In this document: positions 1 through 49,196 of the stretch, in pieces
Layout: every line of letters begins with the position of its first letter
Position numbering within the stretch: the first letter of the stretch is position 1
Source: Ilumatobacteraceae bacterium
GTDB taxonomy: Bacteria > Actinomycetota > Acidimicrobiia > Acidimicrobiales > Ilumatobacteraceae
NCBI GenBank assembly: GCA_025463425.1
Contig: JAOBWQ010000642.1
Span: 1-49,196, forward strand
Length of the DNA stretch: 49,196 bases
Reading direction: 5' to 3'
Program-made: the position numbers and the translations under genes
The notes under the pieces: generated by a model
Told to the model about the DNA's origin: nothing
Database searches by the model: none
The model's input: only the letters and a program-made list of their open reading frames with translations

Positions 1-765
1 CGCCCCGACGCGCGCTGCGAGGCGCGACGACTGGATCTCCATCAGCGACACCAACCCGTGGGCCTCCGCCGCGTCCGGGGCGAGCGCGGCCAGCAACCGA
101 CCGAGGCGCACGGCCTCACCGCAGAGATCGGCGCGGAGCCAGTCCTGACCTGCCGTTGCGGAGTAGCCCTCGTTGAAGATCACGTAGATCACCTCGAGGA
201 CCGAGGCGAACCTGGTCGTCAGCTCGGCACCCGTCGGCACCTCGAACCTCACACCGGCATCGGCGACCGTCTTCTTCGCCCGCACGATCCGCTGCGCGAT
301 CGTCGGTTCGGCCTGGAGGTAGGCGCGCGCGATCTCGGACGTGGTCAGTCCACCGATGACCCGCAACGTCAACGCCGCCCTCGCTGACACCGACAGGACA
401 GGATGGCAGGCGACGAACATCAGCCGCAGACGGTCGTCGTCCATCGGCCCGACGACCGTCGGCGAGTCGTCGTGCGTGTCGAGTGCCGAGACGTCGACGC
501 CGACCAGCGCGTACTTTGCCGCGAGCGCCTTGTCGCGGCGGAAGCGGTCGATCGCCTTGCGCTTGGCGACCGTCATCAACCATGCCCCCGGGTTGCGCGG
601 GGTGCCCTCGACGGGCCATTGCCGCAACGCGTCGACGAGCGCATCCTGGGCAAGCTCTTCGGCCAGGCCGAGATCACCCACCGTCCGAGTCAGCCCGCCG
701 ACCAGGCGGGCGGACTCGATGCGGAAGACTGCTTCGACGGCGGCACGCGGGTCGGCTGCGCTCAC
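1..765 (-). CDS. ECF sigma factor, ECF42-like with C-terminal helical extension (3' end outside window)
   Basis: RNA polymerase sigma factor of the extracytoplasmic-function type. The first 255 codons are open and run off the window edge. Sigma region 2 covers about residues 10-80, with the helix containing AWLMTVAKRKAIDRFRR. Region 4 covers about residues 110-165, with LTLRVIGGLTTSEIARAYL. After it comes a FNEGYSA-containing segment, the DUF6596 extension typical of ECF42 proteins that carry C-terminal TPR-like helices. ECF42 factors have no classical anti-sigma factor; they are usually encoded beside DGPF/YCII proteins, and one lies nearby at 3147-3491. The start is the GTG at 763-765, since an in-frame TGA lies four codons upstream. 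The family call is strong; the subgroup comes from recognised sequence features without a search. Confidence 0.9.
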   Translation of the reverse strand, partial: MSAADPRAAVEAVFRIESARLVGGLTRTVGDLGLAEELAQDALVDALRQWPVEGTPRNPGAWLMTVAKRKAIDRFRRDKALAAKYALVGVDVSALDTHDDSPTVVGPMDDDRLRLMFVACHPVLSVSARAALTLRVIGGLTTSEIARAYLQAEPTIAQRIVRAKKTVADAGVRFEVPTGAELTTRFASVLEVIYVIFNEGYSATAGQDWLRADLCGEAVRLGRLLAALAPDAAEAHGLVSLMEIQSSRLAARVGA

Positions 766-847
766 CGGCTCGATTCAAGCACACACTCGACGGGACACCA
801 TCCGAGATCGAGCGCCCTTGGCCCCTCACTCACGCGAATGCCTTGAC

Positions 848-3142
848 ATGCATTGCCCCTCGTGGACGGTCTCGGAGATGTCGTCGACACGCAACCTGCT
901 GATGGCAGCGGCCGGATGCGTGCTGGTGTTCGCGGCGTTGGTGTCGCGGGAGATCGTCGGCCGGCGCGCCGCGATCGCCATCGACGACATCGGCCAGGAG
1001 CTCGCCGCCTTCGTGGCGGTGATCGCCTGTTGGCGCGCCCGGCGACGCACCAGTGGGCGCACCCGCCGCGGCTGGGTGGTCCTCGGTGCAGGACTCGGAA
1101 TCTGGTGCGTCGGCCAGGCCATCTGGATCACGATCGAAGTCGTGCGCGGCCAGATCGTGCCGTCACCCTCGGTTGCCGACCTCGCGTTCCTCACCGCTGT
1201 ACCCGTGGTGGCCGCCGGCTTGGTGCTGATCTGCTTTCCGTCGAGCCGGGCGCTCGACATCCTCCGCACTGTGCTCGACGCGCTCCTCATCGTCATCTCG
1301 CTCCTGCTGATCGCCTACGTCGTCGCGCTGCAGAGGATGATCACCGAGAGCCCGGTGGGCGGGTGGAGTGTGATCGTCAGCCTGATCTATCCGGTCGGAG
1401 ACGCGATGCTCGTCACCGTCGTCCTCGTCGCGATCAGCCAGGCCTCGTGGCGCGCCCGGCCACACCTCTTGGTGCTGCTCGCCGGCTTTGCCTGCATGAC
1501 CTTCAGCGACTCGCGGTACGCGATGTCGACGGTCACCGGCACCTACCGCACGGGGAGCATCCTCGACTCAGGGTGGACCGCTTCATTCCTGTTGATCGCC
1601 GTTGCCGCGATCGGGTTCGTGGACCCGTTGGATCGCAAGGCCGACGACTTCGAGACTGCCATCCAGGCGGCAGCGCCGTACGTCGTCCTCCTCGTCGCGC
1701 TCGGTGTCGTGGCCCAGCACTTCGCCGTCGGCGGCCGGACAGACGTGTTCATCCGTTGGACCGCACTGCTGACCTGTGCGCTGACCGCCATCGGGTTGAT
1801 CGTGCACCGCCACCGTTGGCGGCGAGCCGAGATGCGACAGGCGCATCAGATGACCCACGATCAGCTGACCAACCTCGCGAACATGACGGCCGTGACCGCG
1901 CGGCTGGACGACCTGCTCGCCGACGGCGCCGCTCCGGGAGTGCTGTACTTCGAGATCGATCGACTTGCGGACGTCAACACCAGCCTCGGGCGAGCTGCCG
2001 GCGACGGCTTGCTGTGCGCGGTCGCAGACCGTCTGCAGGGTTGCCTTCCCGAATCCTGCGTCGCGGGCCGCGTCGCCAGCGACGAGTTCGTTGTCATCGA
2101 TGCGGCGAATCCCGATGCCGATCGGCTGAACGCGCTCGCCGCGCGGATCGACGATGCCCTCGCGGCTCCCTTGTCGTTGCAAGGGCATCAGTTCACGATG
2201 ACTGCCAGCATCGGGTTGTCGTCGTGTCGCGCCGGCCATCAGCGCGGCGACGAGTTGCTCCGCGAATCTCAAGACGCGATGCGACGCGCGAAGCGGAACG
2301 GGCCCGGCCGCGTCGAGATCTTCGATCCGACTGCCGATCGCCCGTGGACCCTCGCCGACCTCACGATGGAAGGCGACCTCCGCAAGGCGCTGTGTGCGGG
2401 TGACGGCCTCGTCCCGCACTTCCAACCGATCGTTCGCCTGTCAGACCTGTCCGTCGTCGGGCACGAGGCATTGATTCGGTGGAATCGATCGGGCAACGGT
2501 CTGCTGATGCCCGGTTCGTTCTTGCCGGTCGCCGAGCAGACCGGGCTGATCGTGCCGTTGGGCTGGTGGATGCTGAACACGTGTGGACAGACGATGGCGG
2601 CGTCAGGCGACCTGGACAAGTCGATCGCGGTCAACGTCGCGGGCACGCAGCTCGGTCGCGGCGAGCTCGTTCCAGCGTTGGAGCGCGTCGTCTCCCGCTA
2701 CGGCATCGAGCCCCGACAGATCCACATCGAGGTCACGGAGTCCCAGTTGGTGACCCCGACCCCGGTGGTTCGTGCAGAGCTCGACGCTGTCGCGCAGATG
2801 GGTGTGGTGATCGCACTCGACGACTTCGGCACCGGCTACTCGTCACTCACACTGCTGCGCGACCTCCCGGTCGGGATCGTGAAGATCGATCGAACGTTCG
2901 TGAGCCCGCTGCTCGAGGAGGGGAGTGCCCGCGCGATCGTCGCCAGTGTGATCCGACTCTGTGACGACCTCGGCATCGAGGTCGTGGCCGAAGGGGTGGA
3001 GCTCCAGGCGCAGGCCGATCTCCTGGGTGAGTTGGGCTGCTCGCATGCCCAGGGCTTTCTGTTCGGTGTGCCGGGGCCGAGCATGCAGCAGGTCGTCGTC
3101 GCGGCCGTCCCCACGGTCCATCGGGGGGACGGCCGCCGTTGA
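848..3142 (+). CDS. Membrane-anchored GGDEF-EAL cyclic-di-GMP protein, probable phosphodiesterase
   Basis: Predicted 764-residue cyclic-di-GMP signalling protein in the cytoplasmic membrane. Residues about 15-325 hold roughly eight to nine hydrophobic segments forming an unnamed sensory membrane domain. A GGDEF domain follows (about 331-500), but its signature reads ASDEF (410-414) and no RxxD inhibitory site precedes it, so diguanylate cyclase activity is doubtful. The EAL domain (about 520-755) keeps its key motifs: EAL (540-542), VNVAG, the EVTE pair, DDFGTGYSSL, KID and AEGVE. Phosphodiesterase activity is therefore expected, with the GGDEF domain perhaps serving as a GTP sensor. The start is uncertain: ATG 848 or ATG 878 fit equally, neither with a clear ribosome site. 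The reading frame stays open further upstream, but that part lies antisense to the sigma factor and is not protein-like. Confidence 0.9.
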   Translation: MHCPSWTVSEMSSTRNLLMAAAGCVLVFAALVSREIVGRRAAIAIDDIGQELAAFVAVIACWRARRRTSGRTRRGWVVLGAGLGIWCVGQAIWITIEVVRGQIVPSPSVADLAFLTAVPVVAAGLVLICFPSSRALDILRTVLDALLIVISLLLIAYVVALQRMITESPVGGWSVIVSLIYPVGDAMLVTVVLVAISQASWRARPHLLVLLAGFACMTFSDSRYAMSTVTGTYRTGSILDSGWTASFLLIAVAAIGFVDPLDRKADDFETAIQAAAPYVVLLVALGVVAQHFAVGGRTDVFIRWTALLTCALTAIGLIVHRHRWRRAEMRQAHQMTHDQLTNLANMTAVTARLDDLLADGAAPGVLYFEIDRLADVNTSLGRAAGDGLLCAVADRLQGCLPESCVAGRVASDEFVVIDAANPDADRLNALAARIDDALAAPLSLQGHQFTMTASIGLSSCRAGHQRGDELLRESQDAMRRAKRNGPGRVEIFDPTADRPWTLADLTMEGDLRKALCAGDGLVPHFQPIVRLSDLSVVGHEALIRWNRSGNGLLMPGSFLPVAEQTGLIVPLGWWMLNTCGQTMAASGDLDKSIAVNVAGTQLGRGELVPALERVVSRYGIEPRQIHIEVTESQLVTPTPVVRAELDAVAQMGVVIALDDFGTGYSSLTLLRDLPVGIVKIDRTFVSPLLEEGSARAIVASVIRLCDDLGIEVVAEGVELQAQADLLGELGCSHAQGFLFGVPGPSMQQVVVAAVPTVHRGDGRR

Positions 3143-3146
3143 CGGC

Positions 3147-3491
3147 TCAGGTGGGCCCGAACACCGGGCGGACGCGGACCTCGCCCTCGCCGAGGACGCC
3201 GACGAAGCGCTTCGACCACTCGATGGCCTCCTCGAGGTCGCGGCACTCGAGCAGCGCCCAGCCCCCGATCAGCTCCTTGGCCTCGGTGAACGGTCCGTCG
3301 ATGACGGTGTACTTGCCGTCGCTGAGGGTGATCCGTGCGCCCATCGAGGTCGGGGCGATGCCACCGGTGGCGACGATCACGCCCGCCGTCGTGGCCTCTT
3401 CCATGAACCTGCCCATCGCCTCCATCAACTCCGGCGTCGGGGCGGGCGTCGGGGCTGATTCGTCACCGAGGGTGTAGCCGAGGAATCGCAT
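3147..3491 (-). CDS. DGPF/YCII-related protein
   Basis: Small protein of 114 residues of the DGPF (YCII-like, dimeric alpha-beta barrel) family. The family signature is seen in KYTVIDGPFTEAKELIGGW, followed by the helix LEEAIEWSKR. No enzymatic function is established for the family; in actinobacteria its genes are typically co-located with ECF42 sigma factors. Here the partner sigma factor lies 2.4 kb away on the same strand, with the GGDEF-EAL gene between them in the other direction. The ATG at 3491 is chosen because GGAG lies six bases before it. An ATG four codons upstream (3503) is possible but has no such site. The 3' end lies four bases from the stop of the convergent GGDEF-EAL gene. 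Confidence 0.88.
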   Translation of the reverse strand: MRFLGYTLGDESAPTPAPTPELMEAMGRFMEEATTAGVIVATGGIAPTSMGARITLSDGKYTVIDGPFTEAKELIGGWALLECRDLEEAIEWSKRFVGVLGEGEVRVRPVFGPT

Positions 3492-3648
3492 GATGTGCTC
3501 CATTCTGTGTGTCGAGGCGACGATCGCCCCGTTCGATCACTGCGTCGAACAGATCCAGGCCGGATCGACATCCACCGCGAGAAAGTTTTGCAGAGCGTGG
3601 CACTCGGCCGATCCTCGACAATGCCCGGGTCCCGCACCCCAGCCCGCG

Positions 3649-3654
3649 TACCAT
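3649..3654 (+). promoter_or_regulatory. -10-like hexamer TACCAT, leaderless promoter candidate
   Basis: TACCAT ends eight bases before the ATG at 3663, so transcription would begin at or next to the start codon. No convincing -35 element is visible. Confidence 0.4.
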
Positions 3655-3662
3655 CGTCCTTC

Positions 3663-5012
3663 ATGGCGGCTGCTGCGCTCGACGGTGTCCCGGCAGAGCT
3701 GGACGACTTCGCTCGCGCGCGCAACGCCGTGCGCGCGGTCAAGCTCGAACTTCCGGTCCTGTCCAGTCGAGTCGAGGGACGCGAGGGAATGGCGCGGATC
3801 GAGGCGATCCAGGATCTGATCCGCGCCGCCGTGGTGGTCAGCCCCGACACCGTGCTGCCCAAGGCCGCGGCGGAGTTCTTCTATCCCCACGACGGATGGG
3901 AGCGCGCGTACGCGGCGCGCCGGCTCGAGGCCTCCAAGCTGTACGGCCTGGAGACCGTCAGCGACTGGGACCGCGCGATCGATGACGCTCCCAGCCGGCA
4001 CGAGCGTTTCCTGATCGAGGTCGCGCGGTTGGTCGATTCGTTCTCCGCGCTGCGCCCGACCGTGACCATCGTCGACATCGACTCCGCAGCTCCTTCGGCC
4101 GTCGCCGGGCCGCCCGCCCGGACACGCAAGGTCACCGCCCGTGTGGCGACGGCGGCGGTCGCGGCGGTGGCGCTGACCGGAGCGTTGGTGGCTACGCAAC
4201 CCTCGCCCACGGCACCCTCGGCCGGCGTGCGGATCACCGAGCCAGCGGTCACGTCCGCCGTGGCCCCGACCGACACGACGATCAAGCAGGCCTCACTGGC
4301 TCCCATTCCGGGAGCCACGCCGGCGACGAGCACGACGTCGGGCGCTGCTTCGCCCAGCAGCACCGTGATGAGCGAGCCTCCGCCGCCCGTCGTCGTCGGT
4401 CCGAACGGCACCTCGGTCGCCCTTGGCGAGGCCGCGTGGCACGACTACCTCGCGATCGGGCTCTCGGCGACGCCGACGGTGCTGACGTCGACGACTGCCG
4501 CGACGACGATCGACCTGTCAGACGGCAGCGCGCTGGTCGGCGCGTCGGCCGGCGGTCCGTTCTTCTGGATCCCCTCGACGGGCGACGCCTTCCAGAAGTG
4601 GCTGTACACGGGAGGCGCCGGAGGCTCGCTCGGTCTGCCGACGTCGAACCCGTTCGTGATCGGCGCCGACCACCACGAGTCGTGGTACGAGCCCGGTACG
4701 TACGTCGAGTTCGAGCACGGCTCGCTCTACGCGCCGACCACCTTCGCTGCGTCGGACGTGCAGGTGCTGTTGGTCAGCAACCCACTCAGCCCGCTGGACG
4801 GCATCGACGACGTGCACGGCCACATCCTCCGCCAGGTCGGCGGTCAGGCGTGGATGATCGACACGAACGACGTGGCCCACTTCGTGCCGGACGCGGCGAC
4901 GCTCACATGTTTGAACGGTGCGCAGATGACCGTGCCGCACGACATCCCGGGGTACACGATCGCCGCGTTCACGCGTGGCGACGACGCGACCTGCGTGCTC
5001 GTCGCCGATTGA
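3663..5012 (+). CDS. Single-pass membrane protein with LGFP-like C-terminal domain, function unknown
   Basis: Predicted protein of 449 residues, not assigned to a characterised family. The N-terminal about 145 residues are soluble and helix-rich. A hydrophobic stretch with VATAAVAAVALTGALVATQ follows (about 155-175) and acts as a single membrane segment. A Thr/Ser/Pro/Ala-rich linker of about 80 residues comes next, then a C-terminal domain containing GGSLGLPTSNPF. That resembles one LGFP repeat, a motif found in actinobacterial envelope proteins and linked to cell-wall association. The C-terminal half is thus expected outside the membrane, with the N-terminal domain in the cytoplasm. The ATG at 3663 is preferred because a -10-like TACCAT lies eight bases upstream; the frame extends further 5' but into non-protein-like sequence. 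Confidence 0.75.
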   Translation: MAAAALDGVPAELDDFARARNAVRAVKLELPVLSSRVEGREGMARIEAIQDLIRAAVVVSPDTVLPKAAAEFFYPHDGWERAYAARRLEASKLYGLETVSDWDRAIDDAPSRHERFLIEVARLVDSFSALRPTVTIVDIDSAAPSAVAGPPARTRKVTARVATAAVAAVALTGALVATQPSPTAPSAGVRITEPAVTSAVAPTDTTIKQASLAPIPGATPATSTTSGAASPSSTVMSEPPPPVVVGPNGTSVALGEAAWHDYLAIGLSATPTVLTSTTAATTIDLSDGSALVGASAGGPFFWIPSTGDAFQKWLYTGGAGGSLGLPTSNPFVIGADHHESWYEPGTYVEFEHGSLYAPTTFAASDVQVLLVSNPLSPLDGIDDVHGHILRQVGGQAWMIDTNDVAHFVPDAATLTCLNGAQMTVPHDIPGYTIAAFTRGDDATCVLVAD

Positions 5013-5066
5013 CCCGGCCGAGCCGAACTGACCCGGCCGAGCTGAACTGAGCTTGCCGGGCTGACC
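5010..5066. repeat. Three tandem 19-bp repeats
   Basis: Direct repeats start at 5010, 5029 and 5048. The first two differ at one of 19 bases (GACCCGGCCGAGCYGAAC core), and the third is diverged. Each unit begins with TGA, the first being the stop codon of the preceding gene. They fill most of the gap between two convergent genes. Confidence 0.8.
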
Positions 5067-5079
5067 TGGCCGGCTCGAC

Positions 5080-6357
5080 TCAGGACGTGCGCAGCGTGCC
5101 CGACTCGGTGATCGGGCCGGGGTTCTTCTTCGCACCCGGGCTGTACGTCACCGGCATGTGCTTGACGCCGCCGATGAAGTTGGAGCGGAGCATGTCGACC
5201 GGGCCGGCCAGCTGCATGTCGGGGATCCGCTCGAGGATCTCCTGGAAGATCAGCTTGAGCTCCATCCGGGCCAGGTTCGCCCCGAGGCAGTAGTGCGCCC
5301 CACCGCCGCCGAAGGCGATGTGCTTGTTCGGCCAGCGATCGATGTCGAACCTGAATGGGTCGTCGAAGACGGCTTCGTCGCGGTTGGCCGAGGTGTGCCA
5401 CATCACGACCTTGTCCCCGGCGGCGATCGCCTGACCGTGGATCTCGGTGTCCTCGGCTGCCGTGCGGCGGAAGTGGTACACGGGAGTCGCCCAGCGGAGG
5501 ATCTCCTCGATCGCCCGGTCGAGCTTGCCGTCGGGATCCTCGACGAGCGCCTTGTACTGATCAGGGTTCTGCATCAGGGCCCACATGCCCCACGAAGTGG
5601 TGTTGCGGGTGGTCTCGTTGCCGGCGACCGTCAGCAGGAGCATGAACATGTCGAACTCGAGCTCCGACAGGGTGTCGCCGTCGATCTCGGCGTTGATCAG
5701 CCTGGTGACGATGTCGTCGCGAGGGTCGGCGCGACGCTGCTGGGCCAGCGAGTTGACGTACATGTACAGCTCTCCGGACGCTGCGGCACCGTCGTTGGAG
5801 TCGCCGGCGTACTCCGGGTCGTCGAGGCCGATCATCCGGTTCGACCAGTCGAACAGCATCTTGCGCTCTTCTTGGGGCACGCCCATGATCTCGGCGATGG
5901 CTTGCAGGGGGAGCTCGGCGGCGAGGTCGGTGACGAAGTCGCACGATCCGGTCTCGATGATGTTGTCGACGATGAGGATCGCCCGGTGCGTGAGGTACTG
6001 CTCGAGCAGACCGATCATCCGCGGGGTGAAGCCCTTCTGGACGAGGGTGCGGTAGCGGGTGTGCTTGGGCGGATCGGTGTAGAGCATCATCAGGCCGCGT
6101 GGGTCGAGGCCGCTGCCGCCCTGCTCGTACTCGTTCGGGTCGGGGATGCTGATCCCACCGATCTCCGACGAGAACATCGTCGCGTTGCGGTTGACGGTCA
6201 CCAGATCGGCGTGCTGGACGACGTTCCAGAAGCCCTTCCCCGCCGGGTTGTCGTGCCAGTAGACCGGCGCCTCGGCGCGGAGACGCTTGAACATCTCGTG
6301 GTGTTCGAGGCGCTGGAAGCGATCCAGGTCGAGCAGGTTGATGTCGTCGAGACTCAT
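5080..6357 (-). CDS. Cytochrome P450, CYP125/CYP142-like
   Basis: Soluble bacterial P450 of 425 residues, the usual length. The I-helix oxygen-activation motif AGNETT lies at residues 245-250, the K-helix ExxR in EEILRW, and the heme-binding loop FGGGGAHYCLG has its proximal cysteine at 357. Stretches such as LPLQAIAEIMGVPQE, WSNRMIGLDDPEYA and LRSNFIGGVKH resemble the CYP125/CYP142 group, which oxidises the steroid side chain at C26/27 in actinobacteria. No ferredoxin, reductase or steroid-degradation gene is next to it, so the substrate is not shown by context. GGGGGA sits seven bases before the ATG. A TAACGT -10 candidate (6389-6394 on this strand) would give a short leader. The family call is strong; the steroid substrate is inferred. 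Confidence 0.93.
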   Translation of the reverse strand: MSLDDINLLDLDRFQRLEHHEMFKRLRAEAPVYWHDNPAGKGFWNVVQHADLVTVNRNATMFSSEIGGISIPDPNEYEQGGSGLDPRGLMMLYTDPPKHTRYRTLVQKGFTPRMIGLLEQYLTHRAILIVDNIIETGSCDFVTDLAAELPLQAIAEIMGVPQEERKMLFDWSNRMIGLDDPEYAGDSNDGAAASGELYMYVNSLAQQRRADPRDDIVTRLINAEIDGDTLSELEFDMFMLLLTVAGNETTRNTTSWGMWALMQNPDQYKALVEDPDGKLDRAIEEILRWATPVYHFRRTAAEDTEIHGQAIAAGDKVVMWHTSANRDEAVFDDPFRFDIDRWPNKHIAFGGGGAHYCLGANLARMELKLIFQEILERIPDMQLAGPVDMLRSNFIGGVKHMPVTYSPGAKKNPGPITESGTLRTS

Positions 6358-6448
6358 GTCATTCCCCCGTGAAGTCTGAGTGCTGCGGACGTTAGGCGAA
6401 CTCGGCGCAGCGACACGAGCGCTGCCGCGGATCAGCTCGCGCCACCGC

Positions 6449-6454
6449 TACCGT
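6449..6454 (+). promoter_or_regulatory. -10-like hexamer TACCGT, leaderless promoter candidate
   Basis: TACCGT is followed by seven bases and the ATG at 6462. It faces the P450 promoter region across a 104-base divergent gap. Confidence 0.45.
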
Positions 6455-6461
6455 TGCGGGC

Positions 6462-7139
6462 ATGCGGCGGGTGTGGTTGATCAGAGCGGGCGAGCAGGCC
6501 GAGGTCATCGACCCCATGCGCAAAGCGGGGTTGATCGGTCTCCGCCTGGAGACGCTGACCGATGTCCGCCAGCTGTCGCCGGAGGAGATCGAGAAGCTGA
6601 TCACCGTCGAAGGCCACCCCGGGCAGGTCGCCGCACTGCGCGCGATCGCGCAGTGGTTCGCGAACGACATCAAGCTCGGCGATCTCGTCGTGTCGCCGAA
6701 CCCGGCCCGGCACGAGGTGTGGCTCGGCCTGGTGACCGGTGGCTACGAGTACTCGACCGAGGCACAGATCGCGCACTACGACCACACCCGCACCGTCGAT
6801 TGGCTGGGTTGGCTGGACCGCGACGCGGTCTGGATGCGCGACCAGCTCAAGTCGATCGAGCGGCCGGTGCGGATGGTCGAGCTGTACAACCGTGACTGGT
6901 GGTGGAACCACGTCGGCACCACAGCGTTGTCGATGGCGCCGCGGGCCGGCACGGTGCGTGCAACCAAAGCCGCGTCCACCAGCGCGCCGGCCGCGCCGCG
7001 TGCTCCGCGGGCGCCACGCCCGTCGGCCAACCCGCGCCCGAAGGTGATCGCGCCGGTGCTCTGCGCCGGCAGCTGCGGCTTGGTCTGGTCGCCGTACGTG
7101 CTCGTCGACGGGCTGTGCGCGGACTGCCGCAACAACTGA
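6462..7139 (+). CDS. Mrr-N/PUA-like domain protein with C-terminal zinc ribbon
   Basis: Protein of 225 residues. The N-terminal about 150 residues start MRRVWLIRAGEQAEVIDPM and contain RAIAQWFANDIKLGDLVVSPN. This pattern recalls the N-terminal PUA/EVE-like domain found with Mrr-type restriction endonucleases, which reads modified bases. The Mrr nuclease domain itself is absent. A low-complexity Ala/Pro/Arg linker (about 165-195) leads to a four-cysteine cluster at C201, C205, C219 and C222, which fits a small zinc ribbon. Nucleic-acid binding is the likeliest role but is inference. The next gene starts 10 bases downstream, so the pair is probably co-transcribed. The start is supported by a -10-like TACCGT seven bases upstream. 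Confidence 0.65.
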   Translation: MRRVWLIRAGEQAEVIDPMRKAGLIGLRLETLTDVRQLSPEEIEKLITVEGHPGQVAALRAIAQWFANDIKLGDLVVSPNPARHEVWLGLVTGGYEYSTEAQIAHYDHTRTVDWLGWLDRDAVWMRDQLKSIERPVRMVELYNRDWWWNHVGTTALSMAPRAGTVRATKAASTSAPAAPRAPRAPRPSANPRPKVIAPVLCAGSCGLVWSPYVLVDGLCADCRNN

Positions 7140-7149
7140 GAGGTTCTCT

Positions 7150-7869
7150 GTGAAGACCGAGCTGCTCTACCTCACGGATGCGTACCTGCAGACGTTCACT
7201 GCGACGGTCGTCGACATCCGCCCCGATGCGATCGCGCTGGACCGCACCGCGTTCTACCCGACCGGCGGTGGGCAGCCGCACGACGTCGGCACGCTGGCCG
7301 GGCTCGACGTCGTCGACGTGCGCAAGGACCCCGAGGGCGAGCTCGTCTGGCACACGGTCGCGGGCGAGGGCGTGTCAGGGATCACGGTCGGCGCCACCGC
7401 CGAGGGCACGGTGGAGTGGACCCGTCGACACGCACTGATGCGCACCCACACCGCGCTGCACGTGCTGTGCGGCGTGATCTGGAACGAGTGGCGGGTGCCG
7501 GTGACCGGCGGGAACATGGAGCCGCTCAGCGCGCGCATGGACTTCGAGTTCGATCCGCTACCGGCGGAGTTCGGGCAGACGGTGGAGGCGCTCGTCAACG
7601 CGGCGTTGGCGGCCGACCACCCGATCGCGGTCGAGTTCCTGCCTCGCGACACGGCGGTGCAGGACGAGGACCTGATCCGGACCAAGGTGAGCTTGATCCC
7701 CGCGTCCGTGCCGGAGATCCGCGTGGTCGACATCGTCGGGCTCGACAAGCAGGCCGACGGCGGCACCCATGTGCGCAGCACCGCCGAGGTCGGTCGCATC
7801 CGTGTCGTCAAGACCGAGAGCAAGGGCAAGGGCAACAAGCGGATCCGGCTCGAGATCATCGACGCCTGA
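7150..7869 (+). CDS. Alanyl-tRNA editing protein, AlaX family
   Basis: Free-standing trans-editing hydrolase of 239 residues that removes wrongly attached amino acids (classically Ser or Gly) from tRNA-Ala. It matches the editing domain of alanyl-tRNA synthetase: an N-terminal beta-barrel with FYPTGGGQPHD, then the zinc site HTALH (H100, H104) and GGTHV (H207). The fourth classical ligand, Cys in CGGTH, is Asp here (D203, in QADGGTHV). The C-terminus ESKGKGNKRIR is typical. It starts with GTG, preceded by AGAGG at a spacing of six bases, 10 bases after the zinc-ribbon gene. Its stop abuts the stop of the convergent membrane-protein gene with no bases between. Confidence 0.92.
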   Translation: MKTELLYLTDAYLQTFTATVVDIRPDAIALDRTAFYPTGGGQPHDVGTLAGLDVVDVRKDPEGELVWHTVAGEGVSGITVGATAEGTVEWTRRHALMRTHTALHVLCGVIWNEWRVPVTGGNMEPLSARMDFEFDPLPAEFGQTVEALVNAALAADHPIAVEFLPRDTAVQDEDLIRTKVSLIPASVPEIRVVDIVGLDKQADGGTHVRSTAEVGRIRVVKTESKGKGNKRIRLEIIDA

Positions 7870-8403
7870 TCAGTCGAGATCGTCGGTCTCGTCCGACTCG
7901 TCCCGATCACCGGACAGGCCGGCAGTGCGAGCTTGGTTGAGCAGGTCCACCAGCGACTCCGTCGACACGCCGTAGCTCTCGTGGAGCGAGCGCGAACCGC
8001 CCATCAGCTTGCGGTTGGTGCGGGTGAGCTCGGTGTCGGGGTCGCCGGCGTAGTCGAACACGACGTGCGTGCTGCCGCGGCTCGGGTTGCGCCACGTCGA
8101 GAACCGGCTGCAGTCGGCGAGCGCGAAGGTGGTCAGCCGACCTCGGCTGACGATGTTCATGTCGTCGCGACTGATCGTCAAGGACCCTGGAGCGTGCATC
8201 TCGCGCAGTGCGACGAGCGCGCAGAGGCCGAACAATACGAAGAGCACCACGCCGATGCCCTTGGCCACCGCACCCGTCAGCTCGCTGAGGATCATCGCCC
8301 CACCGAACAGCGCGAACGCGAGGCTTCCGATGAGCGTCCACACCCATCGAGCCGCGCTGGCGCGGAGCACGATCGACCCGCCGCGATCCTCGTCGTCGCT
8401 CAT
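7870..8403 (-). CDS. Two-helix membrane protein with PH-like cytoplasmic domain
   Basis: Predicted protein of 177 residues. Two adjacent hydrophobic segments (about 20-60, including WTLIGSLAFALFGGAMIL and VVLFVLFGLCALVAL) are followed by a beta-rich domain of about 110 residues beginning LTISRDDMNIVSRGRLTTFALADC. The layout resembles bacterial PH-domain membrane proteins (STM3941-like); no function is known. Its ATG overlaps the stop of the upstream methyltransferase gene by four bases (ATGA), implying translational coupling. The acidic tail ends in DESDETDDLD. Confidence 0.75.
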   Translation of the reverse strand: MSDDEDRGGSIVLRASAARWVWTLIGSLAFALFGGAMILSELTGAVAKGIGVVLFVLFGLCALVALREMHAPGSLTISRDDMNIVSRGRLTTFALADCSRFSTWRNPSRGSTHVVFDYAGDPDTELTRTNRKLMGGSRSLHESYGVSTESLVDLLNQARTAGLSGDRDESDETDDLD

Positions 8404-9059
8404 CCCGCGGTCTCCGGCGCACGGGCCAGGAGGTAGGCGCGGCGAGCGGACTCGTTCGGCCCGGGATCGCGAACCATCTGCATCGAGACGTGGAGCCCAG
8501 CATCGGTCAGCCGTGCGGCGATTCGCTCCGGCGACCATCGATACGCATCGATGTCCACGGCGTGGTCGAACGCTTCGGTCAGGTGAGTGTGGTCGTCGTC
8601 GCCGGCCTGGAACGCCAGCAACAGATGTCCACCGGGTGCCAGCACTCTCGCGAACTCGGCGAAGGCGGTCGGCAGCCGGTCGGCGGGCATGTGGATGATC
8701 GAGTAGAGCGCGACGATGCCGGCGAGCTGACCATCGGCGAGTGGCAGGGCGAGCATCGAGCCCTGCTCGAAGCGGAGCTGGGGGTGGTTCGCCCGAGCGA
8801 CGGCCAACATCCCGGACGAGAGGTCGATCCCGAACGCGTCGAGCCCGAGCCCGGCGAGGTGGGCCGTGACGTGACCCGGTCCGCAACCGATGTCCGCGAC
8901 CGGTCCGCCACCGCCTTCGTTGACCAGCTCGGCGTACGCCAGGAGCAGGCCGCGGTCGAGTGGCTTGTTCTCCAGCTCGCCGCCGATCCGCTCCGCGTAG
9001 ACCTCGGCCACGGCGTCGTAGGTCGCCTGGGTCCGGCTCAGGTGCGTCACATCGCTCAC
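8400..9059 (-). CDS. Class I SAM-dependent methyltransferase
   Basis: Protein of 219 residues with the Rossmann methyltransferase fold. Motif I is VADIGCGPGHVTAHLAG, followed by the acidic residue of motif II in FGIDLSSGM, then LPLADGQLAGIVALYSIIH and VLAPGGHLLLAF (post-I motifs). This is the small-molecule methyltransferase type (Methyltransf_11/25); the substrate is not evident. The GTG at 9059 is chosen because TACCGT lies exactly seven bases before it. The ATG two codons upstream (9065) would overlap that spacing. It is divergent from the regulator at 9132 and overlaps the downstream membrane-protein gene. Confidence 0.9.
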   Translation of the reverse strand: MSDVTHLSRTQATYDAVAEVYAERIGGELENKPLDRGLLLAYAELVNEGGGGPVADIGCGPGHVTAHLAGLGLDAFGIDLSSGMLAVARANHPQLRFEQGSMLALPLADGQLAGIVALYSIIHMPADRLPTAFAEFARVLAPGGHLLLAFQAGDDDHTHLTEAFDHAVDIDAYRWSPERIAARLTDAGLHVSMQMVRDPGPNESARRAYLLARAPETAG

Positions 9060-9066
9060 CCGCACG

Positions 9067-9072
9067 ACGGTA
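9067..9072 (-). promoter_or_regulatory. -10-like hexamer TACCGT, leaderless promoter candidate
   Basis: On the minus strand TACCGT is followed by seven bases and the GTG at 9059. It lies back to back with the promoter candidate for the divergent regulator. Confidence 0.45.
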
Positions 9073-9117
9073 GCGGTCCGGGTCCGATGCGTGGCCGACG
9101 GCCGCGTCGAACGGAGT

Positions 9118-9123
9118 TATCAT
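9118..9123 (+). promoter_or_regulatory. -10-like hexamer TATCAT, leaderless promoter candidate for the 9-18 kb operon
   Basis: TATCAT is followed by eight bases and the GTG at 9132. It is the only clear promoter-like element before the run of co-directional genes that ends at 18187. Confidence 0.45.
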
Positions 9124-9131
9124 CGCCGCGC

Positions 9132-12100
9132 GTGGAGCGGCCCTTTCGATCCTCCCCACCGCCGGTCGCGCCGCGGGCGTTCATCCGGCCCCGATTGCAC
9201 GGACGTCTCGCCGCCCGCTTCGATCGGCGCCTGATCGTGGTCAGCGCGGGCGCCGGGTTCGGCAAGACGACGCTGCTCACCCAAGCGCTGGCCGAGAACG
9301 CGCTCGATCCACTCGGACGCGACGTGTACCTCGGTTGCCAACCCGAGGACGCCTCCGCATCCACGCTCCTGGCGGGGTTGCTGGCAGGGCTGGGTGTGCC
9401 CGTCGGGGAGACGGAAGGCACGATCGACGCTCTCTGCGCGGCGGTGTGGTCGGCCGCCCCGGTCCACGTGTGCTTCACCGTCGACGACGCACACGCGATC
9501 AGCGCCGGCTCGGCCGGCGAGCACGTCCTCGCCGAGTTGGTCGAGCGGCTGCCGGCGAACGGACATCTGGTCGTGGCCTCGCGCCGCACGGTCGCGATCT
9601 CGACCTCGCGCCTGCGTGCCGTTGGACGGTGCGACTCCATCGACGAGGACGATCTCCGCCTCGACGACGACGAGCTCGCGTTCCTCGCAGCCGGGCACGG
9701 GATCGATGCCGGGGGCCTCGGCGGCATCGGCGGATGGCCGGCCCTGGCCGAGCTGACCGCAGTGGCCGGAGAAGGCGTCGCGGCTGCATTCGTGTCGGAG
9801 GAGGTGCTCGCCGCGTTGGAACCCGCGGTGCAGCATCAGTTCGCGCTGATCGTCGCGATCGGAGGCGGGGACGCGGCGACGATCGCCGCGGTCTGCGACG
9901 ACGCCGTGGACGTCGAACCGCTTTCGACACTGCCACTCGTCTCCGTCGACCGGATGGGGACGATCCGCCCTCACTCGCTGTGGGCTGATCTGTTGCGCGG
10001 GCGATTGTCGGCCAGCGAGGTGGCCGCTGCGCGCCGCGCCGCCGCGCGTGCGCTGCGAGAACAGGGCGCGAACGTCGCTGCCTTCGAGCTGCTCGCCGCA
10101 GCGCAGGACTGGGACGCTGCACTGCCCGTGCTCTTCGACGCGTGCAACGACCAGGTCACGCCGCCGTGGGCGGACGTGATGGAACGCTGGCGCAGCCTGG
10201 TGCCGGCCGCCCTCGATCACGCGCCGGAGATGGCGTACCTGCGTGCGATGATCGACCGCTCGCGCGACACGTGGATGCCGTCGGTGGTCGAGGAGTTCGC
10301 GACCGCGTGCTCGGGATTCGCCGAGCGCGGCGACATCGCTCGCGAGGTCGCCGCGCTGGTCCGGGCGTGCTCTGTCGCAGTGGTCTGCGAGAACCGTGAC
10401 TGGATGGCGATGGCGCGGGCGAGGGGTGTGACGCTGATCGACGCCGGCGTTCCGGTGCATGCGACGGTGCTGCTCAACGACGTCTGGCGGGCCTACGCCG
10501 ACGGTCGGTTCGAGGACGTGCTGGAGATGACGGACATCGAGCCCGAGTTGGAGCCGCGGTTGCGTCATTTCCCCGCGTTCTACCGATTCGCCGCGATGTT
10601 GGGGCTGGGGCGTGCCGATGCAGCGCGCGAGGTCGCCCGTCGACTCGCCGAGCTGGGTGGGCCGGTCGTGCCTGCCTTCGCCACTGGCTGGGCCACGTCC
10701 GCGCCGGCGTTCGTGGCGCTCGCGTGTGGCGATCTCCCGGCGATCACGTCGTCGCCGATCAACGACCTCGGGCCGCGGTTCGGGCTCTCCGAGCGCGTGC
10801 CCCACCTCGCGGTCGGTGCCATCGGCGCGGCGAACAGCGGCGACGTCGCGACGGCGGCGGCAGCGCTCGGCACGATCGACGAGCTCCGGCGGCCACCGGC
10901 GCGACGCGGGATGATCGACGGGTTCCGTGCGCTCGCTGCCGCAGCCGTCGCCCTCGCCGATCACGACGAGAGCGCAGCGACGGCCGCCCTGGCCGACGCG
11001 TTGGACGACGATCTCACGCCGGTCGGTGCCGGGATGGCGATGCGGTGGTATCCGGCCCATCCGTACCTGTTCCACCCGCCCAGCCGTGCGCTCTTGGATG
11101 CAGAGCCGAGCGGCGCGTCGCGCCAGCGGATCCTCGATCTCTCGCGCGCCCTGTTGAGGAGCCGCGATGAAGCCGCCGCCCCGATCCAGCGTCCGGCGTT
11201 GCTGGACGAGATCCCGGTCGTGATCGCGGCCTTCGGTGTGCCGCTCGCCGTGGAGTGCGTCGTCCGCCTCGGCCGGCCCGGCGCCGACTCCGACCACTGC
11301 ATCGCGACGTTGATCGACTGTGCCCCGGAAGCGACGCGCCGTGCGCTGCGCGATCTGGTTCGATCGAAGCAGCCGGCGCTGGCTTCGACAGCGACGACCC
11401 TGCTGTCGAAGCTCCCGATCCCACCCCCGCACGTCGTCCGACTCGAGGTCCTCGGTCCGCCGAGGCTGCTGCGCGACGGGGTGGCGATCGACGATGTCAA
11501 CTGGCGGCGGGCGCGCGTCCGCCAGTTGCTGACATCGCTGGCCGTGTTCCGCCGCGTTCGCCGTCAGCGAGTGGGCGTGATGATGTGGCCCGACGGCGAC
11601 GAGGCTTCCGTCTCGGCGAACCTGCGGATGACCCTGAGCTACGTGCAGGCGTTGCTGGAGCCGCATCGTTCGAAGGGCGATGCGCCCTGGTTCGTCCGCC
11701 AGGAATCAGGAGCCCTCGTGCTCGAGGGCGGTGGGCACCTTGCCGTCGACATCTGGGAGTTCGACGACGCGATCGATCGGGCTGCGGACGCGCGGCAGGC
11801 GGCCATCCCGTCCGCAGAGCTGGAGTTCCTGCTCGTCGCGATCGACCTGTGGCGGGGCGAGCCGCTGGCTGATCTCTCCGACCTGGACTGGGCCGGCGCC
11901 CAGGTCCGCCGGCTGGAGGAGCGCTACGTCGTCGCGGTCGTCCGTGCCGCCGAGTTGCTCGCTGCCGCCGGCCGGGACGAGCGCGCGTTGGAGATCGCCG
12001 AGCGCGGATTGCAGCAGGAGCCGTGGTCGGAAGGACTGCATCGAGTCGTCATCGCGACTCTGATCGGTCTCGATGATCCCGATCCGGCTCGGCGCGCGCT

Positions 12101-12188
12101 GAACCGCTGTCGCTCCGCGCTGGCGGAGTTGGACCTGCCGCTCTCGCCGGGCTTGGCCCAGTTGGTGGCGCGGGTCGAAGCCCGCTGA
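9132..12188 (+). CDS. Large MalT/SARP hybrid transcriptional regulator (STAND ATPase, winged helix, BTAD)
   Basis: Protein of 1018 residues. The N-terminus is a MalT-like NTPase: Walker A AGAGFGKTT (residues 39-47) and a Walker B-like segment CFTVDDAH. The middle (about 300-760) is helical and repeat-like, as in the TPR region of this regulator class. At about 769-850 comes an OmpR-type winged helix (VRLEVLGPPRLLRDG, then RVGVMMWPD and NLRMTLSYV). The C-terminus is a bacterial transcriptional activation domain (BTAD, about 860-1018). Thus the SARP-type DNA-binding and BTAD module is at the C-terminus and replaces the LuxR helix-turn-helix of classical MalT. Such proteins are ATP-dependent, ligand-responsive activators. 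The GTG start follows a -10-like TATCAT by eight bases. It heads a run of co-directional genes and may control them. Confidence 0.88.
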   Translation: MERPFRSSPPPVAPRAFIRPRLHGRLAARFDRRLIVVSAGAGFGKTTLLTQALAENALDPLGRDVYLGCQPEDASASTLLAGLLAGLGVPVGETEGTIDALCAAVWSAAPVHVCFTVDDAHAISAGSAGEHVLAELVERLPANGHLVVASRRTVAISTSRLRAVGRCDSIDEDDLRLDDDELAFLAAGHGIDAGGLGGIGGWPALAELTAVAGEGVAAAFVSEEVLAALEPAVQHQFALIVAIGGGDAATIAAVCDDAVDVEPLSTLPLVSVDRMGTIRPHSLWADLLRGRLSASEVAAARRAAARALREQGANVAAFELLAAAQDWDAALPVLFDACNDQVTPPWADVMERWRSLVPAALDHAPEMAYLRAMIDRSRDTWMPSVVEEFATACSGFAERGDIAREVAALVRACSVAVVCENRDWMAMARARGVTLIDAGVPVHATVLLNDVWRAYADGRFEDVLEMTDIEPELEPRLRHFPAFYRFAAMLGLGRADAAREVARRLAELGGPVVPAFATGWATSAPAFVALACGDLPAITSSPINDLGPRFGLSERVPHLAVGAIGAANSGDVATAAAALGTIDELRRPPARRGMIDGFRALAAAAVALADHDESAATAALADALDDDLTPVGAGMAMRWYPAHPYLFHPPSRALLDAEPSGASRQRILDLSRALLRSRDEAAAPIQRPALLDEIPVVIAAFGVPLAVECVVRLGRPGADSDHCIATLIDCAPEATRRALRDLVRSKQPALASTATTLLSKLPIPPPHVVRLEVLGPPRLLRDGVAIDDVNWRRARVRQLLTSLAVFRRVRRQRVGVMMWPDGDEASVSANLRMTLSYVQALLEPHRSKGDAPWFVRQESGALVLEGGGHLAVDIWEFDDAIDRAADARQAAIPSAELEFLLVAIDLWRGEPLADLSDLDWAGAQVRRLEERYVVAVVRAAELLAAAGRDERALEIAERGLQQEPWSEGLHRVVIATLIGLDDPDPARRALNRCRSALAELDLPLSPGLAQLVARVEAR

Positions 12189-12222
12189 CGCGTCGCTTGC
12201 AGGCCGAGTTCACGCTCGTGGC

Positions 12223-12531
12223 GTGGACAACAGCACCGAACCCGGCGTGCGCGGCGAGACGGCACTCGCGGAAGCTCTCGCCTCGTGCCACGAAGCGCTC
12301 GCCGAACACCAGGCGGGTCTGCTCTCCGACGACGAGCTCCGGCACGCGCTCTTCCACTTCGGGCTCGTCTGCAGAGACGGCGAAGCGCTGCTGCTCGACC
12401 TCGACGCCGGGAGGTGGGTGCGGTACGACGGGATCACCCTCAGCGAATGCCCCGGAGCAGTTCGGGGCACGGATGTGGTGCGATGGAAGCAGGTCGTGCG
12501 ATCGTTGCTCGCCGACTCGGTCGGGCCGTGA
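12223..12531 (+). CDS. Small acidic protein, function unknown
   Basis: Predicted soluble protein of 102 residues, with no family recognised. An N-terminal helix (GETALAEALASCHEALAEHQAG) is followed by LLSDDELRHALFHFGLV and a short beta-like part (GEALLLDLDAGRWVRYDG). No membrane segment or signal peptide is visible. It starts with GTG 34 bases after the regulator, and its stop overlaps the next start as GTGA. The overlap and its place between a regulator and secreted proteins support a real gene, for example an accessory or chaperone-like role (speculative). Confidence 0.65.
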   Translation: MDNSTEPGVRGETALAEALASCHEALAEHQAGLLSDDELRHALFHFGLVCRDGEALLLDLDAGRWVRYDGITLSECPGAVRGTDVVRWKQVVRSLLADSVGP

Positions 12532-13217
12532 GGCGCGCTGCGTCGTCGATCGCGGTCGCGGTGATCGCGGCGAGCCTGTCTGCCGTGCCGGGCGCTGCGC
12601 CTGCATCGGCCACGTCGTCGGGGCCCTGCAGGGGAACGGTCAACGCGATCGACGTGTCCAGCCGGTCGGTGTCGAACCCCGACGATGCGATCCGCGTCGG
12701 TGCCCACGACGTGCTCGACATCGTCGTGACGTCCGCCGAGCCGATCGGCCACTACGAGGTCCAGCTCGCCTTCGCCGGCATCGACTGGACCGTGGCCGAG
12801 GGCGACGCCGACGGCACGAGCTGGAGCAAGGAGGTGTCCGTCGGTGACTACTCCCGGTTCGGCGTCGGTCTGTATGCCGTCCACGTCGTCAGCGGCGGGT
12901 CGTCACCGTGCTCCGGAGGCGTGCTGATCCGGATCGCCGGCAGTCCGTTCTCATCGATCGCGGGATGGGTCCTGCTCGCCGCGACCGGTGCGGGCATCGG
13001 TGCCGTGGCGATGACCGCCAGCCGGAGGGGACGCGGGTTCCCGAAGGGGCCCACGGCGCTCGGCGCGGTCGGTGGTCTCGGAGCTGTCGGCCTCGTCCAA
13101 CAGTTCGCGCTCGCCGCGCCGACGAGACCGGTCGTTCTGATCGGCGTCGCCCTCGGCGCCGTGTTGCCATTGATCGCTCAGCAGGTCGGATCCGTTCTCA
13201 CGAAAGGCCCACGATGA
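12528..13217 (+). CDS. Secreted/membrane protein with signal peptide and C-terminal membrane helices
   Basis: Protein of 229 residues. A signal peptide (residues 1-28, hydrophobic core SIAVAVIAASLSAVPGA, likely cleavage after ASA) is followed by an extracytoplasmic beta-sandwich-like domain of about 110 residues with two cysteines (PCRGTV and SPCSGG) that could pair. The C-terminal about 90 residues hold three hydrophobic segments. No family is recognised; the domain could be Ig-like. The GTG start overlaps the preceding stop (GTGA) and its own stop overlaps the next ATG (ATGA), so its synthesis appears coupled to both neighbours. Confidence 0.75.
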   Translation: MRRAASSIAVAVIAASLSAVPGAAPASATSSGPCRGTVNAIDVSSRSVSNPDDAIRVGAHDVLDIVVTSAEPIGHYEVQLAFAGIDWTVAEGDADGTSWSKEVSVGDYSRFGVGLYAVHVVSGGSSPCSGGVLIRIAGSPFSSIAGWVLLAATGAGIGAVAMTASRRGRGFPKGPTALGAVGGLGAVGLVQQFALAAPTRPVVLIGVALGAVLPLIAQQVGSVLTKGPR

Positions 13218-15040
13218 GCGACTTCCCACCACCGCAGCCTCCATCGGAACTGCCCGCTGCACCGGTGCCGGACAGTCCCGCCGTGCGGAGCCGGGGTCCG
13301 AAGCGCTGGCTGCCGGCGATCGTGGGGGCCGTGCTCGTCGGCGTCGCGGTCGGCGTCGTCGTCACGAGCGGTGACGACAGAAAGGCGCACGCGGGTGAGA
13401 TCTTCACCGAACCCGCCGACGATGTCGGCCCGACGCCGTTCACCCCGCCCGTCGTCACGACCAACCCGGCCGCCGGCACGACCTCGACCAGCTCACCACC
13501 CAGCAGCTCCACGACGAGCTCGGTGATGGCAACGTCGACGTCGACGGGTGGCTCGTCGACCACCGTGTTCGATCCCTCGTCGACGTCCAGCAGCTCGACC
13601 CTGCTCGGCTCGACGACGTTCCCGTTGGCGACGCTTCCGCTCGCGTCTCTGCCGCTGACCTCGTTGCCGCTGACGCTGCCGCTGACGACGCTGCCGCTGG
13701 CGAGCACACCGCCGCAGACGACCGTCGCGGCCGGCGGTGGGCTGGGTGGTCCGGTCGGCGACGGAGGCGCTCAACCACCCGTCATCGAAACCGTTCCCGG
13801 CAACCAGCCCGGCCTGTACGGCGGCACCCGCGACGACAAGGTCTGCAACGCCGAGCAGTTGATCTCCTACCTCGAGGCCACTCCTGCGAAGGCCAAGGCG
13901 TGGGCGGGCGCACAAGGCATCGATGTCGGCCGGATCCGCGACTACGTCGGCCAGCTCACGCCCGTGCTGCTGCGAGCCGACACGCGGTTGACGAACTTCG
14001 GGTTCAAGGACGGCAACGCGACCAGCCGTCAGGTCGTGCTCCAAGCCGGCACGGCGGTGTTCGTCGATCAGTTCGGTGTACCCCGCGCGCGCTGCAAGTG
14101 CGGCAACCCACTCGCTCCGGCGAAGCCCGTCGATGGCCCGGCCGTGTACACGGGAACCCAGTGGCCCGGCTTCGATCCCGCTGCCACACAGACCGTGACA
14201 CCTGCGCCCGCACCGATCGACACGCTCGTGCTGACCGATCCCAACGGTGGCACGATCGACCGGCCCACCGGATCGACGGGCGGTCCCGATGTCGAAGTGC
14301 CGGCATCGTCGACCGTGCCCCAGACCAGCGTGGACTCGACGACCGTCCCCGCCACCACCGTCGTGGCGTCGACCGCGGTGGCGACGACCGTCAGCGAGAC
14401 GACGACGACGGTCGCTCCCACCACGAGCATCGCAACGACGTTGCCGGAGACCACCGTGCCGGCGACGACCGTGCCCGTGACCACGAACCCCGTGGACACG
14501 TTGTCGGCAAACACCGTCACACCGGGCACGATCGGCGCGGCGCCCACCGTGCTTCCGCCCGCCCCGGCCGGGCTCGTCAACATCGCCGGCGACGGCGCCG
14601 AGATCGCATCCACGGAGTATCCCGGTGGCCAGTTCCCCGTCGCACTCGCCTTCGACGGCGACCCGACCACCTCGTGGTTCTCCGCCGGCGACAGCGACAC
14701 GGTCTGCGCGAGCGATCAATCGACGCCGTGCTCGTCGCTGCTGTGGGGATTGCCGGCAGACGCGGCGGACCGCCTGATCAGTGCCGTCCGCATCGTCGGC
14801 AACCAGCAGAACGCCGACCCGTCGGTGCGCACCGGCTACGGGTTCGGCTCGGTGATCGTCCGCATCGGCGACGCGAACTACACCCCGATCTTCGAGCAGC
14901 GCTTCACCCTCGACGGTGACGAGGTCGGCGTGTTGTCGTTCCCGAACATCGTCGGCCACTACGTCGAGATCATCTTCGTCGGCCACGACTCGCCCGACTG
15001 CGGTGGCGTCGCCGAGGTCGAGGTGTTGGCTGCGCCATGA
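13214..15040 (+). CDS. DUF6777 surface protein with Thr-rich linkers and discoidin-like C-terminal domain
   Basis: Protein of 608 residues. The N-terminus is Pro-rich and cytoplasmic, then one membrane helix (WLPAIVGAVLVGVAVGVVV, about 33-51). A Thr/Ser-rich linker follows, with an LPLxT pentapeptide repeat at 136-164. DUF6777 occupies about 210-305, recognised by PGLYGGTRD, ISYLEATPAKAKAWA, LTPVLLRADTR and RCKCGNPL. A second Thr/Val-rich linker (about 355-440) leads to a C-terminal beta-sandwich (about 457-608, with AFDGDPTTSWFSAG), resembling F5/8-type C (discoidin) domains, which bind carbohydrate or other surface ligands. The linkers suggest an extended, possibly glycosylated cell-surface stalk. 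ATG overlaps the previous stop, and its stop overlaps the metalloprotease start. Confidence 0.85.
   Translation: MSDFPPPQPPSELPAAPVPDSPAVRSRGPKRWLPAIVGAVLVGVAVGVVVTSGDDRKAHAGEIFTEPADDVGPTPFTPPVVTTNPAAGTTSTSSPPSSSTTSSVMATSTSTGGSSTTVFDPSSTSSSSTLLGSTTFPLATLPLASLPLTSLPLTLPLTTLPLASTPPQTTVAAGGGLGGPVGDGGAQPPVIETVPGNQPGLYGGTRDDKVCNAEQLISYLEATPAKAKAWAGAQGIDVGRIRDYVGQLTPVLLRADTRLTNFGFKDGNATSRQVVLQAGTAVFVDQFGVPRARCKCGNPLAPAKPVDGPAVYTGTQWPGFDPAATQTVTPAPAPIDTLVLTDPNGGTIDRPTGSTGGPDVEVPASSTVPQTSVDSTTVPATTVVASTAVATTVSETTTTVAPTTSIATTLPETTVPATTVPVTTNPVDTLSANTVTPGTIGAAPTVLPPAPAGLVNIAGDGAEIASTEYPGGQFPVALAFDGDPTTSWFSAGDSDTVCASDQSTPCSSLLWGLPADAADRLISAVRIVGNQQNADPSVRTGYGFGSVIVRIGDANYTPIFEQRFTLDGDEVGVLSFPNIVGHYVEIIFVGHDSPDCGGVAEVEVLAAP
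13619..13705 (+). repeat. LPLxT/S pentapeptide-coding repeat
   Basis: Codes residues 136-164 of the DUF6777 protein as five to six imperfect LPLAT/LPLTS/LPLTT units (15-bp period, one unit shortened). It is a low-complexity linker prone to length variation. Confidence 0.8.
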
Positions 15041-17607
15041 GCCGACGCCGGCTGCACACGTGGATCGCGATCGGCGCGCTGGCCGCGGTCGTCGTCTCGC
15101 CGGCCGCTGCGTCGGCGACCTCGGGCACCGTCGACCCGGACCGCCCGTTCCCGAGCCCCCAGTACCTGATCCACATCACCGGCCATGGCACGACGTCGGG
15201 CGATGTCAAGGACGATGCGTTGATCATCTTCAACAACGCGCCCGATGCCAACGGTGGCATCTACGTGTCCGATGGATCCGGGGGAACGTTCGGATACTCC
15301 ACCGACTCGTCCGCGGGCCCGTTCGCCAAGCCGTCCGAGGTGTGCGCGGCCGCCGCGGGGCCAAAGCTCGCCGCCCAGGGTGGGTCGATCACGTCGTTCG
15401 GCAACGCTCAATCGGTGGACTGCACCGTGTTCCAACCCGGCGGCGGGTCCGCCGGCACGGGCGACTCGACCGGCGGCGCGACGAGCGGATCGAGCGCATC
15501 GACCGACTCGACGCTCGACGACCACGCACCCGCCTGCAGCATCATGGGCGACGTCATCGACGCCTTCGGCGATCCCGTCCCCGACATCCACGTCCACGTG
15601 ACCGCGGGCGGGCTGAAGCTGGACACCTCCACACTGGCGGACGGGTCGTACTCGTTCGCCGAGATCGGCGACGATCCCGGCGGCGGCGTCTTCGATCCAC
15701 GAACCGACCAGGTGCGGGTCTCACTGTTCAGCGAGGAGCAGTCACACTCACCGCAGAGGTTCATCGTCGGCTATCGCCAGAAAGGCCCGATACTGAACAC
15801 CGCGCCGTTCCTGATCCCCGACGACGGCGACTGCCGGTTCGACTTCGACATGCGGTCCATCCCGGCCAGCTACACCAGCAAGGTCGCCCCGATCACCGAC
15901 TGGCCGGCGGTGGTGCAGATCTACCAGGGCATCCACCAGGCATGGGAGCTGGCCGATCAGCTCGGGATCTCGATCGGCTACGGCCTCCCCCTCCAGGTCG
16001 ACGCGTGGTGCGATTCGGCGGCGCTCGGATGCACTGCAAAGTCGGGCACGTTCTTCATCGGCAGCCGGTCCGACGGTGCGGTCACCGTCGATCGTCCTTA
16101 CATCGCCATCCCCCCGCGCGACAGTGGGCTCCTGAGCCCCAACCGCCCCGACAACCGCGAGTACCACGAGTTCGGGCACTTCGTGCTGGCGAGCGCATTC
16201 AACGGCCTGCCCGATCGTGTTGCCGACATCAACCACGCCGGCTACGCCAACGCGTCGAGCAGTGATTCCTGGAGCGAGGGCTTCGCCGAGTTCTGGTCGT
16301 CGATGGTCAACAGGTTCGTGGTGGGTCGTGAGGACGCCGAGCTCTACCGCTGGGAAGGCGGTGTCACCGATCTCTCCGAACCCCGCCAGGCGTGGGTGCA
16401 GGAGGAGCTCTCCGTTGCCAGCCTGCTCGTCCGGTTGGAACGGCTGAGCATCACACCTGCACCGGTCACGCCGAGAGCGCCACGAACGTTCAAGGTCACC
16501 GGCTACACGGAGGTCACCGATCCCACGCTGGGGCGGCTGATCGTTGGCCACTTCCTGAACACCACTGCCGAGGGCGCCAGCTTCGGCACCGTCGCCGGCG
16601 CGGTCTTCTACGGCACCGGCAACCAGATCCTCGACGGCAGCTATGGCACCACGATCCCTGCCGATGTCGGATCCGGCGGTCAGGGACTCTTCGTGCTCGT
16701 CGTGCCGAAGGGCCTGTCCTACAAGGATCTCTCGATCACGATCCGTGAGGGTCGACCGAAGAAGCCGGACCCGGCTGGGCAGCCGTTCGAGGTCACGCTG
16801 CCGGAGATCTGGGCAGCGATCTCCAACTACCACAGCGTCAAGCAGCTCTCCGCCGGCCACGTGTTCGACGTCGACGACCTGTATCAGGCGTTGAAGGCCG
16901 CGTTCGGGGGCCGAGGTGAGATCGTCGACGGCCACGACACGATCGACCAGCTGTTCATCACCTCCGGGTTCTTCGACAACGCCGACGGCAACTTCGACTT
17001 CGACCCTGGCGAGACCGTCGGCACCACCGCCCACCCGGGTTACGGCGACCAGGAGAAGTGCGTGAAGGAGCCGGAGTTCGGCTGCAGCCTGCCCCGCCGG
17101 CCGCGCACCGACTACACCGACCCTCCCGCGTCCATCGCGACGGTCGACCTGCGCGGCGCCGACAACGTCCAGATCCCGGGTGCCCAGGTGTACGCGCAGG
17201 TGATCTATCCGGCGCCAGATCAAGACCAGTCGTACGGCTACACGGTGATCCCGGACGCAGACGGAACGGTCCAGCTGAGCGTGCCGCCACCGACCTCGCT
17301 CGCGACCGTCGTGTTGATCGGCATCGCCGACGGGCATGCCCCGCGTGTCCTCGGCACGATCGAACCGGCCAAGTTCTGGGCCCAGGCGTCGACGACGGCC
17401 GGGCCGTTCCTCTCGTTCGCCGCGACGTTGCCCGCCGGTGACCTGACGATCCCGACCGGTACACGCAGTGTGTCGCCGGCGTCTTCTGCGGACGATGGTG
17501 TCGGCGCGCAGAGCGTCGTCATCCTCGTCGCCGGTCTCGCGATCGCGGCGGTGGGTGGTGCGCTGATCGGTCGACGACGCCGCGCTGCACCGGCCCAACC
17601 GCGATGA
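15037..17607 (+). CDS. Secreted, membrane-tethered zinc metalloprotease (gluzincin-like)
   Basis: Protein of 856 residues. A signal peptide (about 1-28, core WIAIGALAAVVVSPAAA) is followed by a Gly/Ser linker and a carboxypeptidase-regulatory-like beta-sandwich (about 165-225, with GDVIDAFGDPVPDIHVHV). The catalytic zinc motif HEFGH is at residues 377-381, and WSEGFAEF places E414 and E418 thirty-odd residues downstream. HExxH plus a downstream ExxxE is the arrangement of gluzincin peptidases. A C-terminal hydrophobic segment (VVILVAGLAIAAVGGALIG) followed by RRRR anchors the protein at the membrane; no LPxTG sortase motif precedes it. The peptidase family is not recognised. ATG overlaps the DUF6777 stop by four bases, so the two surface proteins are probably made together. 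Confidence 0.82.
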   Translation: MSRRRLHTWIAIGALAAVVVSPAAASATSGTVDPDRPFPSPQYLIHITGHGTTSGDVKDDALIIFNNAPDANGGIYVSDGSGGTFGYSTDSSAGPFAKPSEVCAAAAGPKLAAQGGSITSFGNAQSVDCTVFQPGGGSAGTGDSTGGATSGSSASTDSTLDDHAPACSIMGDVIDAFGDPVPDIHVHVTAGGLKLDTSTLADGSYSFAEIGDDPGGGVFDPRTDQVRVSLFSEEQSHSPQRFIVGYRQKGPILNTAPFLIPDDGDCRFDFDMRSIPASYTSKVAPITDWPAVVQIYQGIHQAWELADQLGISIGYGLPLQVDAWCDSAALGCTAKSGTFFIGSRSDGAVTVDRPYIAIPPRDSGLLSPNRPDNREYHEFGHFVLASAFNGLPDRVADINHAGYANASSSDSWSEGFAEFWSSMVNRFVVGREDAELYRWEGGVTDLSEPRQAWVQEELSVASLLVRLERLSITPAPVTPRAPRTFKVTGYTEVTDPTLGRLIVGHFLNTTAEGASFGTVAGAVFYGTGNQILDGSYGTTIPADVGSGGQGLFVLVVPKGLSYKDLSITIREGRPKKPDPAGQPFEVTLPEIWAAISNYHSVKQLSAGHVFDVDDLYQALKAAFGGRGEIVDGHDTIDQLFITSGFFDNADGNFDFDPGETVGTTAHPGYGDQEKCVKEPEFGCSLPRRPRTDYTDPPASIATVDLRGADNVQIPGAQVYAQVIYPAPDQDQSYGYTVIPDADGTVQLSVPPPTSLATVVLIGIADGHAPRVLGTIEPAKFWAQASTTAGPFLSFAATLPAGDLTIPTGTRSVSPASSADDGVGAQSVVILVAGLAIAAVGGALIGRRRRAAPAQPR

Positions 17608-17614
17608 TGGGGTG

Positions 17615-18187
17615 ATGAGCAACCCGTCGACCGATGCCACTCACAAGCGGGTCGGTGTGCCCGCCGCGCAGGATGACGCCGTCGCGCGCATGCCCTACCA
17701 ACTGCCGCCCTCGCCCGATGTGGCCACCGATGTGATCGTGCCGGGTTTGCTCGACGATGTCGACGAACGGTTGTGGGTGCCGCAATCCGAGCACGTCTCG
17801 TTCCGGCCGCTGCTGCTGTCGGCCTCCCAGGGCTACTACGTGAACCTGCTGCGAGTCCGTCGCTCCGGCGTGCTCAGCCGGCATCGCCATGCCGGCCCGG
17901 TGCATGCGCATGTGCTGCGCGGCCGGTGGTTCTATCTCGAGCACGACTGGGTCGCCGAGACCGGCACGTACGCCTACGAGTCGCCGGGGGAGGTCCACAC
18001 GCTCATCGTTCCCGACGACGTGACCGAGATGATCACCCTCTTCCACGTCACCGGCGGTCTCGTCTACGTCGATCCGTACGGCGTGCCGATCGGCTACGAG
18101 GACGCGCACACCAAGCTGGCCATGGCCCGGCAGCACTACACCGAGGTCGGCCTCGGCGCCGACCACGTGGAGCAGTTCGTCCGCTGA
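17615..18187 (+). CDS. Cupin-domain dioxygenase-like protein (2,4'-dihydroxyacetophenone dioxygenase family)
   Basis: Protein of 190 residues with a cupin beta-barrel. The metal-binding first motif is seen as LSRHRHAGPVHAHVLRGRW and the second in YESPGEVHTLIVPDD. Sequence style and length fit the cupin family that includes 2,4'-dihydroxyacetophenone dioxygenase and acetylacetone-cleaving enzyme, which use non-heme iron to cleave C-C bonds. The substrate is unknown. The start is the ATG at 17615; GTG one codon upstream is equally possible. It begins seven bases after the metalloprotease stop and is probably the last gene of that run. Confidence 0.82.
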   Translation: MSNPSTDATHKRVGVPAAQDDAVARMPYQLPPSPDVATDVIVPGLLDDVDERLWVPQSEHVSFRPLLLSASQGYYVNLLRVRRSGVLSRHRHAGPVHAHVLRGRWFYLEHDWVAETGTYAYESPGEVHTLIVPDDVTEMITLFHVTGGLVYVDPYGVPIGYEDAHTKLAMARQHYTEVGLGADHVEQFVR

Positions 18188-18201
18188 CGGAACGCGGCCG
18201 G

Positions 18202-20562
18202 TCACTCGGAGCGGAGGATGAGCGCCGGTTCGAGCTTGGCGGCGCGGTGGCCGGGCAGCACGGCGAGCGCGTTCGCCACCACGATGGCGATCGGCGCGAT
18301 CAGCAGGATCCCGACGAACGCGATCGGCGAGCGGAACGTGAGCGGCACACGATCGGTGATCGCCTGCCAACCAGCCCGGCCGGCCAGCAACCCGAGCGGC
18401 AGGCCGAAGAGCAGACCGACCACTGCCACGGTCGATCCCTGCACGGCGAGCACGATCCGCGATCCGGTCCTGGTGACGCCGAGAGCGCTCATCACCGCGA
18501 AGTCCTTGCCGCGGCGGCGCACCGTGGTGAACAGGGCGTGGCCGACGGCGACGATGCCGAGCACGGTCAGGAAGCTCGCGAGCAGCGTCGGTAGGCGGCG
18601 CACGTTGTGCAGGTTGCTCAGCTCGTAGGGCACCTCCGCCGGTGCGACATCGGAGGCGACCGGCGCCAGTGCGGTCGCGAGCGTCTGGGTCTGGTCGGCG
18701 ATGTGATCGCGGTCGGCGAAGCGCACGGCGATCGCGAACTCTGCACCCTCCTGCGTGTCCTGTCGGCCGAGGAGGTCGAACCAACGGCTGTTGGACACCC
18801 AGGCGCCCTCGTCGAACTGGGCGTGAACGTCCGATGGGAAGAGACCGAGGCCGACGACTCGCGCGGCGCGGCCGTCCTCCAGCTGGATCGTGTCGCCGAT
18901 GTCGACCCCGAGATCGCGGGCGGTCGACGGTCCGAGCTCGATCTCGTCGTCGGCGTCGGGCGGGCGGCCCTGCAGGGTCACCAGCTGGATCTGCGAGCCC
19001 GTGCCCCGGGGGATGACCGTGAAGGTCGGCACGCCGACCTCGCCGATCTGCACGGTCACGCGCCCGATCGTGCCGGTCGCGGCGAGGCCGGGCTGATCGA
19101 TGACCGCGTCGACGATGGTCGGGTTCACGCCCTCGAGGCTCGTGTCCTCAGCATTCGGCGTGACCGTCACGTCCCAGGCGACGCCGGCCACCTGCGGGTG
19201 GCTGAGCGAGTCGTCGAGACCGTGGTTGAGCGTGACGATCGCGACGATGCCGGCGACGGCGGCGACCGCTCCGACCAGGGCCGAGCGAGAGCCACCCCGC
19301 CCGGTGCTGCGGTTGCCCTCCAGCGCCATCCGTACTCCGACGCCGACGGCGAGCGGGCGCATCAGCCCCACCCTCGTCAGCAGCGAGGCGCGGACGCGGC
19401 GGCGCCCGTCGGTCGGCGCCGCGGCGAGCCAGCTGGACAGCGCGACTTGAGCCGTGATCAACACGACGAGTGCGACGATGGCGCCAAGGACCAGCGCGAC
19501 GTCGACCCGGATGCCGCGCGCCGGGTCGACCTGGGCGGCGAGACCGACGGGAAACCATCGAGACGCGATGGTGGTCGTGAGCGCCAGCGTGAGTGCCGCA
19601 GTGATGGCCGTGAGCGTGTGCGGGCGGAGCGCGGCAGCCAGCATCTCGCGTCTCGTCATCCCGAGCGCGCGCAGCGTCGGCACATCGGATCCGATCGTCG
19701 CTGCGGAGCGGGCGATGGCTTGACCGACGAAGACGAGCCCGGCCAGCGCGACGATCCCCGCGAGGAGCATCAGCATCGCCTTCTCGACGTCCGTTGTCGC
19801 CGTGACGCGGCGTGCGGTCGTGCGCAGATCGAGCACGGGCACACCGGCGAAGAGGTCGCGGCTCGCGTCACGACGCAGCGCCGTCATGTCTCCGCCGCCA
19901 TGGCGGAGTTGGACGAACGCGTTCTCGGCGAACTCGACTTGGTCGCCGTACTTGGCGAAGAAGGCGGGAGACACGAATCCGCCGCTGGTGAACTCCCAGC
20001 TCAAGGACGTGTGGATCACACCGACGACCGTCAGCTGCACGGACGGTCCCGATCCGGGGACGTCGCCGACCGCCGGGTCGTACCGTCCGAACGCGTCGAA
20101 CTGGACGGTGGATCCCAGCGGCGGAGCGTCGGCTCCCGCTTGGTCGTCGACCACCACCTCGTTCGGCTTGCTCGGATCGAACATCCGCCCGGCGACGACG
20201 ATCGGCCTGTCGATCTGTTGCAACCAGACGTCGTCACTCGGCCCGAACATCACGGTGTACTCGTCACCGACGAGGCCGAAGAGCAACCGCCATCGCGCGA
20301 TTGAGGCGACCTCTGGTCGAGAGGCGAGCGTGGTCCAGTAGGGCTTGTCGCTCGATGTCTGCGACGCGAAGACGACGGCGTCGCTGGCGTTGTTGCGCGC
20401 TTCGAGCCGATGCAGGGCGGTTGCCGTGCGCTGGGCGCCGTCGAACGCCGCGACGGCCAGCCCTGCCGTCAGTCCGGCGAGGACGCCGAGCACGACCAAC
20501 GACTTCCACCGTGCGCGCAGATCGGTTCGACTCCACAGATCGACGGGTGACTGCGCGGGCAT
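18202..20562 (-). CDS. FtsX-type ABC transporter permease
   Basis: Protein of 786 residues of the MacB/FtsX permease superfamily. There is one N-terminal membrane helix (about 20-40), a large extracytoplasmic domain, a cluster of three helices (near ATTDVEKAMLMLLAGIVALAG), a second extracytoplasmic domain, and three final helices ending in the typical PALILRSE tail. It thus contains two FtsX units. These transporters usually move lipoproteins, peptides or envelope factors, or transmit force to enzymes. No ATPase is adjacent on this strand; the nearest is at 23159, across a divergent pair. Internal sequences such as GRPPDADDEIELGPSTARDLGVDIGDT closely match the permease at 25957, so they are paralogs. 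The ATG at 20562 lies 118 bases from the divergent gene. Confidence 0.9.
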   Translation of the reverse strand: MPAQSPVDLWSRTDLRARWKSLVVLGVLAGLTAGLAVAAFDGAQRTATALHRLEARNNASDAVVFASQTSSDKPYWTTLASRPEVASIARWRLLFGLVGDEYTVMFGPSDDVWLQQIDRPIVVAGRMFDPSKPNEVVVDDQAGADAPPLGSTVQFDAFGRYDPAVGDVPGSGPSVQLTVVGVIHTSLSWEFTSGGFVSPAFFAKYGDQVEFAENAFVQLRHGGGDMTALRRDASRDLFAGVPVLDLRTTARRVTATTDVEKAMLMLLAGIVALAGLVFVGQAIARSAATIGSDVPTLRALGMTRREMLAAALRPHTLTAITAALTLALTTTIASRWFPVGLAAQVDPARGIRVDVALVLGAIVALVVLITAQVALSSWLAAAPTDGRRRVRASLLTRVGLMRPLAVGVGVRMALEGNRSTGRGGSRSALVGAVAAVAGIVAIVTLNHGLDDSLSHPQVAGVAWDVTVTPNAEDTSLEGVNPTIVDAVIDQPGLAATGTIGRVTVQIGEVGVPTFTVIPRGTGSQIQLVTLQGRPPDADDEIELGPSTARDLGVDIGDTIQLEDGRAARVVGLGLFPSDVHAQFDEGAWVSNSRWFDLLGRQDTQEGAEFAIAVRFADRDHIADQTQTLATALAPVASDVAPAEVPYELSNLHNVRRLPTLLASFLTVLGIVAVGHALFTTVRRRGKDFAVMSALGVTRTGSRIVLAVQGSTVAVVGLLFGLPLGLLAGRAGWQAITDRVPLTFRSPIAFVGILLIAPIAIVVANALAVLPGHRAAKLEPALILRSE

Positions 20563-20587
20563 CTCTGCATCTTGGCCAGAGCGATCG

Positions 20588-20604
20588 GCCACCACAATGG
20601 TGGC
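20588..20604. promoter_or_regulatory. Operator-like inverted repeat in a divergent intergenic region
   Basis: GCCACCA-CAA-TGGTGGC is a perfect 7-bp inverted repeat. Another copy of the right half, TGGTGGC, lies at 20620-20626. Both are in the 118-base gap between the FtsX permease and the cyclic-nucleotide-binding gene, so they could serve either promoter. Confidence 0.4.
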
Positions 20605-20680
20605 GGCGCGTTCGCGCGGTGGTGGCAGCCACACTTCGCGACGCCAGGCTTCACCCTGTCGACCCCGGCCGGCAGAGTCG

Positions 20681-21712
20681 ATGATGGCCTGCATGCGCAG
20701 CACTGCATCGATCACCGCACTCTCGTGGATCCCGTCGGAAGCGATTGCCGGACTCGCCAAGCTGCCCTTCAGAACCGGTCTGGCCCACTTCGACGTCGCG
20801 CCGCCCGCACGGATCGACACACCGGGTGCGACCTTGGAGGAACTGCGTGCCGCCGATCGGTTCCGGTTCGCGAACCGGCTCGACGCATGGATCGAGGTCG
20901 ACGACGACGGCAAGATCGTGGATGCAGGGTACGCGGGCGGCGGGCTGCTCGGCTCGACCACGCTGAGCCTCGGTCGGGGCATCTCGATCGCCGCGGTGCC
21001 GCTCCCCGACAAGCAGGCCGAGCCCGAGTTCGGGCCGGGATGGGTGCGCTTCCTGCAGACCGCCGGCGGACGGACGGGCGTCCCTGCACCGCGCACGGTG
21101 CGCCGCCCGCCGTTCATCCAGTACCACGCGCCGATCGCGTGGTCGACGCTGGCGTTGACCATTCACGCCGACGGCACGGCCGAGGGCCAGCTCGTCGGCG
21201 CCAGTCCGTTCCCGCGCCACTGGGTGTACGACACCGCCGGGCAACTGCTGGCCAAGACCGGGCTGATCGACTTCAAGACGTGGTACAAGGAGGCGTTCGG
21301 GGATCACACGCCCTGGGGCGACCTCGATTCGCCGGCACTCGTGACCGCCGTGGAGACGGCCCTGGAACGAGAGCTGTCCAAGGCGATCATGAGAGGGTCG
21401 GCGAAGCCGAAGGTGCGCACTGTCAAAGCCGGTGCGACGTTGGTCAACCAGGGTGACGAGGGCGACGAGATGTACGTCCTCCTCGACGGTGTGCTCGGCC
21501 TCGAGGTGGACGGGCACGAGCTGGCCGAGCTCGGACCCGGGACGGTGGCCGGCGAGCGAGCGATCCTCGAGGGCGGTCGACGAACAGCGACGTTGCGGGC
21601 CGTCACGACCTGCAAGGTGGCGGTGGCGTCCGCCGCCACGGTGGACATCGAGGCCCTGCGTCGTCTGTCGGCCGATCACCGCCGCGAGCACGCGAATGTG
21701 ATCGCCAAGTGA
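20681..21712 (+). CDS. Cyclic nucleotide-binding domain protein with uncharacterised N-terminal domain
   Basis: Protein of 343 residues. The C-terminal about 110 residues form a cNMP-binding (CRP-like) beta-roll: VKAGATLVNQGDEGDEMYVLLDG, then the phosphate-binding cassette GERAILEGGRRTATLRA with its conserved Glu and Arg. There is no helix-turn-helix, so it is not a CRP transcription factor. The N-terminal about 230 residues (FANRLDAWIEVDDDGKIVD, FPRHWVYDTAGQL, DFKTWYKEAFG) match no family I can name. The stop overlaps the GTG of the response-regulator-cyclase, which could make its ligand. Start choice among ATG 20681, 20684 and 20693 is unresolved. Confidence 0.82.
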   Translation: MMACMRSTASITALSWIPSEAIAGLAKLPFRTGLAHFDVAPPARIDTPGATLEELRAADRFRFANRLDAWIEVDDDGKIVDAGYAGGGLLGSTTLSLGRGISIAAVPLPDKQAEPEFGPGWVRFLQTAGGRTGVPAPRTVRRPPFIQYHAPIAWSTLALTIHADGTAEGQLVGASPFPRHWVYDTAGQLLAKTGLIDFKTWYKEAFGDHTPWGDLDSPALVTAVETALERELSKAIMRGSAKPKVRTVKAGATLVNQGDEGDEMYVLLDGVLGLEVDGHELAELGPGTVAGERAILEGGRRTATLRAVTTCKVAVASAATVDIEALRRLSADHRREHANVIAK

Positions 21713-23028
21713 ACGAACCCAGCGGCGGCATCACGGTCTTCCTCGCCGACGACAACATCATCGTCCGCGAGGGCGTGCGTGCGATGTTGGCACGCAACCC
21801 CGACATCGAGATCGTCGGTGTGGCTGATGACTACGACTCCCTCGTCGCCGGCGCGTCCACGTTGGCGCCGAACGTCGTGGTGTCCGACATCCGGATGCCG
21901 CCGTCGTTCCAGTCCGAGGGCATCGACGGCTGCAAGGAGATCCGCAAACGACACCCCGGTACCGGAGTGGTGATCCTGTCCCAGTTCGACGATCCCGACT
22001 ATGCGATCGCGCTGCTCAGCGAAGGCGCCGCAGGGTATGCCTATCTGCTCAAGGATCACATCGCCCAAGGCGACCAACTCGTCGCTGCGATCCGAGCGGT
22101 GGCGACGGGTGGGTCGGTCCTCGATCCCTCCATCGTCGACGCGATGGTGCGGCCGGCCGTTCGCAAGGGCGACCTGTCCGCAGACGAGGAAGCGCTGCTG
22201 GCGATGCTGGCCGAAGGCAAGCCGATCAAGGCGATCGCTGTCGCGCGCAAGGCGACGCCGGCCGCCGTCAACCACGAAGTGGAGCTGCTGTTCGCGGGCC
22301 TGGCCACCAGCGCGTCCGCCGGAGCGCAGGGAGCCCTGCGGCGGCTGCGCATGCTGCACGACGCGATCGTCAGTCGTGAAGAGCAGGGTGAGTCGTTGTC
22401 CCGCCTCCTGCCCGGCGGTCTCGCCGAGAAGCTGTTGGCGTCCGGCCGCGAGCTGGGCGAGTCGGAGATGCTGACCGTCACGGTGGTGATGAGCGACATC
22501 CGCGGCTACTCGACGATCTCCGAGCACGCCGACCTCTCGACGTTGGCGCGTCAGCTGAACACGCACCGGGCGGAGATGAACCGGGCCATCATCGGCGAGG
22601 GCGGCACCGTGATGCAGTACGTCGGCGACGCGGTGATGGCCGTGTTCGGTGCGCCGGTGCCGAGCCTCGACCACGCAGATCGCGCCGTCGCCGCTGTGGC
22701 GGCGATGCATCTCGCCCAGCAGGCGGTCAACGCATCGTGGCTCGAGGCCGGGTTGCCACCGTTCCCGATCGGGATCGGAGTGTCGACGGGGGAGGTCGCC
22801 GCGGCCCTGCTGGGTTCCGAAGAGCGCGCTGAGTACACGATGGTCGGGGACGTCGTGAACCTCTGCCAACGTCTGCAGCAGTTCGCGGCCAGCGGTCAGT
22901 CGGTGCTCAGCGAGGCGACGTGGGATGCGCTGTCGGTGAAGCCGGGCGCGTACGAGCGGCTCGACCCGCAGATGGTGAAGGGTCGCGACAGCGCGGTGCA
23001 GCCGTACCGCATCGGACCGTTGGGTTGA
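21709..23028 (+). CDS. Response regulator-class III nucleotide cyclase fusion
   Basis: Protein of 439 residues with three parts. Residues 8-130 are a receiver domain with acidic pocket ADDN, phospho-acceptor D60 (SDIRMPP) and YLLKD. Residues about 155-200 (DLSADEEALLAMLAEGKPIKA) look like a decayed LuxR-type helix-turn-helix. The C-terminus (about 255-430) is a class III cyclase: metal aspartates D263 (SDIRGYS) and D307 (YVGDAVMAVFG), transition-state N384 and R388 in GDVVNLCQRL. Of the residues that select ATP, the usual Lys is Gln303 and the Asp position is Thr377 (EYTMVG), the latter as in class IIIb. Adenylate cyclase activity is likely but not certain. GTG overlaps the stop of the cNMP-binding gene, so the two are translated together. 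Confidence 0.88.
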   Translation: MNEPSGGITVFLADDNIIVREGVRAMLARNPDIEIVGVADDYDSLVAGASTLAPNVVVSDIRMPPSFQSEGIDGCKEIRKRHPGTGVVILSQFDDPDYAIALLSEGAAGYAYLLKDHIAQGDQLVAAIRAVATGGSVLDPSIVDAMVRPAVRKGDLSADEEALLAMLAEGKPIKAIAVARKATPAAVNHEVELLFAGLATSASAGAQGALRRLRMLHDAIVSREEQGESLSRLLPGGLAEKLLASGRELGESEMLTVTVVMSDIRGYSTISEHADLSTLARQLNTHRAEMNRAIIGEGGTVMQYVGDAVMAVFGAPVPSLDHADRAVAAVAAMHLAQQAVNASWLEAGLPPFPIGIGVSTGEVAAALLGSEERAEYTMVGDVVNLCQRLQQFAASGQSVLSEATWDALSVKPGAYERLDPQMVKGRDSAVQPYRIGPLG

Positions 23029-23091
23029 CCGGGGCCGAGGACCCGGACCGGTGAGTGGTGCCAGCATCCCCCGACAGAGCGGAGAACGCCC

Positions 23092-23120
23092 TTGTCCGGA
23101 CCGGGTCGAGACGGTGAAAT
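23092..23120 (+). promoter_or_regulatory. Promoter candidate for the ATPase-kinase-permease operon
   Basis: TTGTCC (23092-23097) and TGAAAT (23115-23120) are spaced by 17 bases. A start near 23127 would leave a leader carrying the AGGAG ribosome site of the ATPase gene at 23148-23152. Confidence 0.35.
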
Positions 23121-23158
23121 GATCGTGAGCAGAGGTACGAGGCGATGAGGAGACTGCG

Positions 23159-23899
23159 GTGGAGCAATCAGTGAACGGGACAGCGGTCGAGGTACGGGGT
23201 GTGTATCGCACGTTCGAGGCGGAGGTGGCTCCGGTTCGCGCGCTCCGCGGGGCCGATCTGAGGGTGACCGCAGGCGAGTTCGTTGCCGTGATGGGACCGT
23301 CCGGTTGTGGCAAGAGCACGCTGCTCAACCTGATCGCCGGGTTGGATGTGCCCGATGAGGGCGAGGTGTTCGTGGCCGGTGAGTCGCTGCGCGGCAAGGA
23401 TGCCAACGACCTCGCCCGGATGCGCCGCACTCACATCGGCATCGTCTTCCAGTTCTTCAACCTGCTGGAGGGGATGACCGTTCAGGAGAACGTCGTCATG
23501 CCAGCGCTCATCGCCGGCGTGAAGCGCAAGGCAGCGGAGACCCGCGCACGCGACCTGCTCGACCTGCTCGGCCTTCCCGACAAGGCCAAGGCCGCGCCGA
23601 CCACCCTGTCGGGCGGGCAGCGCCAGCGCCTCGCGATCGCACGCGCTCTCGCCAACCGCCCGACGGTGCTGCTGGCCGACGAACCGACCGGAGCACTCGA
23701 CTCGGATGGCGGCGAAGAGATCCTCGAGCTGTTCCGTCGACTCCACGACGACAGCGGTCAGACGATCGTGTTGATCACGCACGATCAGCCCGTGGCCGAT
23801 GCTGCGTCGCGTCTCGTGCGCATGCGTGACGGACGCGTCGTCGACGATGGGTCTGCCGACGCAGCCGGCGTCGTGGTGTCGTCGAACGCGAGCGAATGA
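23159..23899 (+). CDS. ABC transporter ATP-binding protein, MacB/LolD type
   Basis: ATPase of 246 residues partnering FtsX-type permeases. Walker A GPSGCGKST (46-54), the Q-loop in VFQFFNLLEGMTVQENV, the signature LSGGQRQRLAIARAL, Walker B VLLADEPTGALD and the H-loop LITHD are all intact. The VFQFFNLL form of the Q-loop is typical of the LolD/MacB/FtsE branch. GTG 23159 is the start because AGGAG precedes it by six bases; this is one of the few genes here with a strong ribosome site. It leads a run with the histidine kinase (1-base gap) and the FtsX permease at 25957. Confidence 0.95.
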   Translation: MEQSVNGTAVEVRGVYRTFEAEVAPVRALRGADLRVTAGEFVAVMGPSGCGKSTLLNLIAGLDVPDEGEVFVAGESLRGKDANDLARMRRTHIGIVFQFFNLLEGMTVQENVVMPALIAGVKRKAAETRARDLLDLLGLPDKAKAAPTTLSGGQRQRLAIARALANRPTVLLADEPTGALDSDGGEEILELFRRLHDDSGQTIVLITHDQPVADAASRLVRMRDGRVVDDGSADAAGVVVSSNASE

Positions 23900-23900
23900 C

Positions 23901-25943
23901 TTGGCAACAGAACTGCGCCCGGCGTACTGCCTGCTGACCGCTCCGCTTGCGTCGATCGCCGCGATCGTCGCGATCATCCACCTCGACACCCTCCGTCCCA
24001 CCGACGTCGCGCGCGTCGCACTCGTGGTGGCGTGGGCGGCAGGTGGCGCGCTCGTCGGCATCCGGAGGCGCAGCGACCGACTCGGCCCGATCGCGCTCGG
24101 TGGTGCCGGTCTCGGCGCGATCGCGATGCTGGCCGACGCGTGGGATCAGCCGACGGTCGCGCGCCTCGTGCTGGGCGTGCTGCCGGTCGTCGGTCTGCAC
24201 CTCGTGGTCACGTTGCCGGACGGACGGATCGGGAGCGCGGCGCGCCAGCGGTGGATCGTCGTTGCCTACGTCGTCGGTGGAACCTGCGGACTGATCACTC
24301 CGCACGACGGGAGTGGTCCGGACATCTGGGTGTTCGTGTTGCTGTGGGGGGCAGCGGTGTCCATCGGCCTCCCCGCGTCGAACGGTCGCTACCGGGCCAC
24401 CGAGGCCGTCGATCGTCGGCGGATGCAGTGGGTCGCGTGGGCGATCGCTGTCGTCGCCGAGCTGTCGTTGGCCGTCGTCGCGCTCCGGTTGCTCGTCGAC
24501 TGGCCCCCGCATCCGGCAACGGTCGTGCTTGCCACCACCGTGCTGATCCCCTTGGCGCTCGCAGCCGGGACGCACGGCAAGATGGTGGCGCGCGTCGATC
24601 GACTGCTGACCCAGACCGTGGCGTTGGCAGGGCTCACCGCACTGGTGATCGCGGTGTACGTCGCCGTGGTCGTCGCTCACGGTCACGCATTGCGCGGCAA
24701 TGAGCGTTCCCTCCTGCTCCTCTCGATGGTCGCCGCGCTCGTCGCCGCCCTGGTGTTCCTGCCCCTGCGCACGCGCCTCGCCGATGCCGCCAACCAGCTC
24801 GTGTACGGAGAGCACACGGCGCCCGACGACGCGCTCCGCACCTGGGGCAGTCGACTGACGCGAGCGATCCCACTCGACGAGCTGTTGCTCCAGCTGACCG
24901 AGTCCCTGCGCAAATCGATGTCGCTCGTCGCCGCGGAGATCTACACCGGCGCCGACGGTCGGTACGAGCTCACCGCCGGCGTGCCCCACCGGACCGCAGA
25001 TCCGGTCGTCCTCGGTGTGAAGGAGCGCCAGGTCGTGGCCCGGGCCGGAGTCTCCGGTGGCACCTGGCTCGACGTCTGGATCCCGAAGCTGGCGCCCGAC
25101 AACAGCGCCAACACCCGTGTGGCCCCCATCGTCCACGGTGGCGCATTGCTCGGGCTGGTCGTGCTGACCCGCGATGCGTCGAGCGGTCTCCTCAACGACG
25201 AAGACGACCGTGTGCTCACCGAGCTCGCTCGCCAGGTCGCGCTGGCGCTGCACAACGTGCAGCTCGACTCCGCGCTGCAGGCGTCGCTCGAGGCGCTGCA
25301 ACAGACGAACCTCGAGCTCGAGCAGTCACGGCTGCGCATCGTCAGTGCCGGTGACGCCGAGCGGCGGAGGCTGGAACGCAACCTGCACGACGGTGCCCAG
25401 CAGCACCTCGTCGCGATGGCGGTCAAGCTGCGTCTCGCCGAAGAGCTCGTCGAGGACGATCCCGGTGAGGCCACCAAAGTGATCGAGGAGCTGCGCGACA
25501 ACCTCAAGGACGCGATCGCCGAGCTGCGCGCGCTGGCCCACGGCATCTTCCCGCCGCTGCTCTCGTCGGGAGGCCTGCGCGAGGCGTTGCCGGCGGCGGC
25601 CGGACGCGCTGCGCTGTACACGTCGGTCGAGACCGATGGCGTCGGCCGCTACACGCCGGAGATCGAATCCACCGTCTACTTCTGCTGCCTGGAAGCGATG
25701 CAGAACGCCGGAAAGCACGCCGGCGAAGATGCCGAGCTCGTGATCGTCGTCAGCGAGATCGGCAACGTGCTCACCTTCGACGTCACCGACGACGGCGCCG
25801 GGTTCACGCCCGGACCGCTCGGCGCGAGCGGCCACGGCTTCGTCAACATGACCGACCGCCTCGGTGCGGTGCATGGTCACCTGACCGTGCGCTCGACCCC
25901 TGGCGCTGGTACCACCATCCACGGCGAGATCCCACTGTCGTGA
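23901..25943 (+). CDS. Multi-pass membrane sensor histidine kinase, HisKA_3/NarX-DesK type
   Basis: Sensor kinase of 680 residues. The N-terminal about 300 residues hold eight or so membrane segments, followed by a GAF-like domain (about 330-460). A coiled coil (LQASLEALQQTNLELEQSRL) leads to the HisKA_3 dimerisation domain with phospho-acceptor H496 in RNLHDGAQQH. The HATPase domain has its N-box in EAMQNAGKHAG and G-boxes DDGAGFTPG and GHGFVNMTDRLG. Kinases of this type pair with NarL/LuxR response regulators. Two are encoded convergently at 28414-29504, and the receiver-cyclase lies upstream, so the partner is unresolved. The start is probably TTG 23901, one base after the ATPase stop. The upstream frame overlaps the ATPase and is unlikely. 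Confidence 0.9.
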   Translation: MATELRPAYCLLTAPLASIAAIVAIIHLDTLRPTDVARVALVVAWAAGGALVGIRRRSDRLGPIALGGAGLGAIAMLADAWDQPTVARLVLGVLPVVGLHLVVTLPDGRIGSAARQRWIVVAYVVGGTCGLITPHDGSGPDIWVFVLLWGAAVSIGLPASNGRYRATEAVDRRRMQWVAWAIAVVAELSLAVVALRLLVDWPPHPATVVLATTVLIPLALAAGTHGKMVARVDRLLTQTVALAGLTALVIAVYVAVVVAHGHALRGNERSLLLLSMVAALVAALVFLPLRTRLADAANQLVYGEHTAPDDALRTWGSRLTRAIPLDELLLQLTESLRKSMSLVAAEIYTGADGRYELTAGVPHRTADPVVLGVKERQVVARAGVSGGTWLDVWIPKLAPDNSANTRVAPIVHGGALLGLVVLTRDASSGLLNDEDDRVLTELARQVALALHNVQLDSALQASLEALQQTNLELEQSRLRIVSAGDAERRRLERNLHDGAQQHLVAMAVKLRLAEELVEDDPGEATKVIEELRDNLKDAIAELRALAHGIFPPLLSSGGLREALPAAAGRAALYTSVETDGVGRYTPEIESTVYFCCLEAMQNAGKHAGEDAELVIVVSEIGNVLTFDVTDDGAGFTPGPLGASGHGFVNMTDRLGAVHGHLTVRSTPGAGTTIHGEIPLS

Positions 25944-25956
25944 GAACGGTCGCGGC

Positions 25957-28392
25957 GTGAGCTCCGGCGTCAACCCCGCTGCGGTGCTCTGGGCGCGCTC
26001 GATCCTGCGCCGATCGCGAGTGGCCACGATCTTCCTCGCCGTGTTCGCCGGTTTGGTCGGCACTGCGGTGCTCACCTCGTGGGAGTACTCGCGGCGCGCC
26101 GACAGCGTCATCCCGCGCCGGATCGAGGCGCTCCCGCTCCCGGACGGCACCCTGCAGTCGTGCCCTCCGGGCGTCGACCCGGGAACGGACCCCACCGAGT
26201 GCTTCACCCCGACCAACAACCTGACGGCCTTCGCCGCGCTGAAGACCTCCCCGCATCAGGTCGCCGGACGCGTCTATGCGTCCGCCACGGTGGCGATCAC
26301 CGGAGCGATCGGAGGCAGGCGCACGACCGACGCTGGCACGCTGCTCGACGAGGATGGCATCCTCGGCAACGGCTACTTCATCAGCGGCCACGCTCCCGAT
26401 CCCGACGATCCCGGAGAGGCGTCAATGTCGGAGAAGGCAGCTGAGATCGTCGGCGTGCGCACCGGTGACTCGCTCGAGGTCGATGCCTGTGCGCCGGGCC
26501 CCTCGGGTGACGACGTGTGTGACGACCACACGACGGTTCGGGTCGTGGGGATCACGCGCAGTGAATCGGACCTGGTGCCCCAGCTCGATCGGCCGACCGG
26601 CGTGGAGCTGACGGTGCCCGCCTTCGGGATCATGGTCAGCAGGGCGTGGTACTTCGCGCACGGCGCGTCGACGAGCTCGTTCGTCACCACCAACTTCAAG
26701 CTCGCGCCCGGATCCACGCTCGACGATGTGCGTGTCGATCTCGCCCGATCGTTGTCGGGTTGGGCCGTGCTGCTGACCGCCTATGAGGATTCGCCCCGTT
26801 TCACGGCCCTGCGCCGCTCCACGTCGCTCCAGGGCTACTCGTTCGAGCTGGTCGCAGTCATCCTGCTCCTGGCCGGAATGCTCTTCGTGGGGCAGACGAT
26901 CCTGCGCCAGATCCGCCGCGAGTTGAGCGACCGCCGGATCGTGGTGGCGATGGGCTCCGGACGGCGGCTCCCGTTCGTCGTAGCTGCGATCCGGTTCTCG
27001 CCCATCGTGATCGGGGCGACGCTGATCTCGGTCGTCGGAGCGCTCGTGCTGTCGTCGAGCGGTCCGACGGGCATCGCCGGCCGTGCCGAGGTCCAGCCCG
27101 GCTTTCGCTTCGATGCAACGGTCGTCCTCGGTGGTGCCGCCCTTTCGGTCATCGCGTTGTCGGCGATGGTGGCGCTGGCGACGGCGGTCACCGTTCGCGA
27201 ACGACCGAGCGCCGGCCGACGTCCCCGAGCCGGAGCGCTCAGCGCGAGCATCGGTTCTGCAGCGTTGCGGGTGGGGACACGTCGATACGCGCGCGGCCTG
27301 GTCATCGCCGTGATCGGCACCACGGTCGGCATCGCCAGCGTCGCGACTGCAGCGATCGTGGTGGGCAGCCTGGCTCGCGTCGATGCGGACTCGGCGCGGT
27401 ATGGCGCGCCGTGGGACTACGCCGTGGCGACCTCTGGAGATCCCGCATCTGTCGCAGCCGGTGTCGCGGCGGCGAAGGCGGATCCGTACCTGACCGATCT
27501 CGCCCTGGTCACCGCCAGCGGGCCCTTCCAACTGCCCGGTGTGGCGACGTTCTGGGCCGTGAGCATGCAGCCCCAACGTGGGTCGATGGGACCGACGGTC
27601 GTCAGCGGCCGGCCACCGACCGCTGATGACGAGATCGCGATCGCCCCGCTCACGATGCGCGCCATGGGCTTGCACATCGGTGACTCGCTGACCAGCTTGC
27701 CCACGTTGCTCGGCGACGATTCGGACGGCAGTGCGCCTGGTTCCGTCGGTCCGTTCTCGGTGGTCGGGGAGGTGCTCGTCGGCGCGGTCGACCCCAGTGT
27801 CGGACCGGGCAACGGGGTGATCGTCACCGAAGCAGTGCGCAGCAGGATCGACACCGCCGGGTCGCCGTACCTCGTCGTGCGTACGAACCCGACGATGTCG
27901 CGGACCGAGGTGATCGATCACCTCGTCGCGACCTACGGCTCGGCGGTGGTGCTGCCGGGCCGGCAGGACGATCTCCGCAACCTCGATCGAGTTGCCTCGT
28001 CGCCGTGGATCGTCGCCTGGCTGATCGTCGCCCTCGCCCTCGCGGCAGTGGGCCACGCGCTGGTGACGAGCGTCCGTCGTCGACGACGCGAGCTCGCGGT
28101 CCTGCGCAGCCTCGGCTTCACGAGCACGCAGGTGATCGGTTCGATCGTGTGGCGCTCGGTTCTCGTCGCCCTGACCGCCGTGCTGATCGGCGTCCCGCTC
28201 GGCATCGTGGCCGGGCGGTGGACGTGGGGCCGCGTTGTCCGTGATGTCGGTCTCGCTTCCGGTGCCGTGCTGCCAGGACCGTGGATCGCGGCCGTCATCG
28301 CAGGTGTGCTCGTGATCATCCCGGTGCTGTCGCTGTGGCCGGGCGTCCGCGCCGCGCGGACCCCCCTCGTCGAGGCGCTGCGCACGGAATAG
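25957..28392 (+). CDS. FtsX-type ABC transporter permease
   Basis: Permease of 811 residues with two FtsX units: an N-terminal helix (about 18-40), a large extracytoplasmic domain, three central helices around residues 300-410, a second N-terminal helix (RGLVIAVIGTTVGIASVATAA), a second extracytoplasmic domain, and three terminal helices ending in LVEALRTE. The segment VRRRRRELAVLRSLGFTSTQV is the cytoplasmic loop characteristic of the superfamily. GTG start lies 13 bases after the kinase stop. Motif-level similarity to the divergent permease at 18202-20562 (GRPPTADDEIAIAPLTMRAMGLHIGDS) marks them as paralogs that may share the one ATPase. Confidence 0.92.
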   Translation: MSSGVNPAAVLWARSILRRSRVATIFLAVFAGLVGTAVLTSWEYSRRADSVIPRRIEALPLPDGTLQSCPPGVDPGTDPTECFTPTNNLTAFAALKTSPHQVAGRVYASATVAITGAIGGRRTTDAGTLLDEDGILGNGYFISGHAPDPDDPGEASMSEKAAEIVGVRTGDSLEVDACAPGPSGDDVCDDHTTVRVVGITRSESDLVPQLDRPTGVELTVPAFGIMVSRAWYFAHGASTSSFVTTNFKLAPGSTLDDVRVDLARSLSGWAVLLTAYEDSPRFTALRRSTSLQGYSFELVAVILLLAGMLFVGQTILRQIRRELSDRRIVVAMGSGRRLPFVVAAIRFSPIVIGATLISVVGALVLSSSGPTGIAGRAEVQPGFRFDATVVLGGAALSVIALSAMVALATAVTVRERPSAGRRPRAGALSASIGSAALRVGTRRYARGLVIAVIGTTVGIASVATAAIVVGSLARVDADSARYGAPWDYAVATSGDPASVAAGVAAAKADPYLTDLALVTASGPFQLPGVATFWAVSMQPQRGSMGPTVVSGRPPTADDEIAIAPLTMRAMGLHIGDSLTSLPTLLGDDSDGSAPGSVGPFSVVGEVLVGAVDPSVGPGNGVIVTEAVRSRIDTAGSPYLVVRTNPTMSRTEVIDHLVATYGSAVVLPGRQDDLRNLDRVASSPWIVAWLIVALALAAVGHALVTSVRRRRRELAVLRSLGFTSTQVIGSIVWRSVLVALTAVLIGVPLGIVAGRWTWGRVVRDVGLASGAVLPGPWIAAVIAGVLVIIPVLSLWPGVRAARTPLVEALRTE

Positions 28393-28413
28393 GGGTTCAG
28401 CGATGCGTGCTGT

Positions 28414-28830
28414 TCATCCGGGGCGGAAGGTGGGATCGCCGGCGTTCTCCCACAGCCGGCGAAGGATCCGCCCGCCGAACTCGTCCTTGTTGACGTACGC
28501 CGCCGCGCCCGATGTGCGTGCGCTGGGCGGGAGATCGCCGAGCTCGTACGTCGACAGCAGCACGATCATCGTCTCCGGGTGCGCGCCGGCGATCCGCGTG
28601 GTGGCCTCGATGCCGTCGATCCCGCCCATGTTGATGTCCATCAGGACCACCTGCGGACGCAGGGCGTCGACCATCTCGATCGCCGCCTCGCCGGACTCGG
28701 CTTCGGCAACGACCTCGAACCCCGCGAGGCGATCGACGACGGCACGAGCCGCCTCGCGGAACGGCGGCTGATCATCGACGACGAGCACGGTGACGTTCCC
28801 GGAGGTGGAGACCCGCGGCGTCTCACTCAT
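28414..28830 (-). CDS. Stand-alone receiver-domain response regulator
   Basis: Protein of 138 residues made of a single receiver domain and no output domain. The acidic pair is VVDDQ, the phospho-acceptor Asp is in VLMDINMGGIDG, the Thr/Ser switch is in LLST, and the conserved Lys is in YVNKDE. Single-domain regulators act through protein contacts or as phosphate sinks. The ATG overlaps the stop of the upstream NarL-type regulator by four bases (ATGA), so the two are co-translated. It converges with the FtsX permease with a 21-base gap. Confidence 0.9.
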   Translation of the reverse strand: MSETPRVSTSGNVTVLVVDDQPPFREAARAVVDRLAGFEVVAEAESGEAAIEMVDALRPQVVLMDINMGGIDGIEATTRIAGAHPETMIVLLSTYELGDLPPSARTSGAAAYVNKDEFGGRILRRLWENAGDPTFRPG

Positions 28831-29504
28831 CTCGGAGCACCTCGCTCGGCGGCGAGGTAGAGCAGCACCGCTTTGACGCGGCGGTTGAGATCGGGCTCCT
28901 CGGTGAGGCCGAGCTTGGAGAAGATCGAGTTCGAGTGCTTCTCGATGGCACGCGCAGAGAGGAACAGGGTGTTGGCGATCGCAATGTTCGATTTGCCCGA
29001 GGCGATCTCGGCGAGGATCTCGCGCTCGCGGTTCGTCAGTTGATCGATCGGTGAGCGCGGCTTGCGCGCCCGAGCCGAAACCAGCTCCTCGACGATCTTC
29101 GGGTCCACCACCGAGCCGCCGTTGGCAACCGCTTCGATCGCGAACAGCACCTCGTCGACGTCGGCGACGCGGTCCTTCAACAGGTAGGCGCGCCCGTCGG
29201 AGCCATCCTCGAACAGGGCATGCGCGTAGCCGGGTGTGGCGTACTGCGACAGGACCACGACGCCGATGCGTGGGTGATGTTCGCGCATCCACCGTGCCGC
29301 CTGGATGCCCTCGTCGGTGAAGGTCGGCGGCATGCGGATGTCGGTCAACACCACGTCGGGTGACTCTGCATCGACGAGGGCGACGAGATCGTCGTACGAA
29401 CCGCACGTGCCGATCAGGTCGATGTCGTCGACCTGTGCGAACAGACGGGCCAACCCCTCGCGCAACAGCACGTTGTCTTCTGCCAGGAGCAGACGGATCG
29501 CCAC
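28827..29504 (-). CDS. NarL/FixJ-type response regulator with LuxR helix-turn-helix
   Basis: Protein of 225 residues. Residues 1-125 are a receiver domain (LAEDN, phospho-acceptor in LTDIRMPP, YLLKD). The C-terminus is a LuxR-type DNA-binding domain with LTNREREILAEIASGKSNIAIANTL split as the usual four-helix unit, and ARAIEKHSNSIFSKLGL as the recognition part. Its receiver resembles that of the cyclase fusion at 21709 (both have DIRMPP followed by a short insert). The GTG at 29504 is chosen because TACCAT lies six bases upstream; the frame extends further 5' without protein character. Likely partner: the histidine kinase at 23901. Confidence 0.92.
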   Translation of the reverse strand: MAIRLLLAEDNVLLREGLARLFAQVDDIDLIGTCGSYDDLVALVDAESPDVVLTDIRMPPTFTDEGIQAARWMREHHPRIGVVVLSQYATPGYAHALFEDGSDGRAYLLKDRVADVDEVLFAIEAVANGGSVVDPKIVEELVSARARKPRSPIDQLTNREREILAEIASGKSNIAIANTLFLSARAIEKHSNSIFSKLGLTEEPDLNRRVKAVLLYLAAERGAPR

Positions 29505-29510
29505 GCCGTG

Positions 29511-29516
29511 ATGGTA
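29511..29516 (-). promoter_or_regulatory. -10-like hexamer TACCAT, leaderless promoter candidate
   Basis: On the minus strand TACCAT is followed by six bases and the GTG at 29504. It is divergent from the lipoprotein promoter candidate at 29621. Confidence 0.45.
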
Positions 29517-29620
29517 CCGAACCCGGTCCGTGCCGCCAGGGTGGGTAGCCACACTTGGTGGGACGCAGGTAACACCAGACATGTGCGGTCACCCCCCTGT
29601 TCGAGCGCCCGTTCGATCCG

Positions 29621-29626
29621 TACCGT
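29621..29626 (+). promoter_or_regulatory. -10-like hexamer TACCGT, leaderless promoter candidate
   Basis: TACCGT is followed by seven bases and the ATG at 29634, the same spacing as at 6449 and 9072. Confidence 0.45.
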
Positions 29627-29633
29627 CGAAGAC

Positions 29634-30512
29634 ATGATCAACCTTCGCAACCGCCGCCGGCCCGCCCTCTCGATCGGCGTCGTCGCTGCGCTGTCGGTCG
29701 CCGCCAACGGGTGCGGCAGCGATGCCAAGACCGCCGCGACGACCGCCGCAACAGCATCCCCGAACACTGCTGCGCTGACCACCGCGAGATCGGCCGCCGC
29801 CGTGGCCACGACCGAAGCTGTCGCCACGACGGACGCACCAGACGCGACCGACGAGACGGCGACGCCGGCTGCGTTCGATGGGACCGCCTACTGCCGTGCC
29901 GAGGTGGCGCTGGAGTCGGCGTCGTCCGCCGCCGGCGATCCGTCCGAGGATCCAGTGGGCTTCGCCACAGCGCTGCTGCCGCTCGCCCAAGCGTCACAAG
30001 CGGCTGCCCCGGCCGAGCTCGCCGCAACGTTCGCCACCGAGACGGCCTTGCTCCAACAGGTGATCGACATCAAGGACGCCGACGTCCTCAACTCGCTCGA
30101 CGTCTTGACCGTGCACGCGTTCGATGCCGCCAACTGCGCGTGGACGGGTGAGGAAGTGACTCTCGAGAGCTACATGTTCGACAACCTGCCATCAACACTT
30201 GGCGCCGGCGACTACGACTTCGAGGTCAACAACACCTCCACCGAGGCGCATCTGCTGCTGATCGTGAAGAGGAAGGCCGGCGTGACCGATTCCTGGGACG
30301 AGCTGCTGGCATCAGCCGATGGACAGGACAAGGTCGACACTGTCGCCGCAGCGTTCACCGCTCCCGGCGGGAGCGCCTACGCAGTGACCCACCTCGACGC
30401 TGGCGAGTACCTCGCCCTCTGCCCGATCTCGAAGGGCAGCACGGCCGAGACCGAGGGCACCGGCCCGCCGCACTTCACGCTCGGCATGCAGCAGGTCATC
30501 ACGGTCAAGTAG
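29634..30512 (+). CDS. Lipoprotein with cupredoxin-like C-terminal domain
   Basis: Protein of 292 residues. A lipoprotein signal peptide ends in the lipobox AANGC with C27 as the lipidation site. A Thr/Ala-rich linker follows (about 30-80), then a helical domain with two cysteines (YCRAEVALE and NCAWTGEE). The C-terminal about 110 residues (from YMFDNLPSTLGAGDYDFEV) look like a cupredoxin beta-barrel. H206, C263, H280 and M285 are placed as a type 1 copper site would need, and the H280-to-M285 spacing equals that of plastocyanin. The Cys-to-His loop is longer than usual, so copper binding is an inference. It is divergent from the response regulator at 29504. Confidence 0.78.
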   Translation: MINLRNRRRPALSIGVVAALSVAANGCGSDAKTAATTAATASPNTAALTTARSAAAVATTEAVATTDAPDATDETATPAAFDGTAYCRAEVALESASSAAGDPSEDPVGFATALLPLAQASQAAAPAELAATFATETALLQQVIDIKDADVLNSLDVLTVHAFDAANCAWTGEEVTLESYMFDNLPSTLGAGDYDFEVNNTSTEAHLLLIVKRKAGVTDSWDELLASADGQDKVDTVAAAFTAPGGSAYAVTHLDAGEYLALCPISKGSTAETEGTGPPHFTLGMQQVITVK

Positions 30513-30516
30513 TCGG

Positions 30517-30546
30517 CAGTCCGTCCTGGAAGTGAACAGTCCGTCC
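30517..30546. repeat. Direct repeat CAGTCCGTCC, 20-bp period
   Basis: Perfect 10-bp copies at 30517-30526 and 30537-30546, two helical turns apart, ending nine bases before the -35 box of the TetR gene. It could be a binding site for an unidentified protein. Confidence 0.5.
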
Positions 30547-30555
30547 GCTGAGCCG

Positions 30556-30584
30556 TTGACAATCTAAGCCGATTGTCTTACGAT
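30556..30584 (+). promoter_or_regulatory. Promoter of the TetR-TauD operon
   Basis: TTGACA (30556-30561) matches the -35 consensus, followed by a 17-base spacer and TACGAT (30579-30584) as -10. A start six to seven bases on falls at the GTG at 30591, so the mRNA would be leaderless. This is the best sigma-70-type promoter in the window. Confidence 0.7.
30558..30577. promoter_or_regulatory. TetR-type operator, GACAATC inverted repeat
   Basis: GACAATC-TAAGCC-GATTGTC is a perfect 7-bp inverted repeat with a 6-base centre. It covers the last part of the -35 box and the whole spacer, so a bound repressor would block the promoter of the TetR gene itself. Confidence 0.65.
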
Positions 30585-30590
30585 CGCGTC

Positions 30591-31235
30591 GTGGCACGTT
30601 CGGGGGAACCGGCGCGACAAGCGCTCATCGAGCACGCCGAGCGACTGTTCGCCGAGCGTGGGATCGAAGGCGTGTCCCTGCGCGACGTCAGCGCCGCCGC
30701 CGGGCAGCGCAACCACTCCGCGGCGCAGTACCACTTCGGTGACCGTAGGGGCCTGGTCATCGCGGTGTACGAAGCGCGCATGCGCCTGGTCGACGAGCGT
30801 CGTCGCGTGCGTCTGGTCGAGCTCGACACCGATGGCCGGTCCGCCGATCTCGGCGCGCTGGTCGAGGCCGTCGTCGCGCCACTCGTCGAGATCGTCGCCG
30901 AGGCCGACGGCTGGTACGGCCGCTTCCTGGCCCGCACCCGATGGGACACCATGGCGTGGGACGTCGTTGCCCACCTCCCCGAGGCACACAGCATCCTCGA
31001 GGCCGAGCACCGCATCGTCGCGCTCCTCCACGATCTGCCCGATGGCGTGCGACGCAGCCGCGTCGACCAGTTGCTGACGCTGGTCGTCGGCACCATCGCC
31101 GGCTGGGAGTGGTCCCACCATCGCGGCGTGCCGCGCCTGTCACAGCAGGACCTCACCGCTGATCTCGTCTCCACCGCGGTCGCGCTGCTCGGCGCGCCGG
31201 TTCCCACATCACCACTCAGAGGAGTGCACGCATGA
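30591..31235 (+). CDS. TetR-family transcriptional regulator
   Basis: Repressor of 214 residues. The N-terminal DNA-binding domain (about 8-55) contains AERLFAERGIEGVSLRDVSAAAG and the recognition part HSAAQYHFGDRRGLV. The ligand-binding C-terminal domain is helical (residues 60-214). The GTG at 30591 is the start because the -10 hexamer TACGAT ends six bases before it; a TTG six codons upstream would lie inside the promoter. The stop overlaps the ATG of the dioxygenase gene (ATGA), so regulator and enzyme form one operon, controlled by the inverted repeat in the promoter spacer. Confidence 0.92.
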   Translation: MARSGEPARQALIEHAERLFAERGIEGVSLRDVSAAAGQRNHSAAQYHFGDRRGLVIAVYEARMRLVDERRRVRLVELDTDGRSADLGALVEAVVAPLVEIVAEADGWYGRFLARTRWDTMAWDVVAHLPEAHSILEAEHRIVALLHDLPDGVRRSRVDQLLTLVVGTIAGWEWSHHRGVPRLSQQDLTADLVSTAVALLGAPVPTSPLRGVHA

Positions 31236-32152
31236 GCATCACGATCACCGAGCCGTCGACGGTCTTCCATCCCGGGCCCCATCAGCTGGTCCGCACGCCG
31301 GTCGGCTGGCAGGACCTGCCCTACACGAGGTTCACGCTGCAGCCGCTGTCGCCGACGATCGGCGCCGTGGTCAGCGGCGTGTCGATGGCCGACGCCGTCG
31401 ACGCGGAGATGTTCGGCGAGCTCAACCGGGCCCTGCTGGAGTGGAAGGTGCTCTTCTTCCGCAACCAGCACATCACGCCGGCCGAGCACGCGACCTTCGC
31501 CTCGAACTGGGGCGCGCTGGAGAGCCACCCGTTCATCAAGCACCGCAGCGACCAACCCGAGGACATGCCCGAGGTCGTCCGGCTCGCCAAGGGTCCGAAG
31601 ATGGCCGGCTACGAGAACACCTGGCACAGCGACGTCACGTGGCGTCTGACGCCCTCGCTCGGCTCGGTCCTGCGCGCGGTCGAGGTGCCCGAGGTCGGCG
31701 GCGACACGCTCTGGGCCGACATGGGCGCCGCATACGACGGCCTGAGCGATGCCACCAAGGAACGGATCGACGGCCTGCTCGCCGAGCACGACTGGATCAA
31801 CAGCTTCGGCCGAGGCATGGATCCCGCCACCCGCGACGCGTTACGCCCCGACTTCCCGGCCGTGCACCACCCGGTCGTGCGCACCCATCCTGAGACCGGA
31901 CGCAAGACGCTGTACGTCAACCAGGCGTTCACTCAGCACATCGTCGGCATGGACCCGGACGAGAGCCGTGACCTGCTCGAACACCTCTACCTGCGCGCCG
32001 CCTACCCGGAGTTCCAGTGCCGCTTCCACTGGCAGGCCGGCGACGTCGCGTTCTGGGACAACCGCTCGACCCAGCACTACGCGACGTCGGACTACTTCCC
32101 GCAGACTCGCGTGATGGAGCGGATCACCGTCGTCGGTGACCGGCCGGTCTGA
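31232..32152 (+). CDS. TauD/TfdA-family Fe(II)/2-oxoglutarate dioxygenase
   Basis: Protein of 306 residues, the usual length. The iron ligands are H132 and D134 (in WHSDVTW) and H282 (in STQHYATSDY); the Arg in RVMERITV near the C-terminus fits the 2-oxoglutarate carboxylate contact. The family hydroxylates substrates such as taurine, alkyl sulfates or chlorinated phenoxy acids, with release of the heteroatom group. No sulfonate transporter or sulfur gene is nearby, so the substrate is open. AGAGGAG lies about seven bases before the ATG, which overlaps the TetR stop. The stop is directly adjacent to the stop of the convergent TetR gene at 32153. Confidence 0.93.
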   Translation: MSITITEPSTVFHPGPHQLVRTPVGWQDLPYTRFTLQPLSPTIGAVVSGVSMADAVDAEMFGELNRALLEWKVLFFRNQHITPAEHATFASNWGALESHPFIKHRSDQPEDMPEVVRLAKGPKMAGYENTWHSDVTWRLTPSLGSVLRAVEVPEVGGDTLWADMGAAYDGLSDATKERIDGLLAEHDWINSFGRGMDPATRDALRPDFPAVHHPVVRTHPETGRKTLYVNQAFTQHIVGMDPDESRDLLEHLYLRAAYPEFQCRFHWQAGDVAFWDNRSTQHYATSDYFPQTRVMERITVVGDRPV

Positions 32153-32749
32153 TCACTTCGTGCGGAGCCCTCCGGCGATGCCGACATCGATGCCGGCGAG
32201 CACACTGTCGACGACGGCTGCGATGAGCTCGTTCGTCAGGGGCATGCGCCGGACGAGCTTGGTGTAGACGAGGGGTCCCGACAGCAGGGTGACGGTCAGG
32301 TCGACGTCGAGATCGGCGGACACCTCGCCGCGCGCGATCGCCCGTTCCAGCACCTCAGTGGCGAAGCGGCGCTTCTGATCGGTCTGCGCGCGCACCAGAC
32401 GATTGAGCTCCGGGTCGCGCTGGGCGGCGTCCATGAGCGACATCATCATGTCGCCCAGGCGGCCTTCGTAGGAGGCCTTGGTCATCCCGCTGAAGCAGGA
32501 GATGAGGTCCTCTCGCAACGAGCCGCTGTCGGTGACGAGAGGGATCGAGGTACATGCGTGCACGGCCTCGACCACGAGGACCTGCTTGCTCGGGAAGTGG
32601 CGGTAGATCGTCGACTTGGCGACGCCGGACCGGTTGGCCACCTCGTCGATCGACAACCGCTCGACTCCAACCGCGGCAACGAGCTCGACGGTGGCGTCGA
32701 GCACCTGTTCGCGGACTCGCTCCGCACGGGAGACAGCTGGGGTCACCAT
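32153..32749 (-). CDS. TetR/AcrR-family regulator of the MFS exporter
   Basis: Protein of 198 residues. The DNA-binding domain (about 8-55) reads VLDATVELVAAVGVERLSIDEVA, then SGVAKSTIYRHFPSKQVLVV, the classic TetR recognition helix. The C-terminal part (RAQTDQKRRFATEVLERAIARGEV) resembles TetR_C11-type domains. The gene is divergent from the DHA2 exporter with a 124-base gap that holds one perfect and one imperfect palindrome of the same type, so repression of both genes is expected. Start: ATG 32749, or GTG one codon on, which has the better spacing (five bases) from GGAG. Confidence 0.93.
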   Translation of the reverse strand: MVTPAVSRAERVREQVLDATVELVAAVGVERLSIDEVANRSGVAKSTIYRHFPSKQVLVVEAVHACTSIPLVTDSGSLREDLISCFSGMTKASYEGRLGDMMMSLMDAAQRDPELNRLVRAQTDQKRRFATEVLERAIARGEVSADLDVDLTVTLLSGPLVYTKLVRRMPLTNELIAAVVDSVLAGIDVGIAGGLRTK

Positions 32750-32767
32750 CGCTCCGGAAGCGTAGCG
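32750..32767. promoter_or_regulatory. Second, imperfect operator overlapping the TetR promoter
   Basis: CGCTCCGGAAGCGTAGCG has the same outer arms (CGCT/AGCG) and 18-bp length as the main palindrome, with six of nine pairs matching. It overlaps the TetR ribosome site and a TACGCT -10 candidate on the minus strand (32759-32764). Confidence 0.5.
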
Positions 32768-32815
32768 GTTTTCTGTGGGCCCGGGATCGTGAACCGCAAA
32801 TGAACGGAAACGTGG

Positions 32816-32844
32816 TTGTGCGCGCTCGGATCGATCGCTACGGT
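32816..32844 (+). promoter_or_regulatory. Promoter candidate for the MFS exporter
   Basis: TTGTGC (32816-32821) and TACGGT (32839-32844) are 17 bases apart; the -10 lies inside the palindrome. AAGGAGG follows at 32860-32866, seven bases before the ATG. Confidence 0.45.
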
Positions 32845-32855
32845 ACCGTAGCGAT
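32834..32855. promoter_or_regulatory. 22-bp perfect palindrome, operator of the exporter
   Basis: The perfect palindrome has core CGCTACGGTACCGTAGCG at 32836-32853 and two further matching pairs outside it. It covers the -10 region of the exporter promoter, as expected for a TetR operator. Confidence 0.75.
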
Positions 32856-32873
32856 TCGCAAGGAGGCGCCGAC

Positions 32874-34490
32874 ATGAACACCCCCCAACAGACTGATTCC
32901 GAGCACGCGGTCATCGACATCGACCCCGTGGTCTTCGATCGGCGGTGGAAGATCCTCGCCGTGCTGTGCACGAGCCTGATGGTCGTCATCGTCGGCAACA
33001 CCGCACTCAACGTCGCCCTTCCCACCCTGGCGCGAGACCTCAACGCATCGACATCGGCGCAGCAGTGGATGGTCGATGCATACGGTCTGGTGTTCGCCGG
33101 GCTGCTGCTGACGGCGGGCACGATCGGCGACCGCTACGGCCGCAAGGGAGCGCTGCAGGTCGGTCTCACGATCTTCCTGGCCGGCTCGCTGCTCGCCGCG
33201 TTCATGGACAGCGCGAACGCGATCATCGTCGGTCGTGCGGTGATGGGCTTCGGCGCAGCGTTCGTCATGCCGGCCACGCTGTCGATCCTCACCAACGTCT
33301 TCCCCCCGCACGAGCGCGGCAAGGCCATCGCCATCTGGGCCGGCGTGTCCGGTGGCGGTGCAGCGATCGGCCCGGTCGCGAGTGGCTTCCTGCTCGAGCA
33401 CTTCTCGTGGGGTTCGGTGTTCCTCGTCAACGTGCCGATCATCGCCATCGCGCTCGCTGCCGGTTACATCCTGCTGCCCAAGTCCAAGGACCCCGATCCG
33501 GATCGTCTCGATCCCACGGGCGCGCTGCTGTCCATCGCCGGTCTGAGCGCCCTCGTCTACGCGATCATCGAGGCGCCGCACAACGGCTGGGCGAGTGGCA
33601 GCAGCCTCACCCTGTTCGGGGTCGCCATCGTCCTCCTCGGCCTGTTCCTGTGGTGGGAGATGCGCACCAAGTTCCCGATGCTCAACCTGCGCTTCTTCCT
33701 GGATCCGCGCTTCGGCGTGGCATCGGGCGTGATCACGCTGACGTTCTTCGCGATGTTCGGCTTCTTCTTCCTCATGACGCAGTACTTCCAGCTGGTGCTC
33801 GGCTACGGCACGCTGGAAGCCGGCGCCAAGCAACTGCCCTTCGCTGCGATCCTGATGACCTGCGCCCCACGCGCGCCCGGTCTGGCGGCGAAGTTCGGTG
33901 CGAACAAGGTGGTGGCGTTCGGCCTCTCGGGCGTGACGATCGCGATGTTCCTCTTCGCTGTCGTCGGCAAGGACACCTCGTACGCCGCGATCTTGCCGAT
34001 CACGATGATCATGGCGTTCGGCATGGCGATGATCATCCCGTCGATGACCGGCTCGATCATGTCGGCGGTGCCGATGGGCAAGGCCGGTGTCGGCTCTGCG
34101 ATGAACGACACGACCCGCGAGTTGGGCGGCGCGCTCGGCGTCGCTGTGCTCGGCAGCCTCGTGGCCAGCCGCTACGGCACCAAGCTGGTCCCCGCGCTCA
34201 CATCATTGACCGGTCCGCTGCGGGCCAAGGCCGAAGAGAGCCTGGCCGGTGCGTTGCAATCGGCGAAGCAGATCGGCGGCGCCGACGGCGTGCGGGTGTC
34301 CACCATCGCTCGCGACGCCTACGTGTCGGGCATGCACCTCGCCGGCATCGTCGCCGGCTGCGTCGCGCTGGTCGCAGCGGTTGTGGTCTACAGGTACCTG
34401 CCTGCGAGCAACTCGCACAGCGGACCGGCGGCAAGCAGCGCACGCCCCAGCACTGCCGTCACCGTCGCTGAGGTCGATTCCGTCAGCTGA
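32874..34490 (+). CDS. MFS exporter, DHA2 family (14 membrane helices)
   Basis: Drug:proton antiporter-type protein of 538 residues. The hydrophobic pattern fits 14 transmembrane helices. The motif A region reads GTIGDRYGRKGAL between helices 2 and 3, and motif C-like ISGGGAAIGPVASGFLLE (as VSGGGAAIGPVASGF) is in helix 5, a hallmark of antiporters. Related proteins are EmrB/QacA-type efflux pumps. The N-terminal about 20 residues are cytoplasmic and acidic. AAGGAGG precedes the ATG by seven bases, one of the strongest ribosome sites here. It is divergent from a TetR gene and preceded by a perfect palindrome, so induction by its export substrate is likely. Confidence 0.93.
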   Translation: MNTPQQTDSEHAVIDIDPVVFDRRWKILAVLCTSLMVVIVGNTALNVALPTLARDLNASTSAQQWMVDAYGLVFAGLLLTAGTIGDRYGRKGALQVGLTIFLAGSLLAAFMDSANAIIVGRAVMGFGAAFVMPATLSILTNVFPPHERGKAIAIWAGVSGGGAAIGPVASGFLLEHFSWGSVFLVNVPIIAIALAAGYILLPKSKDPDPDRLDPTGALLSIAGLSALVYAIIEAPHNGWASGSSLTLFGVAIVLLGLFLWWEMRTKFPMLNLRFFLDPRFGVASGVITLTFFAMFGFFFLMTQYFQLVLGYGTLEAGAKQLPFAAILMTCAPRAPGLAAKFGANKVVAFGLSGVTIAMFLFAVVGKDTSYAAILPITMIMAFGMAMIIPSMTGSIMSAVPMGKAGVGSAMNDTTRELGGALGVAVLGSLVASRYGTKLVPALTSLTGPLRAKAEESLAGALQSAKQIGGADGVRVSTIARDAYVSGMHLAGIVAGCVALVAAVVVYRYLPASNSHSGPAASSARPSTAVTVAEVDSVS

Positions 34491-34522
34491 TGCACGTCGG
34501 GCCACTTCTCCGCGGGAACTCC

Positions 34523-34528
34523 TAAGGT
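34523..34528 (+). promoter_or_regulatory. -10-like hexamer TAAGGT, leaderless promoter candidate
   Basis: TAAGGT is followed by six bases and the ATG at 34535. Confidence 0.4.
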
Positions 34529-34534
34529 GCAGGC

Positions 34535-35500
34535 ATGAAGTACATCAAGCTCGGTTCCACGGGTCTCGACGTCTCCGCGATCTGCCTCGGCTGCATGAGC
34601 TACGGCGTCGCCGATCGCGGAACGCATGAATGGACGCTGGACGAAGAGGCCAGCCGTCCGTTCATCCAACGCGCGGTCGAGGCCGGGATCAACTTCTTCG
34701 ACACCGCCAACGTCTACTCCGACGGCACCAGCGAAGAGATCGTCGGTCGTGCGCTGAACGATTTCGCCAAGCGCGACGAGATCGTCCTGGCCACCAAGGT
34801 GCACGGTCAGATGCACGCCGGACCGAACGGGCGGGGCCTGTCGCGCAAGGCGATCATGGCTGAGATCGACAACAGCCTGCGCCGGCTCGGTACCGACTAC
34901 GTCGATCTCTACCAGATCCACCGCTGGGACCGGAAGGTGCCGATCGAGGAGACGATGGAGGCCCTGCACGACGTGGTCAAGGCCGGCAAGGCGCTGCACA
35001 TCGGGGCGTCGTCGATGTGGGCGTGGCAGTTCGCCAAGGCCCAGCATGCCGCCGAGGTCAACGGGTGGACCAAGTTCGTCACGATGCAGAACCACTACAA
35101 CCTGCTCTACCGCGAGGAAGAGCGGGAGATGATGCCGCTGCTGCTCGACCAGGGCGTCGGCAGCATCCCATGGAGCCCACTGGCGCGCGGCCAGCTGACC
35201 CGGGTCGGTGGCAGCACGATGCGCAGCGAGACGGACCAGTTCGGCAAGACGCTGTACAAGTCGGCCGACGACTCGATCATCGCTGCGGTTGCGGAGATCG
35301 CCGAGCACCGTGGTGTGCCGATGGCCCAGGTCGCGCTCGCCTGGGTGGCGGGTCACCCCGCGGTGTCCTCGCCGATCGTCGGTGCGACCAAACCCCAGCA
35401 CCTCGAGGACGCGATCGCCTCGGTCGAGCTGACCCTCGACGACGACGAGCGCGCCGCGCTCGAGGCGCCGTACACGCCGCAGCCCGTCCAGGGTTTCTGA
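34535..35500 (+). CDS. Aldo/keto reductase
   Basis: NADPH-dependent oxidoreductase of 321 residues with the (beta/alpha)8 barrel of the family. The catalytic tetrad is visible: Asp in FFDTANVY, Tyr in the same segment, Lys in LATKVHG and His in YQIHRWD. The C-terminal cofactor-binding part is VSSPIVGATKPQHLEDAI. The type resembles the YajO/general-stress AKR group acting on sugars, aldehydes or ketones; the substrate is not shown. The start follows a -10-like TAAGGT by six bases, so it is probably transcribed separately from the exporter upstream. It converges with the PASTA gene with an 11-base gap. Confidence 0.93.
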   Translation: MKYIKLGSTGLDVSAICLGCMSYGVADRGTHEWTLDEEASRPFIQRAVEAGINFFDTANVYSDGTSEEIVGRALNDFAKRDEIVLATKVHGQMHAGPNGRGLSRKAIMAEIDNSLRRLGTDYVDLYQIHRWDRKVPIEETMEALHDVVKAGKALHIGASSMWAWQFAKAQHAAEVNGWTKFVTMQNHYNLLYREEEREMMPLLLDQGVGSIPWSPLARGQLTRVGGSTMRSETDQFGKTLYKSADDSIIAAVAEIAEHRGVPMAQVALAWVAGHPAVSSPIVGATKPQHLEDAIASVELTLDDDERAALEAPYTPQPVQGF

Positions 35501-35511
35501 CCCGACAGCCC

Positions 35512-36672
35512 TTACTGCGGCGAGGCGATCTGCACGTACAGCACACTGCCCGTGATCATGTTCGCACCCTTGGCCGGCTGCTGGGTCAACACGACGTTCT
35601 GCTGCTGCGTCGGGTCGAGCTGATGCTGCTCGACCAGGTTCCACCCGTTGTTCTTGGCGAGGTCGCGCACCTTGGCGATGTCCATCCCGACGAGGTTGTC
35701 GAGCACTTGCACGTCGAGCTGATCAAGGGTCGCCTTGGCCTTGGAGAGGTCGTCCTGCGTCGTCTTCAAGGATGCGTTGGCCTTGGCCAGATCGTCCTGG
35801 GTGGACTTGAGCGAGGCGTTCGCAGTGTCGAGCTTGGTCTTGGAGTCGGCGAGCTGGTTCTGCAGATCGGTGATCGTCGCCTGGTTCGCCGCAGTCTGGG
35901 AGTTGGCGACGTCGACGGTGTCGAGGGTGGCCTGCAGCTCGATCCGATTGTTCTCCGACTCCGTCAACTGATTCTGGAGATCGGCGGACTGCTGCTGCAG
36001 GGTGGCGACCTGCGCGGTGAGGTCGTCGCGCGCCTTGGTCAGCGTCGCGATCTGCTGGTTGGTGTCACCCGCCACCGTCGCCGCGGTGTCGGCCGAACTG
36101 GCCGACAGCGACAGCAGCTGGTCGAGCTTCGGGTACGGGGTCGGCAGGACCACGTGCCCCTGCTGCTGCGCCTGCGCGATCAGCAGCGAGAAGATGTCGT
36201 TGACCCGGGCATCGAACGCAGCCTGGTCCTGCGACGAGATCGACGTGACCGTGGTGCTCGCGCCGAGGTCGGTGGGCAGCACGGATGGCGACGTCGTGGA
36301 CAGATCCTGGTTGTTGCTCTTGGACGAGTGACCGACGAGGTAGCCGAGCACGGCGCCGACCACCAGTGCCACGAACGCTCCGATGAACACCGCGCCCCAA
36401 TCCCGTTGCGGTGCCGGCGCAAGCGGCATCAGCGGGGGTTCGACGACGGGGATCGGCGCCAACCGCTGCGACGCCGCACCGATTTGCGTGGCCGACGCGG
36501 CCGTCTGCGCCGCCGTTGCCGCGTATTGGGCGCGCGCCTCGGGCATCGCCTGCGTCGGCAGACCACCGTTGGTGTCGGTGTAGTCGGGAGTGGCCGGCAC
36601 GATCTTGATCGGTTCGGTCGAGCCACCCATCGCGTTCAGGCGGTCCCAGGAACTTCCGGATTGATCAGACAT
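35512..36672 (-). CDS. Single-pass membrane protein with coiled coil and C-terminal PASTA domain
   Basis: Protein of 386 residues. The N-terminal about 90 residues are cytoplasmic (Ala/Gln-rich), then one membrane helix (VFIGAFVALVVGAVLGYLVG, about 95-114). A Ser/Thr linker follows, then a long coiled coil (about 200-315) that includes two tandem 14-residue units. The final about 65 residues (LVGMDIAKVRDLAKNNGWNL to SVLYVQI) form a PASTA domain, a module that binds peptidoglycan or beta-lactams in penicillin-binding proteins and Ser/Thr kinases. The layout suggests an envelope sensor or spacer protein reaching the cell wall. No kinase or cell-wall gene is adjacent. Confidence 0.85.
   Translation of the reverse strand: MSDQSGSSWDRLNAMGGSTEPIKIVPATPDYTDTNGGLPTQAMPEARAQYAATAAQTAASATQIGAASQRLAPIPVVEPPLMPLAPAPQRDWGAVFIGAFVALVVGAVLGYLVGHSSKSNNQDLSTTSPSVLPTDLGASTTVTSISSQDQAAFDARVNDIFSLLIAQAQQQGHVVLPTPYPKLDQLLSLSASSADTAATVAGDTNQQIATLTKARDDLTAQVATLQQQSADLQNQLTESENNRIELQATLDTVDVANSQTAANQATITDLQNQLADSKTKLDTANASLKSTQDDLAKANASLKTTQDDLSKAKATLDQLDVQVLDNLVGMDIAKVRDLAKNNGWNLVEQHQLDPTQQQNVVLTQQPAKGANMITGSVLYVQIASPQ
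35740..35823 (-). repeat. Two tandem 42-bp units coding a 14-residue coiled-coil repeat
   Basis: Units 35740-35781 and 35782-35823 encode ANASLKTTQDDLSK and ANASLKSTQDDLAK. Fourteen residues is two heptads, so duplication keeps the coiled-coil phase. Confidence 0.85.
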
Positions 36673-36744
36673 GGCAACCAGTTTCCCTCATCTGCACCAG
36701 CGAAACCTCCGCGGGCGCATCTCCGCCGTTGAATCCGACCGGGG

Positions 36745-37563
36745 TCAGTGCCAGCTCGCGCTCGATCGAGCTGCAGCGTGGATCACATCGATCTGTGGTG
36801 CGTTGAGCGCAATCGGAAGTGTCGTGAGCCACGCGCGCATCCGCCGACGCGTGGTGACGTCGACGTCGGTCGGCTGTTGGGCGATCTTGAAGTCGTCCAG
36901 CCCGACGAACACGATCGCCGCCCGCACCGGCACCGTGAAGCCACACGACCGCGACAGCAGACGGCTGGCCCGCTCGGCTTCGAACCGTGAGTTCCGCAAG
37001 TAACGCGACGGATGCCCGTTGACGCGCACTGCGTGCTCGCCGACCCACACCCGCCCGCCGGGATGGCACTTGGTGTTCAGCGTGAAGACTCCTGGTGGCC
37101 CGATCACGACGTGGTCGATGTCGCTGCCGTGATCGCCGACCTCCACCGCGTGCAGGACCCGCCACTCCGTCGGCAACTTGGCCAGCTCGTCGCCGACCTC
37201 GCGCTCGCCCTTGGCGCCGATTCGCCATGCGCGCTCGTCGGTCTTCATCCCGAACGCGCGGGCGATGAGGTTGAGCACCGGCGCGGACGAGTGGACCTCG
37301 TCCCGCTTTGCCCGTGCGGCCGCGCCGGCGACGTTGGCGGCGAGGTCACGCACGGGCGCTGCGGTCCCGTCTGTTTCGATCGAGCTCACCGGCTGCAGCC
37401 ATCGCGCTGCGCAATGGGCCATTGCCTCGGCGTGCTCGGGCGACAGCACGACGACGGTCTCGGACCGGAGATCGATGTGCCCGATCTGGGTCCCGTCGGC
37501 TGTGTTCACGTAGACGCGATCCTGGCCGTAGCGCCTCCAGCGAACTTCGGTGAGCTGATCCAC
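36745..37563 (-). CDS. NERD-domain protein
   Basis: Protein of 272 residues with a nuclease-related domain (NERD) at about 110-230: WRIGAKGEREVGDELAKL, the Asp in GSDIDHVVIGPPGVF and Lys in LNTK are the expected endonuclease-fold residues. The N-terminal about 100 residues form a separate small domain (YVNTADGTQIGHIDL) seen in other actinobacterial NERD proteins. Nuclease activity has not been shown for most of the family, so the role is open. GTG start. It lies between the PASTA gene and the response regulator, all on the minus strand with about 70-base gaps, and need not share a transcript with them. Confidence 0.85.
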   Translation of the reverse strand: MDQLTEVRWRRYGQDRVYVNTADGTQIGHIDLRSETVVVLSPEHAEAMAHCAARWLQPVSSIETDGTAAPVRDLAANVAGAAARAKRDEVHSSAPVLNLIARAFGMKTDERAWRIGAKGEREVGDELAKLPTEWRVLHAVEVGDHGSDIDHVVIGPPGVFTLNTKCHPGGRVWVGEHAVRVNGHPSRYLRNSRFEAERASRLLSRSCGFTVPVRAAIVFVGLDDFKIAQQPTDVDVTTRRRMRAWLTTLPIALNAPQIDVIHAAARSSASWH

Positions 37564-37635
37564 GGTTCTTGTATCGGAGGCGTCCGCCGATGTATGAGGA
37601 GAATCTTGCCGAAATCTTGCGGCAGTCCGTGCCGA

Positions 37636-38301
37636 TCAGTCGAGCAGACCGGCGTCGTGGGCGAGGATCGCGACCTGCACGCGGTTGTGGAGATCGAGCT
37701 TGGTCAACAGCCGGGACACGTGGGCCTTCACGGTGGCCTCGCTCATGAACAGCGTCGTGCCGATCTCGGCGTTCGACAGTCCCTGTGCGACGGCGATCAA
37801 CACCTCGGCCTCGCGCTCGGTCAGCAACTGGGTGCGGGCCAGCGCGGCGGCCTGCTTGCCCGATGTCCCGTCCGAGAAGTGGCGGATCAAGCGGCGAGTC
37901 ACCGTCGGAGACAGCATCGCCTCGCCCGCAGCGACGACGCGCACGGCGTTGATCAGCTCGGTCGGCGGTGTGTCCTTGAGCAGGAACCCGGTGGCGCCGG
38001 CCTGCAGGGACTGCATCACGTAGTCGTCGAGGTCGAACGTCGTCAACACGATCACACGCGGCGGCTCGGGCAGCTGCAGGACGCGGCGGGTCGCTTCCAG
38101 CCCGTCGAGCCGAGGCATGCGGATGTCCATCAGCACGAGATCGGGCCGATGGGCGCGCACGGCGTCGACCGCATCGGCGCCATCGCTCGCCTCGCCGACC
38201 ACGCGCAGATCGTCGGTGGATTCGAGGATCATCCGCAGCCCGGCGCGCACGAGGTGCTCGTCGTCGATGATCACGATCCGCGTCGTCGGCCGCTCGCTCA
38301 T
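37636..38301 (-). CDS. NarL/DesR-type response regulator
   Basis: Protein of 221 residues. The receiver domain (1-125) has IIDDE, phospho-acceptor in LMDIRMPRLDG, Thr switch in VLTTF and Lys in LLKDTPP. The C-terminal LuxR-type helix-turn-helix is LTEREAEVLIAVAQG, SNAEIGTTLFMSEATVKAHV and LLTKLDL. The ATG overlaps the stop of the histidine kinase (ATGA), making the usual kinase-regulator pair. The likely target is the divergent ABC exporter at 39639-41323, whose upstream region holds a long inverted repeat. Confidence 0.94.
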   Translation of the reverse strand: MSERPTTRIVIIDDEHLVRAGLRMILESTDDLRVVGEASDGADAVDAVRAHRPDLVLMDIRMPRLDGLEATRRVLQLPEPPRVIVLTTFDLDDYVMQSLQAGATGFLLKDTPPTELINAVRVVAAGEAMLSPTVTRRLIRHFSDGTSGKQAAALARTQLLTEREAEVLIAVAQGLSNAEIGTTLFMSEATVKAHVSRLLTKLDLHNRVQVAILAHDAGLLD

Positions 38302-39497
38302 GTCCGCGACACCGGGCGCACCGCGAACTCGTCGACCAACCACGGCAGCGAGCCACGAACGCGGAACCCGCCCTCCGCCGTCGGGCCGGCAGCGAACGTG
38401 CCACCGACGAGCTCGAACCGTTCGCGCAGACCCACCAGCCCGAGACCCGATCCCGGAAGCAGCAACCCGGCACCGACCGGAGCGAGGTTGACGATCTCGA
38501 TGTCCAACCGGCCGCCCGGCCGGCCGTCGAACCGCAACGTCGTCGCGGCATTGCGGGCGTGCTTGTGCACGTTGGTGAGCGCCTCCTGGACGAGACGGAA
38601 CGCGGCCCGTCCGATCAGTTCCGCCGTCGGCTCGGTCAGATCGGCCGATCCGGTGATCGTCACCGGCAGTCCCGCCAGACGTGACGACTCGACGAGCGCC
38701 GGGATGTCGGCGAGGGTGGCTTGGGGTGCCAACGACGTTCGCACGTCGCCGTTCGCATCGCGCAGCACGCCGAGCACCTCGCGCAGGTCCTCCAACGCCT
38801 GCCGTGCCGTCTGACGGATCAACGCGGCAGACGCGCGAACGGTGTCGTTGGAGGGATCGTTGGTGACCTCCAGCGCTCCGGCCTGCAGCGCGATCAGCGA
38901 GACCTTGTGGGCCAGCACGTCATGCATCTCGCGCGCGATCCGGGTGCGCTCGTCGAGACGGCCGCGCTCCTCGCGCACCTCGCGCTCTGCCTCGGCCCGC
39001 TCGGCACGTTCCTTCAAGCTGGAGACGAGATCGCGCCGGACGCCGACGTAGGCGCCGACGGCGACGACGAAGCCGATGGCGAGGATCATGTTGACGAGAT
39101 CGTGGACGAGGTCACCCTGGTCGACGGTCGAGTGCAACAGCGTCAGGCGAGGTCCGATCACCGCCGCCGCGATCGTGGCGACGGTCAGCGCGGCCGCAGT
39201 GCGATCGCGACGGCGAACGACGAACGTCGTCAGCCCGACCACTGCAGCCGCGGCGGCGCCCGTGAGCAACGTGACCGCGACGCCGACCAACGTGACCCAG
39301 AGCGGAAATCGACGGCGCCACCAGAGTGCAAGCGCGGCGCCGCCCGTCAGCACACCTTCGATGGCGACGGTCGGGGAGTGTCGACGGAGGTAGATGGTGT
39401 CGGCCGCAGCGATGAGGCAGACAGCGATCGCGACGATGTCGCGGGCGCGCGGCAGGTGCCGTTTGGCGCTGGCCCACTGCCTCGAGATCCGCTGCAC
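38298..39497 (-). CDS. Sensor histidine kinase, HisKA_3/DesK-like
   Basis: Sensor kinase of 399 residues. Four to six membrane segments lie in the first about 150 residues with almost no extracytoplasmic domain (an intramembrane-sensing design). A coiled coil (SLKERAERAEAEREVREE) leads to the HisKA_3 domain with phospho-acceptor H192 in AREMHDVLAHK, then the HATPase domain with N-box EALTNVHKHA and the G-box SGLGLVGLRERF. Intramembrane kinases next to ABC exporters commonly sense cell-envelope stress or antimicrobials. The GTG at 39497 is preferred because TAGGGT lies seven bases before it; GTG 39506 is the alternative. It overlaps the response regulator downstream. Confidence 0.92.
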   Translation of the reverse strand: MQRISRQWASAKRHLPRARDIVAIAVCLIAAADTIYLRRHSPTVAIEGVLTGGAALALWWRRRFPLWVTLVGVAVTLLTGAAAAAVVGLTTFVVRRRDRTAAALTVATIAAAVIGPRLTLLHSTVDQGDLVHDLVNMILAIGFVVAVGAYVGVRRDLVSSLKERAERAEAEREVREERGRLDERTRIAREMHDVLAHKVSLIALQAGALEVTNDPSNDTVRASAALIRQTARQALEDLREVLGVLRDANGDVRTSLAPQATLADIPALVESSRLAGLPVTITGSADLTEPTAELIGRAAFRLVQEALTNVHKHARNAATTLRFDGRPGGRLDIEIVNLAPVGAGLLLPGSGLGLVGLRERFELVGGTFAAGPTAEGGFRVRGSLPWLVDEFAVRPVSRT

Positions 39498-39504
39498 GAG
39501 CCTC

Positions 39505-39510
39505 ACCCTA
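39505..39510 (-). promoter_or_regulatory. -10-like hexamer TAGGGT, leaderless promoter candidate
   Basis: On the minus strand TAGGGT is followed by seven bases and the GTG at 39497. Confidence 0.4.
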
Positions 39511-39533
39511 CGGCTCGGTCGCTGCGGCCACAG

Positions 39534-39579
39534 CCGACGAAAGTCGGTGAATCGTGCCTCGATCTCAGACTTTCGTCGG
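39534..39579. promoter_or_regulatory. Long inverted repeat between kinase and ABC exporter operons
   Basis: Two perfect 12-bp arms, CCGACGAAAGTC (39534-39545) and GACTTTCGTCGG (39568-39579), are separated by 22 bases. The left arm begins where the -35 box of the kinase promoter would be. Such arms, about three helical turns apart centre to centre, fit an activator site for the NarL-type regulator of this locus. Confidence 0.6.
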
Positions 39580-39638
39580 GGTCGAGCGTGACCGCGCGGC
39601 CGATGTGCTCCGGCCGGCCGAGGACGATCGTGGTCCCC

Positions 39639-40535
39639 ATGATCACGGTCGAACACCTCACCAAGCACTACGGCGACCACGCCGCCGTCGACGACATCTC
39701 CTTCGAGTGCGCACCCGGCACCATCACCGGGTTTCTCGGACCGAACGGAGCCGGCAAGTCCACTGCCTTGCGGATGATCGCGGGTCTCACTCCACCGACA
39801 TCCGGGGGCTCGACGGTGGACGGCGTGCAGTACTCGCAGCTGCCCAACCCGGGCCGAACGATCGGGCTGATGCTCGACGCCGCCGCGCAGCACCCCGGTC
39901 GCACGGGCCGAGAGACGCTGCAGCTGACCGCCGCACTGCTCGACGTCGACCGCAAGACGGCGGACGCGATGCTCGAGCGGGTGGGGCTGACCGGTGCCGA
40001 GAAGCGCCGGGTCAAGCAGTACTCGCTGGGCATGCGCCAGCGGCTCGGCATCGCCAACGCGTTGATCGGCGACCCACACGTCCTCGTGCTCGACGAGCCG
40101 GCCAACGGCCTCGATCCGATCGGGATCCGCTGGATGCGCGAGCTGCTCCGCGACTTCGCCGACCGCGGTGGCACCGTGCTGCTGTCGAGCCACCTGCTGC
40201 GCGAGGTGCAGGCCACCGTCGACCACCTCGTGATGATCGGTGACGGCAAGATCGTCGCCCGGGGCACGCTCGACGAGCTGCTCAGCACCGGCGGCACGTT
40301 CGTGTGCACACTCGACAACACGGCGTTCGCGGCGGACCTTGCGGCTGCCGGCCTGGCCCCACGACCCGCCGACGGTGGCATCACCGTCGATGCCGACGCC
40401 GAGCGCGTCGGCCGCATCGCTGCCTCCAGCGGCGCCGTCCTCACCGAGCTCCGAGCCGTCGGTGACGACGGTCTGGAGGAGCTCTTCTTCCGTCTCACCG
40501 ATCCCACCACCGAACTCATCGGAGCCACGTCATGA
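39639..40535 (+). CDS. ABC-2 exporter ATP-binding protein
   Basis: ATPase of 298 residues of the DrrA/CcmA-like ABC-2 export branch. Walker A GPNGAGKST (34-42), signature YSLGMRQRLGIANAL, Walker B VLVLDEPANGLDP and the H-loop LLSSHLL are all present. A C-terminal domain of about 80 residues follows (TFVCTLDNTAF onward). Partner permease: the next gene, whose ATG overlaps this stop. The ATG at 39639 begins MITVEHLTKHYG. A GTG three codons upstream (39630) has the better ribosome-site spacing (GAGGA, five bases), so the true start may be there. The locus with the divergent kinase pair suggests regulated export of an antimicrobial or envelope compound. Confidence 0.95.
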   Translation: MITVEHLTKHYGDHAAVDDISFECAPGTITGFLGPNGAGKSTALRMIAGLTPPTSGGSTVDGVQYSQLPNPGRTIGLMLDAAAQHPGRTGRETLQLTAALLDVDRKTADAMLERVGLTGAEKRRVKQYSLGMRQRLGIANALIGDPHVLVLDEPANGLDPIGIRWMRELLRDFADRGGTVLLSSHLLREVQATVDHLVMIGDGKIVARGTLDELLSTGGTFVCTLDNTAFAADLAAAGLAPRPADGGITVDADAERVGRIAASSGAVLTELRAVGDDGLEELFFRLTDPTTELIGATS

Positions 40536-41323
40536 ACACATCCATTGCCACGCAGCCCACCCCGTCCTCGGTCCAGACGCGGGCTGAGACCGTTCCACAG
40601 CAGCGCCTCAGCCGGCTGTTCACGGTCGAGCTGCGCAAGACCATCGACACCAGATCGGGTCGCACGATGCTCGCCAGCGTGCTGCTGCTCTCGCTCGCCA
40701 TCGCTGTGTGGGCAGCAGTCAAGTCGTTCAGCACCGAGGTGGAGTTCGGCGAGCTGCTCGAAGGCATCGCGCTGCCGATGACCATGTTGCTGCCCGTCGT
40801 CGGTGTGCTGGCGATGACGTCTGAATGGAGCCAACGAACTGCGCTCACCACCTTCACCCTGTCTCCGAGACGGACCCGGGTGCTGCTCTGCAAGATCGGA
40901 GCGGCGTTGGTGATCGGCGTCGTCATGACCGCCATCGCCGTTGCACTCGCACTGATCGCTTACCCGATCGCCACGTCACACAACGACGTGCTGCACAGCA
41001 ACGCCGGCATGGGTGCCAGCATCGTCAGCATCTTCCTCGCGGCATCGCTGAACATCCTCATGGGAGCGGCCTTCGGAGCTCTGCTGTCCATCTCCGCCGC
41101 TGCGCTGGTCACGTACTTCGCCGCACCGCTGCTCTGGTCCACGCTCGGCACGCAGCTGTTCGGGTCCAGTGCCAGGTGGCTCGACATCACCGATTCCATC
41201 CACCGCATCTCGACCCGCGAGCTGAGCGGCACCTGGCCGCAGACGATCACCTCGATCGTCGTGTGGATCGTCGTCCCGACGGCAGTCGGTCTCTGGGTCA
41301 GTTCGCGGCGCGAGGTCAAGTGA
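40532..41323 (+). CDS. ABC-2 type transporter permease
   Basis: Membrane protein of 263 residues with six hydrophobic segments, the usual count for ABC-2 permeases. The N-terminal about 35 residues are cytoplasmic (VQTRAETVPQQRLSRLF), followed by VELRKTIDTRSGRTMLA, a typical amphipathic entry helix, and then the helices. The cytoplasmic loop after helix 2 (TSEWSQRTALTTFTLSPRRTRVLLCK) is the segment that contacts the ATPase in this family. ATG overlaps the ATPase stop (ATGA). Substrate unknown. Confidence 0.9.
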   Translation: MNTSIATQPTPSSVQTRAETVPQQRLSRLFTVELRKTIDTRSGRTMLASVLLLSLAIAVWAAVKSFSTEVEFGELLEGIALPMTMLLPVVGVLAMTSEWSQRTALTTFTLSPRRTRVLLCKIGAALVIGVVMTAIAVALALIAYPIATSHNDVLHSNAGMGASIVSIFLAASLNILMGAAFGALLSISAAALVTYFAAPLLWSTLGTQLFGSSARWLDITDSIHRISTRELSGTWPQTITSIVVWIVVPTAVGLWVSSRREVK

Positions 41324-41341
41324 TCTGACTGCAGGGTCGGC

Positions 41342-41347
41342 TACCTT
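41342..41347 (+). promoter_or_regulatory. -10-like hexamer TACCTT, leaderless promoter candidate
   Basis: TACCTT is followed by seven bases and the GTG at 41355. Confidence 0.4.
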
Positions 41348-41354
41348 GCAGTGG

Positions 41355-41786
41355 GTGGGGAGAGCTCGTGTCGCACTGATCGCCATGGCGTTCGGACTCG
41401 TCGGGTGCTCGAGCTCGACCTCGCTCGCCCGGCAGCAGGTCGACTCCGGCGATGATTGCGTGGTCGCGATCGGCACGGCCGGGGCGGCGGTGTGCCCGGG
41501 GTCGGGCGAGCCCTTGGCGACGGTGCTGTCGACGACGACGACAGTGGCGATCGCCGAGTCGTCGCCGGCGGAGCCGCCGCAGCTGGGTCCGCAGTCCGTG
41601 AGCGATTGCGTGGAGTACATCCCGATCGGCGCGTACCTGGGCGACCCGAAGGCGACCGACCTGTGGAACTTCATCGGTCAGGACAGGTCGCGGCTGCAGC
41701 AGGTGTGCACCGGACTGGCGCAGTCCGATCCGGCGACGTTGCTGGCGATGTCGACGGCGCTCGCCACCTACAACGACACCCCGTAG
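41355..41786 (+). CDS. Small lipoprotein, function unknown
   Basis: Protein of 143 residues. The signal peptide VGRARVALIAMAFGLVGC carries a lipobox (LVGC, lipidated C18), so it is probably membrane-anchored outside the cell. The mature part has a Thr-rich stretch (LSTTTTVA) and a C-terminal helical domain with two cysteines (VSDCVEYIP and QQVCTGLAQ) that may pair. No family recognised. Start: GTG 41355, seven bases after a -10-like TACCTT. TTG three codons upstream would lie inside the promoter. It lies 50 bases before another surface protein gene on the same strand. Confidence 0.75.
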   Translation: MGRARVALIAMAFGLVGCSSSTSLARQQVDSGDDCVVAIGTAGAAVCPGSGEPLATVLSTTTTVAIAESSPAEPPQLGPQSVSDCVEYIPIGAYLGDPKATDLWNFIGQDRSRLQQVCTGLAQSDPATLLAMSTALATYNDTP

Positions 41787-41822
41787 TCGGGCGAGCTTCC
41801 GCGGGTCGAGGTCGACGGCGAT

Positions 41823-41828
41823 TACTGT
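41823..41828 (+). promoter_or_regulatory. -10-like hexamer TACTGT, leaderless promoter candidate
   Basis: TACTGT is followed by eight bases and the GTG at 41837. Confidence 0.35.
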
Positions 41829-41836
41829 TCGATTCC

Positions 41837-43342
41837 GTGAGCAACCTCCCGCCTCCCGGGTCCTTCGGCGGCCCGTTCCCACCACAGCAGCCTCAGCCCG
41901 GGTTCCCACAGCCGGGCGCTCCGTTCCCGGCCCCGGGCGTGCCCGTGGCACCGGGCTATCCGACTGCTCCTGGCGGCCCGGGCGGTCCGGCCGGCAACCC
42001 GCCCTGGCACTCGACGATCCCGCAGGGGCTCGGCGTGGAGCCGCCGAAGAAGTCGAACAGCGGCAAGATCCTCGCCGGCATCATCGCCGCAGTCGCGCTG
42101 ATCGGCGTCGGCGTGTACTTCGCGACGAAGTCCGACGACAAGAAGTCGGTCACGGAAGCGACCGAGCTCACGATCGACACCACGGATGCGGCCGACACCA
42201 CCGACGTGCCGGACACCATCGTGCCCGAGACCCAGGCCACCGAGGCGCCCACCACCGAGGCCGCACCGAACACCACGGCCGCGCCGGACACCACCGTTGC
42301 CCAGACGAGCCCACCGATCACGTTGACCGTTCCGACGGTCGTCGCAACCACCGTGCCGACCGCGAGCACCGTGGCACCGCCGCCCAACGCCGTGCAGCTC
42401 GGCAACGGTGTGTACATCCCGCTGCCCGACGGCTGGACCGATTCGGTCTCCGGCAAGGTGCACACACTGGAGGGAGCCGATGGCAGCACGGACAAGGTCG
42501 GCGTGCAGATCGTCACCCGCACCCCCGGCGAATCGCCGGCAGATCCGCTCAACGAGTACATCGGCGGCTTCGTCAACGACTCGTCGGCGATCAGCTTCTC
42601 GCCGTCGTTCCGGTTGAGCGTGCCGAGCCCGACGAAGGCGTTCGAGTACGGCATGTACTACACCGAGTACGACGACACGGCAGACAACGGCGTCGGGTTG
42701 ATCGGCGGGGTGTACCTCTTCCAGCGGGCCGACGGGTTGACGGCGATCTACGACACCTATGGCACCGACAAGACGATGGGTGTGCCGAACACGGAGTTCA
42801 ACTCGTTCGTCAGCAGCTTCGCCAACGCACCACAGATCGACACACCGATCGATCTCCAACCGGCCGACACCTTCCGCCTCACCACGCCGACCCAGACGGT
42901 GACCGTCGGTGCGAACATCGGATTCGCGCTGGCCCCGGGGTTCACCGTCGTGTCGTCCGACGGTGGGGCCGCCAAGGTGACGTCGGGCAAGCTGACCTTC
43001 GCGGTCGACTACCTGCCCGCGCAGGCCAGCATCGACGCTGCGCTGCAGGCCGCGGAGGCCAACCTCGGCGCGGACAACCAGAACCTCGTCTTCAACACGG
43101 TCGACACCTTCGACGACTACAGCGGCAACAAGCACCAGGGTGTCAGCTGGAACGGCAACGCTGCCGACGGATCGCCGACCACCGGGACGATCGACGTGTA
43201 CCTGGACCCGGACAGCACCAACGGGTTGGCCGTCATCCGCTCATGGGCGCCCACCGCCGATGGCAACGAGCCCGACGCCATCCCCGAGGGGTTCATGTAC
43301 CGCAGTGTCGAGGACGAGCTGGCCGCGATCGGCATTCCGTGA
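41837..43342 (+). CDS. Pro/Gly-rich single-pass membrane protein with large extracytoplasmic domain
   Basis: Protein of 501 residues. The N-terminal about 70 residues are a cytoplasmic Pro/Gly-rich tail (GGPFPPQQPQPGFPQPG), then a membrane helix (KILAGIIAAVALIGVGVYFA, about 75-94). A linker of about 90 residues rich in Thr, Asp, Pro and Ala follows. The C-terminal about 310 residues appear to hold two related beta-rich domains: the first from NAVQLGNGVYIPLPDGWTD, the second from TVTVGANIGFALAPGFTVV. No family is recognised; the domains recall the lipoprotein LpqN/LpqT-like folds only loosely. The layout parallels the DUF6777 protein at 13214. GTG start, eight bases after TACTGT. Confidence 0.75.
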   Translation: MSNLPPPGSFGGPFPPQQPQPGFPQPGAPFPAPGVPVAPGYPTAPGGPGGPAGNPPWHSTIPQGLGVEPPKKSNSGKILAGIIAAVALIGVGVYFATKSDDKKSVTEATELTIDTTDAADTTDVPDTIVPETQATEAPTTEAAPNTTAAPDTTVAQTSPPITLTVPTVVATTVPTASTVAPPPNAVQLGNGVYIPLPDGWTDSVSGKVHTLEGADGSTDKVGVQIVTRTPGESPADPLNEYIGGFVNDSSAISFSPSFRLSVPSPTKAFEYGMYYTEYDDTADNGVGLIGGVYLFQRADGLTAIYDTYGTDKTMGVPNTEFNSFVSSFANAPQIDTPIDLQPADTFRLTTPTQTVTVGANIGFALAPGFTVVSSDGGAAKVTSGKLTFAVDYLPAQASIDAALQAAEANLGADNQNLVFNTVDTFDDYSGNKHQGVSWNGNAADGSPTTGTIDVYLDPDSTNGLAVIRSWAPTADGNEPDAIPEGFMYRSVEDELAAIGIP

Positions 43343-43388
43343 GTCGTGCGTGACGGCGTGATCCGGCCGCAGCATCGGCCAGAATCGG

Positions 43389-45392
43389 ATGGTGGCAGCT
43401 GACCAGACTCTCCGCACGGCACTGATCGACATCCTCGGACGATCAGCGATGACCCGGGACGCGATCGTCGAGGAGCTGATCGCGCGAGGTGCGTCGACGG
43501 GCGCGGCTGCGACCGTTCGCAAGACGGTCGATGCTGCCCTTCAATTGGACACGTCGTTCAGCGATGGTGCCGACGGAGTCGTGTACCTGCCCGCGCTGCT
43601 GGAGGGCACGTCGTGGACGGCGTGGATCGACGCGATCGATGCGCGCGACGGGTTCGTGCGCTCGGACCCACATCTGGGTCAGCTGACCTGGTGGCTGATC
43701 GCCGGTGACGTCGACGTGGTCGACGAGTCAGGTCGCCGGATCGGCCCGATCGAGACCGATGGGATCCTGCTCGGCGGCGTGGACACCGATGTGATCCTCA
43801 TGCCCGAAGGCTCGCTCGACGGGCTGACCGACGGCTGGGCCACCGTGAGGGTGACCGGCGGATCCCTGTGCTGGACGCGCTGTGCGGAGCCGCCCGAGCC
43901 GCACGAGCGAATCGTCGCAGCGATCAGCGCCGGCTTCGCACGCAGCGTGGACGAGCGCGAGGACGCCGGGCTCGGGCTCGACGTTCCGTCCGGGCTCCGA
44001 TTCGCGATGGGTGAGTCGGTCGTCCTGGAGGCGCTGATGGTCGATCGAGAGGCGTTCGTCGCGCATCCCGCGGCGCCGCTGCCCGAGCTGTTTCGTGCCG
44101 CAGGCCTCGAGGTGCGCCGGCAGGTGGTGGTCGAAGCAGGGTTCGACTGGGCCGCGTACGATGCCTGGACCCTGGGCAACCGCGTCCGGCTCAACTACGA
44201 CCTCTCCTCGGCCCAGGTCGAGGAGCTGTCGATCGTGGTCGCTGCGCTCGCCGATCACGTGGCCGACGACATCGACGGCCTCGGTGCGGATGCCGACACG
44301 AGACAGTCGCTCGCCCGGCGTGTTGCCGCAGCGCTCGCGGACAGTGACGTGGCATTCGCGTTCTGGGAGACCAGCCTCGACGGCGACACCGAGCTGCCGG
44401 CACTCGTCAGCTTCGCGATGGCGGTTGCTGATGAGGTGCACGACGCAACGGCCCCGGGGCTCGGGTGGTTGCTGGCTCGTGCACTGGATTGGGGCGGAGA
44501 GGCCGTGCTGGCCGATCGGTTGTTGACCGAACTGCTGCCGCACGCGGGAGGTCATGCGTTGGTGCTCGAAGACGCAGCAGGGTTCGCCGCCGATCGTGGC
44601 GACGCCGCGACAGCCTTTCGCCTCCTGAGCGAGGCCGGCGTGGAACCTCCGGCGTTCGACGAAGAGGACGACGAGTTCGACGCGGACCCTGATCCTGCGC
44701 AGATGCTGCTGCTGGAGATCGCGCCGTGGGCCACCGGCCGTCCACGTGAGACGGCACGCCGCAACGACCCCTGCCCATGTGGCTCGGGTCGCAAGTACAA
44801 GGCCTGTCACCTCGGCCGCGAGGGCTTCCCGCTCGCCGAGCGCGCGCTGTGGCTGTACGACAAGGCCAAGCGGTTCATGCGCGCCCGAGGAGCGGACACC
44901 GCGATGGCCCTGGCCGAACTGCTGGCCGACGATGACGATCGGCTGTACGACGAACTCCTCGAGTCCGAGCTGGTGGCCGATCTCGTGCTGCACGAAGGTG
45001 ACTGGTTCGACGAGTTCCTCGACAGTCGCAGCGAGCTGCTTCCCGACGACGAGGCGATCCTCGCTGCGCAGTGGCTCTTGGCGGAGCGCAGCGTGTTCGA
45101 GGTCGTCGGCATCGGCAAGGAGCAGATCGAGCTGCGCGACATCGGCAGCGGCGAACGGCTCACCGTCGTCAACGTGACACCGAACCACCAGACGCGGATC
45201 GGAGGGACGGTGGTCGGGCGGCCGCTGCCCGTCGGCGACGCCTACCGCGCCCTGGGTGGCATCGTCCCGATCTCGCCGACGTGGATCACGCCGTTCCTCG
45301 ACGCGATCGCCTCGGACGACCCCGAGGAGCTCGTCGGCACCTACGCCGCGCTCTTCCGACCGCTGGGATCATCGACCGCCGACGGCGGGTGA
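43389..45392 (+). CDS. SEC-C motif protein, function unknown
   Basis: Protein of 667 residues. A SEC-C zinc-binding motif (DPCPCGSGRKYKACH: C462, C464, C473, H474) sits two-thirds along; in SecA and other proteins it binds zinc and contacts partner proteins. The N-terminal about 60 residues (RSAMTRDAIVEELIARGASTG) look like a winged-helix segment, as in HARE-HTH-type domains. The middle is helical with an acidic stretch (DEEDDEFDADPD) just before the zinc motif. No catalytic domain is recognised. Start ATG 43389 is uncertain; GTG one codon later is possible. It converges with the DUF427 gene with a 3-base gap. Confidence 0.8.
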   Translation: MVAADQTLRTALIDILGRSAMTRDAIVEELIARGASTGAAATVRKTVDAALQLDTSFSDGADGVVYLPALLEGTSWTAWIDAIDARDGFVRSDPHLGQLTWWLIAGDVDVVDESGRRIGPIETDGILLGGVDTDVILMPEGSLDGLTDGWATVRVTGGSLCWTRCAEPPEPHERIVAAISAGFARSVDEREDAGLGLDVPSGLRFAMGESVVLEALMVDREAFVAHPAAPLPELFRAAGLEVRRQVVVEAGFDWAAYDAWTLGNRVRLNYDLSSAQVEELSIVVAALADHVADDIDGLGADADTRQSLARRVAAALADSDVAFAFWETSLDGDTELPALVSFAMAVADEVHDATAPGLGWLLARALDWGGEAVLADRLLTELLPHAGGHALVLEDAAGFAADRGDAATAFRLLSEAGVEPPAFDEEDDEFDADPDPAQMLLLEIAPWATGRPRETARRNDPCPCGSGRKYKACHLGREGFPLAERALWLYDKAKRFMRARGADTAMALAELLADDDDRLYDELLESELVADLVLHEGDWFDEFLDSRSELLPDDEAILAAQWLLAERSVFEVVGIGKEQIELRDIGSGERLTVVNVTPNHQTRIGGTVVGRPLPVGDAYRALGGIVPISPTWITPFLDAIASDDPEELVGTYAALFRPLGSSTADGG

Positions 45393-45395
45393 GCC

Positions 45396-46193
45396 TCAGG
45401 ACCAGGGCGTGGTCGGCTTGGGTTGCGTGACGCCGTCGACGATGACGTCGTCGATGCGCTCGTCGAAGAAGCACAGCAGGCCTTTGATCGTCGGCGACTG
45501 CGGGACGGGTTCGGCGTAGCTCCACACCGCATCGGAGATGGTGCGATCGCCGACGGTGAGTGACCAGTAGCTGGCGGTGCCCTTGTACGGGCAGACGCTC
45601 GCGGTCTCGTTGGCCGTCAACAGATCGGTGCGCACGTCCTCGCGGGGGATGTAGTAGCGGGTCGGGAGGCCGGTCTCGAAGAGCAGCACCGGGCGAGTGG
45701 TGTCGGCGACCACCTCACTGTTGACGACGATCTGCACATGACGCGAGCTCCGCAGTGCGTCGACCCGGTGATATGGATCGCGGGCGTGCTTGAAGACCTC
45801 TTCGTCCTCCTCGAACCAGTGGTCGACGCGGTCCCAGTAGAACGAGACCAGACCGGCCAGCTCGGGCAGCTGCTCGAGCGGCTCGGGGTAGTACCAGACG
45901 GCGTTCTCGACGAGGCGGTCGCCCACCTCGACGTGGAAGTAGGACGCTGTTCCCTTGCGCGGGCAGAACGTGTGCAGGTCGCTGTCGACGAGGAGCTCGG
46001 CGCGCAGAGAGGTTCGCGGGAAGTAGTACGCAGGCAGGTGATCGCGCTCGAACAGCACGAACGCGTCGATCGTGTCGACGATGGCCTCACCGTTGATCAC
46101 GGCCCGGATCCGTCGCGCAGTGGGCTCGATGCGGACGTCGGGGAGGAGGTCCTTCGCGAATTGGATCGCAGTCGGCACGGGGATGGTCACCAT
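45396..46193 (-). CDS. Tandem DUF427 protein
   Basis: Protein of 265 residues with two DUF427 beta-barrel domains. The first (about 30-125) has FERDHLPAYYFPR, LHTFCPRKGTASYFHV and NAVWYYPEP. The second (about 155-245) has FETGLPTRYYIPR, ASVCPYKGTASYWSL and DAVWSYAEP. The CP(R/Y)KGTASY signature occurs once per domain. The family's biochemical role is unknown. ATG overlaps the preceding stop by seven bases (ATGGTGA), so translation is coupled to the MEDS-STAS gene. Confidence 0.88.
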   Translation of the reverse strand: MVTIPVPTAIQFAKDLLPDVRIEPTARRIRAVINGEAIVDTIDAFVLFERDHLPAYYFPRTSLRAELLVDSDLHTFCPRKGTASYFHVEVGDRLVENAVWYYPEPLEQLPELAGLVSFYWDRVDHWFEEDEEVFKHARDPYHRVDALRSSRHVQIVVNSEVVADTTRPVLLFETGLPTRYYIPREDVRTDLLTANETASVCPYKGTASYWSLTVGDRTISDAVWSYAEPVPQSPTIKGLLCFFDERIDDVIVDGVTQPKPTTPWS

Positions 46194-47035
46194 TCGACGA
46201 TCCGAACGCACTCGAGTTGCAGCATCTCGACGAGCTCGGCTGCGGTGTTGTTGTTGCGCACCTGCAACACCGCGACGGAGTTGAACGTGCGCGCTCGATC
46301 GTTGATGGCCTGCAACATGCGGTGGTCGAGGAAGGTGACACCCACCGCGTCGATGACCCACGAGTCGGCAAACGGTGGGCGGACGACCCGATCGAGCGAC
46401 CGTCGGAACAGGTCGATGCCGTGGGTGTCGATGTCCCCCGCGATCGCGAGGTCGGCGTGAGCGTCGGGCGCGAACATGCGGAAGGGCACGGAGATGTCGT
46501 TGGACAGCGGATGGGTCGCGGCCAGCTCCAGCGAGTCGGCATGGTCCACCACCCGTGTGTCGTACCCGCACATCGCCGTGAAGCCGTGCCCTTCGGCCAT
46601 GAACCTGTCGACGAGGTGCTCGCGGCGCACGAACGCATCGCGACGCTGGGGGTCGGTGATGATCAGGGTGCAATCGCCCACAGCGCGCAGCCCGGTGAAA
46701 CCATCAGCGACCGCCACGGCCGTGGCATCGGCGCAATCCTGGGCCAGCGACTCGGGGTCGTCGGGCGAGTCGATGGAGAACGAGTCCGACATCGGTGCAA
46801 CGACCAGCGCACCGAGGCGGATGAGGCCGTCGAGATCGCCCAGCCGGCGGAGATCGTGGTACATCTCCTCCACCGTGCCGAGGCCGCGGTACATGATCCG
46901 CTGTCCAGCGACCAGGCCTTCGGCGAGGAACTCTGCGGCGCGCTCGCCGAACTCGGACGCGTCGGAGTAGCCCCAGCACAGATGGTCGTCGATCTCGCGA
47001 CCGCCGACCGTGTGGACCGTTCCGCACGCCCTCAT
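46187..47035 (-). CDS. MEDS-STAS sensory protein
   Basis: Protein of 282 residues. The N-terminal about 175 residues form a MEDS domain (DcmR-like sensory domain): DHLCWGYSDASEFGERAAEFLAEG split over helix 1, GQRIMYRG and FTGLRAVGDCTLI. The C-terminal about 85 residues are STAS-like (ADLAIAGDIDTHGIDLFRR, SWVIDAVGVTFLDHRML). The residue that is phosphorylated (Ser) in anti-sigma-factor antagonists is not in place (FLDHRML), so signalling by phosphorylation is doubtful. In actinobacteria MEDS proteins are often next to anti-sigma kinases; none is here. ATG 47035; the stop overlaps the DUF427 start. Confidence 0.82.
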   Translation of the reverse strand: MRACGTVHTVGGREIDDHLCWGYSDASEFGERAAEFLAEGLVAGQRIMYRGLGTVEEMYHDLRRLGDLDGLIRLGALVVAPMSDSFSIDSPDDPESLAQDCADATAVAVADGFTGLRAVGDCTLIITDPQRRDAFVRREHLVDRFMAEGHGFTAMCGYDTRVVDHADSLELAATHPLSNDISVPFRMFAPDAHADLAIAGDIDTHGIDLFRRSLDRVVRPPFADSWVIDAVGVTFLDHRMLQAINDRARTFNSVAVLQVRNNNTAAELVEMLQLECVRIVEW

Positions 47036-47149
47036 GACCGCGTGGACCGTACCCTTGGTGAACTGATGTGACAAGGCACGCGCAGCGAGAACTTCGTCGC
47101 GATCGTTGGTTTTGTCCGATTCATCCGAGGCACGAGGAGGCACGGCGAA

Positions 47150-47848
47150 GTGACGGACCGGTTGCGGTACGAATTGGACGGGGCGGTGGCGCGGATCACG
47201 CTCGACGACGGCAAGGCGAACGCATTGTCGCCGGCGATGCTGGCGGAGATCGATGGTGCGGTCGATCGCGCCATCGCCGACGACGCGATGATCGTGCTGC
47301 GCGGTCGAGACGGTCTGTTCTCGGCCGGCTTCGACCTGAAGGTGATCCGCGGCGGGGGGCTGGAGATGGTCGACATGTTGCGGGCCGGTTTCGAGCTGGC
47401 CGAGCGGCTGCTGTCGTTCCCGAAGCCCGTGGTCATCGTCTCGACCGGCCACGCCCTCGCGATGGGTTCGTTCCTCCTGCTGTCCGGCGACTACCGCGTC
47501 GGGATCACCGGTCCGTACAAGTACGCGGCGAACGAAGTGGCGATCGGGTTGACGATGCCGCGGGCGGCCGTCGAGATGCTCCATCAGCGGCTGACCCCGG
47601 CAGCGTTCAATCGTGCCTGCATCCTGGCGGAGACGTTCACTCCCGACGGCGCCGTGACGGCCGGGTTCCTGGACCGCGCGGTTGCCGCTGAGGAGCTGGA
47701 CGAAGCAGTCGATGCACTCGTCGCGACGCTGGGGGTGCTGGACATGCGCGCCCATGCCGCGACCAAGCTGCGTGCCCGCGAGCCATCGCTGACGAGGCTG
47801 CGCGCCGGCATCGAAGCCGACGATGCGGACCTGCGCCGGTTCCTCTGA
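47150..47848 (+). CDS. Enoyl-CoA hydratase/isomerase family protein (crotonase)
   Basis: Protein of 232 residues, slightly shorter than the usual 250-260. The oxyanion-hole segments are GLFSAGFDLKVI and GHALAMGSFLLLSGDYRVG. Positions of the two catalytic Glu of classical enoyl-CoA hydratase are not both acidic (in the segment NEVAIGLTMPRA one Glu is present), so another crotonase-type reaction is possible. C-terminal helices (KLRAREPSLTRL) are typical. GTG start, with GGAGG at 47139-47143 about six bases upstream. It is divergent from the MEDS-STAS gene with a 114-base gap. Confidence 0.9.
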   Translation: MTDRLRYELDGAVARITLDDGKANALSPAMLAEIDGAVDRAIADDAMIVLRGRDGLFSAGFDLKVIRGGGLEMVDMLRAGFELAERLLSFPKPVVIVSTGHALAMGSFLLLSGDYRVGITGPYKYAANEVAIGLTMPRAAVEMLHQRLTPAAFNRACILAETFTPDGAVTAGFLDRAVAAEELDEAVDALVATLGVLDMRAHAATKLRAREPSLTRLRAGIEADDADLRRFL

Positions 47849-47895
47849 ACAGGCCCGGTACGCTGCCGTCAGCCACGACGATCGGGAGTTGCACC

Positions 47896-48135
47896 ATGGA
47901 CGACAAGCAGATCCTCAGCGACATCGAGGCACTCGTGCACGAAGAGCGCGAGCTCGAATCGAAGGCGATCGCGGACTCGTCGCCGGCTCACGCCGCGCGG
48001 ATCCGTGAGATCGAGGTCGCCCTCGACCGGTGTTGGGACCTGCTCCGCCAGCGCCGGGCGCGCAAGTCGGCCGGTCTCGATCCAGACGGGGCGGCCCTTC
48101 GCCCGGCGAACGTCGTGGAGGGCTACCAGCAGTAG
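47896..48135 (+). CDS. DUF2630 small protein
   Basis: Protein of 79 residues, the family's usual size. It is mostly a charged helix hairpin (ALVHEERELESKAIADS, then ARIREIEVALDRCWDLLRQ) and ends in the conserved ANVVEGYQQ. The function is unknown. GGGAG precedes the ATG by seven bases, and a TACGCT -10 candidate lies about 30 bases upstream, so this mRNA has a leader, unlike many neighbours. Confidence 0.9.
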   Translation: MDDKQILSDIEALVHEERELESKAIADSSPAHAARIREIEVALDRCWDLLRQRRARKSAGLDPDGAALRPANVVEGYQQ

Positions 48136-48163
48136 TCGTCGCGCACTGCCGGTTGCCGCCTCG

Positions 48164-49012
48164 ATGTCGATCACCCTGCGCGCCGTCGCGCCGACGGAAG
48201 TCGACGACGCGATCCCGAAGATGGACGCGGTGATGCGGCGTGCGTACAAGGCTCCCTCGTTCCGCGCCCAGATCGGTTGGTACGCGGCCGTGCAGCCGGA
48301 CGGTCTGGTGGTGGCCGAGGACGCCGGCGAGATCGTCGGCACCGGCTGCGGCATCGCCTATCCGGATGGCGGCTTCGGCTGGATCGGGCTGATCGGCACC
48401 GAGCCGACTCACGAACGGCGGGGCATCGGCGCGTTGTTGACCGAGCGGGTGGCCGAGGTCCTGGCCGGGCACGGCTGTGATGCTGCGCTGGACGCGTCGG
48501 CTGCCGGTGGGCCGTTGTACGAGCGGATCGGCTTCACCGATCACGGCCCGACGCGCGTCGTCGCCGTGCCCCGGCGCGGCACACCACATCCCCGGGTCCT
48601 ACCCGTCGGTCCCGACGACTTGGCCGCGTTCTCCGCCTACGACGCCGGGGTGTTCGGCGCCGATCGCTCGGCGCTGCTGGCGCTGCTGGTGGCCCAGTAT
48701 CCGGGCCGATCCGGCCTCGTACGCGGCACGGACGGGGCGGTCGTCGGCATCGTGCTCGCCCAGCACGTGACGGTCGGTCCACTCGCCGCCGACGACGCCG
48801 ACACCCTGGCCGAGCTCGTCGCTTTCGCCGGCGCGCTGCCCTGGAACGACGATGCCCGGATCTGCGTGCCGCCGGAGAGCGGACACCTCGACGCTCTGCT
48901 CGCGTTGGGCTGCGTGCCCGGCCGGGACCTGCGCCACATGCGCCGTGGCGTCCCGCTGTTGCCCGGCCGCACCGCCGCCTACGCCGGCCGGATCAGCCTC
49001 GGCATCGGCTGA
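48164..49012 (+). CDS. GNAT-family N-acetyltransferase
   Basis: Protein of 282 residues. The N-terminal GNAT domain (about 1-135) binds acetyl-CoA through THERRGIGALLTERVAEVL, with the preceding strand FGWIGLIGTEP. The C-terminal about 130 residues (YDAGVFGADRSALLALLVAQ, GSGLVRG-like stretch, RICVPPESGHLDALLALG) form the Acetyltransf_18-type domain found in double-domain GNAT enzymes. The acceptor substrate is unknown. ATG 48164 is in frame with no visible ribosome site; it lies 28 bases after DUF2630. A hairpin follows three bases after the stop. Confidence 0.88.
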   Translation: MSITLRAVAPTEVDDAIPKMDAVMRRAYKAPSFRAQIGWYAAVQPDGLVVAEDAGEIVGTGCGIAYPDGGFGWIGLIGTEPTHERRGIGALLTERVAEVLAGHGCDAALDASAAGGPLYERIGFTDHGPTRVVAVPRRGTPHPRVLPVGPDDLAAFSAYDAGVFGADRSALLALLVAQYPGRSGLVRGTDGAVVGIVLAQHVTVGPLAADDADTLAELVAFAGALPWNDDARICVPPESGHLDALLALGCVPGRDLRHMRRGVPLLPGRTAAYAGRISLGIG

Positions 49013-49014
49013 CT

Positions 49015-49035
49015 CATTGCGCCTTCGCCGCAATG
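49015..49035. terminator. Hairpin between convergent genes, possible terminator
   Basis: CATTGCG and CGCAATG form a perfect 7-bp stem with a 7-base loop, three bases after the GNAT stop. No T-run follows, as is common in high-GC actinobacteria. Confidence 0.4.
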
Positions 49036-49082
49036 AACCCCAGCGATGGGCCGAAGGCCGTCAGAGGCTCCGCCGGAGTGGG

Positions 49083-49196
49083 CTACGTGCGGGTCGCGAC
49101 GATGATGACGGCGTCGAGGACGTACAACGGGTGATGGCGGTCCCCGCCGGAGAGGTACGGGGCGCGGGTGATCGCTTCGATGTGGAGGCCGTGGTG
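49083..49196 (-). CDS. C-terminal end of a gene truncated by the window edge
   Basis: The last 37 residues and a TAG stop are open on the minus strand up to the window edge. They read HHGLHIEAITRAPYLS and PLYVLDAVIIVATRT. The final strand (VLDAVIIVATR) resembles the end of class I SAM-dependent methyltransferases, but so short a piece gives no firm family. Its codon pattern is that of a real gene, and it converges with the GNAT gene. Confidence 0.5.
   Translation of the reverse strand, partial: HHGLHIEAITRAPYLSGGDRHHPLYVLDAVIIVATRT

Follow-up and report, generated by a model that had tools for sequence, protein, structure and literature searches.

The locus described here raises the question whether a maker and a receiver of a cyclic nucleotide that are encoded side by side form a signalling circuit of their own. 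The locus lies on a stretch of 49,196 nucleotides from an Ilumatobacteraceae bacterium (contig JAOBWQ010000642.1 of assembly GCA_025463425.1, a metagenome-assembled genome, MAG), which is referred to as the window throughout. The receiver is a protein with a cyclic-nucleotide-binding domain (CNBD), termed REC, and the maker is a fusion of a response regulator with a nucleotidyl cyclase, termed RRC. The features of the locus are collected in Table 1.

Table 1. Features of the REC/RRC locus, with positions counted along the window.
Feature	Position	Strand	Remark
Second FtsX-like permease	18202..20562	-	Divergent from REC; sequence match to the plus-strand FtsX via the L028 orthologue
Box like GGTG-N7-CACC, GGTGGCAGCCACACT, one mismatch	20621..20635	+	72 bp before the REC start
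REC	20693..21712	+	N-terminal domain (residues 1-219) without assigned family; cyclic-nucleotide-binding domain (about 220-339)
GTGA stop/start overlap of REC and RRC	21709..21712	+	Read from the sequence
RRC	21709..23028	+	Receiver, degenerate LuxR/NarL-type HTH region, class III nucleotidyl cyclase domain
ABC transporter ATPase	23159..23899	+	Conserved RRC neighbour
GAF / HisKA_3 / HATPase histidine kinase	23799..25943	+	Candidate kinase of RRC
FtsX-type permease	25957..28392	+	PF02687

Gene limits and domains of the pair

REC and RRC are both intact open reading frames. The original prediction had the frame of REC right and placed its start at 20681; the start most likely lies four codons downstream at Met 20693, because the position aligned with this codon holds a start-type codon in 69 of the best 80 REC loci (ATG in 63, GTG in 6). 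At the other end, REC closes with ...GTGATCGCCAAG and the TGA at 21712. RRC begins with the GTG at 21709, the sole ATG, GTG or TTG that follows the previous in-frame stop and precedes the conserved receiver strand (RRC residue 8), and the predicted GTGA overlap of the two genes was recovered.

REC was predicted to be a cyclic-nucleotide-binding protein without a DNA-binding domain, and cNMP_binding is indeed the only Pfam domain detected (E 4e-16, residues 246-319 of the 343-residue form). In the AlphaFold model of the whole protein (pLDDT 85.4, pTM 0.84) the domain starts at about residue 220, and its fold matches the nucleotide-binding domains of HCN, PKG, PKA and CRP with Z of about 13-14. 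The phosphate-binding cassette of a CNBD is present: Gly287, Arg297 and Thr298 are kept in 76 of 76 aligned sequences and Glu288 in 75 (alignment A2, comprising the window and 75 of the best 80 loci; L041, L043, L057 and L070, which start late, as well as L088 were left out, and alignment A5 additionally omits L093). A C-terminal HRRE motif, each position of which is kept in 69-72 of the 76 sequences, may cap the nucleotide. REC ends after this motif, about 10 residues past the last CNBD helix; the C-helix is therefore short, and the helix-turn-helix that follows the CNBD in CRP/FNR proteins was not found.

Proteins that fuse a receiver to a cyclase are already known. RRC conforms to the predicted order of receiver, HTH remnant and cyclase: Pfam detects Response_reg (E 4e-16) and Guanylate_cyc (E 1.5e-18), and the phospho-acceptor Asp60 and the conserved Lys115 of response regulators are invariant in 46 of 46 RRCs (the window and 45 of the 49 linked loci described below; L043, L054, L060 and L062 end at contig edges and were left out). 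The chains of DevR, VraR and NarL align with RRC from residue 8 to residues 192-200. Pfam GerE is not reached by the window RRC at E 1 and appears weakly in 12 of the 46 aligned RRCs (best E 0.001). The term HTH remnant is a fair description, because residues 8 to about 200 align with NarL-type regulators and GerE is weak in those 12. RRC thus resembles the response regulators of the NarL/LuxR family (MadR model, DevR, NarL) in both receiver and HTH region, and differs from them in that the HTH region is degenerate and followed by a cyclase.

Conservation of the pair and its neighbours

A profile search of genome contigs with the REC alignment confirmed 215 stretches, the best 80 of which entered a neighbourhood survey. 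RRC was counted as linked if a match of at least 55% identity was found in the sequence retrieved on either side of REC (up to 10 kb). By this measure RRC is located near REC in 49 of the best 80 loci, with identities of 58-96%. It is absent near REC in the other 31, of which 12 have at least 5 kb on both sides; among the 38 of the best 80 loci with flanks of at least 5 kb on both sides, RRC is present in 26. The original prediction depended on the pair being conserved in such a survey, and the linkage in these loci as well as the co-occurrence in related genomes (see below) bear it out. The taxa named in the record titles of REC loci, mostly MAGs, include Acidimicrobiia, Nitriliruptorales, Egibacteraceae, Blastococcus, Pseudonocardia, Knoellia, Dormibacterota and Chloroflexi, among others.

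The arrangement of the two genes varies. RRC is upstream and divergent in 39 of the 49 linked pairs (with 100 to 300 bp between REC and the matched part of RRC in 27 of the 39) and downstream on the same strand in 10. The predicted translational coupling is therefore consistent with the overlap in the window, but does not extend to a general rule. The overlap is local: the REC/RRC GTGA recurs in L028, from the same genus as the window, while in L029, also of this genus, a hydrolase gene lies between REC and RRC, and it is the hydrolase stop that RRC overlaps by GTGA.

Co-occurrence was assessed in the same genomes for both genes, the searches having been run with equal settings. Among 199 related genomes, the N-terminal part of REC was found in 23 (E 0.001) and RRC in 19 (E 1e-60). 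Each of these 19 also has REC, and 176 genomes show neither gene (Fisher p 5e-23, without correction for relatedness). REC alone was found in G137, G160, G185 and G198; in one of the 19 RRC genomes (G019) the match spans RRC residues 7-226 only. In a sample of 296 genomes of the phylum, REC occurs in 27 and RRC at E 1e-60 in 37, counts for which 7 REC, 5 RRC and 10 N-terminal-profile candidates were scored per genome, such that weaker ones could be missed. Strong RRC matches (at least 590 bits) are found in 16 of the 296 genomes, and 14 of these 16 harbor REC. The exceptions, in which REC was not found, are G620, in which RRC sits at the edge of a 4 kb contig, and G576, with a divergent RRC (53% identical). 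Two more genomes, G491 and G653, have a partial RRC, both together with REC. Conversely, RRC is not matched at E 1e-60 in 11 of the 27 genomes with REC, and many REC genomes of this kind are incomplete MAGs. In 14 genomes the best match is a distant full-length RRC (422-458 bits). None of them harbors REC, and RRC-like proteins can therefore work with other partners.

The predicted unit of maker and receiver stands as a conserved pair, but the gene set holds more parts than the prediction named: as a conserved gene module the set has good support, and it is larger than first proposed. The ABC transporter ATPase (at least 65% identity) is found in 27 of the best 80 loci, 26 of which contain RRC, on the same strand in all 26. 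The histidine kinase (at least 44% identity) is found in 22 of the best 80 loci, 20 of them with RRC; its start is probably downstream of 23799, because this position falls inside the ABC gene. FtsX permeases recur near REC/RRC loci. The L028 orthologue (90%) of the minus-strand FtsX-like permease is matched by the plus-strand FtsX with 26% identity over residues 309-811. In two distant RRC loci (L114 and L118) ABC and FtsX genes follow RRC and REC is absent, which points to an association of the transporter with RRC rather than with REC.

A further recurrent neighbour is a gene for a hydrolase of the metallo-beta-lactamase fold, present in 41 of the best 80 loci; in 35 of the best 80, a match follows REC immediately on the same strand. 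In the culturable species Pseudonocardia endophytica (L095), the hydrolase occurs along with REC and RRC. The gene was not found beside the pair in the window; a homologue with 43% identity is encoded elsewhere in the MAG. All 41 hydrolases contain HxHxDH, preceded by T/S in 17 and by Gly in 24. Two were scanned (L029 and L031), and both are Lactamase_B_2 by Pfam. The model NF041851 (cyclic nucleotide-degrading phosphodiesterase) matches them weakly over most of their length, with 40.2 bits (L029) and 34.9 bits (L031) against a cut-off of 400. RNase Z models score L031 with 52 bits, above its phosphodiesterase score, and L029 with 33.4 bits, somewhat below; PDB sequence matches of the L031 hydrolase are to RNase Z only. 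According to PMC9293780, the atypical class II phosphodiesterase Rv1339 in extracts hydrolyses 2',3'-cAMP, 3',5'-cAMP, 3',5'-cGMP and 2',3'-cCMP. The hydrolases share HxHxDH with enzymes of this type, and the two scanned give the weak NF041851 match; they differ from the motif [T/S]HXHXDH given there by the Gly before HXHXDH in 24 of 41, and the two scores are far under the cut-off. Because the model match is weak and RNase Z models fit L031 better, a role as phosphodiesterase would follow from gene order more than from sequence, and the function may be otherwise.

A candidate circuit and competing readings

We regard it as reasonably probable that these genes constitute a self-contained module that leads from a kinase via the receiver-cyclase and a cyclic nucleotide to a dedicated receptor and effector, with the hydrolase as a possible reset. 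The membrane/GAF histidine kinase, possibly in concert with the ABC-FtsX transporter, would phosphorylate Asp60 of RRC, a link suggested by gene order only. Relayed via the former HTH region, phosphorylation would switch on the C-terminal class III cyclase, whose kept catalytic residues point to a 3',5'-cyclic mononucleotide as product. The nucleotide would bind the C-terminal domain of REC, as its kept phosphate-binding cassette suggests, and change the activity of the N-terminal domain, whose constant fusion to the CNBD argues for its being the output of the circuit. In the weakest step, the metallo-beta-lactamase-fold protein would hydrolyse the nucleotide and reset the circuit.

Most of the cyclic-mononucleotide receptors known from bacteria belong to the CRP-type transcription factors, the channels, the enzymes with familiar domains or the defence effectors. 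If the proposed circuit is true, actinobacteria of several classes (by record titles) would possess a private line of sensor kinase, maker and receiver, possibly with an eraser as well, and a new class of effector would join those above; the module may be an unstudied bacterial second-messenger circuit in many actinobacteria. Because the parts often adjoin, what cyclic-nucleotide signalling beyond CRP does in these bacteria would then be a directly testable question. The literature searched, whose coverage leaves out most subscription papers, yielded no description of the REC/RRC gene pair.

The output would reside in the N-terminal domain of REC. The predicted stretch of about 230 unrecognised residues corresponds to a domain of residues 1-219, and among 75 members Pfam gave no convincing family for it. 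The weak matches look like chance (RHS repeat in 6 and Rsa3 in 5 of the 75 members; zf-CHCC, DUF5003 and Tc-R-P in 2 each, others in 1). A sequence search of the PDB gave no convincing match (best E 0.56), and a viral-fold search nothing usable. In the 296 genomes, a profile of the domain has 34 clear places, the same 34 as full REC, and the domain was found there only together with the cNMP domain; a 35th place (E 0.003 over 55 positions, with an internal stop) looks like chance. Structure prediction, which the original prediction had proposed, returned a confident model of the N-terminal part alone (pLDDT 88.7, pTM 0.86), for which the only solved fold standing out is 3c5p (Foldseek E 4.7e-4; Z 11.9, rmsd 4.1 and 172 aligned residues by VIA, the next row having Z 4.5). 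This entry is BAS0735, a Bacillus protein without assigned function; it resembles the domain in fold and differs in sequence, with 15% identity and no match to REC at sequence level. A literature search for 3c5p/BAS0735 found nothing relevant.

Ten residues of the domain are invariant in 76 of 76 sequences: D34, R58, T89, R134, S171, R175, H176, K188, W208 and G209. Our guess is that the domain takes up a small hydrophobic molecule, either as a ligand or as a substrate, under gating by the nucleotide. D34, R58, R134, R175, H176 and K188, however, would suit a binding pocket and a catalytic site equally, and the domain could instead be a second sensor or an interaction domain that, for example, exerts ligand-bound control of RRC or of the neighbouring FAD oxidoreductase by contact. 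A FAD-dependent oxidoreductase is encoded within 1.5 kb of REC in 18 of the best 80 loci. We hold this reading to be possible, if tentative.

RRC has the features of a class III cyclase: PF00211 is detected in 46 of 46 RRCs, in all of which the metal-binding Asp263 and Asp307 and the transition-state residues Asn384 and Arg388 are invariant. The position of the adenine-selecting Lys is occupied by Gln303 in all 46, which sets them apart from canonical adenylate cyclases. In a phmmer alignment, Gln303 stands opposite the Lys of CyaC and CyaB and the Glu of chain 2w01. The PDB records of 1wc0 and 2w01 both say adenylate cyclase; we take 1wc0 to be CyaC and 2w01 to be the guanylyl cyclase Cya2. 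Of 20 further RRCs, which in part repeat the same genes, 19 also have Gln and one has His (L188). Nine distant RRCs from genomes without REC, by comparison, have Lys in 8 cases and Gln in one (L109), and the divergent RRC L115 has Asp (L119, which contains a stop codon, was dropped from the distant-RRC alignment A4). The contrast of Lys and Gln suggests a change of substrate preference. It may also be a single event, because in a tree of 72 RRC rows, from which the duplicates L182 and L184 and the long branch L115 were left out, the nine distant RRCs share one side of a 100/100 branch; with L115 included and a faulty L181 row, the support for this group was 78/73.

A stronger form of the private circuit would be an insulated actinobacterial second messenger, in which the change from Lys to Gln alters the product to cGMP or another cyclic mononucleotide, and in which REC is the founder of a new class of cyclic-nucleotide-gated effectors, its N-terminal domain being an enzyme or small-molecule-binding unit of undescribed function. 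We consider this combination doubtful. As for the product itself, cAMP is our first guess, at slightly under an even chance, cGMP a weaker candidate, and another or a mixed product somewhat weaker again.

The opposite reading, that RRC makes ordinary cAMP for a global pool serving CRP-type regulators, with REC as one of several receptors and the pairing a matter of shared regulation, appears rather unlikely. It is consistent with the 5 class III cyclase and 6 cNMP_binding matches in the MAG (those of the window included), and with the second substrate position, which keeps Thr in 34 and Ser in 12 of the 46 RRCs; moreover, Rv0386 is an adenylyl cyclase that makes cAMP despite a Gln in place of the Lys. 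Yet this RRC subfamily was not found without REC in the 199 relatives, and its Gln303 is consistent against the prevailing Lys of the distant RRCs, with the reservation of a single evolutionary event made above.

Pairs of maker and receiver are already known. The cyclic GMP pathway of Xanthomonas campestris likewise links a class III cyclase (XC_0250) to an effector that carries a cNMP domain and is not a transcription factor (XC_0249), as described in PMC3770947. There, the cyclase has TPRs and no receiver, Leu/Ala occupy the transition-state positions, and the output of the effector is GGDEF; RRC, in contrast, has a receiver and keeps Asn/Arg, and REC has an unrecognised N-terminal domain in which Pfam detects no GGDEF. 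Pycsar systems (PycC with PycTIR or PycTM) also encode a dedicated class III cyclase together with a CNBD effector, according to PMC11224242, where EaPycC is a CTP enzyme with the named residues R142 and Q144. That the pair is an anti-phage system of this kind is very improbable and its membership was rejected: the two-part logic is the same, RRC matches PADLOC PycC (E 6e-21) and REC matches PycTIR via the CNBD (E 4e-9), but REC contains no TIR by Pfam at E 1 and no long membrane helix in its model (helices of at most 12 residues), the cyclase bears a receiver, a search at E 1e-5 of 72,556 plasmid and 50,697 phage records found no REC relative, and R142 and Q144 of EaPycC are unmatched at D-4 and D-2 of RRC (Gln303 and Val305; spacing as read here). 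What is new in the locus is how the genes are combined, together with the Gln clade of cyclases and the N-terminal receptor domain.

A box upstream of REC

The box upstream of REC in the window has counterparts at other loci. The regions compared comprise 69 loci and the window, all of which are matched from residue 1 onwards and have sufficient flank. In a post hoc test that is uncorrected for relatedness and uses shuffles that keep dinucleotides only approximately, 11 of the 70 regions contain an exact GGTG-N7-CACC, whereas 20 shuffles average 1.1 (maximum 3); if one mismatch is allowed, the box is found in 42 of the 70, and in 15.9 (maximum 22) on average after shuffling. By the same test, other spacings exceed the shuffles as well, namely exact N5 (6 versus a mean of 0.6), exact N10 (8 versus 0.95) and N4 with at most one mismatch (38 versus 15.5). 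For these reasons the box is only a lead, a candidate for shared control of REC and RRC rather than a proven operator. A CRP-type operator was considered, but CRP/GlxR sites have an N8 core, to which the N7 spacing does not fit. Within the MAG (79% complete), a single copy of the 14-mer pattern GGTGNCAGCCACAC is found.

A putative partner of the receptor

An FAD-dependent oxidoreductase resembling amine oxidases and phytoene desaturases is encoded within 1.5 kb of REC, the cyclic-nucleotide-binding receptor, in 18 of the 80 loci considered (the best 80 of 215 REC stretches), including L064, L065, L045, L058, L072, L086, L036 and L087; 16 of the 18 genes lie on the same strand as REC. The N-terminal domain of REC may act on the oxidoreductase or work together with it.

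Receiver-cyclases and module genes at other loci

Nine loci (L108-L114, L117-L118) harbor a second receiver-cyclase subfamily, with 41-46% identity to the receiver-cyclase RRC and no REC alongside. In seven of them the gene is divergent from a stand-alone response-regulator-like match, and in L114 and L118 it is followed by ABC and FtsX genes. The Blastococcus locus L094 groups REC with the hydrolase, the kinase, two FtsX genes and the ABC ATPase, as well as a response-regulator-only match; a receiver-cyclase was not found in the stretch examined, which reaches just 2.3 kb upstream of REC. No hydrolase gene accompanies the REC/RRC pair in the window; the same genome encodes a homologue (43%) on a different contig.

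Other features of the window

The large secreted-looking protein has a weak LPXTG-type terminus and is followed by a ChrR-cupin-like protein. Many loci in which REC and RRC are divergent also carry the GGTG-N7-CACC-like box in the interval between the two genes.

Coordinates of the additional features
Feature	Position	Remark
Large secreted-looking protein	window 15037-18187	weak carboxypeptidase-regulatory-like match, below cut-off
GGTG-N7-CACC-like box	window 20621-20635	72 bp before REC
Hydrolase homologue	G000:C207:11378-12142
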